A stretch of 64,000 nt of DNA from Thermincola carboxydiphila (GTDB lineage: Bacteria > Bacillota > Thermincolia > Thermincolales > UBA2595). Numbering within the stretch: position 1 is the first letter of the stretch; every line of letters starts with the position of its first letter. The notes under the pieces are model-generated. The model saw only the letters and a list, made by a program, of their open reading frames with translations. It made no database searches and was not told where the DNA came from. Of this stretch, positions 1 through 64,000 are shown one piece after another. The translations under genes and the position numbers were made by a program. The stretch lies in contig JAENZX010000002.1 in the NCBI GenBank assembly GCA_016841045.1, positions 211,412 to 275,411 on the forward strand. The letters run 5' to 3'.

Positions 1-1
1 G

Positions 2-145
2 GGCACCGGTGGTAATCAAGGGCAGAATCAGACCGGCGGAGGCACCGGAGATAATCAAGGGCAGAATCAGACCGGCGGGGGCACCGGTGGTAATCAAGGG
101 CAAAATCAGTCCGGCGAAGGCACAGGTGGCAGTGAAGTACAGTAA
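2..145 (+). CDS. C-terminal end of a Gly/Asn/Gln repeat protein (partial)
   Basis: This open frame runs in from the left edge and stops with TAA at 143-145. It encodes three near-identical 13-residue repeats of the form GTGGNQGQNQTGG (39 bp each), then a short GTGGSEVQ tail. The composition is low-complexity, hydrophilic and flexible, as in surface, spore-coat or linker regions. The body of the gene lies outside the window, so no function can be given. Repeat number is likely to vary between strains because the DNA copies are almost identical. Confidence 0.6.
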   Translation, partial: GTGGNQGQNQTGGGTGDNQGQNQTGGGTGGNQGQNQSGEGTGGSEVQ

Positions 146-159
146 CCGATATTTAGTAA

Positions 160-1245
160 CTAACGGTGTCGCGTAAGCAGTTTGATTTTTTGCGCAATAG
201 GGAAGATGAAAAGCATTAGCAAGAAGACGAGAGAAATGTAGCCGATTAGGGGGTACAACGTTCCGACAAGACCGGAGAAGCCTGCCTGGCTTAAGCCCAG
301 GGCAAGAAACATCAAGATGACAGTAGTTCTTAAATAACTGTATCCGGTAAACTCTGCAACCCTTACAGAAAGACCGAAAATAGTCCCGATTATAGTAGTG
401 AAGATTTCGGCCCAAAGAACAAGGGAAAAAACAAACTGTATTATTGTTGAAAAATGCCTGACCAAATACAGGCTGGGTATTTCAAAAAGTGCTGATGTAG
501 GATAGTGACTAAGTATAGCCAGGTTAATAAACATAGCAAGTGAACCGAGACCGAGGCCGCCAATAATTCCTCCAAGGATAATAGGCCTTCGGTCTTTTAT
601 TTCACTCCCAAGTGGTGCCAGGACACAGACACTTAGAGTTATATTATAGGATGCGTAAAGCAGGGAGGACAAAAGCCAGTGTGAAGCAGCTCCTCTACCG
701 GCAGGGATAAAGTCTTTAAGGGCAGCTGTTAGACTTTCAATGGAAAGAGCCGGTAAAGTGGCCAGTAAGCAAAAGGCAATCATAAAGGGCACTACTATTG
801 AGTTGGCCTTGATAATACCTTTAAGACCAAAGAGGACTGTCAGAATTGTTATAACCAGGGTCAAACTAGTCCCAAACCAAAAGGAAATTCCCCACTGCTG
901 AAGAAATACTGCGCCGGAACCCGCAAGCATTACACTTAGGGTCCCAAAAAGAAAGAGGCTGAGTAAAAGGTCCATAAAAGGACCAATATGTTTACCGCAA
1001 ACGACTCTGATAACTTCCCCAAAAGACACAGCTCTCAGTTTACTGCTGATAATCATTATCATGGTACCGGACACACAAAACAGAAGACAGCTTAGGAAAA
1101 GACCAAGTATTCCGTCAGCTCCAAAGTGGGAAAAAAATTTCAAAAGTTCCTGTCCCGAGGCAAAGCCGGCGCCTACAATTGTTCCAACAAAGGTAGTCGC
1201 CACCTTCCAGGTATCTTTAGCAACATTGCTTACGTGTTGTGTCAT
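160..1245 (-). CDS. YkvI-like multi-pass membrane transporter
   Basis: The 361-residue protein is hydrophobic throughout, with about ten predicted membrane segments. An N-terminal GAGFASGQE motif lies in the first helix and is typical of YkvI-type proteins, an APC/LeuT-fold branch of unknown substrate. The open frame could begin at a TTG at 1263. The ATG at 1245 is preferred because an AAAGGAG ribosome site lies about 8 bases upstream of it. The gene is monocistronic on the minus strand, downstream of the SIR2-like gene and separated from it by a strong terminator. The family is seen clearly; the transported substrate is unknown. Confidence 0.8.
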   Translation of the reverse strand: MTQHVSNVAKDTWKVATTFVGTIVGAGFASGQELLKFFSHFGADGILGLFLSCLLFCVSGTMIMIISSKLRAVSFGEVIRVVCGKHIGPFMDLLLSLFLFGTLSVMLAGSGAVFLQQWGISFWFGTSLTLVITILTVLFGLKGIIKANSIVVPFMIAFCLLATLPALSIESLTAALKDFIPAGRGAASHWLLSSLLYASYNITLSVCVLAPLGSEIKDRRPIILGGIIGGLGLGSLAMFINLAILSHYPTSALFEIPSLYLVRHFSTIIQFVFSLVLWAEIFTTIIGTIFGLSVRVAEFTGYSYLRTTVILMFLALGLSQAGFSGLVGTLYPLIGYISLVFLLMLFIFPIAQKIKLLTRHR

Positions 1246-1317
1246 TTTAGCACTCCTTTTCAAACCCTTTAAAGAAAATATATATAAAATACTTCAAAAA
1301 GATTACCCGAAACATAA

Positions 1318-1362
1318 ATAAAAGGGTTATGTCTGCCGTTTGGCAAGCATAACCCTTTTATT
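1318..1362 (-). terminator. Rho-independent terminator after the SIR2-like gene
   Basis: An AAAAGGGTTATG arm pairs with CATAACCCTTTT, giving a stem of about 12 bp followed by a T-rich run on the minus strand. It begins inside the stop codon region of the SIR2-like gene. It insulates that gene from the YkvI-like gene. Confidence 0.8.
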
Positions 1363-2290
1363 TTTCTACTCTGTGTCTTGTCTCTGTACGTATCCACTGC
1401 TCAAAACCAATCCTTGTATTGATGAGGTTATTTTGATATATCTGCCTAAACCTGCCGTCATTCAGCCTGGGTCCGCAGATGAGATGAACAGGCTGATTTT
1501 TTTGGGCCAGGCGTTTACCAAAATCAAAAAGCTGGTATGATAAGATGTCTGCCTCAGGCATGGAATATCCGATAAAATACAATTCATCTGTGTCTCTTAA
1601 AGCCTCCAGTGCGTGAAACCAAAGATTCCGGAGAACGGGAAGTGTATAAGACTTAAAGAGTGTTGGAGCAATAATAAAGTGACGCAGGCTGACTGAATCG
1701 CCCTTATTGTCGCATGTTCCGCAGAAAGATTTAGACCTGTTTGCAAACTGATATATTTCACCGCATAAAGGGCAGTAATAAAGATTGATTGATCCATGAA
1801 GCTTTAAGAGCCTTACTGATTCCATTTCAAGCTCATCAGGTCTTATACAATAGCTATAGTTTTTACCGCATAGTTTAAGCAATTGTTCTACTACCAGGTC
1901 ATAGTTAAAAGATATAATTACATCATTCTGCTTCACCAGTTTTCCAAAATCAGTGTATAATTCACGGCTTGCGTTGGTGTTTTCCGGGTTAAGAAGTTTA
2001 ATGAACTCACCTATCAATAGTTCTTCGAAAAGCGAAACATTATTATAATCTACATGTGCGTAAGGTTTATAGTGTCTGATGAGGTCAAGGCGACTTAGAA
2101 CTTCTTCCAGTCCGGAGGTATTGACCCAGTTTTTTTCTTTACGGAAGAGGAAATCACTGAGAAAGTCTTTTAGTTGTGTTATTTTTGTATCCTGGTGCTC
2201 AGGTGAAAAAATTGCCGGTAGAACGGCGCGGGACAGCGGTGCACCGGCATAGGTCGAAAAACCGGAACCCAATATATAAACCCGTTTCAT
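1358..2290 (-). CDS. SIR2-like NAD-binding protein with zinc ribbon
   Basis: This 310-residue protein has a SIR2/Rossmann-type fold. The N-terminal glycine motif is GSGFSTYAGAP (residues 8-18), followed by FNYD (128-131) and LHGS with a candidate catalytic His165. A four-Cys zinc ribbon (C173, C176, C190, C193) and a C-terminal GYSMPEAD segment (241-248) complete it. The ATG at 2290 has GGAGGT at good spacing, so the longer reading from 2317 is rejected. SIR2-like domains in bacteria are either deacylases or NAD-depleting effectors. This stand-alone form lacks a visible partner, so I cannot decide between the two. Confidence 0.75.
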   Translation of the reverse strand: MKRVYILGSGFSTYAGAPLSRAVLPAIFSPEHQDTKITQLKDFLSDFLFRKEKNWVNTSGLEEVLSRLDLIRHYKPYAHVDYNNVSLFEELLIGEFIKLLNPENTNASRELYTDFGKLVKQNDVIISFNYDLVVEQLLKLCGKNYSYCIRPDELEMESVRLLKLHGSINLYYCPLCGEIYQFANRSKSFCGTCDNKGDSVSLRHFIIAPTLFKSYTLPVLRNLWFHALEALRDTDELYFIGYSMPEADILSYQLFDFGKRLAQKNQPVHLICGPRLNDGRFRQIYQNNLINTRIGFEQWIRTETRHRVEK

Positions 2291-2430
2291 AATAACCTCC
2301 AATGTGTAATCAAACACTTATAGGTTTAGGTTTTTCTAGCACCTTTATACCTTGACCATGAGAATTTGCTTTGATATACTAGTCCTTACAAGCTTTAAGA
2401 TGACTTAATATTTGTTTATGAGGGTATTCT

Positions 2431-3447
2431 ATGGAAAGATTAACTGAAAGAGAAAAGGAGATACTCGGAATACTTAGAAACAACCCTATGATTTCCCAGG
2501 AAGAACTGGCAGAACTTGTAGGGGTTACCAGGTCTGCAGCGGCAGTACATATCTCCAATCTGACAAAAAAGGGGCACATACTGGGCCGGGGTTATGTTTT
2601 TAATGATAGATCTTCGGTTTTTGTAGCTGGGCCTGTTTTTATGGAAGTAGATGCCTTTAACAATTCTGAAGGTCAAGAACTGGTGGACATAAAAATTGGC
2701 GGCCAGGGGTACGGGGTAGCCCGGTACCTGTCATCTCTTGGTGTACCTGTTTCGTTTGTAAGTGTTCTTGGCAGGGACGAATGGGGCAAAACTGTCACAG
2801 CGAACCTCCGGGAATATGGTGTTGATACAACGTACCTTTTTACACAGAGAGAGCTTCCTACTCCCAGACGTGTTATTTTCAGGAATAATTCTGAAGCACC
2901 AAAAATAGTTACAGACAGGCGTTCATTGGACAAACTTGGTCTTGAGAGCCTTAATACTTTAACATCGGCAGTGAAAGCCAGCCGGGCAGTCTTGCTGGAT
3001 GCCTCTATGCCGTTGGATATACTAAACTTTTTTACCAGTTTGGCGACAGAAGCCGGAATTAATGCATGTGTTTTTGCTACGGAGGGTAGTGCTTTGGAAT
3101 CACTAAAGCAAAATGACCTCCCGCTGTTTTTAGCAGTAGTTTCAAAGTCAGATGCAGAAATTGCTTCGGGCATTAAAATAAGAGATCTTGATGATGGGCT
3201 TCTAGCGGGGGAACATATTGCCGGATTAGGTTTTGAGTCTGTAGTAGTAATTGTCCCAGGGCAGGGGGTCTGCTCTACCGGCAGCTTGGAGAAGGTCACT
3301 GTCGGACTACCGCCTGGACAAAGTAATTTCCAGCAAATATGTATTGAAAGAATGATTGCCAACCTAACTGTTAACATTTTACAGGGGTATGATTTTCGCC
3401 AAAACCTGCGTCTGGCCATGGCAAATGCACTATCTGAAAAATGCTAA
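2431..3447 (+). CDS. HTH domain fused to a PfkB-type sugar/nucleoside kinase fold
   Basis: The 338-residue protein begins with a winged-helix HTH (residues 1-55; EKEILGILRNNPMISQEEL). A PfkB/ribokinase fold follows with the GGQGYGVARYL substrate motif at 90-100. The same HTH-PfkB order occurs in the PsuK/YeiC-type branch. The usual C-terminal GAGD anion-hole and catalytic motif is not visible: the equivalent stretch reads GLPPGQSNFQQ. The protein may therefore bind a sugar or nucleoside without phosphorylating it and act as a ligand-sensing regulator. The start is an ATG after GAGGG. Confidence 0.75.
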   Translation: MERLTEREKEILGILRNNPMISQEELAELVGVTRSAAAVHISNLTKKGHILGRGYVFNDRSSVFVAGPVFMEVDAFNNSEGQELVDIKIGGQGYGVARYLSSLGVPVSFVSVLGRDEWGKTVTANLREYGVDTTYLFTQRELPTPRRVIFRNNSEAPKIVTDRRSLDKLGLESLNTLTSAVKASRAVLLDASMPLDILNFFTSLATEAGINACVFATEGSALESLKQNDLPLFLAVVSKSDAEIASGIKIRDLDDGLLAGEHIAGLGFESVVVIVPGQGVCSTGSLEKVTVGLPPGQSNFQQICIERMIANLTVNILQGYDFRQNLRLAMANALSEKC

Positions 3448-3521
3448 AAAATTTAACTAAATCCTAAAAGAAGGAAAAAGTTGACTGGTGTCGAATTATA
3501 GCGATTTGGAAAGGTGATTTC

Positions 3522-4562
3522 ATGTCCAAAGAGATTACGGTTAGCGAGGCTCTGGCTTTGCCGGGAGCTAAACTCATAGATGTACGTTCTGAGTCTGAGT
3601 TTACAGAAGCTACGCTACCTGGGGCTTTAAACATTCCATTACTTAGGGATGAAGAAAGGATAATGGTAGGAACCCTTTATAAAAACGAGGGTGTAGACAT
3701 CGCCAGGCGGCATGGAATTGATTTTGTTGCTCCAAGGCTGCCTCAGATGGTTCAACAATTTAAGGAGGCCTCCGGGGGAGCTCCATTAGTCGTTTTTTGT
3801 TGGCGCGGCGGTATGCGCAGTAAATCCATATGCTCAGTCCTTGAATCAGTCGGTTTACCGGTGTTTAGGCTTATTGGAGGCTATAAAGCTTACAGGCGAT
3901 ATGTTAACGAGTACCTTAACCGACCATTGCCACACAAAGTTGTTGTCATTCACGGTTTAACAGGAGTGGGAAAAACTGAGCTGCTGCAGGAACTGCGAAA
4001 GATGGACTTACCTTCTGTTGATCTGGAAGGACTTGCCAGCAATCGCGGTTCAGTGTTTGGACAGATAGGTCTTAAACCTCAGCCAAGTCAGAAAATGTTT
4101 GACGGGCTATTGGTTCAGGAACTCGCTTTTTGGGAATCTATAGGATATATAATTGTTGAATGTGAAAGTAAGCGGATTGGGAGAATCATTCTTCCAGGCT
4201 CTCTTGTGCAGGGGATGAAGTCAGCTGTAAGAATCTTAGCTTATTCTTCTATCGAGGCCCGTACGGAAAGGATAATCAGAATTTATGGCGGCTCTTCTGA
4301 CCAAAACAGGGAGGAGCTAAAAAAAGCTATAGGTTCGCTAAATCAACGGTTGGGCAGGAATAAAGTTGTAGAATTAAATGAAATGCTTGATAAGGGTAAT
4401 ATCAATCAGGTTGTGCAATATCTTCTTATTAGCTACTATGATCCTTTGTACAAATACCCAAGTCAACCGTCGGACGAATATGATTTTAGTGTAGACACAG
4501 ATGATATAAAAGCTGCTGCCGAGAAGATAAAAATTTTTTTGCGGAGGAAAATGCTCCGGTAA
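3522..4562 (+). CDS. mnmH: tRNA 2-selenouridine synthase
   Basis: MnmH (SelU/YbbB) replaces the 2-thio sulphur of wobble 2-thiouridine in Lys, Glu and Gln tRNAs with selenium, using selenophosphate. The 346-residue length fits. An N-terminal rhodanese domain has catalytic Cys93 in CWRGGMRS, and a P-loop domain has GLTGVGKT at 145-152. The start has a GGAAAGGTG ribosome site. It is the first of three closely spaced + genes (mnmH, rodZ-like, yajQ). Its presence implies selenophosphate synthesis elsewhere in the genome, which agrees with the candidate selenoprotein at 21.7-22.0 kb. Confidence 0.9.
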   Translation: MSKEITVSEALALPGAKLIDVRSESEFTEATLPGALNIPLLRDEERIMVGTLYKNEGVDIARRHGIDFVAPRLPQMVQQFKEASGGAPLVVFCWRGGMRSKSICSVLESVGLPVFRLIGGYKAYRRYVNEYLNRPLPHKVVVIHGLTGVGKTELLQELRKMDLPSVDLEGLASNRGSVFGQIGLKPQPSQKMFDGLLVQELAFWESIGYIIVECESKRIGRIILPGSLVQGMKSAVRILAYSSIEARTERIIRIYGGSSDQNREELKKAIGSLNQRLGRNKVVELNEMLDKGNINQVVQYLLISYYDPLYKYPSQPSDEYDFSVDTDDIKAAAEKIKIFLRRKMLR

Positions 4563-4588
4563 ATATTCTGTGATTTGGAGGTGATATA

Positions 4589-5437
4589 ATGCAAAGTATA
4601 GGCGAAGCCCTTAAAAATGCACGGGAACAAAAAGGAATCAGTCTGGAACAGGCTGAAGAAGATACAAAGATAAGAAAAAGATATCTTCAGGCGCTTGAAG
4701 ACGGCGAATACAGTATAATTCCCGGCAGTGTATATGTAAAAGGTTTTTTACGTAACTACGCCAATTACCTTGGATTAAATCAGGAAGAAATCATGATAGA
4801 ATATAAGCTTCTGAACTCTCCCGTAAGGGAAAACGGGCCACGTACCGATATTCAGGAAGCAATTAATAAAAGGCGCACAAGCAACAGGACCAACAGAAGG
4901 GCGAATATGATAACAGTGGTTGTTGCTCTTATTGCCTTATCAACATATGCGATTTATAGTTTTGTTTTTACCAGGCCCCAGGAAAGCCCCGATGCCAACC
5001 AGAACAAGGGACCTGTGCAGACAGAAAAACCTCTTCAGACTAATAATAAGCAGAATAAGGGTGCTGAAAAAAGTAACAATAAAATTAACGATAAACCTGG
5101 TACTGAAGACAATAAGGCAGGTATGCCGGACCAAGCCACTCCAGAAAAGATTGATTTAGTTGAAGGACCGGATGGTAAAATACCGGTGGCTGGAGATCAG
5201 GTTAAGGTTGTTCTCAAAGGTAATAAACAACCCTCGTGGGCAAGAGTTACTGTTGACGGGCGGATCATATTTACCGGTGAGATAAAACCTGGAGAAGTAA
5301 AGACTTATACCGGGAATAACGGTGTTAAGATCAGACTGGGTAATGCCGGTGGGGTTGAAGTCAATGTTAACGGTCAGGAACTGGGAACTCTAGGCTCCTT
5401 TGGGGAAGTTGTAGATAAAGAGTATTTAAAAGAATAA
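4589..5437 (+). CDS. RodZ-like membrane-anchored HTH protein
   Basis: The 282-residue protein has an N-terminal HTH_25 domain (residues 1-70, starting [19 protein letters not shown]). One membrane helix lies at about 107-127. A low-complexity Asn/Lys/Pro linker (130-185) precedes a C-terminal DUF4115 beta domain. This is the standard architecture of RodZ/YmfM, which links MreB filaments to the membrane in rod-shaped cells. The start has a GGAGGTGAT site 8 bases upstream. It lies 26 bases after mnmH and 19 before yajQ, so co-transcription is likely. Confidence 0.85.
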
Positions 5438-5456
5438 TCAATGGAGGCGATATTCT

Positions 5457-5954
5457 ATGGCAAAAGAAAACTCCTTTGACGTTGTTTCAGAGGTAAGCAT
5501 GCAGGAAATTGACAATGCGCTTAATCAGGCAAGGAGAGAAATCGAGACTCGTTTTGATTTTAAAGACAGCAAAAGCGAAATCAAATACGAGAATGACGTT
5601 ATTACTTTGATTTCTGATGATGATTTCAAACTAAAGAATGTTGTCGATATTTTGGAAAGTAAAATGGTTAAAAGGGGTATTGACTTAAAAACCTTAAAGT
5701 ATGGGAAGGTTGAACCGGCGTCAGGTAATACAGTACGCCAGCAAGTAAATATTCAACAGGGTATAGATGCCGATTTGGCTAAACAAATTGTTAAAGATAT
5801 TAAGAATTCCAAGATAAAAGTTCAGGCTTCAATCCAGGGTGATAAGGTCCGGGTTTCAGGCAAGGAAAGGGACGACTTACAAAAGGTAATCCAGATGCTT
5901 AAGGATAAAGATTACGAAGTCCCACTCCAGTTTACTAATTATCGTTCAAACTAA
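5457..5954 (+). CDS. YajQ-family nucleotide-binding protein
   Basis: At 165 residues it has the full YajQ length and the conserved opening [19 protein letters not shown]. YajQ proteins have two ferredoxin-like RNA-binding-type domains. A Xanthomonas member binds cyclic di-GMP; whether this one does is not known. A GGPGGCGAT-class ribosome site (GGAGGCGAT) precedes the ATG. A diguanylate cyclase is encoded 8 kb downstream, but nothing in the sequence links the two. Confidence 0.85.
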
Positions 5955-5994
5955 TTTAACACAACCAATTTAACAAAGCTAATTAAACTACCCG

Positions 5995-6022
5995 TTGACA
6001 TTGGAAAAAAATGTGTTACAAT
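5995..6022 (+). promoter_or_regulatory. Sigma-A-type promoter of the Rrf2 gene
   Basis: A consensus TTGACA (5995-6000) and TACAAT (6017-6022) are separated by 16 bp, about 65 bp upstream of the Rrf2 start. It is the only good promoter in the gap after yajQ. Confidence 0.65.
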
Positions 6023-6088
6023 TAAACTATACTAAGCGGGTAAACAAACGGATAATCAATTAGGTAAAAAGTAAGGCGGGGAGATAAA

Positions 6089-6496
6089 GTGAACATTAAT
6101 CAGGCTACAGACTATGCATTCAGAGCAGTCCTTTTCCTTGCCAAGCAGCCATCTGGAAAGGTGGTGGAGGCTCAGCACATATCACGGCAAGAAGTTATAC
6201 CCATGCGATTTTTACTTAAAATTATGCCTTCTCTGATTAAGGCAGGGATTGTAAGGTCCCAGCGCGGAGTTGGCGGTGGTTATATGCTCGCTAAGAGTCC
6301 TGCGGAAATAACTTTTTTGAATATTGTAGAAGCCGTTGAGGGACCAATTCACATTAACCGGTGTCTTGAGGATTTTGATTACTGCAGCAAAAAGGGTGCT
6401 CCCGAATGCCAGGTTCACAGGGCCCTTGCTGGCGTACAGCAAAAACTCGTTAGTGAGTTAGATCGCATTAATTTTGCAGATATTCTGCAAGAGTAA
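6089..6496 (+). CDS. Rrf2-family transcriptional regulator
   Basis: This 135-residue winged-helix protein has the Rrf2 signature: ATDYAFRA at the N terminus, then RSQRGVGGGYMLAK in the wing. Three Cys residues (C92, C99, C107) in the C-terminal loop match the spacing used for Fe-S ligation in IscR/NsrR/RsrR-like members, so a redox- or Fe-S-sensing role is likely. The start is a GTG after GGGGAG. Its target is not evident. It is monocistronic, with its own promoter and terminator. Confidence 0.85.
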   Translation: MNINQATDYAFRAVLFLAKQPSGKVVEAQHISRQEVIPMRFLLKIMPSLIKAGIVRSQRGVGGGYMLAKSPAEITFLNIVEAVEGPIHINRCLEDFDYCSKKGAPECQVHRALAGVQQKLVSELDRINFADILQE

Positions 6497-6561
6497 AAAT
6501 TTTACCCCAAAACTACACCAAAACGGTAATCAAGAGGCGGTGTGAAGCAAGTGAATTCCGA

Positions 6562-6597
6562 GGGCAGTCTGACAAAGCAGACTGTCTATTTTTTTTA
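6562..6597 (+). terminator. Terminator after the Rrf2 gene
   Basis: GGCAGTCTG and CAGACTGTC arms with a six-base loop are followed by a run of eight T residues. Confidence 0.85.
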
Positions 6598-6694
6598 GAC
6601 TCAAGGGTCAACTATGTCATTTGATAATTGGTTTGCGTCACCAAACCTTCCTTCATTGTCAATTGTCAATTATTCATATTCACTCCCCACTATT

Positions 6695-6722
6695 TTTGCA
6701 TCCCGCTCCAATCATGATATAA
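6695..6722 (+). promoter_or_regulatory. Probable promoter of the YgiQ-type gene
   Basis: A perfect TATAAT (6717-6722) has a weak TTTGCA at 6695-6700, 16 bp upstream. It lies 30 bp before the chosen GTG start, giving a short leader. Confidence 0.5.
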
Positions 6723-6751
6723 TAAGAAAAATATGAATTCAGGTGAAAAAA

Positions 6752-8539
6752 GTGGATTTCAACAGATATCTTCCTATGACAAAAGAAGAAATGAATGAAC
6801 GCGGATGGCATTATGTTGATTTTTTAATTATAACAGGAGATGCCTATGTAGATCATCCCAGCTTCGGCAGCGCCATAATCGGGAGGCTGCTTGAAAGTAT
6901 GGGGTATAAGGTGGGAATAATTGCCCAGCCAAACTGGCGAAAGAAAGAAGCTTTTACCGCTTTGGGTAAACCGAGGTATGCGTGTCTTGTAACAGCAGGC
7001 AACCTTGATTCAATGGTTAACAATTATACAGGCAACAAGAAGCCAAGACATGAGGATCTCTATTCTCCCGGAGGTAAGACAGGCCGCCGGCCGGACAGGG
7101 CTGCCATTGTCTATTGTAATAAGATTAAAGAAGTTTGGTCAGAAGTTCCGCTTATTATTGGGGGGATAGAAGCAAGTCTTCGACGACTGGCGCATTATGA
7201 CTACTGGGACGACGGCGTAAGGCGATCAATATTGCTGGATGCCAGGGCTGACTTACTGGTTTACGGAATGGGCGAAAAACAGATTGAGGAAATAGCTAAG
7301 AGACTCTCCAAAGGAAAGAAAATCGGAGATATAACTGATATTCCAGGGACAGTATATGCCGCCAGGGAAATTCCGGAAGGGAAAGTTGTTAATTTACCTT
7401 CTTTTGAAGAGGTTCGGGATGATAAAAGAAAATATGCTGATGCTTTTGCTCTAACATACCGTGAACAAAATCCTTATAATGGCAAGACTCTTATACAGCC
7501 TCATGGTAACAGGGTAGTTATCCAAAACCCCCCTGCGAAACCGTTTACCACAGAGGATATGGATAAGATTTATGAACTACCTTATATGAGGTCATATCAT
7601 CCATCGTATGAAAAAGCGGGTGGAGTTCCAGCCCTAAAAGAAGTTGAATTTAGTATTACTGCTCAACGTGGTTGTTTTGGTTCCTGTTCCTTTTGTGCTC
7701 TCAATTTTCATCAAGGGTGTATTATTCAGGCCAGAAGTCATGAATCTATCCTCGAAGAAGCAAGGCTGCTTACAACTTTACCCGGTTTCAAAGGCATAAT
7801 ACATGATGTTGGCGGACCAACTGCCAATTTCCGTAAACCAGCCTGTATAAACCAGCAGCGTTCAGGGACGTGCCGCGATAAGCGCTGTCTTCACCCCGAC
7901 AAGTGTAAAAACTTGAAGGTAGATCACTCAGATTTATTGGAACTGCTCAGAATAATAAGAAATTTACCGGGTGTAAAAAAGGTGTTTTTGCGGTCAGGAC
8001 TGCGATACGATTATCTCTTATATGACAAAGATCCGGAAGTGCTTAAGGAAATCTGCAGCCACCATGTGAGTGGGCAGCTTAAAGTTGCTCCGGAGCACAT
8101 TTCTCCTGAAGTACTCAAAATAATGCAGAAACCGGGCCCCCATGTTTATAAGAAATTTGTTCAGAAGTATAAGGAAGTAAACACAAAACTGGGCAAAAAA
8201 CAGTACCTGGTTCCCTATTTTATCGCTTCACATCCAGGCTGTACTTTAAAGGAAGCTGTTAAGCTTGCTGAATACGTCAGAGATATGGGATACAATCCGG
8301 AACAGGTTCAGGATTTTACACCTACTCCGGGAAGCCTCTCAACGTGCATTTATTACAGCGGAATTAACCCATTGACCGGGGAAAGGGTGTATGTCCCCAG
8401 GTCGGTAAAAGAAAGGAAAATGCAAAGAGCACTGCTGCAGTACCGTAATCCGGCAAATAGAGAACTGGTGAAAGAAGCGCTCAAAAAGGCGGGACGACAG
8501 GATCTAATAGGAAAAGGCCCCAAATGCCTGGTCTGGTAA
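6752..8539 (+). CDS. YgiQ-family radical SAM protein
   Basis: This is a 595-residue radical SAM enzyme of the YgiQ (UPF0313) family. The [4Fe-4S]-SAM motif CFGSCSFC uses Cys308, Cys312 and Cys315. The conserved N-terminal block [12 protein letters not shown] and the motif [10 protein letters not shown] are present. A second Cys-rich stretch ([12 protein letters not shown]) follows the SAM motif. The reaction is unknown. An in-frame GTG at 6743 also exists, but AGGTGA at 6741-6746 overlaps it and is correctly spaced for the GTG at 6752, which I chose. Confidence 0.85.
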
Positions 8540-8673
8540 AAAATTTTGACATTGCAGTTTGTATACCATATACTAAACTATGTATGTTAAATTTCTTTCC
8601 GTAGTGAAAATGGTGAAAATGAAGGCGCTTGGTTATAAGTGGCCAGGCCTTATTGATAATGGGGGAACATTTA

Positions 8674-10011
8674 GTGCTTAAAGTTGGAGTTATCAGCCTT
8701 GGTTGTGCAAAAAATTCTGTTGATTCGGAAGTTATTATGGGTCTCCTTAAGCAGGATGGATACCAGATTACAGAGCATGAGGAGCAGGCCGATGTCCTGA
8801 TTATAAATACTTGTGGCTTTATTAATTCGGCTAAGGAAGAGTCTGTAAATGCCATTCTGGATGCGGCTCAGTACAAGAAAAAAGGCTCTTGCAAAGCATT
8901 GGTAGTGGCTGGGTGTCTGTCTCAAAGGTACAAAGATGAGCTTTTGGCAGAAATTCCTGAAATTGACGGCCTTATCGGGACAGGTGAGATTCCCCGTATT
9001 GTGAATGTTGTCAGGGAGGCGGTCAGCGGGGAAAGGCCAGCTCATGTAAATACACCCGACTTCATTTATGACCATGAAATGCCGAGAGTTCTTTCAACTC
9101 CGGGGTATACTGCCTATGTAAAAGTTGCTGACGGTTGTGACAACCGGTGCAGTTACTGTGCTATTCCAGGTATAAGAGGAGGTTACCGAAGCAGGACGCT
9201 AGAATCTGTTACTCGGGAAGTATCACTTCTAACGGCAGGAGGAGTCCGGGAAATAAACCTTATTGCTCAGGATACAACCAGGTATGGTTTTGACCTTTAC
9301 GGGGAATACAAACTTGACAGACTTCTAAAGAATCTGGTCGAAATTGACCATTTAACATGGATTAGGGTTTTATATGCATATCCGACCCATTTTACCGATA
9401 ACTTGATTGAAATAATGGCTCGTTCAGAGAAAATTTGTAAGTACCTGGATATTCCACTTCAGCATTCTGATGATAAAATTTTAAAAGCAATGAACAGACG
9501 CGGCAGCAAATATGATATACTAAAACTAATAGAGAAATTAAGGTCAGGCATTCCTGATCTTTCTATAAGAACATCGTTTATTGTCGGATTTCCTGGCGAA
9601 ACAGAGGAGAGCTTTCAAGATTTAGTACAATTTGTCAAAACCGTGCGATTTGACCGGATGGGGGTTTTTACCTATTCGCCCGAAGAAGGCACCACTGCAG
9701 CCGAATTTCCTGGACAGGTCCCTGATGAGGTTAAAGAAGAACGGCGCGATACACTTATGAAAATTCAACAGGAAATTTCTCTTGAAATAAATAAAAGTAA
9801 AATAGAGAAAAATCTGGATGTTTTGATTGAAGGGAAAGATCCTAAGGAAAAAGAATTATATGTTGGGCGGTCTGAGTTTGATGCGCCCGATGTAGACGGA
9901 AGTGTTTTTGTACGCGGGAAGGGACTAAGACCGGGTGATATAATTCCGGTAAAAATTACTCATGCCTATGAGTACGACTTGATTGGAGAGGTCATTAATG
10001 AATCTTCCTAA
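8674..10011 (+). CDS. rimO: Ribosomal protein S12 (uS12) aspartate methylthiotransferase
   Basis: RimO adds a methylthio group to the conserved aspartate of ribosomal protein S12. The 445-residue protein shows the N-terminal UPF0004 domain with cluster ligands Cys11, Cys47 and Cys81. The radical SAM motif CDNRCSYC has Cys155, Cys159 and Cys162, and a C-terminal TRAM-like segment follows. The conserved start VGVISLGCAKNSVDSE fixes the N terminus. The GTG at 8674 has GGGGGAA 8 bases upstream; longer readings from 8629 or 8659 lack a ribosome site. It overlaps pgsA by 14 bases. Confidence 0.93.
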   Translation: MLKVGVISLGCAKNSVDSEVIMGLLKQDGYQITEHEEQADVLIINTCGFINSAKEESVNAILDAAQYKKKGSCKALVVAGCLSQRYKDELLAEIPEIDGLIGTGEIPRIVNVVREAVSGERPAHVNTPDFIYDHEMPRVLSTPGYTAYVKVADGCDNRCSYCAIPGIRGGYRSRTLESVTREVSLLTAGGVREINLIAQDTTRYGFDLYGEYKLDRLLKNLVEIDHLTWIRVLYAYPTHFTDNLIEIMARSEKICKYLDIPLQHSDDKILKAMNRRGSKYDILKLIEKLRSGIPDLSIRTSFIVGFPGETEESFQDLVQFVKTVRFDRMGVFTYSPEEGTTAAEFPGQVPDEVKEERRDTLMKIQQEISLEINKSKIEKNLDVLIEGKDPKEKELYVGRSEFDAPDVDGSVFVRGKGLRPGDIIPVKITHAYEYDLIGEVINESS

Positions 10012-10546
10012 CAAAATAACCCTGGCCAGAATATTCTTGGTCCCCGTATTTTTGCTGATTCTTTCAATTAAGATAAAATACGGCCAGTACCTTGCTGCTG
10101 TTGTATTTATTATCGCGGCCAGCACTGATGGGCTAGATGGGTATCTGGCCCGAAAGCGTAAAGAAGTTACGAAACTGGGTAAATTTATGGATCCTTTGGC
10201 TGACAAACTCCTGATATCTGCCGCTTTGATTTCCCTAGTTGAACTAGGGCAAATTACTGCCTGGGTGGCGTTTATTATAATTGGACGGGAGTTTGCAGTG
10301 ACAGGGCTAAGGTCAATCGCAGCTGCTGACGGAGTAGTGATATCAGCCAGTAAGCTGGGAAAGGCCAAGACTGTCTCCCAGATTGTTGCCATTGTACTTT
10401 TGTTTATTCATGACTTTCCCTTCGACCTCCTAAATATCCAGGTTGGCAAATTTGCCATGGGTGTTGCAGTTTTCTTTACCATATGGTCAGGGTTGGATTA
10501 TTTTAGAAGAGCCCGTCATCTTCTAAAGGCTGGTCAGGGTAAATGA
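9998..10546 (+). CDS. pgsA: CDP-diacylglycerol-glycerol-3-phosphate phosphatidyltransferase
   Basis: PgsA makes phosphatidylglycerol phosphate, the committed step to phosphatidylglycerol and cardiolipin. The 182-residue membrane protein has the full CDP-alcohol phosphotransferase motif (DGLDGYLARKRKEVTKLGKF followed by MDPLAD). The ATG at 9998 follows GAGAGGT at proper spacing; the longer reading from 9983 would place the ribosome site inside the gene. It overlaps rimO upstream and pgpA downstream, indicating translational coupling. The next phospholipid gene, cls, lies 1 kb further on in opposite orientation. Confidence 0.92.
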   Translation: MNLPNKITLARIFLVPVFLLILSIKIKYGQYLAAVVFIIAASTDGLDGYLARKRKEVTKLGKFMDPLADKLLISAALISLVELGQITAWVAFIIIGREFAVTGLRSIAAADGVVISASKLGKAKTVSQIVAIVLLFIHDFPFDLLNIQVGKFAMGVAVFFTIWSGLDYFRRARHLLKAGQGK

Positions 10547-10974
10547 TGAAGACAGTTGTTACTATGCTGGCTTCTGGTCTGGGCTTGGGCCTGATTCCGT
10601 GGGCCCCGGGTACCTTCGGTACAATTATAGGAGTTGTTCTTGCCCTTTTGGTCCCAGATAATATTTACCTTATTTCTGCGGTATGTATCGGCGGAATTTG
10701 GGCTGCTAATGAAGGTGAAAAGATTTTTGAACAGCATGACAGTCCTAAGATTGTAATTGATGAAATTGCCGGTTTTCTTATAGCAGCATACAGCTGGCAG
10801 GGAGTGTACCTTATAGCTGCTTTTATACTCTTTAGGTTTTTTGATATACTCAAGCCTTTTCCGATAAAACAGCTGCAGAATCTTCCCGGTGGTCTTGGAG
10901 TAATGATTGACGATATTGCTGCAGGTATAATGACCAATATCGTACTGATGTTGTTTACAATATACGTTTTGTAA
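10543..10974 (+). CDS. pgpA: Phosphatidylglycerophosphatase A-like protein
   Basis: PgpA dephosphorylates phosphatidylglycerol phosphate, the step after PgsA. The 143-residue protein has the family motifs GLIPWAPGTFGT near the N terminus and IDEIAGF in the middle, with hydrophobic membrane segments. The ATG at 10543 overlaps the pgsA stop codon by four bases, so the two enzymes of this short pathway are translationally coupled. A second ATG directly follows and could also serve. No separate terminator is seen other than the palindromic element downstream. Confidence 0.88.
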   Translation: MMKTVVTMLASGLGLGLIPWAPGTFGTIIGVVLALLVPDNIYLISAVCIGGIWAANEGEKIFEQHDSPKIVIDEIAGFLIAAYSWQGVYLIAAFILFRFFDILKPFPIKQLQNLPGGLGVMIDDIAAGIMTNIVLMLFTIYVL

Positions 10975-10984
10975 AAGGGGAATG

Positions 10985-11300
10985 TCCCAGGGCGTTCTTC
11001 TTTTTTTGTAACCTCGCCAAACTGATGGCCGGGGAATCCGGCGGGGCATTGCGCCAATTTTCCGCACCGGCGTCGGAGGAATCTAACCTTGCTCCTGGCG
11101 AAGTCACAGACTAAACCGCCTAATTCGACGTCCTGTCTCAGAGGCGGCTCCGCCGTCCGTGGCTCCGGTCTGTGACTTCGCTTAGCGGAGGCTTCGGTAA
11201 GATTCCTCACGACGCCGGTGCAAGGAAAATATTTGCGCAACACCCCGCCGGATTCCCGGACTTATTCGCAAGGTCAATAAAAAAATCCTGGGCAAGCACC
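10985..11300. repeat. Very large imperfect palindrome (MITE-like or structured RNA)
   Basis: Two arms (about 10,988-11,111 and 11,168-11,300) are reverse complements over more than 90 bp. Matching blocks include GGGAATCCGGCGGGG, GCACCGGCGTCG, GAGGAATCT and GAAGTCACAGAC, each with its complement in mirror order. The outermost parts match less well and include T-rich and A-rich ends. The loop (11,112-11,167) contains a smaller GGCGG-rich hairpin. It lies between the convergent pgpA and cls genes and is more GC-rich than its surroundings. No protein frame is supported. It could be a non-autonomous mobile repeat, a structured RNA or an elaborate bidirectional terminator. Confidence 0.7.
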
Positions 11301-11607
11301 CCATTACTTATGGGCGGGATGGCGGCTGGCAACCATTCAGCGGGCGTGACAAAAAGCCCCCTGGATTTTTTTACACAATGAAAATCGATAAATTATATGG
11401 TTATTTAAATAATAAATTATTTTCATTTACTCAATACTGTATTTACAATTTGGGAGTATGTCGAATAATAGACTCTCTGCGGCCTCTGTTTTTTTCTCTG
11501 TGTCCTCTGCGGTAATCTTTTCTTTTGCATACCATGACAGCTTAAAATTAAACAACGGCCATTAGGTTATAAAAAAAGCATGACCACTTAAGTCATGCTT
11601 TTTTATG
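11301..11607. other. Intergenic region with small repeats, no gene seen
   Basis: An AAAAAATCC and GGATTTTTT inverted pair brackets 11,281-11,372 with an inner CCCATTACTTATGGG hairpin. At about 11,478-11,514 there is a CTCTG-rich stretch (CTCTGCGGCCTCTG, CTCTGTGTCCTCTGCGG) with short tandem periodicity. I see no coding frame. Confidence 0.5.
11571..11605 (-). terminator. Terminator after cls
   Basis: AAAAAAGCATGAC and GTCATGCTTTTTT form a near-perfect hairpin with T-runs on both strands. It ends just before the cls stop codon. Confidence 0.88.
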
Positions 11608-13077
11608 CTATAACAGGGGCGACAGGAGGCGGGCGGCGGATTGGTACATCTTTACAGTAATAGGCCGCTCGGCAAAAGTTTGAGTTGATAACTTTATTGA
11701 CTGTTCGAAGTCTGTGGCGAACGCACGGTCAACATCACTTACCAATTCCTTGTCGTATATCATGGCATTTACTTCGAAATTAAGCTGGAAGCTTCTCATA
11801 TCAAGGTTAGCAGAGCCGAGAGATACGACCTCTCCGTCAACTGAGATTACCTTGGCATGAATAAAGCCTGGTTTGTATAGATATATTTCGACGCCGGCTT
11901 CCAAAAGTTCTTCAAAATAACTTTGGGAAGCACAGTACACAATCTTTCTGTCTGGCTTACCTGGAAGTATAATTTTAACGTCTATTCCGCTTAAAGCAGC
12001 GGTTTTTAAGGCCAGTAATATTCCTTCGTCAGGTATAAGATAAGGAGTAGATATATTGATCGACTTCTGGGCCGAATTTATCAGGGCGAAGTAAGACTGC
12101 TGAATAGTCTCCCAGTCGGAGTCCGGCCCGCTGGCAGCTATTTGAATCAATTTTCCGTCAAAATATTTAATTTCGGGAAAATAAGTTTGATCTGAAACGG
12201 TTTCGCCACTGACAAATTCCCAGTCAAGCAAAAATATTATCTGTAAATAGTGAACTGCTGTCCCCGTAAGCTGGAGGTGGGTATCCCGCCATTTACCAAG
12301 CTTGGGATGATAACCGAGATACTCGTCACCGATATTAAGTCCGCCAAGGAAACCCACTTTTCCGTCAATGACAACTATTTTTCGGTGGTTACGGTAATTA
12401 AGCCTGTTATTTATAAAAGGGAGTACAACAGGAAGAAATGGGAAAACCTTCACTCCGTTTTCACGTAATTCCCTTATATAACTTTTTGATAGACTCCACG
12501 ATCCTACAGCATCATATATAACCTTAACCTTAATTCCTTCTCTGGCTTTACGGATAAGAATTTCTTTTAATTTTTGGCCAATGTTGTCATCCCTGATTAT
12601 GTAGTATTCCAGGTGAATATGGTCAACAGCTTTTTCTATTTCGTTAAAAATGCTTGTGAAAGCCTCATGACCGTCAGAGAAAACCTGTGCATGATTGTTT
12701 TTAGTAAATGGTGCATTGGCATTTCGCAAGAGCAGGTTAACTAGTTTGTTTTTAGACCTTAAATATTCGACATCAGGATTTAGGTTAGCTTTGATGTAGC
12801 CAATCTGCCGTGTAACTATTCTTCTGAGGTGCTTCATCTCATTAATATACTTAGTTTTTACAAGTTTTCGTTTGCGGATATTTTGTCCAAAGACCAGATA
12901 AAAAATCAGACCCAATATGGGGAAGATGTTTAAAACGGCCAGCCAGGCCAGAGTCTTATAGGGGTTTCTTTTCTCCATAAAGATAAGAAAACTTACAACA
13001 AGCACAAGTATTGTTGAGAATACTGAATATACACCGAAGATTAATTTCCCGTATGACGCCCAAAAGTCAGCCCACAT
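11608..13077 (-). CDS. cls: Cardiolipin synthase
   Basis: The 489-residue phospholipase-D-type enzyme condenses two phosphatidylglycerol molecules into cardiolipin. Two N-terminal membrane helices (about residues 10-33 and 44-63) precede two PLD domains. Each has an HxK(x4)D catalytic motif: H231/K233/D238 and H407/K409/D414, followed by GGLNIG and GSANLD. The ATG at 13,077 has AAGGGGG upstream. It uses the product of pgsA-pgpA, which are encoded on the other strand just beyond the palindromic element. Confidence 0.93.
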   Translation of the reverse strand: MWADFWASYGKLIFGVYSVFSTILVLVVSFLIFMEKRNPYKTLAWLAVLNIFPILGLIFYLVFGQNIRKRKLVKTKYINEMKHLRRIVTRQIGYIKANLNPDVEYLRSKNKLVNLLLRNANAPFTKNNHAQVFSDGHEAFTSIFNEIEKAVDHIHLEYYIIRDDNIGQKLKEILIRKAREGIKVKVIYDAVGSWSLSKSYIRELRENGVKVFPFLPVVLPFINNRLNYRNHRKIVVIDGKVGFLGGLNIGDEYLGYHPKLGKWRDTHLQLTGTAVHYLQIIFLLDWEFVSGETVSDQTYFPEIKYFDGKLIQIAASGPDSDWETIQQSYFALINSAQKSINISTPYLIPDEGILLALKTAALSGIDVKIILPGKPDRKIVYCASQSYFEELLEAGVEIYLYKPGFIHAKVISVDGEVVSLGSANLDMRSFQLNFEVNAMIYDKELVSDVDRAFATDFEQSIKLSTQTFAERPITVKMYQSAARLLSPLL

Positions 13078-13273
13078 GTTTCCCCCTTGAATAACAAAAT
13101 CTACAATACTATATTAAGCTAATTTTAATAAGGTTAGTCCGACGTGTCAAAGATTTTTGATATATTTTTATCTGAATGGTACAACTTGTCATTTATATAA
13201 CATACTTTGTCGTAAAATAGCAGGATTTGTCTTATTAATCTAGAAATTATTTCTATGAAAGGAAGGTAGTCGA

Positions 13274-14998
13274 ATGAACTGGCCGCTTAACTGGTTATAT
13301 AAAGCTAAAATTAAAGTGACGATTCTAGTCACTTTTTTAATAATTGCTATAGTTCCAGTTGGTGCCGGTTTGACCTCTTACTTTTTTACAACCCGTCACT
13401 CACTTGAGGCTTCGGCGGTAAAACACCTTGAGAATCTTGCAATATGGGAGTCAGAGCTGGTCAGAGACTGGTTTAACCAGCAGATGAGAACTGTACGAAT
13501 GCTGGCAAACTCTCCTGAGGTGAAGAAAAGAAATTTAGCTGGAATAAAGGTGATTGTAGAAAGAACGAGACAATATTTTCCCCAATTCAGGAATTTTGCG
13601 ATTGTTGACAATAACGGAAATCTTATTTATGATACCGAAGGAATTTCAGATGTAAATGTTTCGGATCGAGATTATTTTAAGGCAGCTATGCGCGGAGAAG
13701 AGTATATATCGGAAATGCTGGTTGCGCGTACTTTTAAACGCCCATGTATGATTTTGTCTGTTCCAGTCATAGAAGACGGTGAAATTATAGGGCTTGTGTT
13801 TGGGTCAGTGACTGTTGAAGAACTTGGGAATGTTATGGGTTTTGCCATTGGGAAAACCGGAGAAAATTTTCTAATTGACCGGAATGGCAATCTGGTTTCA
13901 ATTCCGATGTCTTTACAAAAAGCTGGGGTCGACCCCAACAAGCTGATTCCTGCCCCGAAGGATTTAAATTTGCCGGATGATTTCGAAAATAACAGAGTTG
14001 TAAATTATAAAGATAGCAGGAAAGTGGATGTTATAAGTATCACTAGATGGCTGCCGGATCTAAAGGTTCTATTGGTTACGAAGCAGGATAAATCCGAGGC
14101 ACTGGAAGATACAGGAGGCTGGGGTCTAACCCTTAGTCTCGTAGTTGGTAACGGTCTGATATTGTTGATTTTACCGGTGATATGGTTTGTAGCTCATAGG
14201 ATTTCGCGTCCACTTGTAAATATAACCACTGCAGTTAATGAGATAGCATCAGGGAACCTTTCCCATAGAATCGAATACGTAAAAGCCAACCAAGAGATAG
14301 AGCTTCTCGCTCAACAGATAAACGATATGGCATCAAACATGGAAGAGTCAATGAAAGTTAATGGAGAACAACTAGCGGAGCTTGAAGCACAGAAAGAAGA
14401 AATTAGCGCTCAGAATGATGAACTTTTAAGAGCCTATGAGCAGCTATCACAGGCTAATGTGGGTCTTCAGCAGCTTGCTACCACTGACCAGTTAACTGAG
14501 ATTTATAACAGGCGGTATTTTATGGACCGGCTGCGGCGTGAGATTCTTATTTCACTGCGAAGTAAGCGGGCCCTCACGATTTTACTCATTGACATTGATT
14601 ATTTTAAGTCAGTTAACGATACTTACGGACATAAGTCGGGGGACCAGGTACTAAAGGGACTTGTACAGGTGGTTTCAGAAAACATCAGAAGGTCCGACCT
14701 CCTGGCTCGCTTTGGTGGCGAGGAGTTTATCGTCCTTGCTCCAGAGACCAAACTTCAAGGGGGAATAGTCCTGGCAGAAAAAATTCGCACTGCAATAGAT
14801 CGGCATGACTTTGAAATTGAAGGGGGTACCATTGAAATCACAGTCAGCATTGGCCTTGCGGAACTAAATGATTTCACAGGATCACCCCAAAAAACCGAAG
14901 ACCAGCTTCTAATTATAGCAGACAAGCATTTATATGAAGCAAAGAGGAATGGAAGGAATCGGGTTGAGGGTGGTTTAAAGCAGTCTGATGCCATCTAG
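13274..14998 (+). CDS. Membrane diguanylate cyclase with Cache sensor
   Basis: This 574-residue protein synthesises cyclic di-GMP from GTP. It has an N-terminal membrane helix (about 14-36), an extracellular dCache domain, a second helix (286-307) and a HAMP domain (308-360). A short coiled coil (about 355-398) leads to the GGDEF domain. The active-site motif is GGEEF (481-485). An intact inhibitory site RRSD (472-475) sits five residues upstream, so product feedback is expected. Cache domains usually bind small ligands outside the cell; this ligand is unknown. The start follows GAAAGGAAGG. Confidence 0.92.
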   Translation: MNWPLNWLYKAKIKVTILVTFLIIAIVPVGAGLTSYFFTTRHSLEASAVKHLENLAIWESELVRDWFNQQMRTVRMLANSPEVKKRNLAGIKVIVERTRQYFPQFRNFAIVDNNGNLIYDTEGISDVNVSDRDYFKAAMRGEEYISEMLVARTFKRPCMILSVPVIEDGEIIGLVFGSVTVEELGNVMGFAIGKTGENFLIDRNGNLVSIPMSLQKAGVDPNKLIPAPKDLNLPDDFENNRVVNYKDSRKVDVISITRWLPDLKVLLVTKQDKSEALEDTGGWGLTLSLVVGNGLILLILPVIWFVAHRISRPLVNITTAVNEIASGNLSHRIEYVKANQEIELLAQQINDMASNMEESMKVNGEQLAELEAQKEEISAQNDELLRAYEQLSQANVGLQQLATTDQLTEIYNRRYFMDRLRREILISLRSKRALTILLIDIDYFKSVNDTYGHKSGDQVLKGLVQVVSENIRRSDLLARFGGEEFIVLAPETKLQGGIVLAEKIRTAIDRHDFEIEGGTIEITVSIGLAELNDFTGSPQKTEDQLLIIADKHLYEAKRNGRNRVEGGLKQSDAI

Positions 14999-15053
14999 TC
15001 AAATAATGTCAAAAAACAGTAATTAGTACAATAAGTTGTATGTTGGTTTCTCA

Positions 15054-15086
15054 AATTCTGCGACTAGTTTCGCAGGATTTTTTTTT
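15054..15086 (+). terminator. Terminator after the diguanylate cyclase
   Basis: TCTGCGA and TCGCAGGA arms with a CTAGTT-type loop are followed by a run of nine T residues. Confidence 0.85.
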
Positions 15087-15157
15087 GTATTTGATATAAG
15101 ATAATGTATGAAAGCTCGAAGGCAGATGAACAGTCCAGCCCAGGAGGTGACAAGCTA

Positions 15158-15373
15158 GTGATAAAAAAATACTGTCCTCACTGCAGGCAGACATCGTATT
15201 CCTCCTGTGCGGAGGGCGTTTGGATGTGTCCCACCTGCGATCAAGACATTTCTGGAGAACCGGTGCTGCCTCTGAACTCGGTTGGTGAATGGAAATTAAA
15301 GTTTGACGGCATCAAATCAGAACATTTACGCAATAAAGAAAGAAGACATCTAACATTGATAAGCAGTAGATAA
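15158..15373 (+). CDS. Small zinc-ribbon protein
   Basis: The 71-residue protein has two CxxC knuckles (CPHC near the N terminus and CPTC about 20 residues later), typical of a zinc ribbon. A basic C terminus follows. An ATG at 15,104 would extend the frame, but AGGAGGTGA lies 8 bases before the GTG at 15,158, so the shorter form is preferred. It has its own terminator. No family was recognised beyond the zinc ribbon; nucleic-acid or protein binding is plausible. Confidence 0.55.
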   Translation: MIKKYCPHCRQTSYSSCAEGVWMCPTCDQDISGEPVLPLNSVGEWKLKFDGIKSEHLRNKERRHLTLISSR

Positions 15374-15386
15374 ATATTGATAACAA

Positions 15387-15417
15387 TGCTCTCTATCTGA
15401 TAGTAGAGGGCTTTTTT
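15387..15417 (+). terminator. Terminator after the zinc-ribbon gene
   Basis: The GCTCTCTA and TAGAGGGC arms (imperfect) are followed by TTTTTT. Confidence 0.75.
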
Positions 15418-15501
15418 ATTTCCATTTCCATAGATTCCATAAGGAAACATTACAAAAGTGTATGTTATAATGAGCTAGTAAATTAGAGAGGAGGAAACGT
15501 T

Positions 15502-16059
15502 TTGCAAATAAAAGGAATTAGAATTTACATCGTTTTAGCCGCTGTCGCAGTTACTCTTGCCATCCTCCTTACCGTACAGTTTTTTCACCAGAAATATAAT
15601 GTGGAGCAGCCTCTTTTCAAACTTTACTCACAAACTAAACTTGTAAATGACGTAAAGCTGGAGGAAAAGGATAACTCCGTTACGGTGGTTCTTGACGTTA
15701 AGGAAACGGACAACCTCAGGAAGGCATATCAGGATCTTAACGAGTATACCAGTGAGATAATGGGAAATAAAAACTTTACGATTCAATTAAAGGATAAACG
15801 ATCAAAAGTTCTTGAGAAAGCCTATTACGAGAGTCAGTTTATTATTTACGAAGCTATTGCAAAAGGCGACTTTACTAGAATGGCAGAGGTTATTGAGAAA
15901 AATGCCAACAAGGTAGGAGCCCGGTCAATGGTATTTGTTGACGAAAAAAATATTTATGTCGAATTTTTAAAAGATGGCAGCTACCTTTATGAGATAGTTC
16001 CTAGACAGCAAAAATCGCAGGCTGGCCTTGCGGATATGATAGGAAGTGATCAGCAGTGA
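15502..16059 (+). CDS. Single-pass membrane protein paired with an FtsH-like protease
   Basis: The 185-residue protein has an N-terminal membrane helix (about residues 7-26) and a predicted extracytoplasmic alpha/beta domain. I do not recognise the family. The start is a TTG after GAGAGGAGG. Its stop overlaps the GTG start of the FtsH-like gene, so the two are translationally coupled and probably act together. It could be an adaptor, regulator or substrate anchor for the protease; that is inference from position only. Confidence 0.6.
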   Translation: MQIKGIRIYIVLAAVAVTLAILLTVQFFHQKYNVEQPLFKLYSQTKLVNDVKLEEKDNSVTVVLDVKETDNLRKAYQDLNEYTSEIMGNKNFTIQLKDKRSKVLEKAYYESQFIIYEAIAKGDFTRMAEVIEKNANKVGARSMVFVDEKNIYVEFLKDGSYLYEIVPRQQKSQAGLADMIGSDQQ

Positions 16060-17561
16060 TAAAAAAAATTGTTAAAGAAATCAGCCTTGGCTCTGGCATT
16101 GCCATCCTTGGCTTTTTAGTCTGGAAGGGCTATGACATCCTTCCATTGATATTCATATTTGGTTTTTTCGCCGCTGTGTACTTTTTGGCTGAAAGCAAAG
16201 GAATGGTTAAGCCAGTGGGTTTTCAAAAGGTATCTTCGGGTAAAGGTACTACCGGAATTACTTTTAAGGATATCGGGGGGCAGGACTCTGCTATCAAAGA
16301 GCTTAAGGAAGCTCTAAACTTTATTATAAACTACGAGCAGATAAAAAAGCTGGGTATTCGCCCGCTAAAAGGTATTTTGCTTACGGGGCCTCCGGGAACA
16401 GGAAAAACCTTGTTGGCAAAAGCTGCTGCAAATTATACCGATGCAGTATTTGTAGCAACCAGTGGTAGTGAGTTTATCGAGATGTATGCCGGTGTTGGAG
16501 CCCAAAGGGTTAGAAAATTGTTTAAGACAGCCCGGGAAAATGCCGCGAAAGAAGGCAAAAACAATGCAATCATCTTTATTGATGAAATTGAAGTAGTTGG
16601 TGGCAAGAGGGGTTCTAACTCAAGCCATATGGAGTATGATCAAACTCTCAATCAATTGCTTGTAGAGATGGATGGGATGAAAACCGATGACTCTGTAAAG
16701 ACACTTTTAATAGCGGCCACCAACAGGTCCGATATGCTTGACCCTGCATTGATGAGACCGGGGCGCTTTGACCGTCATGTAAAGGTGGACCTGCCAAGTA
16801 AAGATGGAAGGGAACAGATTCTTCGTATTCATACTCGCAATAAGCCGATGGCGGCAGACGTAAATCTATGTGACATTGCCAAAGAAACCTTCGGTTTCTC
16901 AGGCGCGCACCTTGAGAGTCTTACCAATGAAGCAGCTATTTACGCTTTTAGGGAGGCAGAGAAAGAAATTACCTCCCACCACTTTAAAGAAGCCGTAGAT
17001 AAGGTTATGATGGGTGAGAAACTTGACAAAAGACCTAACCAGGCTGAGCTGAGGAGAGTGGCTGTCCACGAGACGGGCCATGCTTTGATAAGTGAAATTC
17101 TGAAACCGGGCTCAGTTTCAACCCTTACAATTAGTCCGAGGGGAAATGCTCTTGGCTACATGCGTCAGTCACCGGAAGACGATATTTATCTGTATACCCA
17201 AGACTATCTAGAAAAAGAGATTTGCATTGCTCTGGCTGGGGCATTAGCGGAAGAGGCTATCTTTGATAGCCGCAGTACCGGAAATGCCAATGATTTTGAA
17301 CAGGCGGAGCGCTTAGCAAAAGAAATTGTTAATGCCGGTATGTCTTCCATGGGTACTGTTGCCAAAGCAAGCATTCCTCAGGATAGAATGCATAGTGTGG
17401 TGACAGAAATTCTACAAGAACAAGAGAACAAAATTAAGGAAATACTCAAACCCTACAGTGAAACCATTATCGAGATAACAGATATTTTACTTGAGAAGGA
17501 AAGGCTGTCAGGTGATGAGTTCAGAAAATTTATAAATTCAGAAAAGCAGTTGACCGCTTAG
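16056..17561 (+). CDS. FtsH-like membrane AAA protease
   Basis: The 501-residue protein has two close N-terminal membrane segments (about 10-45), a AAA domain and an M41 protease domain. It shows Walker A GPPGTGKT (111-118), Walker B IIFIDE (172-177), the second region of homology around residue 223, and the zinc motif HETGH (338-342). It is shorter than housekeeping FtsH (usually above 600 residues), mainly by lacking the large extracytoplasmic loop. It is probably a paralogue with a special substrate. It starts with GTG inside the stop of the upstream membrane-protein gene. Confidence 0.88.
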   Translation: MIKKIVKEISLGSGIAILGFLVWKGYDILPLIFIFGFFAAVYFLAESKGMVKPVGFQKVSSGKGTTGITFKDIGGQDSAIKELKEALNFIINYEQIKKLGIRPLKGILLTGPPGTGKTLLAKAAANYTDAVFVATSGSEFIEMYAGVGAQRVRKLFKTARENAAKEGKNNAIIFIDEIEVVGGKRGSNSSHMEYDQTLNQLLVEMDGMKTDDSVKTLLIAATNRSDMLDPALMRPGRFDRHVKVDLPSKDGREQILRIHTRNKPMAADVNLCDIAKETFGFSGAHLESLTNEAAIYAFREAEKEITSHHFKEAVDKVMMGEKLDKRPNQAELRRVAVHETGHALISEILKPGSVSTLTISPRGNALGYMRQSPEDDIYLYTQDYLEKEICIALAGALAEEAIFDSRSTGNANDFEQAERLAKEIVNAGMSSMGTVAKASIPQDRMHSVVTEILQEQENKIKEILKPYSETIIEITDILLEKERLSGDEFRKFINSEKQLTA

Positions 17562-17565
17562 GTGA

Positions 17566-17597
17566 AAGGGGTGTCTCAGATGAGACACCCCTTTTAA
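17566..17597 (+). terminator. Terminator after the FtsH-like gene
   Basis: AAGGGGTGTCTC and GAGACACCCCTT form a perfect 12-bp stem followed by TT-rich sequence. Confidence 0.85.
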
Positions 17598-17717
17598 ATT
17601 ACGGGTTTGGTTCAATGGCTTACAAGAAATAAATTTTATTTCGGCCTGAGAAGGTTTTACATGCTTGGTTAAAGAAATAATATTTCTTGGAAATCATTAA
17701 GGAAAGGTGGAGGTCCC

Positions 17718-18968
17718 ATGAGGGCTGAACTAATTTCTACGGGGACAGAGATTTTGCTTGGACAGATATTAAACAGCAATGCCCAGTATCTCGGGCAGTG
17801 GTTAGCAGACCTGGGTATAGACTTATATTTTCAGACAACGGTTGGGGATAATGCTGAGCGCTTGGCGGATGTTATGAAAACGGCTATGGGGCGGGCTGAT
17901 TTAATAATAGTTACCGGCGGGCTGGGGCCGACATCGGATGACCTCACTAAAGAAGCGATTTCGGAGCTTTTAGGCCTTGAATTAATCATGGATGAGAATT
18001 CATTAAGCAGCATAGAGGCTTTTTTCCTGGACAGAGGAAAAACTATGCCTGAAATAAACAAAAAACAGGCTTTGATTCCCAAAGGCGCTGTTGTAATTCC
18101 AAACAAAAGAGGTACAGCCCCTGGGGTTATTATTGAGCAGGGGTCAAAAACAATCGTTATACTTCCCGGTCCCCCGGTAGAGATGCAGCCGATGTTTGAG
18201 GAAACGGTAGTTCCACATTTTAAGAAGAAGTGCATCGGGGGTAGTGATGTCATAGTATCACGGGTGCTTAAGATACTAGGTCTTGGTGAATCAACGGTAG
18301 AAGAAAGAATAAATGATCTGGTTCTTCAGCAAAACAATCCAACCATAGCGTTCCTTGCGCCCAAGGGAGAAGTTTTTATACGTTTAACTGCAAAAGCAGA
18401 GAGTGAATCTGCTGCAGAAAAGCTTATTGAGACACCGGAGAAAGAGATCAGGAAGCGTTTTGGTACCTTCATATACGGGTCTGACAATGACTCTTTGGAA
18501 AAAGCGGTTATGCGTCTTCTGAAGGAAAAAAGCCTGACTGTTTCAACGGCTGAATCATGTACCGGAGGCTTGATTGCCAAAAGGCTTACAGATATTTCCG
18601 GAGCTTCCGAGAGCTTCATGAGTGGTATAGTGACATACGATAACCAGGCCAAAATGGACCTTCTTGGAGTCTCTCCTCAGACACTAGAGGCATACGGGGC
18701 TGTGAGTGAGGAAACTGCACTTGAAATGGTCAGGGGAGTAAGGAAAACATGTGGTACAGATGTCGCAGTATCAGTAACCGGAATAGCCGGCCCGGGAGGG
18801 GGAACCGCAGAAAAACCTGTAGGACTGGTCTACATCGGACTTGCAGACCATGACACTGCAGCTGCCAAGCGGTATTTGTTTACCGGAGACCGTGAAACTA
18901 TCAGGTGGCAGGCAGCCAATACTGCACTTAACAAGCTTCGGCTTTATTTGATGAATTATACGGTATAA
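17718..18968 (+). CDS. cinA: CinA: competence/damage-inducible, nicotinamide-nucleotide amidase-type protein
   Basis: The 416-residue protein has the two CinA domains. The N-terminal MoCF/COG1058 domain carries TGGLGPTSDD, and the C-terminal PncC-type amidase domain carries STAESCTGGL and SVTGIAGPGGG. The C-terminal domain deamidates NMN in characterised homologues; the N-terminal one acts as an ADP-ribose-type pyrophosphatase. GGTGGAGG precedes the ATG. In many Firmicutes cinA is followed by recA. Here a DEAD-box helicase follows, and recA is not in the window. Confidence 0.92.
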   Translation: MRAELISTGTEILLGQILNSNAQYLGQWLADLGIDLYFQTTVGDNAERLADVMKTAMGRADLIIVTGGLGPTSDDLTKEAISELLGLELIMDENSLSSIEAFFLDRGKTMPEINKKQALIPKGAVVIPNKRGTAPGVIIEQGSKTIVILPGPPVEMQPMFEETVVPHFKKKCIGGSDVIVSRVLKILGLGESTVEERINDLVLQQNNPTIAFLAPKGEVFIRLTAKAESESAAEKLIETPEKEIRKRFGTFIYGSDNDSLEKAVMRLLKEKSLTVSTAESCTGGLIAKRLTDISGASESFMSGIVTYDNQAKMDLLGVSPQTLEAYGAVSEETALEMVRGVRKTCGTDVAVSVTGIAGPGGGTAEKPVGLVYIGLADHDTAAAKRYLFTGDRETIRWQAANTALNKLRLYLMNYTV

Positions 18969-19122
18969 AAAAAGACTGGAAAAGTTTTAGAAAGGTAGAT
19001 AAACTGCGGCATTTGAGGTTTTTGTGCAGTTCTGGTAATATTAGTGTGACAAAATGAATTAATCTGCTATAATGATAAATGGTGCGGATTTGTTGTACGA
19101 TTTGAGGAGGAGTTTTTAAAGA

Positions 19123-20715
19123 ATGTATGAAACGAAGAAGTTTGGACAACTTGAACTCAGTAAAAAGGTTTACAGCGCTATTGGCGATATGGGATTTGAA
19201 GAGCCATCGCCAATACAAGCTGCAGCTATACCGATATTGATGCAGGAAAAAGATGTTGTTGCACAGGCTCAAACAGGGACAGGTAAGACTGCGGCTTTTG
19301 GCATACCTATCGTGGAAAAGGTCAATACCAGATACCGCGGGGTGCAAGCCCTCATCCTCACTCCCACACGTGAGCTGGCAATCCAGGTAGCTGAGGAAAT
19401 CACAAAGATAGGTAAATACCGGGAATTAAGAACCCTTGCTATATATGGTGGACAGTCAATCGATAGGCAGATACTGGCTTTACGAAGGGGTGTACAGGTA
19501 GTTGTCGGTACGCCGGGACGGATAATTGACCATCTAGGTCGCGGTACCCTTATTCTAAAAAGTTTACGTTTTATGATACTGGATGAAGCAGATGAAATGC
19601 TAGACATGGGCTTTATTGACGATATAGAAAAAATACTAAAGGAAACACCAGAAACAAAGCAGACTCTGCTGTTTTCAGCTACTATGCCGGAAGAAATTCA
19701 GCGACTGTCAAGAAAGTATCTCAAAAATCCTGAATTTCTTTCTGTCAGCAGGGATGAGCTTACCGTTCCACAAATTGAACAGGTTTTTTATGAAGTTAAG
19801 GCACACAACAAATTTGAGGGGTTATGCAGGGTACTTGATACTTCTGACATCAACCTTGCAATAATATTCTGCCGGACAAAACGCGGTGTTGATGAACTTG
19901 TTGCCGGTCTTGAAGCAAGGGGCTACGAAGCAGGCGGCTTGCATGGAGACCTTACTCAGGCTCAACGAAATAAGATAATGAGGAAATTCAGGGAAGGCAA
20001 TATGGAGATGCTCGTTGCCACAGATGTTGCTGCACGGGGACTCGATATAGAAAATGTAAGTCATGTGATAAATTATGACATTCCTCAGGACCCGGAATCA
20101 TATGTCCACCGCATTGGCCGGACGGGACGTGCCGGCAAGACCGGTATAGCCATGTCTTTTGTAGTACCCCAGGAGTACAGGCTGCTTCGGATGATTGAAA
20201 AAATGATTAATACTAGAATAACCAGGTGTAAACTTCCTTCGGTGGAAGATGTATTTGACCGCCAGAGGGAGGTTATTATTGAGCGGCTTGTAAGTACTAT
20301 GCAGCTTGGTAGACTGAGCCACTACAGATCAATTATAGAAGACCTTGCAGCTGAATATGATGTTTATGAGGTTGCAGCTGCAGCGCTAAGGCTGGCTTTT
20401 GATTTGGAAGTTACCGGTGAAAAAAATGAACAGGATGATTTTGAGTTTGGTGATACCGGTGCTGAACCTGGAATGGTTCGTCTTTTCATGAATGTTGGAC
20501 GAATGGAAGAACTGAGACCCCCTGACCTGATTAAAATCATTGCCGAAGAGGCGGGAATACCGGGCAGGGTTATTGGGGCTATCAGGATCTACGATAAATT
20601 TACCTTCGTTGAGGTACCCAAAGATGTAGCGGAGAAAGTGCTTTACTCTCTGCACAGGAATATTATAAAGGGTAAAAAAGTACATGTGGAGCCTGCTAAA
20701 GTACGTACGAGGTAA
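19123..20715 (+). CDS. DEAD-box RNA helicase with C-terminal RNA-binding domain
   Basis: This 530-residue ATP-dependent RNA helicase is of the DeaD/CshA/DbpA type. It shows AQTGTGKT (48-55), PTRELA (81-86), DEAD (154-157), SAT, and HRIGRTGR in the second RecA domain. A C-terminal DbpA-like RRM domain (about 450-525, beginning RLFMNVGRMEELRP) follows. That domain directs relatives to ribosomal RNA, so a role in ribosome assembly or cold adaptation is likely. GAGGAGG precedes the ATG. The gene is monocistronic with its own terminator. Confidence 0.9.
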   Translation: MYETKKFGQLELSKKVYSAIGDMGFEEPSPIQAAAIPILMQEKDVVAQAQTGTGKTAAFGIPIVEKVNTRYRGVQALILTPTRELAIQVAEEITKIGKYRELRTLAIYGGQSIDRQILALRRGVQVVVGTPGRIIDHLGRGTLILKSLRFMILDEADEMLDMGFIDDIEKILKETPETKQTLLFSATMPEEIQRLSRKYLKNPEFLSVSRDELTVPQIEQVFYEVKAHNKFEGLCRVLDTSDINLAIIFCRTKRGVDELVAGLEARGYEAGGLHGDLTQAQRNKIMRKFREGNMEMLVATDVAARGLDIENVSHVINYDIPQDPESYVHRIGRTGRAGKTGIAMSFVVPQEYRLLRMIEKMINTRITRCKLPSVEDVFDRQREVIIERLVSTMQLGRLSHYRSIIEDLAAEYDVYEVAAAALRLAFDLEVTGEKNEQDDFEFGDTGAEPGMVRLFMNVGRMEELRPPDLIKIIAEEAGIPGRVIGAIRIYDKFTFVEVPKDVAEKVLYSLHRNIIKGKKVHVEPAKVRTR

Positions 20716-20724
20716 ATCAAATTT

Positions 20725-20751
20725 AAAGCAACCGGTCTTCCGGTTGCTTTC
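20725..20751 (+). terminator. Terminator after the DEAD-box gene
   Basis: AAAGCAACCGG and CCGGTTGCTTT form a perfect stem around a TCTT loop. Confidence 0.8.
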
Positions 20752-20887
20752 CAATTTAGCATTAGAAAATATTTAATATTTATTTAATTGGCAAAGGGCG
20801 CAAAATAGTATATCTTTTATTTTAGGGGTAAAATAAAGTGAATTCGATAATTGTCTAGTTAACTACTACATATAAGGAGGAATAACC

Positions 20888-21379
20888 ATGTCAACTGAAA
20901 ACAACCTTAAAACAGCTTTTGCTGGGGAGTCCCAGGCTAACAGGAAGTACCTGGCCTTTGCTAAAAAGGCTGAAGAAGAAGGCTATCCGGGAGTCGCTAA
21001 ACTGTTCCGAGCTGCAGCTGAGGCAGAGACTATCCATGCTATGAGCGAGTTTAAAGCTATGGGCGGCATTAAGTCAACTGCAGAAAACCTGCAGGCAGCT
21101 ATTGAAGGAGAAACTGAAGAGTTTACCAACATGTACCCAGGGTTTATTGCCGAAGCTGAAAAAGAGGGGAACAACCAGGCTAAGCAGGCATTTAGAATGG
21201 CTAACGAGGCAGAAAAGGTTCATGCAGACTTATATAAGAAAGCCCTTACTGCTTTAGAAGAGAAAAAAGATATAGAGTATTATGTGTGTGAAGTATGTGG
21301 TAACATTGTTGAGGGTGAAGCAGCTGATAAATGTGCTATTTGTGGGGCACCAAAGAGTAAATTTAAGAATGTAGGATAG
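20888..21379 (+). CDS. rbr: Rubrerythrin
   Basis: The 163-residue non-haem iron peroxidase reduces hydrogen peroxide in anaerobes. A four-helix ferritin-like diiron domain (Glu-rich, including AGESQANRKY and AEAETIH) precedes a C-terminal rubredoxin-like Fe site (C134, C137, C149, C152). It starts with ATG after AAGGAGG and is flanked by terminators. It supports a strictly anaerobic host. No clear PerR box was seen in the upstream AT-rich region. Confidence 0.93.
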   Translation: MSTENNLKTAFAGESQANRKYLAFAKKAEEEGYPGVAKLFRAAAEAETIHAMSEFKAMGGIKSTAENLQAAIEGETEEFTNMYPGFIAEAEKEGNNQAKQAFRMANEAEKVHADLYKKALTALEEKKDIEYYVCEVCGNIVEGEAADKCAICGAPKSKFKNVG

Positions 21380-21384
21380 AGAAT

Positions 21385-21409
21385 CGCGCCTTTGGGCGCG
21401 CTTTTTTTA
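21385..21409 (+). terminator. Terminator after rubrerythrin
   Basis: CGCGCC, loop TTTG, GGCGCG, then TTTTTTT. Confidence 0.88.
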
Positions 21410-21593
21410 GGGTGAAAAGTTCGGCTGCAACTCAGTTGGTGCCCGAATCGCTCCTTCGTCGATCTTTGGGCGATAAAGAAAATTAAGGCAGTGGTAAAAG
21501 GGGAAGAGTTTGAGGGAGGAATAATAAGGGTATTTGTTGAAGGTTTAGAGAAGGTCCTTTTGGGAATCAGGAAAATTTAAAAATAGAGAAGAA

Positions 21594-21620
21594 TAAAAAA
21601 CCGCCTATCAAAGGCGGTCA
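21594..21620 (-). terminator. Terminator after the HesB-like selenoprotein gene
   Basis: On the minus strand ACCGCCTTTGATAGGCGGT is followed by a T-run. It lies 33 bases past the selenoprotein stop. The interval 21,410-21,593 holds no gene I can support. Confidence 0.85.
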
Positions 21621-21652
21621 GAAAATTAGCATTTTGTGTTTATTTGCTGCTT

Positions 21653-21955
21653 TTAGCAGCAGCCCCCGGAACAGCTTTTACCTTTTTCTGAAATAGTAAA
21701 GCCTTTGCCGAGGAAACTGTTTGTGTAGTCGATCAGCAGATTTTGGTAACTGCTGTCCAGATCTTTACTAATTACAATTTTGAAATCACCATTTTCAAAA
21801 ACCCTGTCATCATCATTAATTGACTTTTCCAAAGTCATGTCAAACCGCGGGCCGCTTCAGCCGCTTCCACCGTAATATACTCTGATGATTTCAGCGTTTT
21901 GACTGCTAAGAATTTTTTTCAATTCATCTTTGGCTTTTTCTGTTACATCTATCAT
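21653..21955 (-). CDS. HesB/IscA-like selenoprotein (in-frame TGA read as Sec33)
   Basis: Read through one TGA (21,857-21,859), the frame encodes a 100-residue HesB/IscA-fold protein starting MIDVTEKAKDELKKIL. The TGA falls in YGGSG-U-SGPRF, exactly where IscA-type proteins carry their first ligand Cys (GGCSG). A C-terminal CSGGCC supplies the remaining thiols. The ATG at 21,955 has a perfect AAAGGAGGTG site. A conventional gene caller would report only the part from 21,838, which lacks a ribosome site. A hairpin resembling a bacterial SECIS follows the TGA. HesB-like selenoproteins are a known prokaryotic family; the role here (Fe-S, Se or sulfide handling) is inference. Confidence 0.85.
21821..21837 (-). 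promoter_or_regulatory. Candidate bacterial SECIS hairpin
   Basis: On the minus strand TGACTT-TGGAA-AAGTCA forms a 6-bp stem with a G-containing five-base loop. It begins 19 bases after the TGA. Outer pairing of TTGAC with GTCAA is also possible. Bacterial SECIS elements lie in this window and display a G in the apical loop for SelB. The fold is judged by eye only. Confidence 0.5.
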
Positions 21956-21980
21956 TTTTAAGCACCTCCTTTTCTAAAGT

Positions 21981-22009
21981 ATTATACCCTATAGGGGTAT
22001 GTGTGTAAA
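21981..22009 (-). promoter_or_regulatory. Promoter of the HesB-like selenoprotein gene
   Basis: On the minus strand TTTACA (22,009-22,004) and TATAAT (21,986-21,981) are separated by 17 bp, placed 26 bp upstream of the start codon. Confidence 0.75.
21984..22000. promoter_or_regulatory. CsoR/CstR-type operator
   Basis: The 17-bp dyad ATACCCTATAGGGGTAT fills the spacer between the -35 and -10 boxes of the selenoprotein promoter. ATACCC/GGGTAT half sites with a short centre match operators of the CsoR family (copper-sensing CsoR, persulfide-sensing CstR). No csoR gene is in the window, so the ligand cannot be told. Confidence 0.7.
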
Positions 22010-22138
22010 GTTCTTTTTGAAGGATTTTATTATGAGTAATGTCGAATAATAAGTTTAAGTTGTAATTCCTTCCTTAACTTGGAGATATTCGCTAGATTAC
22101 GCGGTCTTTAAGAAAATTTTTGGAGGAGGTATGAGATT

Positions 22139-22846
22139 ATGAGTAATGCTGATATTAGTAAGGCATTCAGTAAATTATCAACTGCCTTGGTTGCTGATGC
22201 CTGCTTAAGACTAGGGGTTCAACTGCAGATTCCCCTGCCGGGGATAAAAGCGCTGATACCTGGCATGAAAATAGCCGGGCATATTTTTCCGGTGCGACAC
22301 TTTGGCAGCATTGATATATTTTTTGAAGCTATGGGACAAGTTGAAGATGGAGATATTTTGGTAATTGATAATGACGGGAGAATGGATGAGGGCTGTATCG
22401 GTGACCTGACTGTTTTAGAAGCCCAGTTAGCAGGTCTTGGAGGCATCGTAATTAATGGATGCCATCGTGATACTACTGAACTTTTAAAATTAGGGTTTCC
22501 TATCTTCAGTTATGGCTCTTTCCCTGCTGGACCGCTGAGAAGGGGAAGAAGGCATCCCGGCACACATAAATCCACCCAATTTGCAAAGTTTGAGCAGTAT
22601 AGGCAGGATTTCGTTTTGGCTGACGATGATGGGGTCATGTTTATTCCCAAGAGTCGTTCCCAGGAAATAATTGAAACAGCTACCAAAATTTTCGAAACTG
22701 AACGAAAACAGGCAGAATTAATAAAAACCGGGGTAAGTCTAAGGGAACAGTTTAAATTTAATGATTATTTAGCTAAGAGAGAGAAAGACCACGAATATAC
22801 GTTTAGAATGCACCTGCGTAAACTGGGCGCAGCTATTGAAGAATAA
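22139..22846 (+). CDS. RraA-family (oxaloacetate/HMG aldolase-like) protein
   Basis: The 235-residue protein has the RraA/MenG-like fold. It carries DACLRLG near the N terminus, a DGDILVIDNDG block, and the signature INGCHRDTTEL, whose Arg-Asp pair binds substrate and metal in aldolase members. Family members are class II aldolases/oxaloacetate decarboxylases or RNase E inhibitors. RNase E regulation is unlikely to apply here without a known partner, so a metal-dependent lyase is favoured. GGAGGAGG precedes the ATG. Confidence 0.75.
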   Translation: MSNADISKAFSKLSTALVADACLRLGVQLQIPLPGIKALIPGMKIAGHIFPVRHFGSIDIFFEAMGQVEDGDILVIDNDGRMDEGCIGDLTVLEAQLAGLGGIVINGCHRDTTELLKLGFPIFSYGSFPAGPLRRGRRHPGTHKSTQFAKFEQYRQDFVLADDDGVMFIPKSRSQEIIETATKIFETERKQAELIKTGVSLREQFKFNDYLAKREKDHEYTFRMHLRKLGAAIEE

Positions 22847-22885
22847 AACAGAAGGATAAATTAGCCCCAAAAGGAGGGCGATAAA

Positions 22886-23251
22886 GTGAGCTTAGCAAAA
22901 ACACTGCTTAACATTCCCTGGAAAGAAATTATAAATAATGCCCCGTTGATTTTTGAAGCGGCCAAAAAGGCCTATAAAACGGTGAATAAAGAGCCGGTTC
23001 CGCCAAAAGAACTGCCAGGCAGTAAAGCCGGAGATAATCAATCACTAACTGAAATCATGGAAATTATTGAGGAATTAAGAATAAATGAGGTAAGACAGGC
23101 TAAACTGGTGTCTGATTTGGCAGAACAGGTTAAGGCACTCTCTGAAGGAATACAGGATATTTCCTTTAGGCTAAATCTGTTTATGTATATAACTGCTAGC
23201 TCACTGTTATTGACTATATTTTTGCTGGTAAAAATCTTTTTTTTAACTTAA
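22886..23251 (+). CDS. Small coiled-coil protein with C-terminal membrane anchor
   Basis: The 121-residue protein has an N-terminal amphipathic region and a Pro/Lys linker. A predicted coiled coil (about residues 55-90) is followed by one C-terminal membrane helix (about 98-119). It starts with GTG after AAGGAGGGCG and lies 39 bases after the RraA-like gene, so it is probably co-transcribed with it. I do not recognise the family. Confidence 0.55.
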   Translation: MSLAKTLLNIPWKEIINNAPLIFEAAKKAYKTVNKEPVPPKELPGSKAGDNQSLTEIMEIIEELRINEVRQAKLVSDLAEQVKALSEGIQDISFRLNLFMYITASSLLLTIFLLVKIFFLT

Positions 23252-23255
23252 ATAA

Positions 23256-23279
23256 CCCGGCTGTATGCCGGTTTTTTTA
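23256..23279 (+). terminator. Terminator after the coiled-coil membrane protein gene
   Basis: ACCCGGC and GCCGGTT arms around TGTAT, then a run of T. Confidence 0.8.
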
Positions 23280-23283
23280 ACGC

Positions 23284-23314
23284 CTAAAAGAATACCCGGA
23301 AATTAATCCGGGTT
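23284..23314 (-). terminator. Terminator after the DUF2935 gene
   Basis: On the minus strand AACCCGGATTAATTTCCGGGTATTCTTTT forms a stem with a T-rich tail, starting at the stop codon. Confidence 0.7.
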
Positions 23315-24239
23315 AGAGGCCAGCTTGCAGCTTTGTAAGCATTCTGATGTAATGGTTAGCTTCCCTGGTGACATGGTCGGCAAGTAGAGGGGCTATCAAC
23401 CCCTTAATTGTACACATAAGAATACCTTCTGTACCTGTCTTTTTAAAATCCCTTATTGAGCGGGTTGCATCAAGACTTCTTTGTGTAATGACATTTATCT
23501 GGTCTTGCCCCGCGGCAGCCGCCTCTGCTTCCTCTGTAAGCTCATCAAATCTGGCTGCAAATGCTTGGGCAGTTTCAAAGAGTTCTTCTTCTGTGGGATC
23601 CAGGTAATTACGGATAAACAATGCATGTTCTTCCATAAGCCTGTTCCAAAAGGCTTCCAGCTGGGCGGCCATTACTGGGTCATGGGGATTTTCGCCTCTT
23701 TGAAATTTAATTAGGTTTGCATTGTACATTAGAGCTTCGCGGCGGATGTGATCTAGTAATAGAGGAAAATTCCAGGTAAAAAGGGTACAGGAAAGCACTG
23801 AATCCCGGACTAAACGTTTAAATTCAGCAATTTGCGCAGATAGCACAATCCCTCTTTGATTAAGGGATGAAACAGCACGTGCCAGACCAGGGACATCCAC
23901 AAATCCTAAATTGCCTCTAAGTGCCATCTCAGCACAAGTTATAGATGTATTGATGGGTATACCAGAGAGTTGTTGGGTTTTTTCCTCTGCCGGAAGGGTG
24001 TTATTTGTCACAAATTCCTGAGCTGCTATTGAATCTGCAGAAACTACACCGTTTGCAAGGTTCACAGCATCAGCTAACAAAGCAGTTGATGCGTTTTTTA
24101 GCAATTTTGCCTGTTGAATAAGATTAACATCTTTACTGACAAACCCTGCCTCCATAAATATAAGGTGTTCCTTCATTATCCGGGCCCAGAACAAGTGTGA
24201 CTCAAGTGACATTCTGATATATTCGGCTCTGGTAAGCAT
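23313..24239 (-). CDS. DUF2935 ferritin-like helical protein
   Basis: The 308-residue all-helical protein is built from two similar halves. Each has a pair of metal-ligand-like segments: SLESHLFWARIMKEHLIFM with LLLDHIRREALMY, and FWNRLMEEHALFI with LLADHVTREANHYI. The repeated E/H/EH pattern suggests a ferritin-like metal site in each half. The domain is known as DUF2935 in Firmicutes and has no established function. GAGGATT precedes the ATG. It is monocistronic. Confidence 0.8.
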   Translation of the reverse strand: MLTRAEYIRMSLESHLFWARIMKEHLIFMEAGFVSKDVNLIQQAKLLKNASTALLADAVNLANGVVSADSIAAQEFVTNNTLPAEEKTQQLSGIPINTSITCAEMALRGNLGFVDVPGLARAVSSLNQRGIVLSAQIAEFKRLVRDSVLSCTLFTWNFPLLLDHIRREALMYNANLIKFQRGENPHDPVMAAQLEAFWNRLMEEHALFIRNYLDPTEEELFETAQAFAARFDELTEEAEAAAAGQDQINVITQRSLDATRSIRDFKKTGTEGILMCTIKGLIAPLLADHVTREANHYIRMLTKLQAGL

Positions 24240-24349
24240 TTTTCAATCCTCCCCACATATTTTATGACTATTTACGTTAACATAATATTCTTGGAAAAAA
24301 TGTTATGTTCCAATTTAAATGAGTTTGTTTTAAACGGTTAGAGGCGTTA

Positions 24350-24378
24350 TTTACTAATCAATGCAATAGTGCTACAAT
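24350..24378 (+). promoter_or_regulatory. Promoter with extended -10
   Basis: TTTACT (24,350-24,355) is followed after 17 bp by TACAAT (24,373-24,378), with TG at 24,370-24,371. The -10 overlaps the first ATG of the downstream frame, which supports the later TTG start. Confidence 0.65.
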
Positions 24379-24412
24379 GGAAAGCAAATTAAGTTTTTTG
24401 GAGGGAAAAATT

Positions 24413-24994
24413 TTGCTCCTTTTAGCTGCAATGCTGATTCCGTTCATAGTTTTCCTGGGTGGTAGTTTCCTGCTGCACTATCCCCCAACCCTGGGGTTTT
24501 TATATTCCGTTAATGTCGTATTGATATATCTTGTACTTTGGGCGGTTTTAAACCAGGCTGTTAAGATTAATACGCAGAAAATTGGGATTGAAGGTAATAA
24601 TCTGGTCTTAATTCGAAAAAAGTTATTTATGTCGTTTCCTCTATTAAGGGAGCAGGATCTGGAAATACCACTGGCCCAAATCAGAGAAATAATTCTTGTG
24701 CCTACAGGCGTAGGTTATCAGCTTACAGTTCGTTTTGCTCACAAGGAAAAGCTTATTGGCATAGATATAGATATAAATCCTTTATATCTGAGGAATTCGG
24801 AAATAATAAAGAAAGTGCTGGAATTAAAGCCGGAAATTAGTATTGATGAGAAATCTCTTAAGATACTTAATGAATTTAAGGATAAAATTACATCGTGGAA
24901 GAATGTCTACCTCATGTCTACACTAGTTATATGTCTTGCTCTTGTTATCTTTCTTGGGATAAGTGTGTATTTTGGTCATAAATTAGCGCTTTAA
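24413..24994 (+). CDS. Membrane protein with PH-like central domain
   Basis: The 193-residue protein has two N-terminal membrane helices, a soluble beta-rich region (about 45-130) resembling bacterial PH domains, and a C-terminal membrane helix (about 163-185). The TTG at 24,413 is chosen because GGAGGG sits 7 bases upstream. The ATG at 24,377 lies inside the promoter -10. Family and function are not recognised. Confidence 0.55.
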   Translation: MLLLAAMLIPFIVFLGGSFLLHYPPTLGFLYSVNVVLIYLVLWAVLNQAVKINTQKIGIEGNNLVLIRKKLFMSFPLLREQDLEIPLAQIREIILVPTGVGYQLTVRFAHKEKLIGIDIDINPLYLRNSEIIKKVLELKPEISIDEKSLKILNEFKDKITSWKNVYLMSTLVICLALVIFLGISVYFGHKLAL

Positions 24995-25027
24995 CTTATG
25001 TAGGTGTTACGGAATTGTATGGAGGGG

Positions 25028-25252
25028 ATGAATTTGAAAATACCAAAGAAGTCACTGGGTTTCTATAATGGCAGAGATGGGCAAAAAGCCTTTATCGCCT
25101 ATAAGGGAAAGGTTTATGACGTTACTGAGCTGTATAAAGACGGGGAACACAACAGTTGTATTGCAGGAAATGACCTGACCGGCGTTCTTGAAATGATGCC
25201 TCATGGTGATGAAGTAGTTAGTAGATATCCGGTTGTTGGTGAGCTGGAGTAA
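25028..25252 (+). CDS. Small cytochrome b5-like domain protein
   Basis: The 74-residue protein resembles stand-alone bacterial cytochrome b5-type domains: YNGRDGQKAFIAYKGKVYDV, then AGNDLTGVLEMMPHGDEV and PVVGEL. In many relatives two His residues ligate haem. Here one position usually His reads Cys (GEHNSCIAGNDLT), so haem binding may be altered. A TTG at 25,034 is better spaced from GGAGGG (25,021-25,026) than the ATG at 25,028, so the first two residues are uncertain. Confidence 0.65.
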   Translation: MNLKIPKKSLGFYNGRDGQKAFIAYKGKVYDVTELYKDGEHNSCIAGNDLTGVLEMMPHGDEVVSRYPVVGELE

Positions 25253-25280
25253 TCCTTTATGAAACCGGAGGTGTTTTTGC

Positions 25281-25577
25281 TTGGAAATTGACAGGTCATT
25301 ACTCCTCGAACAGATAAAAAAGTTGGTTAGTGGTGAAGTATCCAGTGAAGATGTTGGATGGTGGGCCTATGACCTTCTGCTGGAAAAGGAATTAAAATAT
25401 GAGCCATGTTATGAACAACTTCTAGGAGACGTATTAAGGTCACTTCATTATTTTCATGACACCGAGCCGTTAATGCAGCAGTTCTATCCGGATAAGACTG
25501 AGATTGATTATTACATAAGCTGTTTGAAAGGTGAACAAATTTACCAACGCTCCAGAGTGATACATTGGAAAGTGTAA
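25281..25577 (+). CDS. Hypothetical protein upstream of the FliK-like gene
   Basis: The 98-residue soluble, acidic and helical protein starts with TTG after GGAGGTG. It carries GEVSSEDVGWWAYDLLLEKE, which suggests a small helical family found in Firmicutes; no function is recognised. It sits 28 bases after the cytochrome b5-like gene and 66 before the FliK-like gene, so it is probably in one transcript with them. Confidence 0.6.
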   Translation: MEIDRSLLLEQIKKLVSGEVSSEDVGWWAYDLLLEKELKYEPCYEQLLGDVLRSLHYFHDTEPLMQQFYPDKTEIDYYISCLKGEQIYQRSRVIHWKV

Positions 25578-25643
25578 TAAGAAAATGTGATAAGTTTAAT
25601 TTTAGAAAATGTAATTTGGATAGTGCGTTGTGGAGGGTCAGAA

Positions 25644-26963
25644 ATGCGGGCTGCTGAGATACAGCACATAATCACCGGTCTCATTAACGGAATTGGAAAA
25701 AATGACCTTATTAATCTATCTCCAGGTAAAGTTATCACGGCATTTATAAAAGAGGTACAGGGGAATCACTGTATTCTTGTAAGTGAAGGGAAAGAATTTT
25801 CTGCCCGACTGGAGACAGACTTACCTGCCGGGCAGAATCTAAAGCTTCTGGTTGAGGGTGAAAAGAACGGAAAGACTGTTTTAAAATTACTTTCCAACAA
25901 CGTTGATGATAATGAACTTCCTTTAAAAAATATTGTCACTAGGCTTGGTCTTAGCGAAAACAATATGAACCTTAAACTGGTTGGCGAAATGATTAAACAG
26001 CAGATGCCCCTTACACTTACCTCCACAGCCAGGCTTACTGGGTTTATTAATGGTCTTAATATCCCTGAACACGAAATTTGGATACCGGTTTTTATGGAAA
26101 ACAATGGAATTAAGCTTACTCAACAAAACTATACTGGGGTCACCGGTCTCTTAACTGACATTCAGTTTATTAACAATGACTTGTCCAAGTTATCTGCAGA
26201 ACTGCAAAGCCTCATAAACACAACTCAATCTGGGAGCGGGTTGGTTGAAACGACCCAAAAGGTGGTTAATATTTTAACCCAGTTAGAATTAAACCCAGAC
26301 CAAGGGAGTGATACACTAGCAGCTAAATTAGAGTTAGCGGTGAGGCTGTTTTCCGAAACGAAAACCTCTCAGGCCGCTCCTACCGCACATGATATAAATA
26401 TTGCAAAAGATCCGAAAGCGGTCGGGGAATTGGGTCCAATGCTTGACAAACTAGCGTTAAACCTTAAAGAATATAATTCTGGTGGACATAAAGAAATTAT
26501 CAAGTTAATTCAAACTGTAACCGAAAAAATTGAATTTGTACGGAACTTTAATATTCAAACTGAAGCAGGCCGGGAAAATATGATGGTTTTTTATTCAACA
26601 GTGCAGTTTGAAGATAGATATGAACCGTTGAGATTAGCGGTAAAATACCGAGATGGAAAAGAAAAGAGCAATAACTTTTCTATATGTAAGCTTGAAATTA
26701 AGCTGAATACTCCTGGACTGGGAAGGGTAAAATGTGAAGTCCAGTTAGCACATAAAAATCTGACTTTGCAGTTTACAGCAACCAGTGAGCCGGCTGGCAA
26801 AGCTCTGGATGCCTTTGCAGGTGTATTGGCAAAACGCTTGGTTCAAATGGCTTATATTGTAGATTACCTTCCATCCAAAGTCGAAACTGAACCTGAGGAT
26901 GAACTCATACCTGACAGAGGGGCTGACATGCAAGGTTTTTTTCAGTTAAACCTTACTGTTTGA
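25644..26963 (+). CDS. FliK-like hook-length-control domain protein (YlqG-like)
   Basis: The 439-residue protein has a long, low-conservation N-terminal region and a C-terminal FliK-type domain (about 310-420, including LEIKLNTPGLGRVKCEVQ). In Bacillus the similar YlqG gene is outside flagellar clusters and precedes ylqH, as here. The ATG at 25,644 follows GGAGGG at 6 bases, so the longer frame from 25,587 is rejected. The stop overlaps a possible upstream start of the FlhB-like gene. Its role outside a flagellar operon is unknown. Confidence 0.7.
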   Translation: MRAAEIQHIITGLINGIGKNDLINLSPGKVITAFIKEVQGNHCILVSEGKEFSARLETDLPAGQNLKLLVEGEKNGKTVLKLLSNNVDDNELPLKNIVTRLGLSENNMNLKLVGEMIKQQMPLTLTSTARLTGFINGLNIPEHEIWIPVFMENNGIKLTQQNYTGVTGLLTDIQFINNDLSKLSAELQSLINTTQSGSGLVETTQKVVNILTQLELNPDQGSDTLAAKLELAVRLFSETKTSQAAPTAHDINIAKDPKAVGELGPMLDKLALNLKEYNSGGHKEIIKLIQTVTEKIEFVRNFNIQTEAGRENMMVFYSTVQFEDRYEPLRLAVKYRDGKEKSNNFSICKLEIKLNTPGLGRVKCEVQLAHKNLTLQFTATSEPAGKALDAFAGVLAKRLVQMAYIVDYLPSKVETEPEDELIPDRGADMQGFFQLNLTV

Positions 26964-27007
26964 TGGGGTTTTTTGTGTTAGATTTTTGTGTTGGAAGGAA
27001 GGAAGTA

Positions 27008-27313
27008 ATGAAGTCGCCTAAAAATAACGATAATTCAAATATTAATGATGATATTGCCGTCGCATTAGGATATGATGCCAAATCTATGACTGCCCCTTCA
27101 GTCTTAGCTGCCGGGAAAGGGCATGTTGCCCACAAAATTATTGATACAGCCCGCCAAAATAACATTCCTGTTGAGCAAGACCCTATGTTGGCTGAAGCGT
27201 TAAACCAACTTGAAATTGGTCAGGAAATTCCGGCGGAATTATATAAAGTTGTAGCAGAGATTCTTGTTTTTATTATGGAGACTAATCGCAATTACATAAG
27301 TTCTCAAAAATAG
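27008..27313 (+). CDS. FlhB C-terminal-domain-like protein (YlqH-like)
   Basis: The 101-residue protein resembles the cytoplasmic C-terminal domain of flagellar export protein FlhB without its membrane part: AVALGYDAKSMTAPSVLAAG and AHKIIDTARQNNIPVEQDP. The NPTH autocleavage motif of true FlhB is not seen. The ATG at 27,008 follows a GGAAGGAAGGAAG site; an upstream ATG at 26,960 lacks one. Pairing with the FliK-like gene matches ylqG-ylqH of Bacillus and the FliK-FlhB partnership in flagella. Confidence 0.75.
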   Translation: MKSPKNNDNSNINDDIAVALGYDAKSMTAPSVLAAGKGHVAHKIIDTARQNNIPVEQDPMLAEALNQLEIGQEIPAELYKVVAEILVFIMETNRNYISSQK

Positions 27314-27314
27314 A

Positions 27315-27345
27315 AAGAGTGTCTGATTTTTAATCAGACACTTTT
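27315..27345. terminator. Bidirectional terminator between convergent genes
   Basis: AAGAGTGTCTGATT and AATCAGACACTTTT pair in a long stem. It serves the FlhB-like gene (+) and the PRC-barrel gene (-), whose last codons lie in it. Confidence 0.8.
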
Positions 27346-28380
27346 GTTTTGTGGCTCAGTTTCGATAACATTCATCTTTTCTTCGAGGTCCCTGGTGGCA
27401 ATCGAGATTAATAGTTCTCTTGTTCTCCCGGCTTCTTGGCAGGAGTCTATATGTTCCCTGGTAATTTCATCATTTTCTCTTACTATTATATTACCGGAGT
27501 CATCCAGAACTCTTCGGGCTGCTCTTAGTCCTATAAGAACGTTAATATCATGTTCAGGAAGCTGCTGTTCTGAGTCATCTTTGGCAGTCTGCAGTCTGTC
27601 AATCCACCATTCATAGGAAGTCTTAAGCTGATTTTTCTTTTCGTTGAGAATTTCTCCGGTTTTGGAGAGGAGCTCTTTACTTTTTCCTTTGCCTGTCTTG
27701 GCTGCCTGTGTTAAGTTTTGGCCCAATATTTTGGATGCTTGACTTACCTGGCTTCTTGTCTTATCCCAGGCTTTTTCAAATTCTTCCTTCCACTTTTCAA
27801 AGTCATCCCTGAATTCACTAAGGTCACCTTTTATATTTTCAATGCTATTCTGAAGTCCGGTATCCTCCTTTTCGATTGTGTCTTCAACTTTCTCGATAGT
27901 TATAAGCAAATCCTTACCTATTAGGGTTACGGCTGCTGCAGGTATACTGGCCTTGCCTTTAACCAGGTTCCTGATTAAACCTCCTGATAATATGTATTTT
28001 TCTATATGACCTGTGTCAGCATTAAAATAGAAATCATCAACCGTCCCAATAAATTTTCCCTGGGAAGTAACCGCTCGCGAGTTATAAATGTCCTTGTCTC
28101 TGAGGATTTTTTCCATTGATGGGAGGTTACTAATAGGCAGGATATTATCCGAACTCTCCACGATTACTGCGTGTTCCCCAAAAGATCTAATTGCGCTGAA
28201 TTCCACGCCTTTTGCATCCTTAAACAGGCCTTTTGAGCTGACAGTCAGACCGGCAACATTTTTAGACACTGGGTCAACAATTACTTTGAGAACAGTTCCG
28301 TTTTCTTCGCCCTGAAGTGAAATAACAGGCTTCCCGACTATATCCTGACTCTTTATAACAGGATTTCGTAGGTCTGTCAT
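27334..28380 (-). CDS. PRC-barrel domain protein with charged helical region
   Basis: The 348-residue protein has two or three PRC-barrel-like beta segments in the N-terminal half (including GKPVISLQGEENGTVLKVIV and GKFIGTVDDFYFNADTGHIE). A long charged, probably coiled-coil region (about 180-280) and a short C-terminal helical domain follow. AAAGGAGGT lies before the ATG at 28,380; the longer frame from 28,479 lacks a ribosome site. PRC barrels occur in RNA-processing and photosynthetic-reaction-centre proteins. The function here is unknown. Confidence 0.65.
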   Translation of the reverse strand: MTDLRNPVIKSQDIVGKPVISLQGEENGTVLKVIVDPVSKNVAGLTVSSKGLFKDAKGVEFSAIRSFGEHAVIVESSDNILPISNLPSMEKILRDKDIYNSRAVTSQGKFIGTVDDFYFNADTGHIEKYILSGGLIRNLVKGKASIPAAAVTLIGKDLLITIEKVEDTIEKEDTGLQNSIENIKGDLSEFRDDFEKWKEEFEKAWDKTRSQVSQASKILGQNLTQAAKTGKGKSKELLSKTGEILNEKKNQLKTSYEWWIDRLQTAKDDSEQQLPEHDINVLIGLRAARRVLDDSGNIIVRENDEITREHIDSCQEAGRTRELLISIATRDLEEKMNVIETEPQNKSV

Positions 28381-28483
28381 CAAAATACCTCCTTTTCCTT
28401 TCGACTTTCTATTATTAAATGTATTAGCACTTTTCATTTTAATCCGTATTAATTCAAAAAAAAATTTCTTAAGAACCATAAAA

Positions 28484-28527
28484 AAGCACCCATTCAGAGT
28501 GCTCGAATCACTCCTTCAGGGTGCTTT
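28484..28527 (-). terminator. Terminator after the 17M-like gene
   Basis: On the minus strand AAAGCACCCTGAAGGAGTG pairs with CACTCTGAATGGGTGCTTT in a two-part stem followed by T. Confidence 0.8.
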
Positions 28528-28548
28528 TCATTATTTGGATGTCAAAAC

Positions 28549-29031
28549 TTAGTGAGTTTCTACGTCACGGGCTCCATTATTGCGAAGAACGTCTGCAGCA
28601 CTGTTAATTTTGTCATCACTGGACTGAACAGCGGCAACAATATTGCCGCCTTTGACCTGGCCTTCATAGTACCTGCCGCGATCCTCCGGGATTCCCCAGT
28701 CAACAAGTCCTCCGGCAATGCCTCCGCTGGCAGCACCTGATAATAGCCCTGCAATAGGTCCTGCTGCAATGAGTGGCCCAATCCCAGGAATGGCGAGGGC
28801 TCCTGCTCCTACAGCCAAACCTGCAATTCCTCCGAGAACACCTCCGGTAGTCGCACCGTCAGTAAGAGAGTCTCCACCAAACATTACGCTGTTTTCATCA
28901 GTATTTGCATCTTTGTCTTCATTTTTGGCTACTATGGAAATTTCCTTGTCAAAGCCTTTATTTCTAAGCTCCGACACAGCTTTTTCAGCCTGGTCTTTAG
29001 AAGAGAATACACCAATTACAGTTTTGGACAC
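28549..29031 (-). CDS. General stress protein 17M-like, glycine-zipper protein
   Basis: The 160-residue protein opens with a YflT/17M-type domain (TVIGVFSSKDQAEKAVSEL). A Gly/Ala-rich hydrophobic zipper (about 55-110) and a short C-terminal alpha/beta segment follow. Such proteins associate with membranes and are induced by general stress in Bacillus. The GTG start follows AAAGGAGGAA. It shares orientation with the PRC-barrel gene but is separated from it by a terminator. Confidence 0.75.
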   Translation of the reverse strand: MSKTVIGVFSSKDQAEKAVSELRNKGFDKEISIVAKNEDKDANTDENSVMFGGDSLTDGATTGGVLGGIAGLAVGAGALAIPGIGPLIAAGPIAGLLSGAASGGIAGGLVDWGIPEDRGRYYEGQVKGGNIVAAVQSSDDKINSAADVLRNNGARDVETH

Positions 29032-29298
29032 TTTGAGCTTCCTCCTTTAAATTTATTGTTTACTATAAATTGTTGGGTACATAGATAGGATTCCCGGCTT
29101 GCAAAACAATATGTGATTTTTGATTATTTGGTTAATTAATGCGGATATAAATGATAACAAAATACAATAATAATACAAGCAAACCCAGTATTTATGGGTG
29201 TATGGACCGAACTCTAAAAAATTATTTATTTTTTTAGAAATTCTGTTATAATATTCTTATGTGCTTTTTAGAAAACTATATATTGGGAGGAATGAACA
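29032..29298 (+). other. AT-rich leader region upstream of the polyamine operon
   Basis: The only regulatory signal I see is a perfect TATAAT at 29,247-29,252, about 47 bp before the decarboxylase start. No good -35 is visible. I found no riboswitch-like structure by eye. Confidence 0.4.
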
Positions 29299-29757
29299 AT
29301 GCTGCCAACGCCGAAAAAGTACTTCATAACTGCGGCGTCTGCTGAAGGCAGAAGTAATCTTACTGCCTTTGATAACGCATTACTTAAAGCAAGAATAGGT
29401 AATGTTAACCTGATTAGAGTAAGTAGTATCCTGCCGCCCGGAACGGAACTTGATGATGGGCTGCAGATTCCGCCCGGTTCATTGGTTCCGACTGCTTACG
29501 GTTCAATTGTTAGTGATGTTCCAGGAGAAACCATCGCTGCAGCAGTTGCAATAGGCTTGTCTGAGGATAGCTTTGGTGTTATCATGGAGTTTTCAGGAAA
29601 ATGTAGTAAAGCCGAGGCTGAAGAGATAATTACAGGAATGGTGCGGGAGGCATTTGAGACCCGTGAAAAACCCTTAAAGGAAATAAAAGTGGCAGCGGTT
29701 GAGCATACAGTGGAAAAAATAGGCTGCGCATTTGCTGCCGTACCAATGTGGTATTAA
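29299..29757 (+). CDS. pdaD: Pyruvoyl-dependent arginine decarboxylase
   Basis: This enzyme converts arginine to agmatine using a pyruvoyl group made by self-cleavage. The 152-residue proenzyme has the cleavage motif RVSSILPPG; by analogy with characterised members, cleavage falls between Ser42 and Ser43, and Ser43 becomes pyruvoyl. The Gly-rich N-terminal block and C-terminal FAAVPMWY also fit the family. GGGAGG precedes the ATG. It heads a three-gene polyamine operon: agmatine goes to agmatinase (31 kb), and putrescine goes to spermidine synthase. Confidence 0.9.
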   Translation: MLPTPKKYFITAASAEGRSNLTAFDNALLKARIGNVNLIRVSSILPPGTELDDGLQIPPGSLVPTAYGSIVSDVPGETIAAAVAIGLSEDSFGVIMEFSGKCSKAEAEEIITGMVREAFETREKPLKEIKVAAVEHTVEKIGCAFAAVPMWY

Positions 29758-29875
29758 TTGTTTAAGGGGAGGCCTAGCGGACTCCCTTTTAAATTTAATA
29801 TTTATAATATAAGTTTAAGGCTGAAATGGGCATCAAAATTAAGCCTTTAAGTAACAGAATCTAGGAGGATTTAGT

Positions 29876-30715
29876 ATGGATCTTTGGGTAACAGAAAAAC
29901 AGACAGAAATAATGGCAATAAGTTATAAGGTTAAAAAGACTCTGCATAGTGAGAAGACAGAATTTCAAGAACTGGCGGTCGTTGAAACAGAGCAGTTTGG
30001 CCGGATGCTGCTTCTTGACGGCATTATTCAAACCACTATAGGAGAAGAGTTTGTTTATCATGAGATGATGGCTCACGTACCTTTAAACACTCACCCAAAT
30101 CCGAAAAAAGTTTTGGTTATCGGTGGAGGAGATGGCGGCGTTATCCGTGAAGTAGTTAAGCATCCTGCTGTTGAACAGGCAGTGCTTTGTGAGATTGATC
30201 GTAGGGTTGTAGAGGTTTCCAGGAAATATCTGCCCGAAATCAGCTGCGGATTGGATGACCCCAAAGTAACGGTCTTATATGCAGACGGAATCAAGCATGT
30301 CAAGGAAAACCCCAATACATATGATGTTATTATAGTTGATTCAACAGACCCCATTGGACCTGCAGAGGCGCTGTTTACAGAAGACTTTTATCATTCTGTT
30401 GCCGGTGCTTTAACTAAAGACGGTATAATGGTCGCTCAAACTGAGTCACCTTTTGTTACACCAGACCTTGTTTTAAGCTGCTATAAGAGGATTTCTTCTG
30501 CACTTCCTTTGACAAAGGTTTACCTTGCACATGTACCTGTATACCCCACTGGAATGTGGTCAATTACCATGGGCTCTAAAACCTACGATCCGGAAAAGGT
30601 CGATAAAACTAAAATATCTTCTTATCCAACGAGATATTATACACCTGAAATTCATTATGCTGCGTTTGCTCTGCCTAAATTTGTACAGGATTTGCTTAAT
30701 GAAAAGGCGAAGTAG
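29876..30715 (+). CDS. speE: Spermidine synthase
   Basis: The 279-residue enzyme transfers an aminopropyl group from decarboxylated SAM to putrescine. It shows the binding block [20 protein letters not shown] and the catalytic region [16 protein letters not shown]. The ATG follows AGGAGG. It is flanked by the arginine decarboxylase and agmatinase genes. SAM decarboxylase (speD), needed to supply its co-substrate, is not in the window. Confidence 0.93.
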
Positions 30716-30750
30716 ATTGAATTGCTTAGAATTTACCGGAGGTATATGAA

Positions 30751-31620
30751 TTGGAACTAGTCGAACGATACTCAAACTACATTGGAAGTAACGATTCATA
30801 CGAGGAAGCAGACACCGTAATTATTGGTGTTCCTATGGACTATACCGTTAGTTACCGGCCTGGTTCCAGGTTTGCACCTCAGGCAGTCAGAAACGTATCT
30901 TTTGGACTGGAAGAATATAGTGTTTATTTAGACCGTGACCTTGCTGAGTACAGCTATTTTGACTGGGGGGATATCAACCTGCCCCTGGGTAATGTCCCAC
31001 TTAGTCTTGAGCGGATTGGGCAGGTTGCAGCTCAGGTATTTAGGGATAGTAAGTTCCCGATTTTTATTGGTGGAGAGCATTTGGTTTCCTATCCGATCAT
31101 CAGGGAGGCTCAACGAAATTATCAGGATCTTGTTGTTATTCAGTTTGATGCTCATGCTGACCTTAGAACTGATTATCTTGGTGAGTCAAATTCCCATGCG
31201 ACTGTTATGCGTAAAGCCTGTGAAATAGTCGGTGGCCGTAATTTGTACCAGTTTGGAATCCGGTCCGGAACACGCGAAGAATTTGCCTATGCCAAAGAAA
31301 ATACTAATATTTATATAGATAAAGTCATTGAACCGTTAAAGCAGGTTGTTCCCACTCTTGGAAACCGTCCGGTTTATATAACTGTAGATATTGACGTGGT
31401 AGACGGGGCTTTTGCTCCGGGGACAGGTACAGTTGAACCAGGGGGCATATCTGCAAGGGAATTGATTGAGGCTTTTCATTCAATGTGCGGGCTTAATATT
31501 ATTGGGATGGATATTGTAGAAATTGCACCTGCCTTTGACCAGTCAGAGAGAACCGCGATATTGGGAGCCAAGCTGATTAGGGAAGGGATACTTGGGTTTA
31601 CAAAACCTTCTGCACGTTAA
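30751..31620 (+). CDS. speB: Agmatinase
   Basis: The 289-residue ureohydrolase converts agmatine to putrescine and urea with a binuclear Mn centre. Ligand motifs GGEHLVSYP, FDAHADLR and DIDVVDGAFAPGTGT are intact. The start is a TTG at 30,751 after GGAGGT; a nearby ATG at 30,746 is out of frame. It completes the route arginine to agmatine to putrescine to spermidine with the two genes upstream. Confidence 0.92.
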   Translation: MELVERYSNYIGSNDSYEEADTVIIGVPMDYTVSYRPGSRFAPQAVRNVSFGLEEYSVYLDRDLAEYSYFDWGDINLPLGNVPLSLERIGQVAAQVFRDSKFPIFIGGEHLVSYPIIREAQRNYQDLVVIQFDAHADLRTDYLGESNSHATVMRKACEIVGGRNLYQFGIRSGTREEFAYAKENTNIYIDKVIEPLKQVVPTLGNRPVYITVDIDVVDGAFAPGTGTVEPGGISARELIEAFHSMCGLNIIGMDIVEIAPAFDQSERTAILGAKLIREGILGFTKPSAR

Positions 31621-31624
31621 GTCC

Positions 31625-31653
31625 TTGACAAATCAATGACAGTACGCTACTAT
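31625..31653 (+). promoter_or_regulatory. Promoter of the first tRNA block
   Basis: Consensus TTGACA (31,625-31,630), 17-bp spacer, TACTAT (31,648-31,653), about 38 bp before tRNA-Val. Confidence 0.8.
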
Positions 31654-31690
31654 ATAACATGTGTCAAAAACGGAATACGCTTCAACGAAT

Positions 31691-31766
<76 letters not shown>

Positions 31767-31772
31767 AATTAC

Positions 31773-31849
31773 GGAGCTGTGGTGTAGAGGCCTAACATGC
31801 CTGCCTGTCACGCAGGAGATCGCGAGTTCGAATCTCGTCAGCTCCGCCA
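31773..31849 (+). tRNA. tRNA-Asp (GTC), copy 1
   Basis: The acceptor GGAGCTG pairs with CAGCTCC, the anticodon is GTC, the discriminator is G, and CCA is encoded. Confidence 0.97.
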
Positions 31850-31853
31850 TTTT

Positions 31854-31929
<76 letters not shown>

Positions 31930-31995
31930 TCTAATTATAATATGCGGACTAGGTAAAAAAAATCTTAAAAAATCGGATATCACCAAAATTTACAT

Positions 31996-32025
31996 TTGAC
32001 TTCTCTGTGCCGACTATGCTATACT
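31996..32025 (+). promoter_or_regulatory. Promoter of the second tRNA block
   Basis: TTGACT (31,996-32,001), 18-bp spacer, TATACT (32,020-32,025) with an upstream TG (extended -10), about 35 bp before the second tRNA-Val. Confidence 0.75.
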
Positions 32026-32059
32026 TATTTTTGTCGACACGGCAAATGGTTCGACATAA

Positions 32060-32135
<76 letters not shown>

Positions 32136-32141
32136 AATTAC

Positions 32142-32218
32142 GGAGCTGTGGTGTAGAGGCCTAACATGCCTGCCTGTCACGCAGGAGATCGCGAGTTCGA
32201 ATCTCGTCAGCTCCGCCA
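32142..32218 (+). tRNA. tRNA-Asp (GTC), copy 2
   Basis: Identical to copy 1. Confidence 0.97.
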
Positions 32219-32222
32219 TTTT

Positions 32223-32298
<76 letters not shown>

Positions 32299-32314
32299 TT
32301 TAATTTAAAAATAT

Positions 32315-32389
32315 GCGGAAATAGCTCAGTGGTAGAGCATCGCCTTGCCAAGGCGAGGGTCGCGAGTTCGAATCTCGTTTTCCGCTCCA
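32315..32389 (+). tRNA. tRNA-Gly (GCC)
   Basis: The acceptor GCGGAAA pairs with TTTCCGC (one G-T-free stem), the anticodon loop is TTGCCAA, and CCA is encoded. It is present once, after the second block. Confidence 0.95.
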
Positions 32390-32396
32390 TTAAAAA

Positions 32397-32421
32397 ACAA
32401 AAACGCCAATAGGCGTTTTTA
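32397..32421 (+). terminator. Terminator of the tRNA cluster
   Basis: AAAAACGCC, AATA, GGCGTTTTT, then a T-rich run. Confidence 0.88.
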
Positions 32422-32446
32422 TTTTTTTATGGAGCTGCTGATGCAT

Positions 32447-32564
32447 GCTGAGAAAAATGCGATTTGGACTTCGTTGTGCGCCCCGACTCAATCCTCAACG
32501 TACGTTGAGTACGCCTCCGGTTGAGTCGGGTCGTACGCCTTGCCAAATCGCATTTTTCTACCTC
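32447..32564. repeat. Imperfect palindromic element (about 115 bp)
   Basis: AGAAAAATGCGATTTGG on the left pairs with CCAAATCGCATTTTTCT on the right. CCCGACTCAA pairs with TTGAGTCGGG, and the centre holds CAACGTACGTTG. Arms are imperfect between these blocks. The rest of the gap to nrdJ (32,565-32,739) is AT-rich with short ACATGAAAC direct repeats and no gene. Confidence 0.7.
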
Positions 32565-32739
32565 TGGGTCTGAAAAGAAATAAAACATAAAAACATGAAA
32601 CAAAAAAACATGAAACATAAAACAACACATATGAAAATCATTTATGAAAACTTGAATAGGACTAATGTTATTGACGGAGTATAATATAGATAGGAATATA
32701 CATTGAGCTAGCAAATGCACGGCCTATATGGAGGAGACT

Positions 32740-34494
32740 ATGGGCATTTTTAATGAGGATGCGGTTCAGATTTTGCGGCAAAGGTACTTGCTTAAGGATG
32801 CCGCAGGAAGTGTAATTGAAGATGCTGAAGCTATGATTAAAAGAGTGGCGGTGGCGGTGGCTGCTGCTGAGGATAAGAGGAGTTACTGGGAAGAAAAATT
32901 CTATGACCTACTGATAAGTCTGCGGTTTCTGCCTAACAGCCCGACTATTGCCAATGCAGGGAGGCCCAAAGGGCAGTTAGCCGCCTGTTTTGTTTTGCCG
33001 GTTCCCGATTCTATAGATGGTATTTTTGAGACCATTAAGCGGGCCGCTCTTATTCATAAGACCGGAGGTGGAACAGGATTTTGTTTTTCCGGCATTCGTC
33101 CCAAGGATGACCTGGTTTCTTCAACAGGTGGAGTGGCCTCTGGACCGGTGCCATTTATAAAGGCCTTCAATAGTGCCACAGATGCGGTAAAACAGGGCGG
33201 TATGCGCAGGGGTGCTAATATGGCAGTTCTTGACTACCAGCATCCGGATATTTTTGAATTCATTGACTTAAAGGAAGAAGAAGGGGTACTGCAAAACTTC
33301 AATATTTCTGTTAGTGTGGATGATAGGTTTATGTCAGGACTGGCTCATAACCGGGTTGTTGAGTTTATTAATCCCAGGAATGGTAAGGAGTACGGGAAAA
33401 ATATTTCTTCCAATGAATTATTTGAGAGGTTGGTCAAGGCAGGATGGAGGAATGGTGAACCGGGAATTCTGTTTTTTGATCATATTAATGCAGCTAATAC
33501 CTTACCTGGACTCGGCCCTATGAACGCTACCAATCCATGTGGGGAACAGCCGCTGCTTGATTATGAAACCTGTACCCTGGGCAGTCTCAATCTGCCTCTG
33601 TACGTGTCTGGAAATGCGGATGAGGACTTTAGGAAAAGGCTTGACTGGAAGAAGTTGAAGGAAGATATAACAACTGCAGTGCGTTTTCTTGACGATGTAA
33701 TTGATGCTAATTATTATGTATTCCCCGAGATAGAACAGATAACAACAGCTAACCGCAAAATCGGCTTAGGTGTAATGGGTTTTGCCGATATGCTTGTTGA
33801 GTTGGGGGTGCCCTACGCTTCTAATCAAGCTCTGGAATTAATATCTGAGCTGATGGGCTTTATTATGACCAGTGCCAGGGAAGCCAGCCGGCTTATTGCT
33901 GAAGAAAAAGGATCTTTTGGAAACATTGATAAAAGCATTTTTAAAGGACAGCTTATGCGTAACGCAACAGTTACAACTATTGCCCCTACAGGTACCTTAT
34001 CTATGCTGGCCGATGTCTCAAGTGGGATTGAACCATTGTTTGGCCTTAAGTTTACAAAAGAGGTTTTAAACGGCAGAAAGTTTACTGTGACCAACCGTAA
34101 ATTTGAAGAGACTGCTAGAGCTAGGGGATTCTGGTCGGAAGATTTAATGGCTGAGATTGCGGAAAAGGGTAGTTTGGGCGGGGTTAATGGTGTGCCTGAA
34201 GATGTACGAAGGGTTTTTGTAACCTCTTTTGATATCTCACCTGAATGGCATGTCAGGGTCCAGGCGGTTTTTCAGTCACATGTTGATAATGCAGTGTCCA
34301 AGACTATAAATTTCCCCTTTGATGCGACTGTTGAACAGATCAAGGATACCTATATCCTGGCATGGAAGCTGGGGTGTAAGGGGCTAACCATATACAGGAC
34401 AGGCTCGAGGGAGAGTCAGGTTCTCAGCTTTTCCGGCGATACCGAAGCAGGAGGAGCGAAAGCTACAGAGAGATGCACTGACTGTACTTATTGA
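32740..34494 (+). CDS. nrdJ: Adenosylcobalamin-dependent (class II) ribonucleotide reductase
   Basis: The 584-residue enzyme reduces ribonucleotides with a B12-generated thiyl radical and needs no oxygen. It shows FLPNSPTIANAG, AACFVLPVPDSI, TGGGTGF, and the active-site block NPCGEQPLLDYETC. The C terminus ends in a CTDC pair suitable for redox recycling. The size matches the short clostridial form. The ATG at 32,740 follows GGAGGAG; the ATG at 32,728 precedes that site and is rejected. It implies cobalamin use. Confidence 0.9.
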   Translation: MGIFNEDAVQILRQRYLLKDAAGSVIEDAEAMIKRVAVAVAAAEDKRSYWEEKFYDLLISLRFLPNSPTIANAGRPKGQLAACFVLPVPDSIDGIFETIKRAALIHKTGGGTGFCFSGIRPKDDLVSSTGGVASGPVPFIKAFNSATDAVKQGGMRRGANMAVLDYQHPDIFEFIDLKEEEGVLQNFNISVSVDDRFMSGLAHNRVVEFINPRNGKEYGKNISSNELFERLVKAGWRNGEPGILFFDHINAANTLPGLGPMNATNPCGEQPLLDYETCTLGSLNLPLYVSGNADEDFRKRLDWKKLKEDITTAVRFLDDVIDANYYVFPEIEQITTANRKIGLGVMGFADMLVELGVPYASNQALELISELMGFIMTSAREASRLIAEEKGSFGNIDKSIFKGQLMRNATVTTIAPTGTLSMLADVSSGIEPLFGLKFTKEVLNGRKFTVTNRKFEETARARGFWSEDLMAEIAEKGSLGGVNGVPEDVRRVFVTSFDISPEWHVRVQAVFQSHVDNAVSKTINFPFDATVEQIKDTYILAWKLGCKGLTIYRTGSRESQVLSFSGDTEAGGAKATERCTDCTY

Positions 34495-34541
34495 CATGTG
34501 CAATTTTCCTTTTGTGGTATACAATTTCAGCTAAACATTAG

Positions 34542-34575
34542 TTGACTTGATATGCCGTTTATGTTAATATATTAT
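34542..34575 (+). promoter_or_regulatory. Promoter region of the tRNA-Cys/tRNA-Leu pair
   Basis: Two overlapping options are present: TTGACT (34,542) to TAATAT (34,565), and TTGATA (34,547) to TATTAT (34,570), each with 17-bp spacing. Confidence 0.6.
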
Positions 34576-34604
34576 TTGTCACCGACAAGAACACACTTTT
34601 TCGA

Positions 34605-34679
34605 GGCGGCATGGCCAAGTGGCTAAGGCAGAGGACTGCAAATCCTTTATCCCCAGTTCGAATCTGGGTGCCGCCTCCA
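34605..34679 (+). tRNA. tRNA-Cys (GCA)
   Basis: The acceptor GGCGGCA pairs with TGCCGCC, the anticodon loop is CTGCAAA, and CCA is encoded. Confidence 0.96.
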
Positions 34680-34686
34680 TTTATAT

Positions 34687-34775
34687 GCCCGAGTGGCGGA
34701 ACTGGCAGACGCACAGGACTTAAAATCCTGCGAGGCTCAACCCTCGTACCGGTTCGACCCCGGTCTCGGGCACCA
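34687..34775 (+). tRNA. tRNA-Leu (TAA), island attachment site
   Basis: The class II tRNA of 89 nt has acceptor GCCCGAG/CTCGGGC, an anticodon loop CTTAAAA, a long variable arm and an encoded CCA. Its 3' 60 bp recur at 63,621-63,680. Confidence 0.97.
34716..34775 (+). other. attL: tRNA-Leu 3' end
   Basis: This is the left copy of a 60-bp direct repeat bounding the island. Three mismatches separate it from the right copy, and the last 31 bp (34,745-34,775) are identical. Being inside an intact tRNA, it is the copy that keeps the gene functional. Confidence 0.85.
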
Positions 34776-34789
34776 TTTTAGAATATCAA

Positions 34790-34832
34790 GCATTCCAAGG
34801 TTTTTGCAAACGCAGACCTTGGAATTTTTTAT
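34790..34832 (+). terminator. Terminator after tRNA-Leu
   Basis: ATTCCAAGGT and ACCTTGGAAT arms are followed by a T-rich run. It lies just inside the island and could be supplied by it. Confidence 0.75.
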
Positions 34833-34939
34833 TTTTACGCAATGCGTAGGATTTGATGTTTAAGTTGCGCAGGATTTAAAATTTATCCTCCTGTGGGTAT
34901 CTCAAAAAAATCAATCAAATCTAAGGAGGATGATGGTTA

Positions 34940-35909
34940 ATGGCAAATCAAAAAAACAAACTAAAAACATCTAAAAGGCAACGCAGGACTGGAAATCTTA
35001 CGCAATCGTTAGCAGTTCAAATTACGCAGTTCCTAGTTCACTGTTACCAAAGAAACTTGACACAAAACACGGTTGATACATATGAACGGCATTTAGGTAA
35101 ATTTGAGAAACACCTGGTTTCGATTGAACACTCTACTCTTGTTTCAGATATTGACAAGAATCATATAAATGCATATATTCTTTTACTCAAACAAGTAGAG
35201 ACTTTGAGTCCTAATACTATCAATTCGGTCATACGGCATCTAAGGGCGTTTTTTTCGTATTTAGTTGAGAACTCAAATTGTAGAAAAAAGCCCATTAACG
35301 CAAGTGAAGAAATTGCGTGTTGATGAAGAGCCACTAAGGCCTTTCACAGATAGACAAATCAAATTGCTGTTAAGTCAACCCGATAAATCAACATATGTTG
35401 GGTATCGAGACTATATAATCATGAGCTTGTTACTTGGTACTGGAATAAGGGTGTCCGAATTAATTAATATAAGATTTGGGGATATTGACCTCCAACAAGG
35501 GAGTATTCTTGTTAGGGTATCAAAAGCCAGAAAACCGAGGTTAGTAGGACTTCCTAAATTATTAAGAGTAGATTTACAAAGGTTTTTTCAACTTTGTTAC
35601 GAATCTTTGTCCCAAGAAGATTTTGTATTTCAGAATATTGATGGAGGACAAATTAGTGTTAGAACTGTACAGGAGCGAATAGCTAGTTACGGTAAACATT
35701 TAGGGATGATTGGGGTAAGGTGTAGTCCTCATACATTTCGAAGAACTTTTGCTATTTCTTATTTAAAGAATGGTGGGAGTACCGCATCTTTACGGCAACA
35801 GTTAGGGCATTCCTCATTACAAATCGTAGAAAAGTATCTTTATTGGTCTGATAAGGATATTTTAGTGGAACATGAAAAGTACAATCCTATTGATAAAATG
35901 AACTATTAA
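34940..35909 (+). pseudogene. Tyrosine recombinase (island integrase), frameshifted
   Basis: Two frames make one XerC/D-like recombinase. 34,940-35,323 encodes the SAM-like core-binding domain. The C-terminal catalytic domain continues in the +1 frame to 35,909, with GTGIRVSELI (catalytic Arg), HTFRRTFA (His-x-x-Arg), LGHSS and a Tyr in EKYLYW. The frames switch at a run of six A (35,284-35,289); one A fewer restores NCRKSPLTQVKK. AAGGAGG precedes the ATG. It lies 165 bp from the tRNA-Leu end, as expected for the integrase of this island. It may be inactive, or rescued by slippage on the A-run. Confidence 0.8.
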
Positions 35910-36184
35910 TGAAGGAGACCAAGACCTGAAAAGTCGTTATTAGATATGGGAGTGGATATACAAGGCGATGGTGGTGGCCCAAATATTCGACTTAAATATA
36001 ACTGGTAAAACTTTTGAAGGGTCAATTTGCTTTTTACTGTAAGCGTGGAATAATTCAAGGCTACCCACATAATATGAATAAGATATCTGTAATGCAGAAT
36101 TTTACATTTATATTCAAAAAGGAGGAATTTTTGTAAAAAGCTCGAAAGGCATATATAAAAAGTGTCAAGAGGTAGGATTAAATT
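35910..36184 (+). other. AT-rich spacer, no gene seen
   Basis: Short frames only. AAAGGAGGAA at 36,117-36,126 looks like a ribosome site, but the following GTAAAAAGC has no usable start or frame, so it may be the remains of a lost gene. Confidence 0.35.
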
Positions 36185-37222
36185 ATGGGCTATTATATGG
36201 TCAAGTTCGATAATATTGTTACTTCGTTTAGTTTTTACAATAAGATATTGCCTCGACTACATTCATATTTTGTAATGGGGATAAGAGATGAAATAATGTT
36301 TGATTTTTCCGATGTTGAATTTGTTCAGCCATTAGTTTTACCAAATTTAATGGTGGTTGCATCTAAGTTAAAAGAGTATTTTAAAAACCCTATAAAGCTT
36401 TATATTCCTTGGAATCCGAAATTACTGTCTTATTTGAAGGATATTAATTTTTTTCTATTTGTTAAAAAGTTTTCACTGTTTGAAATTGATGAGAGATATA
36501 CCGGTGGTTATCATAAACGAGTATTATATGATGAGTGCAAAACCTATGCCTTTGAATATGGTACTTCTAAAGAGATGATAAGAGAAGAACTCAGAAATTC
36601 TATCTCAATAATTGAAAAGATTTCTCAAAAACCTTCTGCTTTTACTGAGAGTTCATCTGAACGATTGCTACGCATTATTACAGAAATTTGCCATAACGCT
36701 TGTAATCATAGTGGTAATAAGTGTTTTGCTACATTTCAGTCTAATTACTCTACAAGGTCTAAATATAAGAAGGCCTACATCGCAATTTCAGATGGAGGTA
36801 TTGGTTATTATGGTTCGTTTAAGGAACGATTAGAAAATGGGAGAGATATAGACCTTACAGTTACCGACAAGGAACATTTTTTATCTTTTAAAGATGACAA
36901 AAATTTGTATGCGATTTTGGAAGCCATTTTCTATCGCAAGGATTTTAAAATGTTTGGTATCTATCAAGTCATGACACAGGTTCTTCATAACAATGGAGTG
37001 GTTAGAATTCATAACGATGACACTCAATTGATTTTTACTAAAAAGAATTTTCTTAAATATATAAATAACTGGGATGCCTTAATTGAGGCGTTTAAGGGTT
37101 CACTTAAAAATGTAATTGATAATGAACTAGATATTCAATTCTCTCCATTAAGAAGAAATGAATCTAGATTAGCTGGTGTACATATTGAAATGGAAATTCC
37201 TCTTAATATGGAGGGTAGATAA
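36185..37222 (+). CDS. STAS-like domain fused to a GHKL (HSP90/histidine-kinase-type) ATPase
   Basis: In this 345-residue protein, residues 1-100 resemble a STAS domain (DFSDVEFVQPLVLPNLMVVA). The C-terminal part is a GHKL ATPase with N-box E167, N171 and N174 (ITEICHNACNHSG) and G1 box SDGGIGYYGS (D203). There is no phospho-acceptor His domain and no membrane segment. STAS plus GHKL recalls anti-sigma/anti-anti-sigma switches. It is the first gene of a four-gene operon with two PRTase-like proteins and ThyX, and starts after AGAGGTAGG. I infer a signal-sensing or switch role in a predicted conflict system. Confidence 0.65.
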   Translation: MGYYMVKFDNIVTSFSFYNKILPRLHSYFVMGIRDEIMFDFSDVEFVQPLVLPNLMVVASKLKEYFKNPIKLYIPWNPKLLSYLKDINFFLFVKKFSLFEIDERYTGGYHKRVLYDECKTYAFEYGTSKEMIREELRNSISIIEKISQKPSAFTESSSERLLRIITEICHNACNHSGNKCFATFQSNYSTRSKYKKAYIAISDGGIGYYGSFKERLENGRDIDLTVTDKEHFLSFKDDKNLYAILEAIFYRKDFKMFGIYQVMTQVLHNNGVVRIHNDDTQLIFTKKNFLKYINNWDALIEAFKGSLKNVIDNELDIQFSPLRRNESRLAGVHIEMEIPLNMEGR

Positions 37223-37223
37223 A

Positions 37224-38171
37224 ATGTATAGTTATCGGTTAAATGAAAACTCTCTATATATCCCTATTCATATGAATAAGATTTTCGGTGCAGAAAAAAG
37301 CAATTTTGAGAAAGACAATATTGACCAATTATTGGTAAACGATGTGAAGTCTGAGATATTAAAATTACAGTATGAAAATTATATTTTAGATTTTGCTTGG
37401 ATGAAGTTTGTCAATGATATTAGTTTTATAAAGTTTATTCAGGAAATTCAAAGCCTTGATAAGGGTCTAATATTTATAAATTTAAGTGATGTAGTTTATG
37501 ATTTTATTAAAAATGCGTCGTCTGACGAATTTTTATGTTCGGACGAATCTACAACAAAAATGTATAATAATCAAGGACAAGTTTACTGTGAATCAGTTGA
37601 TATTTTAGAAATTGTAGCAGAGTTTAAAATCGATTTCGTAAAACACTATTTGAAAAACAACTCAATTCCAGGCCCTCAGTATTTAGAATCGTCAAATATT
37701 TGGAGTAATATGTACATTAACATTAAAAAAACATTTGTGGATACAGAAGTGTTTAACTTTTTCATCTACGAAATGTGTAACTTAATTATGACAAACTTTG
37801 ATAAAAATAAGGACTTCAATTATCTCGTTTGTGCAAGTAATAACGGTGCTGCACTGGCAACCATTATTGGACAAGTTTTGAACATTGAAGTTTTATATTT
37901 GATGAATTTAGGACCGCATTTAACTTTACGGGACAGAGAATTTATTAATAAAATCAAAAAAGATAAAAAATATTTATTTGTTTTTGATTTTATCTGTTTA
38001 GGTACTGAATTAAAAATGGCAAAGACGATAGTTAGGATTAAAAAAGCCGATGTAGTGGGAGCGGTAGGGGTAGCCAAATTTCTGGCACCATCAAAAATGT
38101 CTGTTTTGGCTTTGGCTGATTTATACAATGATGATAAAGTTAAATACGAGGTAACTGTAAGAAAATCTTGA
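37224..38171 (+). CDS. STAS-like domain fused to a phosphoribosyltransferase-like domain
   Basis: The 315-residue protein has an N-terminal region (about 40-115; ILDFAWMKFVNDISFIKFI) that mirrors the STAS-like domain of the gene upstream. The C-terminal part (about 190-300) has a type I PRTase-like core: LVCASNNGAALATIIGQVL, then YLFVFDFICLGTELKMA, where the PRPP-loop motif normally reads DDxxxTG. The Thr of the loop is replaced, so catalysis is uncertain. The ATG at 37,224 has GGAGGG upstream and starts directly after the first gene. Ligand binding rather than transfer is possible. Confidence 0.6.
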   Translation: MYSYRLNENSLYIPIHMNKIFGAEKSNFEKDNIDQLLVNDVKSEILKLQYENYILDFAWMKFVNDISFIKFIQEIQSLDKGLIFINLSDVVYDFIKNASSDEFLCSDESTTKMYNNQGQVYCESVDILEIVAEFKIDFVKHYLKNNSIPGPQYLESSNIWSNMYINIKKTFVDTEVFNFFIYEMCNLIMTNFDKNKDFNYLVCASNNGAALATIIGQVLNIEVLYLMNLGPHLTLRDREFINKIKKDKKYLFVFDFICLGTELKMAKTIVRIKKADVVGAVGVAKFLAPSKMSVLALADLYNDDKVKYEVTVRKS

Positions 38172-38186
38172 TAAGGAGTAATTACA

Positions 38187-39809
38187 ATGGGTCAGAACTT
38201 GGAAGAAAATTATTCATGTATAAAAAAGCTTGAGGGGACGGATTACCATAAGAATTGGAGGACACTTCGAGATACTTACGAGGGCGTTTTAAACGAAGGT
38301 CCTGTCAGGCAAGATATTGCTTTTACTCCCCATGACTATAGGCGACACTGCCAAAACATTTATTACTTTTTAAGTAACCTTTTGATTCCATCGGGAGCTT
38401 ATAATACAATACTTAATCAAGAGCATCTCTTTATACTAGATGTTGCAGTTTTATTTCATGATATTATAATGGCTTTTGACCCTGATTTAAGAGAGACGCA
38501 CAGTCTTGAAGCGAAGAACTACATTTTGGATATTTTGATGAAGGCAGATACAGGTCAGATACTATTATCTGAAGATGAGGCTGGTTTCATTGCGGATGTT
38601 GTTTTAGGACACAGTGATTTAAAAAAAGATGGAAAGGTCGTATCTTGTTCTATAGACTTACTTCCAGAAGCAAGTGATTGTATTGGTCGCCTAGGCCCTG
38701 TTAATGTAAAGCTATTGGCAGCCTTGCTTAGATTGGCTGATGAATTAGATGTAAATTCAAACAGGGTTGCTCGCATTGCGGCTGACAGGTATAACATTAA
38801 CGAGGAGTCCAAAAAATTTTGGAGGCAATGTCTAATTCTTCAGATGGCTTCTACACATCCCAATGATACAAGTATTATTAGACTTATTCCTAAGCATGAT
38901 AAAATAACGCGGGAATCGAACATTGAAGCCGATGTGAGATTACTTATCGAATGTAGGGATAAAATTAATAACGAACTGTCAATGCTTAATAAGAAGGTGT
39001 TTTTTAAACCTGGTGTGTTTCCTGGATGGAACTTTCACAAAGTAGTATTAGATGCAAAAGGAGAAATTGGTGAACGAATTGCAGACTTGGACGGCAAAAA
39101 GCCAAATCCTTTATCAGAAGCTGATACTTCTGTAGATACAAAAAAAAAAGAAAAAGAAGTAGTAACTGATGAGCAGTTTTCTAATCAACTTGAGAAATGG
39201 GTTCTTGAGAAGAAATTCGTTCTAAGTGGACATTATGTTAAGGACGAGGCAACTTCAGCTAGAGATTGGATAAACACTCACGGTGTATTAGAGGACAAAT
39301 TATTTTTGCAAAAGATTACTGACAGGTTTATTACTTATTTAAATCCTGAAGAAAAATATTGTTTAGTAGGATTAGACTTTCCGGGAATAATGATATCTTC
39401 TAGCATAGGCTTTAAAACATCAAACCCCTTTTCTTATATGATTTCTGATAATGCTAAAAAATATCATGCTCCACAAGAAATAACCTTTCATATTAATGAA
39501 GGATATAAAATTATTCTTCTTACCGATGTAATTGTTACCGGCCAAACTGTAAGGGCGGCACTTGCAGAACTAAAAGAGAGAAACAAGGTTACTGATGAAG
39601 ACATCTTTGGTATTTTCTCGATTTTCTACCGAAAACCCTGGGGTAAAAAAGTACAGAAGCATTGTAGCAGTAAAGAAAGTTTAATGAACAAGTTTGATAC
39701 ACAGTTAATAATATTAAACGACAGTTTCGGAATCGAATTATGTAGGAAAGAAACTTGCTGTTTTAAATCATACAATATTGATTTGTATTGTAACAAACCT
39801 ATTGATTAA
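38187..39809 (+). CDS. HD phosphohydrolase-like domain fused to a phosphoribosyltransferase domain
   Basis: The 540-residue protein begins with an HD-type helical domain: H54, the HD pair at 91-92 (VAVLFHDIIMAF), and GHSD around 136. A charged linker (about 300-330) leads to a C-terminal PRTase domain with CLVGLDFPGIMIS and the PRPP-loop-like IILLTDVIVTGQTVRAAL. HD domains hydrolyse nucleotides or phosphodiesters, and PRTases attach bases to PRPP. Together with ThyX immediately downstream this suggests nucleotide remodelling. AAGGAG precedes the ATG at 16 bases from the previous stop. I cannot assign a substrate. Confidence 0.65.
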   Translation: MGQNLEENYSCIKKLEGTDYHKNWRTLRDTYEGVLNEGPVRQDIAFTPHDYRRHCQNIYYFLSNLLIPSGAYNTILNQEHLFILDVAVLFHDIIMAFDPDLRETHSLEAKNYILDILMKADTGQILLSEDEAGFIADVVLGHSDLKKDGKVVSCSIDLLPEASDCIGRLGPVNVKLLAALLRLADELDVNSNRVARIAADRYNINEESKKFWRQCLILQMASTHPNDTSIIRLIPKHDKITRESNIEADVRLLIECRDKINNELSMLNKKVFFKPGVFPGWNFHKVVLDAKGEIGERIADLDGKKPNPLSEADTSVDTKKKEKEVVTDEQFSNQLEKWVLEKKFVLSGHYVKDEATSARDWINTHGVLEDKLFLQKITDRFITYLNPEEKYCLVGLDFPGIMISSSIGFKTSNPFSYMISDNAKKYHAPQEITFHINEGYKIILLTDVIVTGQTVRAALAELKERNKVTDEDIFGIFSIFYRKPWGKKVQKHCSSKESLMNKFDTQLIILNDSFGIELCRKETCCFKSYNIDLYCNKPID

Positions 39810-39826
39810 AAGGGGAAGAGAATACT

Positions 39827-40453
39827 ATGAGAATAATTGAACCAAGCTTTGCTATTGAAGACAACATAGATGGACAAGTAATCTTGCAAAAAATTGAACG
39901 AGCAGGAAGAACCTGTTATAAAAGTGAAGATACTGCCTCTACTGAATCAGCAATAAAATTTATTAGAATGATAATTGCAAATGGTCATGAATCCGTTTTA
40001 GAGCATGAAAAAGTAACGGTTAGAATAATTTGCGATAGGGGAGTAACCCATGAATTAGTCAGACACAGAATTGCTAGTTACAGTCAAGAGAGTACTAGGT
40101 ACTGTAACTATGCAAAAAATAAGTTCCAGAATGAACTAACATTTATTAAGCCTTCATTTTGGGATGAAAATAGTGATAAATATTCTATTTGGTTTGAAAC
40201 AATGCGAAATATTGAGCAGAATTATTTAAGACTAATTGAGCTAGGAGCGGAACCTCAACAAGCAAGAAGTATTTTGCCAAATAGTTTAAAAACTGAAATT
40301 GTTGCTACTATGAATTTGAGAGAATGGAGACATTTTTTTAAATTAAGAACTACAGTAAAAGCCCATCCGCAGATTAGGGAAATAGCTAGACCACTATTAG
40401 ATAAGTTCAAGGAATTAATCCCGGCAATTTTTGATGATATAAATTATAAATAA
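39827..40453 (+). CDS. thyX: Flavin-dependent thymidylate synthase
   Basis: ThyX methylates dUMP to dTMP with FAD and methylene-tetrahydrofolate. The 208-residue protein carries the signature RHR(x7)S at 79-89 (RHRIASYSQES) followed by TRYCNY, and SILPNSLKTEIVATMN near the C terminus. AAAAGGGGAAGAG precedes the ATG. It is the last gene of the STAS/PRTase/HD operon, 17 bases after it, and is followed by a terminator. Whether it is the cell's main thymidylate synthase or cargo for the system cannot be told. Confidence 0.9.
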   Translation: MRIIEPSFAIEDNIDGQVILQKIERAGRTCYKSEDTASTESAIKFIRMIIANGHESVLEHEKVTVRIICDRGVTHELVRHRIASYSQESTRYCNYAKNKFQNELTFIKPSFWDENSDKYSIWFETMRNIEQNYLRLIELGAEPQQARSILPNSLKTEIVATMNLREWRHFFKLRTTVKAHPQIREIARPLLDKFKELIPAIFDDINYK

Positions 40454-40476
40454 CAGCCATAGGCTGTTTTTTTTTG
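40452..40476 (+). terminator. Terminator after thyX
   Basis: AACAGCC, ATA, GGCTGTT, then a run of T. It closes the four-gene operon. Confidence 0.85.
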
Positions 40477-40486
40477 CCGAAGTTTT

Positions 40487-40514
40487 TTACCAAATTGTAG
40501 AAGAATGTTATAAT
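40487..40514 (+). promoter_or_regulatory. Promoter of the 40.5-41.9 kb gene pair
   Basis: TTTACC (40,487-40,492), 16-bp spacer, TATAAT (40,509-40,514). Confidence 0.55.
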
Positions 40515-40544
40515 ATAAAGATAGGGTTAAGGAGGTATAGATTT

Positions 40545-41258
40545 ATGAACCAAAATGCCAATTTTTTGGCGTTTAGATACTTTCTAGTGCCTGTTTCCGA
40601 ACAGATGACCATAAACCAGTTAACTGTAGAAGAAAAAGGTCTTATGATGAAACAAATTTTTACTATCTTAGAACAGAGTAATAAGCTTTCTCACAAGATA
40701 CGAGAGAGAAAATACATATTATATCTGAAGGAAAAGATAACAGAAGAAATATATTTATGTAAATTTGCTAAAGAAATATTTAGAACCAAATATAATGAAG
40801 GTGAACATGATATAGAAAGTACACAAGAACAGGAATTTCCTTATGTATACGCCATAATTAACCTCAGAAGGCAAATTATATTAATTCAATCTAAAAGTGC
40901 GGTTTTTAGGGAATTATCTACTGTGAAGAATATTGTTGAGGACTGGTTTTATAATGAAATCGGATGGAGATTCGATTATATCTTTAAATTAGACGAAATA
41001 ACTAATGAACATATCTTCTGGGACTATATTCAGGAATCTGAAAGTATATTTGAAGTCGATTTACGCATGAAGTCACCAAACCTTTTTGGTGGTAGACTTG
41101 AAGTTAGTTCTCTGTTAAAGCAAATTAATTTTACATTTAATAATACAGAGTCCACCCTTAAGTTAAAAAATGAACAGGGTAAATTGAAAATCGACAAGGA
41201 AAATTTGGATGATGCAGTTAAATATATAACTGGAGGCTGGTGGAGAATGGAAAATTAG
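40545..41258 (+). CDS. Unknown protein, probably frameshifted near its end
   Basis: The 237-residue soluble protein is charged, alpha/beta, and I do not recognise it. After its stop, the next frame (from about 41,230) stays open to 41,415 without any ATG, GTG or TTG start. It encodes EWKIRVRRNKEYRVYTSREN and an acidic tail. This reads like the true C terminus, so a single-base indel around 41,230-41,250 is likely and the original protein would be about 290 residues. AAGGAGGT precedes the ATG. It forms a pair with the membrane protein gene that follows. Confidence 0.55.
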   Translation: MNQNANFLAFRYFLVPVSEQMTINQLTVEEKGLMMKQIFTILEQSNKLSHKIRERKYILYLKEKITEEIYLCKFAKEIFRTKYNEGEHDIESTQEQEFPYVYAIINLRRQIILIQSKSAVFRELSTVKNIVEDWFYNEIGWRFDYIFKLDEITNEHIFWDYIQESESIFEVDLRMKSPNLFGGRLEVSSLLKQINFTFNNTESTLKLKNEQGKLKIDKENLDDAVKYITGGWWRMEN

Positions 41259-41417
41259 AGTCCGAAGAAATAAAGAATATAGAGTTTACACAAGTAGAGA
41301 GAATGTCAAAAAAATAGATATTGATGTTGATTTTGAAGAGTACAACAAGCAAGATAGTAACCAAAAAATCATTAATGCTTTAGAAAAAGCGGACAATATT
41401 TTTGGGGAAGATTAATT

Positions 41418-41924
41418 ATGCTAAAAAAGTTAATAGCAATGGTAATAATATTGGTGTTCTTTACCGTATCGGTTTTAATAGTCGAATCTAATCCTGGTAT
41501 CCAACAATCTAAAATAATTAATGACGAGTTTATGTTGAATTTTTTGGGCCTTTTTTTGGGGGTATCGGTTGCGATTGTAACTTTTTTGTTTTCGTCGGTG
41601 GATAAAATAAGAGAATCAATAATTAAAGCAGGGTTTGACGGAGCAGCAAAGAAACAAACTGAAACAACCATCAATAACTTAATCGAAGAATTGAAACAGG
41701 ATTCAATGGCTATATTTGTATTTCTAGTTTTGTTTTTTGGAACTATACTTTTAAAAGATATTGATGTACCATATCTAAAAATAGCTATTTGGGATAAATC
41801 AAGTATATTAAGTTCTATAAAGCTAACATTAGTGTTTTTAACTTTGTTTTCGATATATGATATTATTTCATCCACATTTTTATTGATGAAGGTATCGCAT
41901 AAATTGGACATTACAGATGATTAA
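41418..41924 (+). CDS. Four-helix membrane protein
   Basis: The 168-residue protein has about four membrane helices: 5-22, 40-60, 96-114 and 130-155. A charged cytoplasmic loop lies between the second and third. No family is recognised. It starts three bases after the end of the extended frame of the previous gene, so the two belong to one transcript with its own promoter and terminator. A soluble sensor plus small membrane protein is a common layout of abortive-infection pairs; this is only an analogy. Confidence 0.55.
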   Translation: MLKKLIAMVIILVFFTVSVLIVESNPGIQQSKIINDEFMLNFLGLFLGVSVAIVTFLFSSVDKIRESIIKAGFDGAAKKQTETTINNLIEELKQDSMAIFVFLVLFFGTILLKDIDVPYLKIAIWDKSSILSSIKLTLVFLTLFSIYDIISSTFLLMKVSHKLDITDD

Positions 41925-41970
41925 CCCATAATTGCGTTATGACCACATTTGGAGGACTAGCAAGAAATTG

Positions 41971-41999
41971 AGAACCTCAATAGAGGTTTCTTTTTTTAA
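41971..41999 (+). terminator. Terminator after the membrane protein gene
   Basis: AGAACCTC, AATA, GAGGTTTC, then TTTTTTT. Confidence 0.8.
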
Positions 42000-42046
42000 T
42001 AAATACGAATCTAACACAATGACTATTATGTTAGATTGGTTGAAGT

Positions 42047-42531
42047 GTAAGCGTCAAATAAGACGGTGTATAGAAACTTCCCTAATTTCTTGAGACAATA
42101 CTCTAAATTAGACTTGTTAGAGTTTTTCGACCTTAGTCGAAAAACTCCAACGAGGAGGTTTAGGGTTGAATACCAGGGCAGTTGCTCACCAATATCGACT
42201 AACGCAGTGGATGGAGATCATCCGTGAATGCCGGAGCAGTGGCCAGACTGTTTCAGCATGGTGTGCTGAGCATGGCATCAACCCCAAAAGTTACTACTAT
42301 TGGCTCAGAAGAGTTCGCATGGCTGCTTGCGAGGCACTGCCATCGCTTACTGGTAATAACCCAATCGTGCCGGTAAATATGCCGCTACCTTCAACCGGTA
42401 GTGGTCCTGCGAATCAAGAATCATCGTCTGATATAGTTCTGCATCTTGGTGCTGTCACATTGGAGATCCGTAACACGGCATCCGCAGCGTTGATCGAGAG
42501 TACCCTGAGGGTTATGCAAAATATTAGGTGA
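42047..42531 (+). mobile_element. IS66-family remnant
   Basis: The sequence GTAAGCGTCAAATAAGACGG at 42,047 looks like an IS66 terminal repeat. It is followed by the first transposition gene of the family. The tnpB and tnpC genes and the right end are missing, so the element is truncated and cannot move on its own. Confidence 0.65.
42166..42531 (+). CDS. IS66-type TnpA accessory protein
   Basis: The 121-residue protein has the IS66 OrfA HTH: WMEIIRECRSSGQTVSAWCA followed by GINPKSYYYWLRRV. It starts with TTG after GAGGAGG. In complete IS66 elements it precedes tnpB and the DDE transposase tnpC, both absent here. The last 60 residues are the variable TnpA tail. Confidence 0.8.
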   Translation: MNTRAVAHQYRLTQWMEIIRECRSSGQTVSAWCAEHGINPKSYYYWLRRVRMAACEALPSLTGNNPIVPVNMPLPSTGSGPANQESSSDIVLHLGAVTLEIRNTASAALIESTLRVMQNIR

Positions 42532-42872
42532 CATCTCAAAAGCAGAAAAAATATATGTTGCTTGCGGGTCACTGACATGCGATATATTGAATAAAGGCAT
42601 GTTAACTAAAGTGTACTTCCAAACGGAAGTACCTGAGTTGATTGTGCCTTTTTGCTGCAATTCCAAGAGTTATTCTGCCGCTTTGTTTTAGAATATGAAA
42701 ATTGGTAGTTTTATGCTATTTATGACTAATTTGGCAGGGAAAGTTATCGATTTGTTGAAAATAAATACAATGGAATTGTTGTGGTGCCAATAGGTTTGGC
42801 TCACAAAAGACCGAAGACGTAAAGTGCTTGAGTTACCTTTGCGGGAACATTTTTAGGATAAAGGGTGATACC
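42532..42872 (+). other. Spacer between the IS66 remnant and the helicase gene
   Basis: A small perfect hairpin (GTACTTCC, AAAC, GGAAGTAC at about 42,611-42,630) is the only structure I see. No gene is supported. Confidence 0.4.
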
Positions 42873-45377
42873 ATGGCTACTGTTACATTGGATACTTTAT
42901 TTAGCAAAATGAATTTTACGCCAAACAAAAATCAAAGGCGAGCCATTGAACATGTTGACGGGCCGCTTTTTCTGGTGGCAGGTCCGGGATCAGGTAAAAC
43001 ACGTGTACTATTGTGGCGTACTGTTAACCTGATAGTATTTCATGGGGTTAATCCCGAAGAGATATTTTTGAGTACTTTTACAGAAAAGGCGGCATTGCAG
43101 TTAAAGCAGGGACTCTTGGCACTGCTTGCTTTGGCTTCCAGCGAAACTGGTTTACCTTATGACATATCGCAGATGTATGTAGGGACGATGCACTCCCTAT
43201 GCCATAAATTAATATCTGATAGAAGAATAAACAAGAGGACTGGCAGTGCAAGGAAAGCTCCGGTTTTGCTTGATGAACTCGATCAGTATTTCTTTCTTTA
43301 TGATCATTATTGGAAACAGGCAAGGCAACATGTTGGAATGCCCAATATAAATAGCTTTGTGAATAGTTATTTTGCTACTAATAGAAGAGCTACTACTTCA
43401 AAGCATGACGCAGTTAGAAATTGTCAGTCTCTCTTTAATAGGTTTTCAGAAGAATGTTTAACACCAGGTGAAATCAGAGAGAAAGCTCAAGACGATGAAA
43501 TGATGGTAATGGCAGACCTGTATGAATATTATCTTGAAATGTTAAAGTCAGGACCAAGGCCGAGGGCGGATCTCTCATTAATACAGCAGGAGGGGTATAA
43601 GGTTTTAACTGAAAACCCGGATGCTGGTTGTGTATTTAAACACGTTATTGTGGACGAATATCAGGACACTAATGCAATCCAAGAAAAGATATATTTTGAA
43701 CTAGCTGGGCACAAAAACATATGTGTTGTTGGAGATGATGATCAAGCATTATATCGCTTCAGAGGTGCGACTGTTGAAAACTTTGTTTTTTTTCCGGACA
43801 GGTGTAAAACTCGGGTGAAAAATGCTGAAATAACTAAAATACCGTTAGGAACAAACTATAGGTCTAGATCCGGCATTGTTGAATTATATTGTGATTTCAT
43901 TGAAAAAGAAAATTGGGAGCATGAAGTAGAAGAAGAGAAGTTTTATAGGATTCATGATAAAGGAATAACTGCTCATAGAACAGATGATAAGATTGCAGTT
44001 GTGGCGACGTCACAGGGCCGGTCGGAAGCGGTTTGTGATGAAATAGCGGAACTTGTCAGTGAGCTTATACGTGAGAGAAAAGTTGTAGATCCAAATCAAA
44101 TTGCATTTTTATACCCATCTTTAAATTGCGCTCATGTTCCACGTATGATTGACGCACTTGAAAGCCGTGGGCTTTCTGTTTATGCCCCACGTGCGATCAA
44201 ATTCCTTAATAATCCTGAACCTGTGGCTATGATAGGCATGTTCATTAAAATTTTTGGCCACCCGGAAAGGAACCCAGAATTTGATTTTGGCTCAAACAGG
44301 GAGTTATTTGATTGGTTTGATCGCTGTGAAGCATCTGCTAATGAAATTATAAAAGTAGATCATAAGTTAACGAAATTCATAAAAGACAAGCAATTGGAAC
44401 TAGCGCGAGTGGCTAGGGACTATCAGTACATATACGACGAAATAAATCAACATGAATGGAATTTGGATGATGAATTCAGTATTAGCGAGCATAGGCCAGT
44501 TTTTAGCAAATTGGATGTTCTAAGTAACGAAGCTAAACGTGATATTAAAGGAAAGAGACTAGAAGCAGTAGTAAAACGTCGGAGTGAACAAGGCAGGGCA
44601 GTGTCTCTGAAGTGGTTTGTAAATAGAGTTACTTCTCTTGACTGGTCAATCCTTGACTTATTTTATGAATTATGTGGATTTGACCATTTCGTTAAAATGT
44701 TTGATTTAGCCGAAAGCGGAGATGATGAAGGACCCATTTGCAATCTGGCATTAATAAGTCAGTACTTGGCACGTTATGTAGACGACCATCAGACACTAGT
44801 AACTGGTCAGTCAATCTTCACGGACTATTTTGTTAACCAGTTCTTTTCTAGCTATTTGAGGGCACTATTTAAGCTAGGAGAAACCGAGTACGAGGATGCA
44901 AATGATCCTTTTCCGCGAGGGCGTATTCCTTTTCTAACTATTCATCAGGCGAAGGGTTTAGAGTTTCCCGTAGTAGTATTAGGTAACATTACTCCAGCAA
45001 GACCTCCGCAAAGAGTAGAGGTAATCGTAAGGCCGTTGTTGGAAGGAGATTATGAGCCCTTAAGTAGATCAGGTGAATTTGATACCATGCGTAAATATTA
45101 TGTAGCTTTGTCACGTGCCAAGAATCTATTGGTGATAGCAAATATGCGCGGTCCAGGAATACAAAGGCACAGGCATTTAAATGCATTGATAGATAACCTG
45201 CCATCAATTGAGGAACTGGATCTTGATGATGTACCAGCAGAGGACAGCTTAGATACGGAAGTACCTCGGGTGTATTCGTATACCGCTGATTATCTGTCCT
45301 ATCTTGATTGTCCACGAAAATATATGCTATTTAGAAGGTTTTGCTCCTGCGCGTACAACAATAATGTTTTTTGGTAG
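42873..45377 (+). CDS. UvrD/Rep-family DNA helicase, nuclease domain broken by frameshift
   Basis: The 834-residue superfamily 1 helicase has Walker A VAGPGSGKTR, STFTEKAA, DEYQDTN, VVGDDDQALYRFRGA, NYRS, and a C-terminal HQAKGLEFPVVV. Near the end it reads YLSYLDCPRKYMLF, the start of a RecB/AddB-type PD-(D/E)XK domain with its first Fe-S Cys. After 45,336 the +1 frame continues this domain (GFAPARTTIMFFGSLVHRTI, then ED) to a TAA at 45,439-45,441. One extra A therefore seems to truncate the protein. The ATG at 42,873 follows AAGGGTG. Confidence 0.75.
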   Translation: MATVTLDTLFSKMNFTPNKNQRRAIEHVDGPLFLVAGPGSGKTRVLLWRTVNLIVFHGVNPEEIFLSTFTEKAALQLKQGLLALLALASSETGLPYDISQMYVGTMHSLCHKLISDRRINKRTGSARKAPVLLDELDQYFFLYDHYWKQARQHVGMPNINSFVNSYFATNRRATTSKHDAVRNCQSLFNRFSEECLTPGEIREKAQDDEMMVMADLYEYYLEMLKSGPRPRADLSLIQQEGYKVLTENPDAGCVFKHVIVDEYQDTNAIQEKIYFELAGHKNICVVGDDDQALYRFRGATVENFVFFPDRCKTRVKNAEITKIPLGTNYRSRSGIVELYCDFIEKENWEHEVEEEKFYRIHDKGITAHRTDDKIAVVATSQGRSEAVCDEIAELVSELIRERKVVDPNQIAFLYPSLNCAHVPRMIDALESRGLSVYAPRAIKFLNNPEPVAMIGMFIKIFGHPERNPEFDFGSNRELFDWFDRCEASANEIIKVDHKLTKFIKDKQLELARVARDYQYIYDEINQHEWNLDDEFSISEHRPVFSKLDVLSNEAKRDIKGKRLEAVVKRRSEQGRAVSLKWFVNRVTSLDWSILDLFYELCGFDHFVKMFDLAESGDDEGPICNLALISQYLARYVDDHQTLVTGQSIFTDYFVNQFFSSYLRALFKLGETEYEDANDPFPRGRIPFLTIHQAKGLEFPVVVLGNITPARPPQRVEVIVRPLLEGDYEPLSRSGEFDTMRKYYVALSRAKNLLVIANMRGPGIQRHRHLNALIDNLPSIEELDLDDVPAEDSLDTEVPRVYSYTADYLSYLDCPRKYMLFRRFCSCAYNNNVFW

Positions 45378-45440
45378 TCTAGTACACCGTACTATCGAGG
45401 ATCTTCACCACTTGATGATTGAAAGGAGGGGGGAGGGGTA

Positions 45441-46262
45441 ATGAGTAAACATGACGATCAGGAAATTGAACAGTTTCTTGAAGAGGTTTTTAGTGAAAAC
45501 TATGAACATTTGCATGCGGAAACAGGGCGTGGTATTACACCGGCTATGAGGCAGTTGGCCTGGGAACATGTTCGGGCATATTGGCGAAAGATGAGGTCAG
45601 TAGCAGAAAAGGTTACTGAAACTGAAGTACGACTCTCTTTACCCTCGCAGACTAGCCCTAGCGGAAAGCAATTTACTATTGAAGGCGTCGTGGACGTTGT
45701 GCGTGAAGGGGATGAGACAATTATTTATGATCTTAAGACGCACAATCCGGACATTGTCATGATTAATAAAGAAGCGTATGCTGGCCAGTTAAACGTTTAT
45801 GCTCATATATGGCAAAAGTTAAGAGGTAATACCCCCGATGATATAGCCATAATTGCGACAGAACCCCCTGCGGAGGTAAGAAAAGCACTACAGGATAATG
45901 ACATAGACGCATTGAAACGGAAAATGGCAAAATGGGATCCGGTAGTGCGCCTGAATTTCGACCAAAGTGCGGTAGACAAATGTGTTTCTCACTTTGGACA
46001 AATTGTAGACAATATTGAGAACCGACGTTTTGTCCCTCCTTCGCCGAAGGAATTGGGTAAGACAAAGCCAGGGCAAAAGGCACCTTTTGGAACTGCGGTG
46101 TGCCGGCATTGTGACGCTCGTTTTTCTTGCCGGTCATATGAAAAATATATGGCGTCAAAGGGCCGAAAGCGAACCGAGGTTATTGTACATGATGAGTCTG
46201 AATTAGAAACAGAACGGGAAGATTTTCTCGAAACAATGGTTGATGCAGAAACGGGTGTTTAG
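45441..46262 (+). CDS. PD-(D/E)XK (RecB-like) nuclease, C-terminal part of the helicase-nuclease
   Basis: The 273-residue protein contains the nuclease core EGVVDVVREGDETIIYDLKT (catalytic D, D and K) and a C-terminal CRHCDARFSC cluster with three Fe-S-type Cys. The first Cys and the motif I His of this domain type lie in the upstream gene's C terminus. One nuclease domain thus appears divided between two reading frames. The ATG at 45,441 overlaps the TAA of the restored helicase frame, and the G-rich GGGGGGAGGGG before it may be the ribosome site. A natural split and decay by indel are both possible. Confidence 0.7.
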   Translation: MSKHDDQEIEQFLEEVFSENYEHLHAETGRGITPAMRQLAWEHVRAYWRKMRSVAEKVTETEVRLSLPSQTSPSGKQFTIEGVVDVVREGDETIIYDLKTHNPDIVMINKEAYAGQLNVYAHIWQKLRGNTPDDIAIIATEPPAEVRKALQDNDIDALKRKMAKWDPVVRLNFDQSAVDKCVSHFGQIVDNIENRRFVPPSPKELGKTKPGQKAPFGTAVCRHCDARFSCRSYEKYMASKGRKRTEVIVHDESELETEREDFLETMVDAETGV

Positions 46263-46802
46263 TTAAATACATAAGTTCTGTTGAAAAGATGTACAACTAT
46301 CTGAAATTTTTGTATTCTAATTCCTGTTTCCCCAAAAGACAAAATATCAAATGATTAGATAGTTATTGAAATTATTTACAATGATAGTTCAGAAAGTAAA
46401 ATGGCACTTGATTAAAGTGCCATTTTACTTTGAGGAGGAATATTTTATAAGTTTATCGAAATGAACCCGTTAGATTAAGTTCTAAAGTAAATACGGATTA
46501 ATCGGTTTTCTAAAATTGCACAAACAACGCCGTCTTAGATTGTTATTTGTACCTACTGTAATAAGAAGTTATTGCGGTTATATAAATTGTTTAGGTTTCA
46601 GGCTGGCAGCAATATTCATTGTTCATAGCTGCGTAGCATGGTGGTATTTATCTGTGTGCCAATTACGGCTTGGTTTTTTGAGGTACAATCCATTGGTCTT
46701 CCACTTGCAATTGCTTGTTTCTATCACAGGTTTGAAAAAAGTAGGTTTTGAATCTAGTAATGACTATTAAAAAATATTTGATGATTAGGAGGAAAGTTGA
46801 AC
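46263..46802 (+). other. Intergenic region, no supported gene
   Basis: It holds a terminator at 46,395-46,431 and AT-rich sequence. A short open frame at 46,516-46,770 lacks a ribosome site and protein-like composition. Confidence 0.4.
46395..46431 (+). terminator. Terminator-like hairpin downstream of the nuclease gene
   Basis: AGTAAAATGGCACTT and AAGTGCCATTTTACT form a perfect 15-bp stem around a short loop. Confidence 0.75.
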
Positions 46803-48272
46803 ATGAATTCTTTTCTTCATATTAGTCAAGATTGGTATTTGAAAATTGCAGATTTAATTAAAACTGCAGATATTTCAAAAGATGATATACTGCTTGACGG
46901 TGAAAAGCTAAGCAATAGTACAGATTATAAAATAATTGTTTTAGAGATTTGGCCCGAAAAGATTGATTTTGATAAACTTCTTTTACTTTTATCAGAAGCG
47001 TTAGATGAAAACGGGACATTGTGTCTGGTTCTTCCGGCAGGATTTCTTTTTAGTCAAAGGGATAGGAATAACAGGCTAAATCTACTAAGCTCATTTCATT
47101 TGGAAGGAGTTGTAACATTAAAGCGGGGTGTTTTTAACACGGTTACAATTCCTTTATGTTTGCTTCTATTAAATAAGAAAAAGGGTAATACCTGGTTTAC
47201 GACAGCATCTAACTTAGATGAGTTAAGATTGGTTTTGAATAACAGGAAAGATACGATTAATAGTAAGAGAAATATTTACCATTGCGATAAAGTTGACCCT
47301 AATAATTTGATGCCAGAGCATTATAATGGGGAAATAGCAAGAGTAAATCAAGTTTTAGATCAATATGAAACGAAAAAATTGAATGATGTAGCAGAACTAT
47401 TTGTTGGTAAAAGTATTCCACAAGATGAGCTCGTACAAGAAAAGGGTTTTCAGTATATTAGACCAAGGAATATTAAAGATGAAAAACTAGTTCATTCGGG
47501 AGTTTACATTAAGAATGACCATCTCAGTAGATATGCTAAATACACGTTGCTATCAGGTGATATACTAATATCAAAGCAATTTGGACAGAGAAAAATAGCT
47601 CAAGTAACTGAAGAAGATTGCCCGGCTATAGCCTCAAATGGATTTATTGTTATTCGTCCAACGGAAATTCCGGAACAATATTTGTATAATTATCTTACTA
47701 GCACTGCAGGTAAGTCCATTTTTAATAAGCAGCTTGACTCAATTGAAACAGGGACAACGATTAGAAATCTTAATCTATCGGATATTAAAAAACTCAGAAT
47801 TCCAATATTTGATAATGCAACAATGTTTGAGATGACAAACATCGATAATTTAGATAATATTAGTCTGATTAGATTAGCAGAGCGTTTGGAAAAAAGAGTA
47901 TCTGAATACGAAATGCAGTGTTTAATTGTTTCCCAATTACAGGAACTCGGATGGGAAAAAGAAGAAATCAGAACAGATAATGTAATTTCAGTAAATGGTG
48001 ATGTAAAATATCGTCCAGATATAGTTTTACAGTATAATGAAAAGGCAATTGCAATTGTTGAAATTAAATTAAGATATAATCTTATGTCTGAATTAAGAAT
48101 TCAAATTTCAACTGCTTTAAAACAATATATAGAAGTGCCACTTGTAATAATAACTAATCTTAAAAAGTGTTATTTGTATTTTACCAGAACGGGAGAGCAC
48201 AAAGTATTTAACAATATACCTTCAAAAGGTGATGTAATTGGTCTACTGGGTTACAGTGAGGTGAATGAATAA
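46803..48272 (+). CDS. Degenerate N6-methylase/HsdS-like protein fused to an HsdR-N-type nuclease domain
   Basis: In this 489-residue protein, the N-terminal 130 residues match only the last part of N6-adenine methylases (NGTLCLVLPAGFLFSQRDR and GVFNTVTIPLCLLLL). No SAM-binding or NPPY motif is present. Residues about 180-345 resemble an HsdS target-recognition domain (KLNDVAELFVGKSIP, GDILISKQFGQ). The C terminus has a PD-ExK site (D406, E420, K422 in RPDIVL and AIVEIK) like the type I HSDR_N domain. A TTG at 46,797 is an alternative start. The stop overlaps the ATG of the HEPN-like gene. DNA recognition plus cleavage without methylation is inferred. Confidence 0.65.
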   Translation: MNSFLHISQDWYLKIADLIKTADISKDDILLDGEKLSNSTDYKIIVLEIWPEKIDFDKLLLLLSEALDENGTLCLVLPAGFLFSQRDRNNRLNLLSSFHLEGVVTLKRGVFNTVTIPLCLLLLNKKKGNTWFTTASNLDELRLVLNNRKDTINSKRNIYHCDKVDPNNLMPEHYNGEIARVNQVLDQYETKKLNDVAELFVGKSIPQDELVQEKGFQYIRPRNIKDEKLVHSGVYIKNDHLSRYAKYTLLSGDILISKQFGQRKIAQVTEEDCPAIASNGFIVIRPTEIPEQYLYNYLTSTAGKSIFNKQLDSIETGTTIRNLNLSDIKKLRIPIFDNATMFEMTNIDNLDNISLIRLAERLEKRVSEYEMQCLIVSQLQELGWEKEEIRTDNVISVNGDVKYRPDIVLQYNEKAIAIVEIKLRYNLMSELRIQISTALKQYIEVPLVIITNLKKCYLYFTRTGEHKVFNNIPSKGDVIGLLGYSEVNE

Positions 48273-49156
48273 TGAAGGAAGATATTTTATATCTTATTGA
48301 TACCGTACTAAAAATACGTTCAGAGATTGAAACGCAAGGAATGGATATTAAAGACATATTTAATGAGGTTGAGGGCTTAAAGGAAGCCCGAATGAGAATG
48401 GAGAGCAAAATTGATAATATTAGTGTTCAGATATCAGAATTACTGACAGGTTTTAAAGACTTGAAAGGAGAAGTACGAAATTTCGAAGAAAAAATCAATT
48501 TAATGAATTTAAAACTAAGTCGTATTGAACAAAACATTGATTCAAATGAGCTCGAAGATTTTTATGCTTTAAGTCAGAGTAGTTATTGTAATTGGGATGT
48601 GTTGGATAATTTAACTCGTAAATTTATTCCGGTTGCTGAATACTTATTTTCGAAACTACAAAAGTTTAACGATGCAGATTACTCGCCGGTAATTCTTGAA
48701 CTATGTAGAGCCATTGAAAACGAATTTTTGACAAAGATTTTTAAGAAGTATAGTTTAAAGCTTATTGAAAAAAAGGGAAGAAATTTAAATGCATTTTTAC
48801 TCGTAGACCAAGCAAATCAGAAAACTAAAATATTCGCAAAGGCAATAAAAAAAGCAATAAGAACTAGAAATCCTGAATTTACGCTTGGACAAATGAATAC
48901 GATACTATCTTTACTTAAGAATGAGGAGGAAGTCAGGAATAGCCCTTTACTGAAAGATTTAAATCATTTCATTTCTAATGAATACGACGCAGTAAGATTA
49001 CTTCATATTGACTATATAAGTAAGATAAATAGAGTTGTTAATGACTTCCGTAATCCATCGGCACACCCGGAATTCATGGATCTAAGTAAGGCACAAGAAT
49101 GTAAAGATATAATGCCTGACAGAATAGATTACTTGATGGATTGCGTTACGGCATAG
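48272..49156 (+). CDS. Coiled-coil protein with HEPN-like RNase motif
   Basis: In this 294-residue protein, residues 25-92 form a predicted coiled coil. The helical C-terminal domain ends with R260-N-P-S-A-H265, which fits the R(x4)H active site of HEPN ribonucleases, in the usual place near the end of a long helix. Its ATG overlaps the stop of the degenerate methylase/nuclease gene (TAATG), so the two are translationally coupled. HEPN proteins act as toxins or RNase effectors in many defence systems. The assignment rests on motif and helical pattern only. Confidence 0.6.
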   Translation: MKEDILYLIDTVLKIRSEIETQGMDIKDIFNEVEGLKEARMRMESKIDNISVQISELLTGFKDLKGEVRNFEEKINLMNLKLSRIEQNIDSNELEDFYALSQSSYCNWDVLDNLTRKFIPVAEYLFSKLQKFNDADYSPVILELCRAIENEFLTKIFKKYSLKLIEKKGRNLNAFLLVDQANQKTKIFAKAIKKAIRTRNPEFTLGQMNTILSLLKNEEEVRNSPLLKDLNHFISNEYDAVRLLHIDYISKINRVVNDFRNPSAHPEFMDLSKAQECKDIMPDRIDYLMDCVTA

Positions 49157-49346
49157 ATACAACTTGCATTTATACAGAAAGGTTGTAATCAAATTTGCTG
49201 TGGATTAAATGGTTCTTGGCTTTTAAATAATTAAATTGCATCGTTTAAAGATAATGTGTAATTATATTATATTTTACCCCTATCGAACGTCGGATAAGTT
49301 GATTAAAAAGTTGTGTCGTTTTTAAATATTAATTGGAGTAACTTTC

Positions 49347-49381
49347 AGTTCTCTCAAACTAAAGTTTTGAGGGAACTTTTT
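49347..49381 (+). terminator. Terminator before the restriction operon
   Basis: AGTTCTCTCAAA and TTTTGAGGGAACT arms are followed by TTTTT. Confidence 0.75.
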
Positions 49382-49507
49382 GTTGCCGGGGTGCACTATT
49401 TCAGCTGCAAAAGGAAAAATGCTCCTCCCAGAAAAATAAATTCTGAGCATAACACGAAAGGAATAATGAGATAATTGAAAATAGTAATTAAATTATTAAA
49501 AATAGTA

Positions 49508-49536
49508 TTGACACTACGCTGGAATACTGATACTAT
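49508..49536 (+). promoter_or_regulatory. Promoter of the type I restriction operon
   Basis: Consensus TTGACA (49,508-49,513), 17-bp spacer, TACTAT (49,531-49,536). Confidence 0.8.
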
Positions 49537-49537
49537 A

Positions 49538-49554
49538 TTACCATAATAAGGTAA
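49538..49554. promoter_or_regulatory. Dyad at the restriction operon start site
   Basis: TTACC-N7-GGTAA lies just downstream of the -10, where a bound repressor would block the start of transcription. No cognate regulator is identified. Confidence 0.5.
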
Positions 49555-49585
49555 GGCTTAAAAGTAACAAGAAGGAGTTGATAAA

Positions 49586-51466
49586 TTGGAGGACAGGATA
49601 TCTAAGTTCAATTACTTGATGATCGATGAATTAAGGGGCAAGATAAATGCAAATTCCTACGTAGAAGTTTTGTCAAAATTGTATTTGTTAGGATATATTA
49701 AGCAACTAAATACAATTGAAGAGATAGCAGAGATACATCCTCATCAAAACTCCCGTGAGTATCTCGAACTGTTGTTTGACAAAATTAGCTCTGAACTCCC
49801 GATGCTCAGTCAGGCCTTATATGATCTTAATGCTGAGAAGAGCCTAAGTGAGCCGACACTAGAGAGATTACTAAAATCGATACTGGATGTTCCATTTGAT
49901 AAAGTGGATTGGAAGAACGCAATTGAAGATCTACTGAGCACTTCCGATGGTGGGAATACCGGAATTATCCAAACTCCACAGTGTTTGAATGAACTTGGAA
50001 TTAAATTGCTGAATCTTCGGGATGGCAGCTTTTATGATGGAACTGCGGGTGTCAATGGCACAGCAATTGCCGCTTTTAAATATGCTCATGAAATAGGGTC
50101 AACCATCTCGCTGCATACCCAAGAGATTGCCCCTTCTCTTGCTGCTGTAGGTTCAATTAGAGCATTTATGCATGGAATCACCGATATACAAACTGCGGTA
50201 GGAGACACAATTGCAAACCCAACATTTACTGACGGAACCCAGTTAAAGAAATTTGATTATATTATGATGGATTTTCCATTTGGAATGGCTTGGCAATACA
50301 AAGAAAACGAATTAATATACGATAAATATTCAAGATTCATTTACGGAAAACCCACTAAATCAAGTTCAGAATGGTTGTTTGTATCCCATATTATTAAATC
50401 ATTAAAAGTGACTGGTAAGGCTATTGTTATGCTTTCAGCTGGATCACTTTTTAATACAGGCACAGAAGCAATCAGAGAAAAAATTATTAAAGAAGATTTA
50501 ATTGAAGCAGTTATTGCATTACCGGCAGGATTATTCAGCCATACCGCTATACCGGTAAATATGCTGATATTAAATAGGGAAAAGGAGAAAAAAGGTAAAA
50601 TACTTTTTGTTAATGCAGAGGATATGGCTATAACAGCCTCAAGATCAAAAAAGGAAATTAGCAGTGAAAACATAACGAAAATTGCTGATATATACAAAAG
50701 AAGTTTAGAGGTTGATGAAATTAGTAAATTAGTCAATTTAGAAGAGCTTCACAAAAACATGTTAATTCCCAATAAATATGTTTCTAAAGCGGAGATCGAG
50801 ACAGAGAAATTTGGAAAGGTCAAAATAAAGCCCGATGAAATAAAAAAATTGGATACATTAGAAAGATTAGGTGCTTTAGGAAAGTTTTATAGAGGAATTA
50901 ATACCTCCTCTTGTACCGAAAATCCAGGGAACGGTAAATACAATATAATTAACCTTGCAGATGTGCAGGTTGGAGAATTAATCTTAGATAGTGTTACAAG
51001 ATACGATATAAATAGAAACGCAAAGATTGACGAGTATACCGTGAGACCTGGAGATATTATTGTCTCTTGCAAAGGTACAGCGACTAAGATTTGCATTATC
51101 CCAGATCATACCGGTCAAATGCTTATTTCTCAAAACTTTATTGGCATTAGGTTAAGTGAACGTCAATCACCTAAGTTCATTAAAGAATTTTTGGAAAGTC
51201 CTCTTGGTAAATATCTGATTGCCAATAAACAGCTAGGTAGTACAATTACAATGTTAAATGTTAAGGATTTGCAAGAAGTACCGGTGTTATCAATACCCTT
51301 AAAAGAGCAAGAAACAATGGTAAAAAGATATGAGGAACTGGTAAAATCGATTAAATCTGAAATATTGAGATTAGAACAGGAAGCAAAAGAAGCACAACTT
51401 AATCTATATAAGCAAATGGGCATCGAAAAAACTTTTAAGTTAATGGGGGAGAAGAATAATGGATAA
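49586..51466 (+). CDS. Degenerate type I methylase fused to an HsdS-like recognition domain
   Basis: The 626-residue protein resembles HsdM over residues about 100-380, with motif I as FYDGTAGVNGTA. Motif IV reads DFPFG instead of NPPF/Y, which should prevent base flipping and catalysis. The C-terminal 220 residues look like a target-recognition domain plus a helical spacer (GKFYRGINTSS, GDIIVSCKG). The start is TTG after GAAGGAG. It overlaps the true hsdM by eight bases and heads the hsd operon. It may be a pseudo-methylase regulatory or specificity subunit. Confidence 0.65.
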   Translation: MEDRISKFNYLMIDELRGKINANSYVEVLSKLYLLGYIKQLNTIEEIAEIHPHQNSREYLELLFDKISSELPMLSQALYDLNAEKSLSEPTLERLLKSILDVPFDKVDWKNAIEDLLSTSDGGNTGIIQTPQCLNELGIKLLNLRDGSFYDGTAGVNGTAIAAFKYAHEIGSTISLHTQEIAPSLAAVGSIRAFMHGITDIQTAVGDTIANPTFTDGTQLKKFDYIMMDFPFGMAWQYKENELIYDKYSRFIYGKPTKSSSEWLFVSHIIKSLKVTGKAIVMLSAGSLFNTGTEAIREKIIKEDLIEAVIALPAGLFSHTAIPVNMLILNREKEKKGKILFVNAEDMAITASRSKKEISSENITKIADIYKRSLEVDEISKLVNLEELHKNMLIPNKYVSKAEIETEKFGKVKIKPDEIKKLDTLERLGALGKFYRGINTSSCTENPGNGKYNIINLADVQVGELILDSVTRYDINRNAKIDEYTVRPGDIIVSCKGTATKICIIPDHTGQMLISQNFIGIRLSERQSPKFIKEFLESPLGKYLIANKQLGSTITMLNVKDLQEVPVLSIPLKEQETMVKRYEELVKSIKSEILRLEQEAKEAQLNLYKQMGIEKTFKLMGEKNNG

Positions 51467-53279
51467 TCAAACTTATAATCAAATTGTTAGTTTTATATGG
51501 GGTATTGCTGATGACTGTTTACGTGACGTCTATGTCAGGGGTAAGTATAGAGATGTTATCTTGCCTATGACAGTTATAAGACGTCTGGATGCAGTGCTTG
51601 AAGATAGCAAAGAAGCTGTGCTTGCGATGAAGAAAAAGCTGGATGAGGCTGGGATCTTAAATCAGACGGATGCTCTTTGTGCAGCAGCAGGAGAGGCCTT
51701 TTGCAACAGCTCACCATTTACTCTTAAAGACTTGAAATCAAGGGCTAAAAATCAGCAGTTAAAAGCCGACTTTATAGCATACTTAGATGGCTTTTCGCCG
51801 AATGTGCAAGAAATTCTTGAAAAGTTTAAGTTCAGAAATCAAATAGATACAATGATTGAAGCGGACATTTTAGGAGCGGTGATTGAGAAGTTCGTATCTC
51901 CGACTATCAATCTCAGCCCAAAGCCTGTTTATAACGATAAGGGCGAAGTTAAACTGCCAGGCCTTGACAATCACACAATGGGGGTTATCTTTGAGGAACT
52001 TATCCGTAGGTTCAATGAAGAGAACAATGAAGAAGCTGGAGAACACTTTACCCCTCGTGATGTAGTAGAACTTATGGCAGATTTGATCTTTATCCCTATT
52101 AAAGATCAGATCACTGATGGAACGTATCTTTTATACGACGGTGCAATTGGAACAGGTGGAATGGTTACGACTGGTGAAAAAAGAATTTTGGAGTTGGCCC
52201 AAGAGAATAACAAGCAAGTAGCGGTTCACTTATTTGGGCAAGAGATTAACCCAGAAACCTATGCAATCACCAAAGCCGACTTACTCCTTAAGGGCGACGG
52301 AGAAGAAGTAGAAAATATCAAATATGGTTCTACACTGTCCAATGATGCTCTACCTACTAAAGAATTTGACTTTATGATGAGTAACCCACCGTATGGTAAA
52401 GCATGGAAAACAGATGCAGAAAAACTTGGTGGCAAAACTGGCATTACAGACTCGAGATTTGTTATATCTTTCAAAGACGATCCCGAGTTTAAGATGATCC
52501 CCCGTGTTAGTGACGGGCAGATGCTTTTCCTTGCTAACAATATAGCTAAAATGAAGCACAATACAAAACTTGGCAGTAGGATTGCGGAAGTTCATAACGG
52601 GTCCTCCCTGTTTACCGGGGATGCCGGTGGAGGAGAGAGTAATTTAAGAAGGTATATTATCGAAAGTGATTACCTGGAGGCGATAATAGCCTTGCCTGAA
52701 AATATGTTTTACAATACAGGAATTGCAACTTATATTTGGATAGTTACCAATAGAAAGGAACAAAGACGAAAGGGCAAAGTTCAATTAATAGATGCAACAA
52801 ACCTGAAAGCCCCCCTTAGAAAAAATCTAGGCAATAAAAACTGCGAATTGACTGAGGAGATTAGGAATCAAATCGCAGAAATGTTACTAAACTTCGAGGA
52901 AAACGAATATAGCAAAATATTTGATAATGAAGAATTCGGGTATTACAAGGTAACAATAAATAGACCACAAAGGGACGAAGAAGGCAAAATCATTACAGAT
53001 AAGAAAGGTAATCCCAAAGCGGATAAGAATCTAACAGATACGGAGCAGATTCCTTTGAAATACGAAGGTGGAATTAAAAAATTCTTTGAGGAAGAAGTAT
53101 TTCCCTATGCGCCTGATGCCTGGATTGACCACAGTAAGACACAGATTGGATACGAAATAAGTTTTACAAAGTATTTCTACAAACCAGTTAGGCTTCGTAC
53201 TCTTGAAGAGATAAAAGCAGATATTATAGCGTTGGAAGCCGAAACTGATGGCTTACTCAATGAGACCATAGGGGGTTAA
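51459..53279 (+). CDS. hsdM: Type I restriction-modification methyltransferase subunit
   Basis: The 606-residue N6-adenine methylase subunit has an N-terminal HsdM helical domain, GEHFTPRDVVELM, SAM motif YDGAIGTGGM and catalytic motif SNPPYGKAW. It acts with HsdS to methylate the target site and is needed for restriction by HsdR. The ATG follows GGGGGAGAAG and overlaps the upstream gene. The operon order is degenerate M-S fusion, hsdM, hsdS, hsdR, with almost no gaps. Confidence 0.93.
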   Translation: MDNQTYNQIVSFIWGIADDCLRDVYVRGKYRDVILPMTVIRRLDAVLEDSKEAVLAMKKKLDEAGILNQTDALCAAAGEAFCNSSPFTLKDLKSRAKNQQLKADFIAYLDGFSPNVQEILEKFKFRNQIDTMIEADILGAVIEKFVSPTINLSPKPVYNDKGEVKLPGLDNHTMGVIFEELIRRFNEENNEEAGEHFTPRDVVELMADLIFIPIKDQITDGTYLLYDGAIGTGGMVTTGEKRILELAQENNKQVAVHLFGQEINPETYAITKADLLLKGDGEEVENIKYGSTLSNDALPTKEFDFMMSNPPYGKAWKTDAEKLGGKTGITDSRFVISFKDDPEFKMIPRVSDGQMLFLANNIAKMKHNTKLGSRIAEVHNGSSLFTGDAGGGESNLRRYIIESDYLEAIIALPENMFYNTGIATYIWIVTNRKEQRRKGKVQLIDATNLKAPLRKNLGNKNCELTEEIRNQIAEMLLNFEENEYSKIFDNEEFGYYKVTINRPQRDEEGKIITDKKGNPKADKNLTDTEQIPLKYEGGIKKFFEEEVFPYAPDAWIDHSKTQIGYEISFTKYFYKPVRLRTLEEIKADIIALEAETDGLLNETIGG

Positions 53280-53284
53280 GGATT

Positions 53285-54664
53285 ATGTCCACAGCATTTA
53301 AACCTTATGAAGAATACAAGCGGACTGAGTACGATTGGATAAATGAGGTTCCTTGCCACTGGCGGGAAGTACCCATCCGTGCAATTACAGAAGTTTCAAG
53401 CGAAAGAAATGGCAACAGAAATGATTTGGAACTATTGTCGGTATATAGAGAATATGGAGTAATTAAAAAAGCTTCAAGAGAAGATAACCACAATGTGGAA
53501 AGTCAGGATTTGTCAAATTATAAATTTGTCGATAAAGGTTATTTGGTACTAAACAAAATGAAAATGTGGCAAGGATCATTGGGCGTGTCAATTTATAGAG
53601 GTATTGTTAGCCCGGCCTACATAGTTTGTAAGCTAGTTGGTGACTTCAATTATTCGTACATTCATTATTTGCTACGTTCTCCGGGGTTCAAGACTATATA
53701 TAATCGAATTTCTTACGGTGTGCGTGTTGGACAGTGGGACATGAGATACGATGATTTTAAAAATATAAAACTTTACATCCCGCCAAAAGAGGAACAAGAC
53801 CAAATTGTTCGCTATCTTGACAGCTCAATTGCTAAGATTAATAAGTTTATAAAGACCAAGAAAAAGCTTATAGAGGTATTGAAAGAATACAAGCAAGCAG
53901 TTATAAATGAAGCGGTTACTAGAGGCTTAGACCCTAACGTAAGAACTAAACAATCAGGGGTTCCCTGGTTGGGTAACATTCCTGAACACTGGAATTTAGT
54001 AAGAGCCAAAAACCTTGTTAGGTATAAACACACAGTCGTTGGTCATAAAAGCGCTGATTATAGACTTTTGTCTTTAACCACAAATGGTGTTATTTTTCGT
54101 GATTTAGAAAATGCAAAAGGGAAATTCCCAAGTGATTTTTCTACCTACCAAGAAGTTAACCCTGGTGACATAATCTTCTGCTTATTTGATGTAGATGAGA
54201 CACCCAGAACTGTAGGATTATCCGAGATAAAGGGAATGATTACAGGCGCGTATGATGTTTGTGAACATATTGGTGTGAACAGCGATATTAGATATTTATA
54301 TTATTACTATCTATCAATAGATGACAAGAAGGCATTCAAACCTATTTATACAGGTTTGAGAAAGGTGATACCTAAAGATTTGTTTATGCAGCTCAAGACT
54401 CCGCAACCGCCAATAGCGGAGCAACAGGTAATAGTCCGTTATATTGAGCAAAAAACGAAAGCGATCGATAAAGTAATTACATCAACACAAAAAGAATTAG
54501 ATCTTATTAGCGAATATCGGACACGCCTAATATCTGATGTAGTAACAGGTAAAATTGACGTAAGAGGCATGGCTGTTGACGATTTCAATGAAGAGTTAGA
54601 AGAAATAGAAGAAATGATAGAAGATGAGTTGGGCGGAGAGGAAGGTGATTTAGATGCCAACTAA
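53285..54664 (+). CDS. hsdS: Type I restriction-modification specificity subunit
   Basis: The 459-residue protein has the two-TRD plan. TRD1 (about 15-165) is followed by a conserved helix beginning PPKEEQDQIVRYLDSSIAKI. TRD2 (about 225-370) is followed by PPIAEQQVIVRYIEQKTKAI. WLGNIPEHW opens the second half. It sets the DNA target of the HsdM/HsdR complex. The ATG lies five bases after hsdM, and the stop overlaps hsdR by 11 bases. Confidence 0.93.
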   Translation: MSTAFKPYEEYKRTEYDWINEVPCHWREVPIRAITEVSSERNGNRNDLELLSVYREYGVIKKASREDNHNVESQDLSNYKFVDKGYLVLNKMKMWQGSLGVSIYRGIVSPAYIVCKLVGDFNYSYIHYLLRSPGFKTIYNRISYGVRVGQWDMRYDDFKNIKLYIPPKEEQDQIVRYLDSSIAKINKFIKTKKKLIEVLKEYKQAVINEAVTRGLDPNVRTKQSGVPWLGNIPEHWNLVRAKNLVRYKHTVVGHKSADYRLLSLTTNGVIFRDLENAKGKFPSDFSTYQEVNPGDIIFCLFDVDETPRTVGLSEIKGMITGAYDVCEHIGVNSDIRYLYYYYLSIDDKKAFKPIYTGLRKVIPKDLFMQLKTPQPPIAEQQVIVRYIEQKTKAIDKVITSTQKELDLISEYRTRLISDVVTGKIDVRGMAVDDFNEELEEIEEMIEDELGGEEGDLDAN

Positions 54665-57620
54665 CACGAAAGAATCAGGTCTTGAAGCTTTAATTGTTGA
54701 CTACCTCTTAAATGTCAACCAATATGAACAGGGTGAAAATGCAGACTACAACAAAGATTACGCTATAGATGAAACAAGGTTATTACGATTCTTAAGTAGT
54801 ACTCAACCAGAAGAAGTTGAGAAATTGGGTATTCCTAATAGTGACCATAAAAAGGCACAGTTTTTAAATCGCTTGCAAGGAGAAATCGCAAAAAGGGGTA
54901 TAATTGACGTCCTAAGAAATGGGATTAAAGCTTACCCCGCAAGTCTTATTATGTTTTATATGACCCCTTCGGCACAAAATGAAAAAGCTAAGGAAATGTT
55001 TGACCAGAATATCTTCAGCGTTACCAGACAACTCATGTATTCTAAGGATAACGTCCACCTGGCTCTGGATTTTGTGATCTTCATTAATGGATTACCTGTG
55101 ATCACCTGTGAGCTAAAAAACAGGCTTACCAAGCAGAATGTTGACGACGCAGTCCATCAGTACAAAACGGATCGTGACCCAAGGGAGCTTTTGCTGCAAT
55201 TTAAGAGATGTATGGTTCACTTCGCGGTTGATGACAATGAGATTAAAATGTGTACAAAGTTGGATGGAAAAAAGTCTTGGTTCTTACCCTTTAACAAGGG
55301 ATATAACGGGGGAGCAGGTAATCCCCCAAACCCTGAAGGAATTAAGACTGATTACCTATGGAAATTCATATTAACCAAGGCAGAGTTATCAAATATTATA
55401 GAAAACTATGCCCAAGTAGTTGAAGAAACTGATGAGGATACGGGCAAAAAGAAGTACCAGCAAATTTTCCCGAGGTTTCATCAACTTTCAGTGGTAAAGG
55501 CTCTGCTATCTCATGCTAAAGAAAACGGAGCGGGACAGAAGTATTTGATACAACATAGTGCTGGCAGTGGAAAGTCTAATTCTATTGCCTGGTCTGCTCA
55601 TCAATTAGTGGGACTTGAAAAAGATGGTAAGAGTATTTTTGACTCTGTCATAGTAGTTACCGACAGGGTCAACCTTGATAAGCAGCTTAAGAATACCATT
55701 AAACAGTTTATGCAGGTATCAAGTACGGTGGGTCATGCTGAGAACTCTGGTGATTTGAAAAAACTTTTATCAGAAGGCAAAAAAATTATTATCACCACTG
55801 TCCATAAGTTCCAATATATTCTTGATGATATCGGAAATGAACATAAGGGCAATAATTTTGCAATCATCATTGACGAAGCCCATTCCAGTCAAAGTGGTAG
55901 TATGTCGGCCAAGATGAACATGGCATTGTCCGGAGAATATGAAAATAGCGAGGAAGAATCAACAGAGGATAAGATTCTTAGATTGCTTGAGGGGCGTAAA
56001 ATGCTGACAAATGCAAGCTACTTCGCATTTACGGCAACACCTAAGAACAAAACTCTCGAAATGTTTGGTGTTCCTGTTCCCAATGGCGACAAGGTACAAC
56101 ATAAACCGTTCCATAATTATACAATGAAGCAGGCTATACAAGAGGGTTTTATACTTGATGTGCTAAAGTATTACACTCCCATTAATAGCTATTATAAATT
56201 AGCTAAAACAGTGGAAGATGACCCCCTATTTGATAAGAAGAAAGCACAGAAAAAACTTAGAGCTTATGTAGAGTCCAATTCGTATGCGATATCACAAAAA
56301 GCGGAAATTATGGTGAATCATTTCCATGAACAGGTAATTGCCCGTGGTAAAATTGGAGGCAAGGCCCGTGCTATGGTGGTTACAAGCAGTATTGAGAGAG
56401 CTATTGAGTACTTCTATGCCATAGAAAAATGCTTAAAGGATAGGAAGAGTCAATATAAAGCCATTATCGCATTTTCTGGAGACAAGGAATACAATGGAAA
56501 GACTTTAAATGAAGCCAGCATAAATGGATTTCCTAGCAGTCAAATAGAAAAGAAGTTCAAGGCCGAGCCGTACAGATTTTTGGTGGTGGCAAACAAGTTT
56601 CAAACAGGATTTGATGAGCCGTTACTTCACACACTGTATGTAGATAAGGTTCTGACAGATATCAAGGCAGTACAAACCTTATCAAGGCTTAATAGAGCGC
56701 ATCCTCAGAAGTACGACACCTTTGTATTGGATTTTGCTAACGATGTTGATACCATAAAAAAGGCTTTTGAAACCTATTACACAACTACAATACTTTCTGA
56801 CGAGACTGATCCCAATAAGTTATACGACTTAATATCTGACATGGAACACCATCAAGTTTATACAGATTATCATGTTGAATCGGTTGTTGAGCTTTACTTA
56901 AAGGGCGCCGATCGCGATAAGCTTGATCCGTTGCTGGATGCATGTGCAAGGCTTTATGAAGATTTGGATGAAGATTCTCAGGTTAATTTTAAGGGAAGTG
57001 CAAAGGTCTTTGTTAGAACTTATGGATTCTTAGGTGCAATCTTATCTTATGGAAATCCAGAATGGGAGAAACTATCTATTTTCTTGAACTTGCTGATTCC
57101 AAAGTTACCATCACCTAAGGCTGATGATTTATCCCAAGGTATACTTGAAACGATTGACCTGGATAGTTACCGAGCTGAAGTTAATACGACTTTATCCATC
57201 GTATTAGAAGACCAAGGAGAATACACTGTTGATCCGGTGCCAGCCGGTAGTGGAGGGGGCATGGTAGGGGCGGAAATGGATTTGTTAAGTAGTATCCTAG
57301 CCACCTTTCATGATCTGTTTGGTAATATTCCTTGGAAAGATGAAGATCAAATTAAGCGTCACATAGCAGCTATCCCGGCATCGGTTTCACGGGACGTTGC
57401 ATACCAAAATGCCATGAAAAACTCGGATAAACAGAATGCCAGAATGGAAAGTGAAAGAGCATTAAAGAAGGTAATTATGAATATAATGACCGATAATATG
57501 GAGCTCTTTAAGCAATATAATGATAATCCTTCCTTTAAGAAATGGTTATCTGATTTGGTGTTTGATACTACATATAATACTAACGGTGATGTCTTACAAG
57601 GGGAAGTTAATATGAATTAG
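54654..57620 (+). CDS. hsdR: Type I restriction endonuclease subunit
   Basis: The 988-residue motor-nuclease has an N-terminal PD-ExK domain (LALDFVIFINGLPVITCELK), Walker A HSAGSGKSNSIAW, DEAH-box IIIDEAHSSQSG, TATP, and helicase motif VI (QTLSRLNR). A C-terminal helical domain contacts HsdM. It translocates DNA and cuts unmethylated invaders. It overlaps hsdS and appears intact, so the restriction system should be active if the methylase is. Confidence 0.94.
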   Translation: MPTNTKESGLEALIVDYLLNVNQYEQGENADYNKDYAIDETRLLRFLSSTQPEEVEKLGIPNSDHKKAQFLNRLQGEIAKRGIIDVLRNGIKAYPASLIMFYMTPSAQNEKAKEMFDQNIFSVTRQLMYSKDNVHLALDFVIFINGLPVITCELKNRLTKQNVDDAVHQYKTDRDPRELLLQFKRCMVHFAVDDNEIKMCTKLDGKKSWFLPFNKGYNGGAGNPPNPEGIKTDYLWKFILTKAELSNIIENYAQVVEETDEDTGKKKYQQIFPRFHQLSVVKALLSHAKENGAGQKYLIQHSAGSGKSNSIAWSAHQLVGLEKDGKSIFDSVIVVTDRVNLDKQLKNTIKQFMQVSSTVGHAENSGDLKKLLSEGKKIIITTVHKFQYILDDIGNEHKGNNFAIIIDEAHSSQSGSMSAKMNMALSGEYENSEEESTEDKILRLLEGRKMLTNASYFAFTATPKNKTLEMFGVPVPNGDKVQHKPFHNYTMKQAIQEGFILDVLKYYTPINSYYKLAKTVEDDPLFDKKKAQKKLRAYVESNSYAISQKAEIMVNHFHEQVIARGKIGGKARAMVVTSSIERAIEYFYAIEKCLKDRKSQYKAIIAFSGDKEYNGKTLNEASINGFPSSQIEKKFKAEPYRFLVVANKFQTGFDEPLLHTLYVDKVLTDIKAVQTLSRLNRAHPQKYDTFVLDFANDVDTIKKAFETYYTTTILSDETDPNKLYDLISDMEHHQVYTDYHVESVVELYLKGADRDKLDPLLDACARLYEDLDEDSQVNFKGSAKVFVRTYGFLGAILSYGNPEWEKLSIFLNLLIPKLPSPKADDLSQGILETIDLDSYRAEVNTTLSIVLEDQGEYTVDPVPAGSGGGMVGAEMDLLSSILATFHDLFGNIPWKDEDQIKRHIAAIPASVSRDVAYQNAMKNSDKQNARMESERALKKVIMNIMTDNMELFKQYNDNPSFKKWLSDLVFDTTYNTNGDVLQGEVNMN

Positions 57621-57655
57621 GGATACTGGGAAGTCAAAAACATTGGGAGGTAAAG

Positions 57656-57877
57656 ATGGCAGACATTAGGTTTGAGATAAAACAAAGCATAGGTTCAATT
57701 TCAGAGTCTTCGAAAGGCTGGGCAAAGGAACTTAATCTCATTAGTTGGAATGATAAAGAGCCCAAGTATGATCTGAGAGACTGGGATCCAACTCACGAAA
57801 AAATGGGTAAGGGTGTAACTTTAACAGCTGAAGAGTTGAAGAAACTGCGAGAGTTATTAAATAAGATGGAGCTCTAA
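57656..57877 (+). CDS. YdbC/PC4-like single-stranded nucleic-acid-binding protein
   Basis: The 73-residue protein matches the bacterial PC4/YdbC fold: FEIKQSIGSISESSKGWAKE, then YDLRDWDPTHEKMGKG and VTLTAEELKKLRELL. Such proteins bind single-stranded DNA as dimers. GGGAGGTAAAG precedes the ATG. It follows hsdR after 35 bases and is probably in the same transcript. A role in the island (repair, regulation or DNA protection) is inference. Confidence 0.85.
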   Translation: MADIRFEIKQSIGSISESSKGWAKELNLISWNDKEPKYDLRDWDPTHEKMGKGVTLTAEELKKLRELLNKMEL

Positions 57878-57906
57878 CGATTTGGATGTAAATTTGTTGT
57901 GTTTAA

Positions 57907-58353
57907 TTGGGGGAGGTGTTCTCCGTCGACTACAAAGATAGAATTATAGCAAAAGTAGCGGATAAGGCATGTAAAAAGATTTGTCGAAAGACTATTAGAT
58001 ATCTCCAAGGGTTAAAAGATGATTGTTTACAATCGGGCGATGACACTCCGCTGGAAAATATCTGGGATGAAGTTTGTGTACAAATTCAAGGCGAAATGTC
58101 TAATTTTTGGGAATGTATATACTTAGAAGAGATACGGCGGGTTATTTTCTGGGAGGTTGCTGACCTTGAAGAAGAAGTTAAACAAGCGATTTGGTTTCAG
58201 ACAACATCAGGATTTTATTGGGACGAAGACGATGAGGAAGAAGATGGACTCCTTTTTGATGACGATGAGATAATTGAGTACATAATAAACGACTATTTAT
58301 TGCGCGAGGCTGGGAATTGGACAAATAAGCGCATTGAAAAATACCTAGAGTAG
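57907..58353 (+). CDS. Acidic hypothetical protein
   Basis: The 148-residue protein is strongly acidic, with a DEDDEEEDGLLFDDDE tract near residue 115 and two short Cys-rich helices near the N terminus. The start is uncertain: TTG at 57,907 or GTG at 57,916, both adjacent to GGGGGAGG. It follows the PC4-like gene after 29 bases. Very acidic small proteins near restriction genes can mimic DNA, but there is no direct evidence for that here. Confidence 0.55.
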   Translation: MGEVFSVDYKDRIIAKVADKACKKICRKTIRYLQGLKDDCLQSGDDTPLENIWDEVCVQIQGEMSNFWECIYLEEIRRVIFWEVADLEEEVKQAIWFQTTSGFYWDEDDEEEDGLLFDDDEIIEYIINDYLLREAGNWTNKRIEKYLE

Positions 58354-58358
58354 ACATG

Positions 58359-58394
58359 AGCCGACTGAGGCAAATTTACCTTAGCCGGCTTATT
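58359..58394. terminator. Bidirectional terminator between convergent genes
   Basis: AGCCGACTGAGG and CCTTAGCCGGCT form an imperfect 12-bp stem between the end of the restriction transcript and the minus-strand regulator gene. Confidence 0.7.
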
Positions 58395-58402
58395 TTATGT
58401 AG

Positions 58403-58921
58403 TTATTCCACAACTCCAGCTAGCGGTTTAAGACGAAAATAGTCCAAAGCTTGATTAACATCATGAAGATTGTATATTCTCTTCTCTAGGCAGAACTGTA
58501 TTACCAAGTCAAAGGTATCACTTTCGGACAAGGAATAACCGGCAGCACTTAACAGTTTATCGGTATCTTTTTTGTTAAGTTCAAGGGCAATAGCTAGAGC
58601 AATAGTGGAATTTTTTCCGGGTCGGTAATCAGGGTTGGATTTTATTTTTGAAAAATGCCTACGGTCAATTCCCGCTTTTTTATAAATCTCTGCATCACTA
58701 GCCCCTGCTTTATCTATAAAGCTAAACAAAACCTGATTAAATGTTGGTTTTCGGGATTTGTTTATGTAATCGTCCAATTCAGTAGGCTGAATGCTTGGCT
58801 TAAAGCATTCAGAAAAATTTATTTCCTCATATTCGGCAGAGTTACAAACAATAAAATCAACGCTGGCCAAGTGATTTTTTACGTACTTTTTTAATTCTAT
58901 CAGCAGCTTGTCCTCAAGCAT
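58403..58921 (-). CDS. XRE-like HTH regulator divergent from a vWA gene
   Basis: The 172-residue protein has a Cro/XRE-like HTH in its middle (about 75-135: FIDKAGASDAEIYKKAGIDR, then HFSKIKSNPDYRPGK). A C-terminal helical region (LLSAAGYSLSESDTFDLVIQ) follows. GGAGGT precedes the ATG at 58,921; a longer frame from 58,954 would begin inside the palindrome. It is transcribed away from the vWA gene, and a perfect palindrome lies between them. It probably represses one or both genes. Confidence 0.65.
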   Translation of the reverse strand: MLEDKLLIELKKYVKNHLASVDFIVCNSAEYEEINFSECFKPSIQPTELDDYINKSRKPTFNQVLFSFIDKAGASDAEIYKKAGIDRRHFSKIKSNPDYRPGKNSTIALAIALELNKKDTDKLLSAAGYSLSESDTFDLVIQFCLEKRIYNLHDVNQALDYFRLKPLAGVVE

Positions 58922-58942
58922 CTTTAAGCAACCTCCCAAAAT

Positions 58943-58959
58943 GTCGCTTGTCAAGCGAC
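58943..58959. promoter_or_regulatory. Perfect 17-bp palindrome between divergent genes
   Basis: GTCGCTTG-T-CAAGCGAC is an exact dyad with 8-bp half sites. It overlaps a TTGTCA -35-like hexamer and lies 21 bp from the regulator start. It is likely the operator of the XRE-like protein. Confidence 0.7.
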
Positions 58960-59019
58960 CAAATTATGGATGAACTCAGCTAATATTATATCATGAATAA
59001 AATTGAAAGGATGATTAAT

Positions 59020-59640
59020 ATGAACGTGAGTTTAACAGAAATTGTCTTTCTCCTTGACAGGAGCGGTTCTATGGGAGGGCTTGAAAGTGATACTATCGGA
59101 GGATTTAATGCTTTTATTGAGAAGCAGGGTCAGTTTGCAGGTGATACTATTGTCACAGCGGTGCTTTTTGATGACAGGTATGAAGTCCTATGGAACGGTA
59201 TTGATGTAAACAAAGCTAAGCTAAAAGACAAGGACTATTATGTGAGAGGGTGTACAGCACTATTGGATGCAATCGGAAAAACCATCCTGGATGTTGGTTG
59301 CAGACTAGCAAAGACCAGTGAGGAGGAAAGGCCCGGGAAGGTAATATTCGTCATCACAACAGATGGTTTGGAAAATGCCAGTCGTGAATTTACTTATGAA
59401 AAAATTAAGGAGCTAATAAAACATCAGCAGGAGAAATATAGTTGGGAGTTCGTTTTCCTTGGTGCTAACATAGATGCTGCGAGAGAAGCGAATAGCATTG
59501 GAATTAGTACAGATAACGCATTTGATTTTGAAGCTACAAAATCAGGGGTAGAAAATATGTACTGTATGGTTAGTGAAGCAGTATCGGAAAAAAGAAATAA
59601 CAAGATGAAGATCATTAATGACAAGGGAATGGAGTTATAA
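59020..59640 (+). CDS. von Willebrand factor A domain protein
   Basis: The 206-residue single vWA domain has the metal-ion-dependent adhesion motif FLLDRSGSMGG (DxSxS), a Thr in GCTALLDAIG, and an Asp in VITTDGLENAS, so it should bind Mg or Mn and a partner protein. There is no signal peptide, so it is cytoplasmic. The ATG at 59,020 follows AAAGGA at good spacing; earlier ATGs at 58,993 and 59,011 lack it. It is divergent from the XRE-like gene. No AAA ATPase partner is nearby. Confidence 0.75.
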   Translation: MNVSLTEIVFLLDRSGSMGGLESDTIGGFNAFIEKQGQFAGDTIVTAVLFDDRYEVLWNGIDVNKAKLKDKDYYVRGCTALLDAIGKTILDVGCRLAKTSEEERPGKVIFVITTDGLENASREFTYEKIKELIKHQQEKYSWEFVFLGANIDAAREANSIGISTDNAFDFEATKSGVENMYCMVSEAVSEKRNNKMKIINDKGMEL

Positions 59641-59746
59641 ATCCGGCTTCTATAAGAAGTGATTTTGTACTTGGAGAGCATATTATTTAAAATTGGCCCG
59701 TGCCAAAGGGGGTCTCGCAGTTTTGATGAAATCAAACGCTGATATA

Positions 59747-59755
59747 TGGTATAAT
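59747..59755 (+). promoter_or_regulatory. Extended -10 promoter
   Basis: TGGTATAAT (TG-N-TATAAT) lies 60 bp before the 59.8-kb gene; no clear -35. Confidence 0.5.
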
Positions 59756-59814
59756 ATGGGTGTGTTGCGTCGAAAAAAGTAAATATACTGAGCAAAGAAA
59801 GACGGTGTTTGTAA

Positions 59815-60147
59815 ATGAATGGTGAAAGATTATGGAATAAAATAACCATGAGTTTGGGAACTACTCCGATTGAAGTTGCCACTATACCGAGCAACAATAA
59901 AGAGCCACTTTGGTTCAGTGCTTATATGGATAATGGTGTTGTATACGTTGATAACTCTCAAGAGAAGAAACCTTCGACCAAAATGTCGCAGCGCCGTAAA
60001 ATAACAAAAAAAGATTTTATAACTGTATACGCTTATTACCATCAGTGGGCAAAGGGGGAGAGACATTTAAGGCAGGAAGTTAGAATGCTCTCCCAAAACA
60101 CGGCCTACATTTTTGGACTTATTGCAAGGTTTGAACAGGCTTTGTAG
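59815..60147 (+). CDS. Hypothetical protein upstream of the Nmad3-like gene
   Basis: The 110-residue protein has a beta-rich N-terminal half (LWFSAYMDNGVVYVDNS) and a helical C-terminal half (KDFITVYAYYHQWAKGERHL, then NTAYIFGLIARFEQ). AAGACGGTG before the ATG is a weak ribosome site. I do not recognise a function. It lies 38 bases before the Nmad3-like gene, so the two probably share a transcript from the extended -10 promoter upstream. Confidence 0.6.
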   Translation: MNGERLWNKITMSLGTTPIEVATIPSNNKEPLWFSAYMDNGVVYVDNSQEKKPSTKMSQRRKITKKDFITVYAYYHQWAKGERHLRQEVRMLSQNTAYIFGLIARFEQAL

Positions 60148-60185
60148 AGGAGAAGAACTGAATTAGATCAGAGAGGGTGGTAAAG

Positions 60186-61043
60186 ATGAAGGTGATTTTA
60201 AGTAGAAAGGGATTTGACTCCTCAGCGGGCGGATATCCAAGTCCTCACTTTGTTCAAGATGGTAGATTACTTTCATTGCCAATACCCGAAGAAAATAGAA
60301 AAACAGTATTGATACCGGGAGAACATACGCTGATTTAAAATTTGATGATAGGTATTCATACCTTGATATAATGAAGCAATTGGGAATCAAAAAGTTCGAA
60401 AGTAAATTTGTTCATCATGATCCTGATATTAACCCCTTGGTCCTAAAAAATAGACACCGTGACTGGAGAGGGTTATTTGGTCAAAGTAGCAATGCCCAGT
60501 CACATTTAAGAAATAAAGGGGTCAAACTGGGAGATTTATTTTTATTCTTTGGATGGTTCCGCGACGTGGTTAAAACCTCCAACGGATATAAGTTTGTGAG
60601 TGGCACAGATCGGCATATTATTTGGGGATATCTGCAGGTTGATGAAATTCAAAGAATAGAACCAAACAAAGAATATCAGGAATGGAAAAGAGGTCACCCT
60701 CACTATTACTATAGAAACAGAGTACAGAATACAGGCTATATCGCCAGAAATAATCTAAGTTTCGCTCCTCACTTACCAGGTTATGGAGTTTTTGATTACA
60801 AGGATTCATTGGTCTTAACTTGTCCAGGTCAAATGAAACGATCAATTTGGAAATTTCCTAGATATTTTCATCCGAGCTACGGAACGAAAGTGAGCCACCA
60901 TGAAAAATTATTCGACAAATTAAATAACCCTATATGGGAATTATTTGATGATCATTGCATCCTTAAAAGCTTTGGTAGAGGGGCAAGAATTTGTGCTTGA
61001 AGGTAATGATGAAGTTATTAAATGGGCTCACCAGTTGTTCTGA
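60186..61043 (+). pseudogene. Nmad3-like (nucleotide-modification-associated) gene with two frameshifts
   Basis: Three consecutive frames make one protein of about 285 residues. Frame 1 (60,186-60,304) has the family opening MKVILSRKGFDSSAGG. Frame 2 (to about 60,980) has GRTYADLKFDDRYS, HHDPDINP, and FGQSSNAQSHLRNKGVKLGD. Frame 3 (to 61,043) ends GQEFVLEGNDEVIKWAHQLF. The switches lie at runs of five A (60,299-60,303) and four G (about 60,977-60,980). Nmad proteins are predicted to take part in DNA base modification or its detection. As read, the gene is broken. GAGGGTGG precedes the ATG. Confidence 0.65.
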
Positions 61044-61100
61044 ATATGGTCTAGGCCAATGGAATCTTGATAACAAACTACAAAAGTTGAGGGATTAATT

Positions 61101-63170
61101 ATGCAAACACTAGAGTCACTAAAAAGCATTTTTAAAGACAGGATTTTCAAAATACCGGATTATCAACGCGGGTATGCCTGGCAAAAAAGACAGCTAAAAG
61201 ATTTCTGGGAGGATATAGTTAACCTTCCGATTGAAAGGTTTCATTATACCGGTTTGCTGTCTTTAAAGCAGGTTCCAAAGACTGACTATGAAGGGGAGAA
61301 TTGGACAGCAGAACGTTGGTTGATTAAGGATAGAGCTTTTAGGCCTTTTCATATTGTTGATGGTCAGCAAAGGCTGACAACTTTTGTGATTTTTATTAAT
61401 GAGGTTCTGAACCTTATCAAGTCTATTCCAGAGAATGAAGGTAGGCCTGAGACAGATATTTATATTGGAACATTCAGTATCAAACAGATAAAAGAAGAAT
61501 ATCTTGTGGTTCATATGCCACCGCAGTTTTTAGTAAATACATATAAGTTTGGATACGAGAAGGATAACCCAAGCTTTAAATATCTTAGACATAAGATCCT
61601 GGGGGAACCTGATGGGGGTAGTATTACTGAAACTTTTTATACTTTGAACCTTGAAAATGCTAGACAATTTTTTAAGGAAAACCTGGAGAATTACTACAAA
61701 ACATACGGACTTAGTGAGCTTGAGGCGCTTTTTAGAAAAGTAACACAGAATCTTATGTTCAACTTGCATGAAATTGAAGATGATTTTGACGTTTTTGTCG
61801 CATTTGAAACAATGAATAACCGGGGTAAGAAACTATCTAACTTAGAACTTTTGAAGAACCGTCTTATTTATTTGACGACTCTTTATGAACCATATGAAAT
61901 CACTGAAGATGAAAGAGCAATTCTGCGATCAGAAATCAACGACGCATGGAAAGATGTTTATTACCAACTTGGTAGAAACAAGAAGAACCCATTATCAGAT
62001 GATGACTTCCTCGTTGCCCACTGGATCATGTATTTTCAATACACGCGGCAAAAAGGTGACGATTATATCAAATTTCTTCTGGAAGAAAAATTCACTCCTC
62101 AAAATGTGTTTAATAAAAGCGAAGTCAAATTAGACGGCATAACTGCAATAACTGAACTAAGGGATCAGGATGCAGAGGAAGGGCCAGAGGAAAATGAAAC
62201 CGAAGAAAGATCAGTAATGAGGGCAAAACTTGCACCAAAAGAAATATCGGACTACGTGAAAAGCCTCCAATCAGCAGCAGTACATTGGTTTAATTCGTTC
62301 AATCCTTTAAATAATCCAGATCTAACTCCAGAAGAGCAGCTTTGGCTTGACAGGCTGAACAGAATAGGAATTGCATACTTTCGACCACTGGTTGTGGCTT
62401 CCTACATTAGAGCTGATATATCAACTGCAAGTAGAGTTAAACTGTTTAAGGAGATTGAACGGTTCATATTCATTGCTTTTAGAGTTGGTAGGGCTTTGTC
62501 AACATATCGAAATAGCGAATATTACAGACTTACCAAGCAACTCAGGAGTGGGGACATTTCCGTTGATGAAATTTGCAATACATTAAGGGAACGAATTGAC
62601 GAGTGGTTAAGTCCTGAAACAGCCTTTGATTTTCAGCCATTCAAAGCATATATTGGTAGACATTATAAAAATGGTGGCGGATTTTACTGGTGGAACGGGT
62701 TGCATTACTTCTTATATGAATATGAGACAGAAATGGTTATGCAGAATGGTAACCAGAAAATCGACTGGAATCTGTTTGTTAAAAGCGAAAAAGATAAAGT
62801 GTCGATAGAACATATTTATCCCCAGACCCCGGTGAACGACTATTGGAAGAACGCTTTTTCCGGCTATACGGATAAACAGAAGAAGCTTTTAACTGGATCA
62901 CTCGGTAATCTTTTACCATTATCCAGGAGTAAGAACTCAAGTATGCAGAATGACAGTTTTCATGATAAAAAGTATGCACCAGGTAAATCGCATAAAGGAT
63001 ACACTGACGGCTCTCATAGTGAAATAGAGGTAGCTGCTTACCCTGAGTGGAATGCAAACATGATACTTGAGCGTGGGATAAAGTTGCTGGATTTTATGGA
63101 GAGAAGATGGAACATTAAGTTTGAAAGTGACGACAGCAAAAAGGAAATGCTGTTTTTGGATTTCATGTAA
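61101..63170 (+). CDS. GmrSD-like DUF262/DUF1524 nuclease
   Basis: The 689-residue protein has an N-terminal DUF262 domain (ParB/Srx-like NTPase) with PDYQRGYAW and VDGQQRLTTF. A helical middle follows, with FETMNNRGKKLSNLELLKNR. The C-terminal DUF1524 HNH domain has SIEHIYPQTP and LGNLLPLSRSKNSSMQN. This is the single-chain GmrSD layout; GmrSD enzymes are type IV systems that cut DNA with modified bases. GAGGG precedes the ATG. It follows the Nmad3-like gene by 57 bases. It appears intact. Confidence 0.82.
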   Translation: MQTLESLKSIFKDRIFKIPDYQRGYAWQKRQLKDFWEDIVNLPIERFHYTGLLSLKQVPKTDYEGENWTAERWLIKDRAFRPFHIVDGQQRLTTFVIFINEVLNLIKSIPENEGRPETDIYIGTFSIKQIKEEYLVVHMPPQFLVNTYKFGYEKDNPSFKYLRHKILGEPDGGSITETFYTLNLENARQFFKENLENYYKTYGLSELEALFRKVTQNLMFNLHEIEDDFDVFVAFETMNNRGKKLSNLELLKNRLIYLTTLYEPYEITEDERAILRSEINDAWKDVYYQLGRNKKNPLSDDDFLVAHWIMYFQYTRQKGDDYIKFLLEEKFTPQNVFNKSEVKLDGITAITELRDQDAEEGPEENETEERSVMRAKLAPKEISDYVKSLQSAAVHWFNSFNPLNNPDLTPEEQLWLDRLNRIGIAYFRPLVVASYIRADISTASRVKLFKEIERFIFIAFRVGRALSTYRNSEYYRLTKQLRSGDISVDEICNTLRERIDEWLSPETAFDFQPFKAYIGRHYKNGGGFYWWNGLHYFLYEYETEMVMQNGNQKIDWNLFVKSEKDKVSIEHIYPQTPVNDYWKNAFSGYTDKQKKLLTGSLGNLLPLSRSKNSSMQNDSFHDKKYAPGKSHKGYTDGSHSEIEVAAYPEWNANMILERGIKLLDFMERRWNIKFESDDSKKEMLFLDFM

Positions 63171-63227
63171 AAGTCAGTTCAGGGCGGTTTCCTTCTAATT
63201 CTTAACCAGGCTGTTAGAGGTGATAAA

Positions 63228-63484
63228 GTGGCAAAGTTAATTCCGGTCCAATATCACAAATGCCGATATCCAGAGGATATCAAACCAGTGATAACAGAAG
63301 TAGCTGGGCATTTTGATATTTCAAAGATAAACACTATAGGCGAGTATTCGCTTCACACAGAGTATGGTTTTACCAGTAGAAAATTTGATTATTCAACGAA
63401 TTTGTAGATTTTATCTTAGATAGAGATAAAAACCAGCCAAAAGTAATAGAAATTCACCCACCCTTTTATAGTTATTTTCATTAA
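63228..63484 (+). pseudogene. Small unknown gene with a frameshift
   Basis: A GTG at 63,228 with GAGGTGAT upstream opens a 59-residue frame (MAKLIPVQYHKCRYPEDIKP) ending at 63,407. In the next frame the sequence continues smoothly as NEFVDFILDRDKNQPKVIEI then HPPFYSYFH to 63,484. A single missing base near 63,393 would join them into about 85 residues. I do not recognise the family. It is the last gene before the right attachment site. Confidence 0.5.
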
Positions 63485-63620
63485 ATTTTGGCGCCGATAT
63501 GGTGACAAAGAACGCAAAAGAACACATGAAAATGCCCAACAACAACCATTAGAAAATTTGCGACCCTTATAGTACATAGATTGGCCAAATGCAGCAAAAG
63601 TCAGCTTTGTAGTTTGTAGT

Positions 63621-63680
63621 GGACTTAAAATCTTGCAAGGCTCAACCCCCGTACCGGTTCGACCCCGGTCTCGGGCACCA
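63621..63680 (+). other. attR: duplicated 3' end of tRNA-Leu
   Basis: 60 bp match tRNA-Leu(TAA) from the anticodon arm to CCA with three mismatches. The 31 bp from CGTACC to CACCA are identical. The 5' half of the tRNA is absent, so this is an attachment-site scar and not a gene. Confidence 0.88.
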
Positions 63681-63686
63681 CTTATG

Positions 63687-63719
63687 AAAAGATAAAGCCC
63701 TATGCTGGGGCTTTTTTTA
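63687..63719 (+). terminator. Terminator after attR
   Basis: AAAGCCC, TATGCT, GGGGCTTT, then a T-run. It probably served tRNA-Leu before the island inserted. Confidence 0.75.
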
Positions 63720-63833
63720 GTTTGTGTTAAAGTTTTTGATTGACTCTTTCTTTGGTAAAAATAAACTATGCTATTGCCTGAAAAGAAAGCCCCAGGTGGT
63801 AGGTTTTACCTTTTAATGGCCTTTAGGCATTCA

Positions 63834-63868
63834 AAAACCCACTACAGTGCATTCTCTAGTGGGTTTAG
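63834..63868. terminator. Terminator-like hairpin in the right flank
   Basis: AACCCACTA and TAGTGGGTT arms around a 13-base loop. Confidence 0.6.
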
Positions 63869-64000
63869 CCTAACTGAATATAGAATCTAAACACGAGCGT
63901 CACTAAAAGAAAAGATTTAATAGCTATATATCTCTAGTGAATTTACATTCCGGAAAGCCGGTACGACCCCAGAATTTTCCTCGCTTACCGTTACGAGTAA

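Follow-up and report, generated by a model that had tools for sequence, protein, structure and literature searches.

A 64,000-nt stretch of the genome of Thermincola carboxydiphila (the window) carries on its + strand, at 36185-40453, four intact open reading frames encoding a STAS-GHKL kinase, a STAS-PRTase, an HD-CE-PRTase, and ThyX; the combination is apparently undescribed and is built from known modules. Since the same four genes occur in the same order in another genus, the operon is a real unit, beyond chance. The reading we lean to, if tentatively, is that of a mobile conflict operon, most likely directed against phages, in which a kinase/STAS switch would gate an HD/orotate-PRTase (OPRT) enzyme acting on pyrimidine nucleotides, with ThyX safeguarding dTMP.

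Operon layout and conservation

The genes are separated by 1, 15, and 17 nt, as the following features show:

36185-37222, + strand: gene 1, 345 aa, STAS plus predicted anti-sigma-type GHKL kinase
37224-38171, + strand: gene 2, 315 aa counted from an in-frame ATG, STAS-like plus OPRT-like
38187-39809, + strand: gene 3, 540 aa, HD-CE plus OPRT-like
39827-40453, + strand: gene 4, 208 aa, second ThyX
40452-40468, + strand: intrinsic terminator closing the operon, 7-pair stem and then a T run

An earlier reading of the letters alone (the original prediction) had described four + genes spaced by 1-17 bases and ending in a terminator, and its coordinates, the gaps, and the terminator were all reproduced. 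A promoter scan was uninformative (27 matches, 24.5 expected), and PADLOC recognized none of the four proteins. The two genes just 3′ of the operon (40545-41258 and 41418-41924) are without a match in Pfam, PADLOC, or NCBIfam and lie outside the conserved unit.

A degenerate DNA pattern of the gene 2 loop gave 42 matches, including the ortholog locus on IMG/VR contig 2834443690_000002, which is the same DNA as NZ_NADJ01000038.1 of Desulfosporosinus sp. FKB. There, the four genes encode proteins of 338, 328, 553, and 211 aa, with 50, 44, 44, and 72% identity to genes 1-4, and are arranged with a 4-nt overlap followed by gaps of 2 and 12 nt; the search for the same gene order that had been suggested as a check thus found it kept, thyX included. 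In the window, the operon is flanked by a recombinase remnant and a gene of no recognized family, in Desulfosporosinus by genes for a probable membrane protein, a serine recombinase, and an OLD/AriA-like nuclease; because the flanks differ between the two genomes, the conserved unit ends at the four genes.

These are the two independent loci of the operon in the collections searched; no further copy was found there, and its occurrence is sporadic. Scans with 8-residue patterns of single proteins gave no match in GTDB contigs (gene 3) or IMG/VR (genes 1-3), such patterns being too specific, and IMG/VR searched with the two-row alignments and patterns yielded no contig beyond the Desulfosporosinus one. 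Searches by tblastn, with genes 1-3 in plasmids and with genes 1 and 3 in phages, gave just a weak CapK-like plasmid match to gene 1, and in about 400 genomes of the same phylum (largely one set) genes 2 and 3 matched just PyrE-like proteins.

A tRNA-borne island

The operon lies inside a 28.9-kb island (34687-63680) at a tRNA-Leu gene, with these features at its ends:

34745-34775, + strand: left attachment repeat, 3′ end of tRNA-Leu(taa) 34687-34775
34940-35909, + strand: tyrosine recombinase, broken into two frames (34940-35323 and 35265-35909), left end of the island
63650-63680, + strand: right attachment repeat, 31 nt identical to the left one, end of the island

The exact 31-nt repeats sit within 68-nt copies which are 91% alike, and the catalytic half of the broken recombinase is 36% identical to a recombinase near the Desulfosporosinus operon. 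The GC content of the operon is 32%, compared to mostly 38-45% in the sequence preceding the island. Other genes of the island encode a UvrD/GajB-like helicase and a PD-(D/E)XK protein, type I R-M-like proteins, a complete HsdM-HsdS-HsdR set, Nmad3, and GmrSD; judged by this content and these ends, the element is a tRNA-borne defence island.

Two of the type I R-M-like proteins are unusual: in the one encoded at 46797-48272, a specificity domain is combined with a methylase fragment and the N-terminal domain of HsdR, and in the one at 49586-51466 with a methylase. The gene for the Nmad3 (nucleotide modification associated domain 3) protein, at 60371-61000, lies directly 5′ of the GmrSD gene. 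At 31691-32298, a tRNA-Val/Asp/Phe cluster occurs twice in tandem.

The kinase and its putative STAS partner

The domains assigned to genes 1-3, all on the + strand, are:

gene 1, about residues 1-112, + strand: STAS, N-terminal part
gene 1, N box E167-N171-H175 and G1 box D203-G205-G207, + strand: GHKL, boxes conserved
gene 2, about residues 1-125, + strand: STAS-like N-terminus, from model topology and Foldseek
gene 2, about residues 133-287 (37620-38084), + strand: OPRT-like domain, PRPP loop FDFICLGTE at 254-262
gene 3, residues 45-253 (38319-38945), + strand: HD-CE, with H54, H91-D92, H105, H142, and D185
gene 3, about residues 333-482 (39183-39632), + strand: OPRT-like domain, loop TDVIVTGQT at 446-454

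The GHKL part of gene 1 is marginal by Pfam (HATPase_c_2, E=0.24); compared with the STAS-GHKL family phrog_3364, the protein scores E=5.9e-13 over residues 34-229. In 388 genomes of the same phylum, the phrog_3364 profile found one-ORF STAS-GHKL proteins and, lower down, matches with an internal stop codon, which in the cases opened were adjacent spoIIAA-spoIIAB-like genes 5′ of a sigma factor (names read from sequence). As the profile also spans consecutive STAS and GHKL genes, gene 1 is read as a fusion of STAS with a GHKL kinase domain of anti-sigma type, the kinase activity being predicted. Foldseek, used with a low-confidence model of gene 1, returned RsbW/RsbV and SpoIIAB/SpoIIAA. The one GHKL ATPase that had been proposed for the set is thus borne out, and N171 was correctly placed as one of its residues.

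AlphaFold models computed with two-row alignments reached a pLDDT of 49 and 55 and, because of this low confidence, were used for topology alone. The gene 2 model is best at the N-terminus (pLDDT mostly 60-85), which has the strand-helix order expected for STAS and RsbS as its top Foldseek match (probability 0.89, E=0.06). Of the two genes said to open with STAS-like regions, gene 1 does so, and for gene 2 the model topology supports a STAS domain at moderate strength. When two sequences, gene 2 and its ortholog, are compared with CapS-like partners in ungapped register, the acceptor position is I66 in gene 2 (S67 is adjacent) and R in the ortholog (S precedes it), serines thus being displaced by one or two residues, so that the phospho-serine of CapS/VapS is, at the level of sequence, not clearly conserved; the gene 2 STAS domain may therefore dock without being phosphorylated.

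OPRT-like domains and the HD-CE domain

Genes 2 and 3 each encode a PRTase domain that profile comparisons assign to the orotate-PRTase (PyrE) type. Gene 2 matches NCBIfam pyrE_Therm at 2e-4 (its Desulfosporosinus ortholog at 5.5e-6) and gene 3 matches pyrE at 6.9e-6, its ortholog scoring above the Pfam PRTase cut-off; against 26 PyrE proteins (hhalign, about 145 columns), the values are E=1.3e-7 for gene 2 and E=2.7e-9 for gene 3. In the PRPP loop, VVEDVVTTGGS of PyrE aligns with FVFDFICLGTE of gene 2 and LLTDVIVTGQT of gene 3. In gene 2 and its ortholog, the two copies known, the loop is degenerate, and that of gene 2 does not keep the [ED]D-x(4)-TG-x-[ST] pattern; that of gene 3 is nearly kept, with the phosphate-binding part present and the first of two acidic residues lost. 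The two predicted PRTase-like domains are thus present; the one in gene 2 looks catalytically degenerate and, instead of being a second enzyme, more probably serves in regulation or as a partner in a dimer.

The HD phosphohydrolase domain foreseen for gene 3 is a match to HD-CE (PF24391, E=1.4e-20, 74.5 bits with a cut-off of 27), and the HD residues had been correctly placed at 91-92; the metal ligands H91-D92, H105, H142, and D185 are invariant in gene 3, its ortholog, and a distant HD-CE protein. Among five HD-CE relatives scanned, four have GHKL fused to HD-CE, a link between the two domains. A second HD-CE protein, with a GHKL ATPase domain fused on, is encoded in the same genome (contig C32, 24725-25576; locus L013). 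An HD-CE protein of similar length (537 aa, locus L015) was considered as a counterpart of gene 3 and rejected, as its architecture differs.

A dedicated second ThyX

Gene 4 had been named as ThyX, and it matches PF02511 with E=1.5e-53 (181.9 bits) and has an intact RHR-x(7)-S-x-R motif (RHRIASYSQESTRY, residues 79-92). No match to ThyA was found in the genome of the window. The operon ThyX is nevertheless not a stand-in for a missing ThyA, an explanation ruled out because a housekeeping ThyX is encoded in the genome, on a different contig; Desulfosporosinus sp. FKB has two thyX genes as well. Identity is 72% within the operon pair of ThyXs, 55% within the housekeeping pair, and 31-34% between the pairs, and the operon pair groups together in the tree with support of 100/99 without, and 84/99 with, distant housekeeping rows. 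By this pairing and the conserved order, ThyX is a dedicated, co-inherited part of the operon, in agreement with its original inclusion in the unit. The nearest ThyX outside the pair (69%) is encoded on a fecal contig of bacterial look (cmk and ispH-rpsA read from sequence), so the operon type of ThyX is not exclusive to the operon. Elsewhere, the neighborhoods of ThyX (loci L045-L049) are unrelated to the operon, and related ThyXs are present in a phage-plasmid and in phages, 2,099 records of which gave a match.

Comparison with known systems

CapK is an ssDNA-activated STAS-GHKL kinase, and ssDNA activation has been proposed for VapK; in CapK-CapS and VapK-VapS-VapC, the kinase phosphorylates a STAS partner, which then releases DNA or a toxin, and vapKSC gave E. 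coli about 2-log protection against a phage (PMC13373217). The operon resembles VapK-VapS-VapC in its order of STAS-GHKL kinase, putative STAS partner, and enzyme and in its setting among defence genes; however, it lacks the VapC/PIN nuclease and has HD-CE/OPRT and ThyX as genes 3 and 4, the putative STAS partner carries a degenerate OPRT domain and shows no evident conserved acceptor serine, and thyX is added. A STAS-GHKL kinase beside a STAS-domain protein in immune operons is likewise found with CapK-CapS, but that pair consists of an HTH-STAS-GHKL kinase and a STAS-wHTH repressor, whereas neither gene 1 nor gene 2 contains an HTH or wHTH, which makes direct protein control more likely than transcriptional repression. 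HD-CE-GHKL fusions have the same HD-CE with its metal ligands and link GHKL to it; in the operon, GHKL is separate and STAS-linked, and HD-CE is fused to an OPRT-like domain.

The HD enzyme of Clover (CloA) is a dGTPase activated by dTTP (PMC12265719), and Clover (CloA-CloB) thus shares with the operon a nucleotide hydrolase of HD type that is tied to thymidine nucleotides. Yet the HD family is a different one, the CloB nucleotidyltransferase is absent here (CloA/CloB-type profiles matched none of the four operon proteins), and Clover has neither ThyX nor kinase, STAS, or OPRT. From PyrE, which genes 2 and 3 match by profile comparison over full-length OPRT-like domains, they differ in the degenerate loop of gene 2, the loss of the first acid in that of gene 3, and the fusion of both to other domains. 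The PRTase effector of Type III-A retrons is another PRTase in a defence setting, but no reverse transcriptase was found among the island proteins scanned and the PADLOC retron PRTase model gave E=0.64. Lacking defining parts of VapKSC, CapK-CapS, Clover, and retrons, the operon belongs to none of them; at most, it works in a VapKSC-like manner.

A thymidylate synthase domain is present in a validated defence unit (PMC13092281). The four-gene combination is not described in the literature searched (open-access papers), and the original remark that no experimental description was known thus holds for the whole, but not for the STAS/GHKL half, for which CapK-CapS and VapK-VapS-VapC are precedents (PMC13373217).

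Proposed mechanism and alternatives

Orotate PRTases are dimers with shared active sites, which makes the degenerate PRTase of gene 2 a likely docking partner and brake of gene 3. By analogy, gene 1 would sense a stress cue, for which ssDNA is a precedent, and, via the STAS domain of gene 2, would alter the gene 2/gene 3 complex. Relief of the gene 2 brake by the kinase would release gene 3, whose HD domain, and perhaps also its PRTase, might then degrade or rewire pyrimidine (deoxy)nucleotides needed for phage DNA synthesis, and ThyX could restore or shield dTMP, allowing the cell to tolerate this activity or to recover from it. Of the original suggestion, the domain reading, the operon structure, and the conservation are confirmed, and a conflict role would suit an operon placed in a mobile defence island; anti-phage activity, nucleotide depletion, substrates, the path of the signal, and what ThyX does, including the direction of its effect, are what we infer.

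For ThyX, protection or restoration of dTMP is our first choice, and its main rival is a part in trigger or substrate supply. The same architecture might use ThyX as part of the trigger or of the attack itself, raising dTMP/dTTP so that the HD enzyme becomes active, supplying its substrate, or consuming dUMP. This we regard as unlikely: dTTP does activate the Clover HD enzyme (PMC12265719), ThyX is inside the operon and co-inherited with it, and related ThyXs occur in phages, but HD-CE and CloA belong to different HD families, no dTTP site is known in HD-CE, and, as both hosts make dTMP by their own ThyX, a signal from extra supply would always be on unless expression were induced. The hosts' own ThyX also speaks against an operon for stress or nucleotide salvage that belongs to a mobile element and aids replication of the element or its host under thymine limitation or DNA damage rather than defence, as do the location among R-M and GmrSD genes in a defence island and a regulatory architecture mirroring immune operons; metabolic enzymes such as ThyX and HD/OPRT, related ThyXs in phages and a phage-plasmid, and STAS-GHKL kinases near recA and cinA would suit it, and we give it slightly less credence than a ThyX trigger.

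More doubtful still is a biosynthetic conflict operon, in which PRTase, HD, and ThyX, controlled by kinase and STAS, would make a modified pyrimidine nucleotide serving as a signal or a chain-terminating antimetabolite. Joining of base and PRPP by OPRT, trimming of phosphates by HD, and methylation of a uracil nucleotide by ThyX would all be at hand, yet the loop of gene 2 is degenerate, that of gene 3 lacks one acid, and the conserved unit contains no ligase, transporter, or effector for such a product. That a three-gene operon merely has a passenger thyX as a chance neighbor is very improbable; ThyX is common in mobile elements and phages, but order, tight spacing, and outer boundaries are kept despite the divergence of genes 1-3 (50, 44, and 44% identity) and the different flanks, and among the relatives found, none is closer to either operon ThyX than the other one of the pair.

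Beyond the preferred conflict role, it is conceivable, and in our view somewhat less probable than that role, that the operon represents a new class of immune operons in which an anti-sigma-type kinase/STAS switch controls an active and an inactive OPRT/HD pair rewiring pyrimidine deoxynucleotides, with a ThyX kept on purpose as built-in immunity or as source of the signal. If so, nucleotide metabolism would join transcription factors and an RNase among the targets of kinase/STAS switching, HD-CE domains and PRTases would gain a testable role in conflict systems, and there would be a reason for a second, mobile ThyX in a bacterium. A dedicated thymidylate synthase in a defence-type operon makes protection of the cell's own dTMP during phage starvation a testable question.

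Relatives of the kinase elsewhere

The partners of gene 1 relatives are small STAS or STAS-wHTH proteins; the single weak plasmid relative found by tblastn, a CapK-like one, is followed by a STAS-wHTH gene. At one locus (L149, 2623-4109), a STAS-GHKL kinase and a CapS-like STAS-wHTH partner are encoded directly 5′ of a gene reading as recA, and at two others (L150, 6001-6855; L154, 5775-6632) lone STAS-GHKL genes adjoin a gene reading as cinA; these kinases are possibly chromosomal, ssDNA-sensing relatives of CapK. On a Cytobacillus plasmid (L042, 7908-15361), genes like those for CapK and CapS precede ThiF/DUF6527 and a DarT/macro-domain pair.
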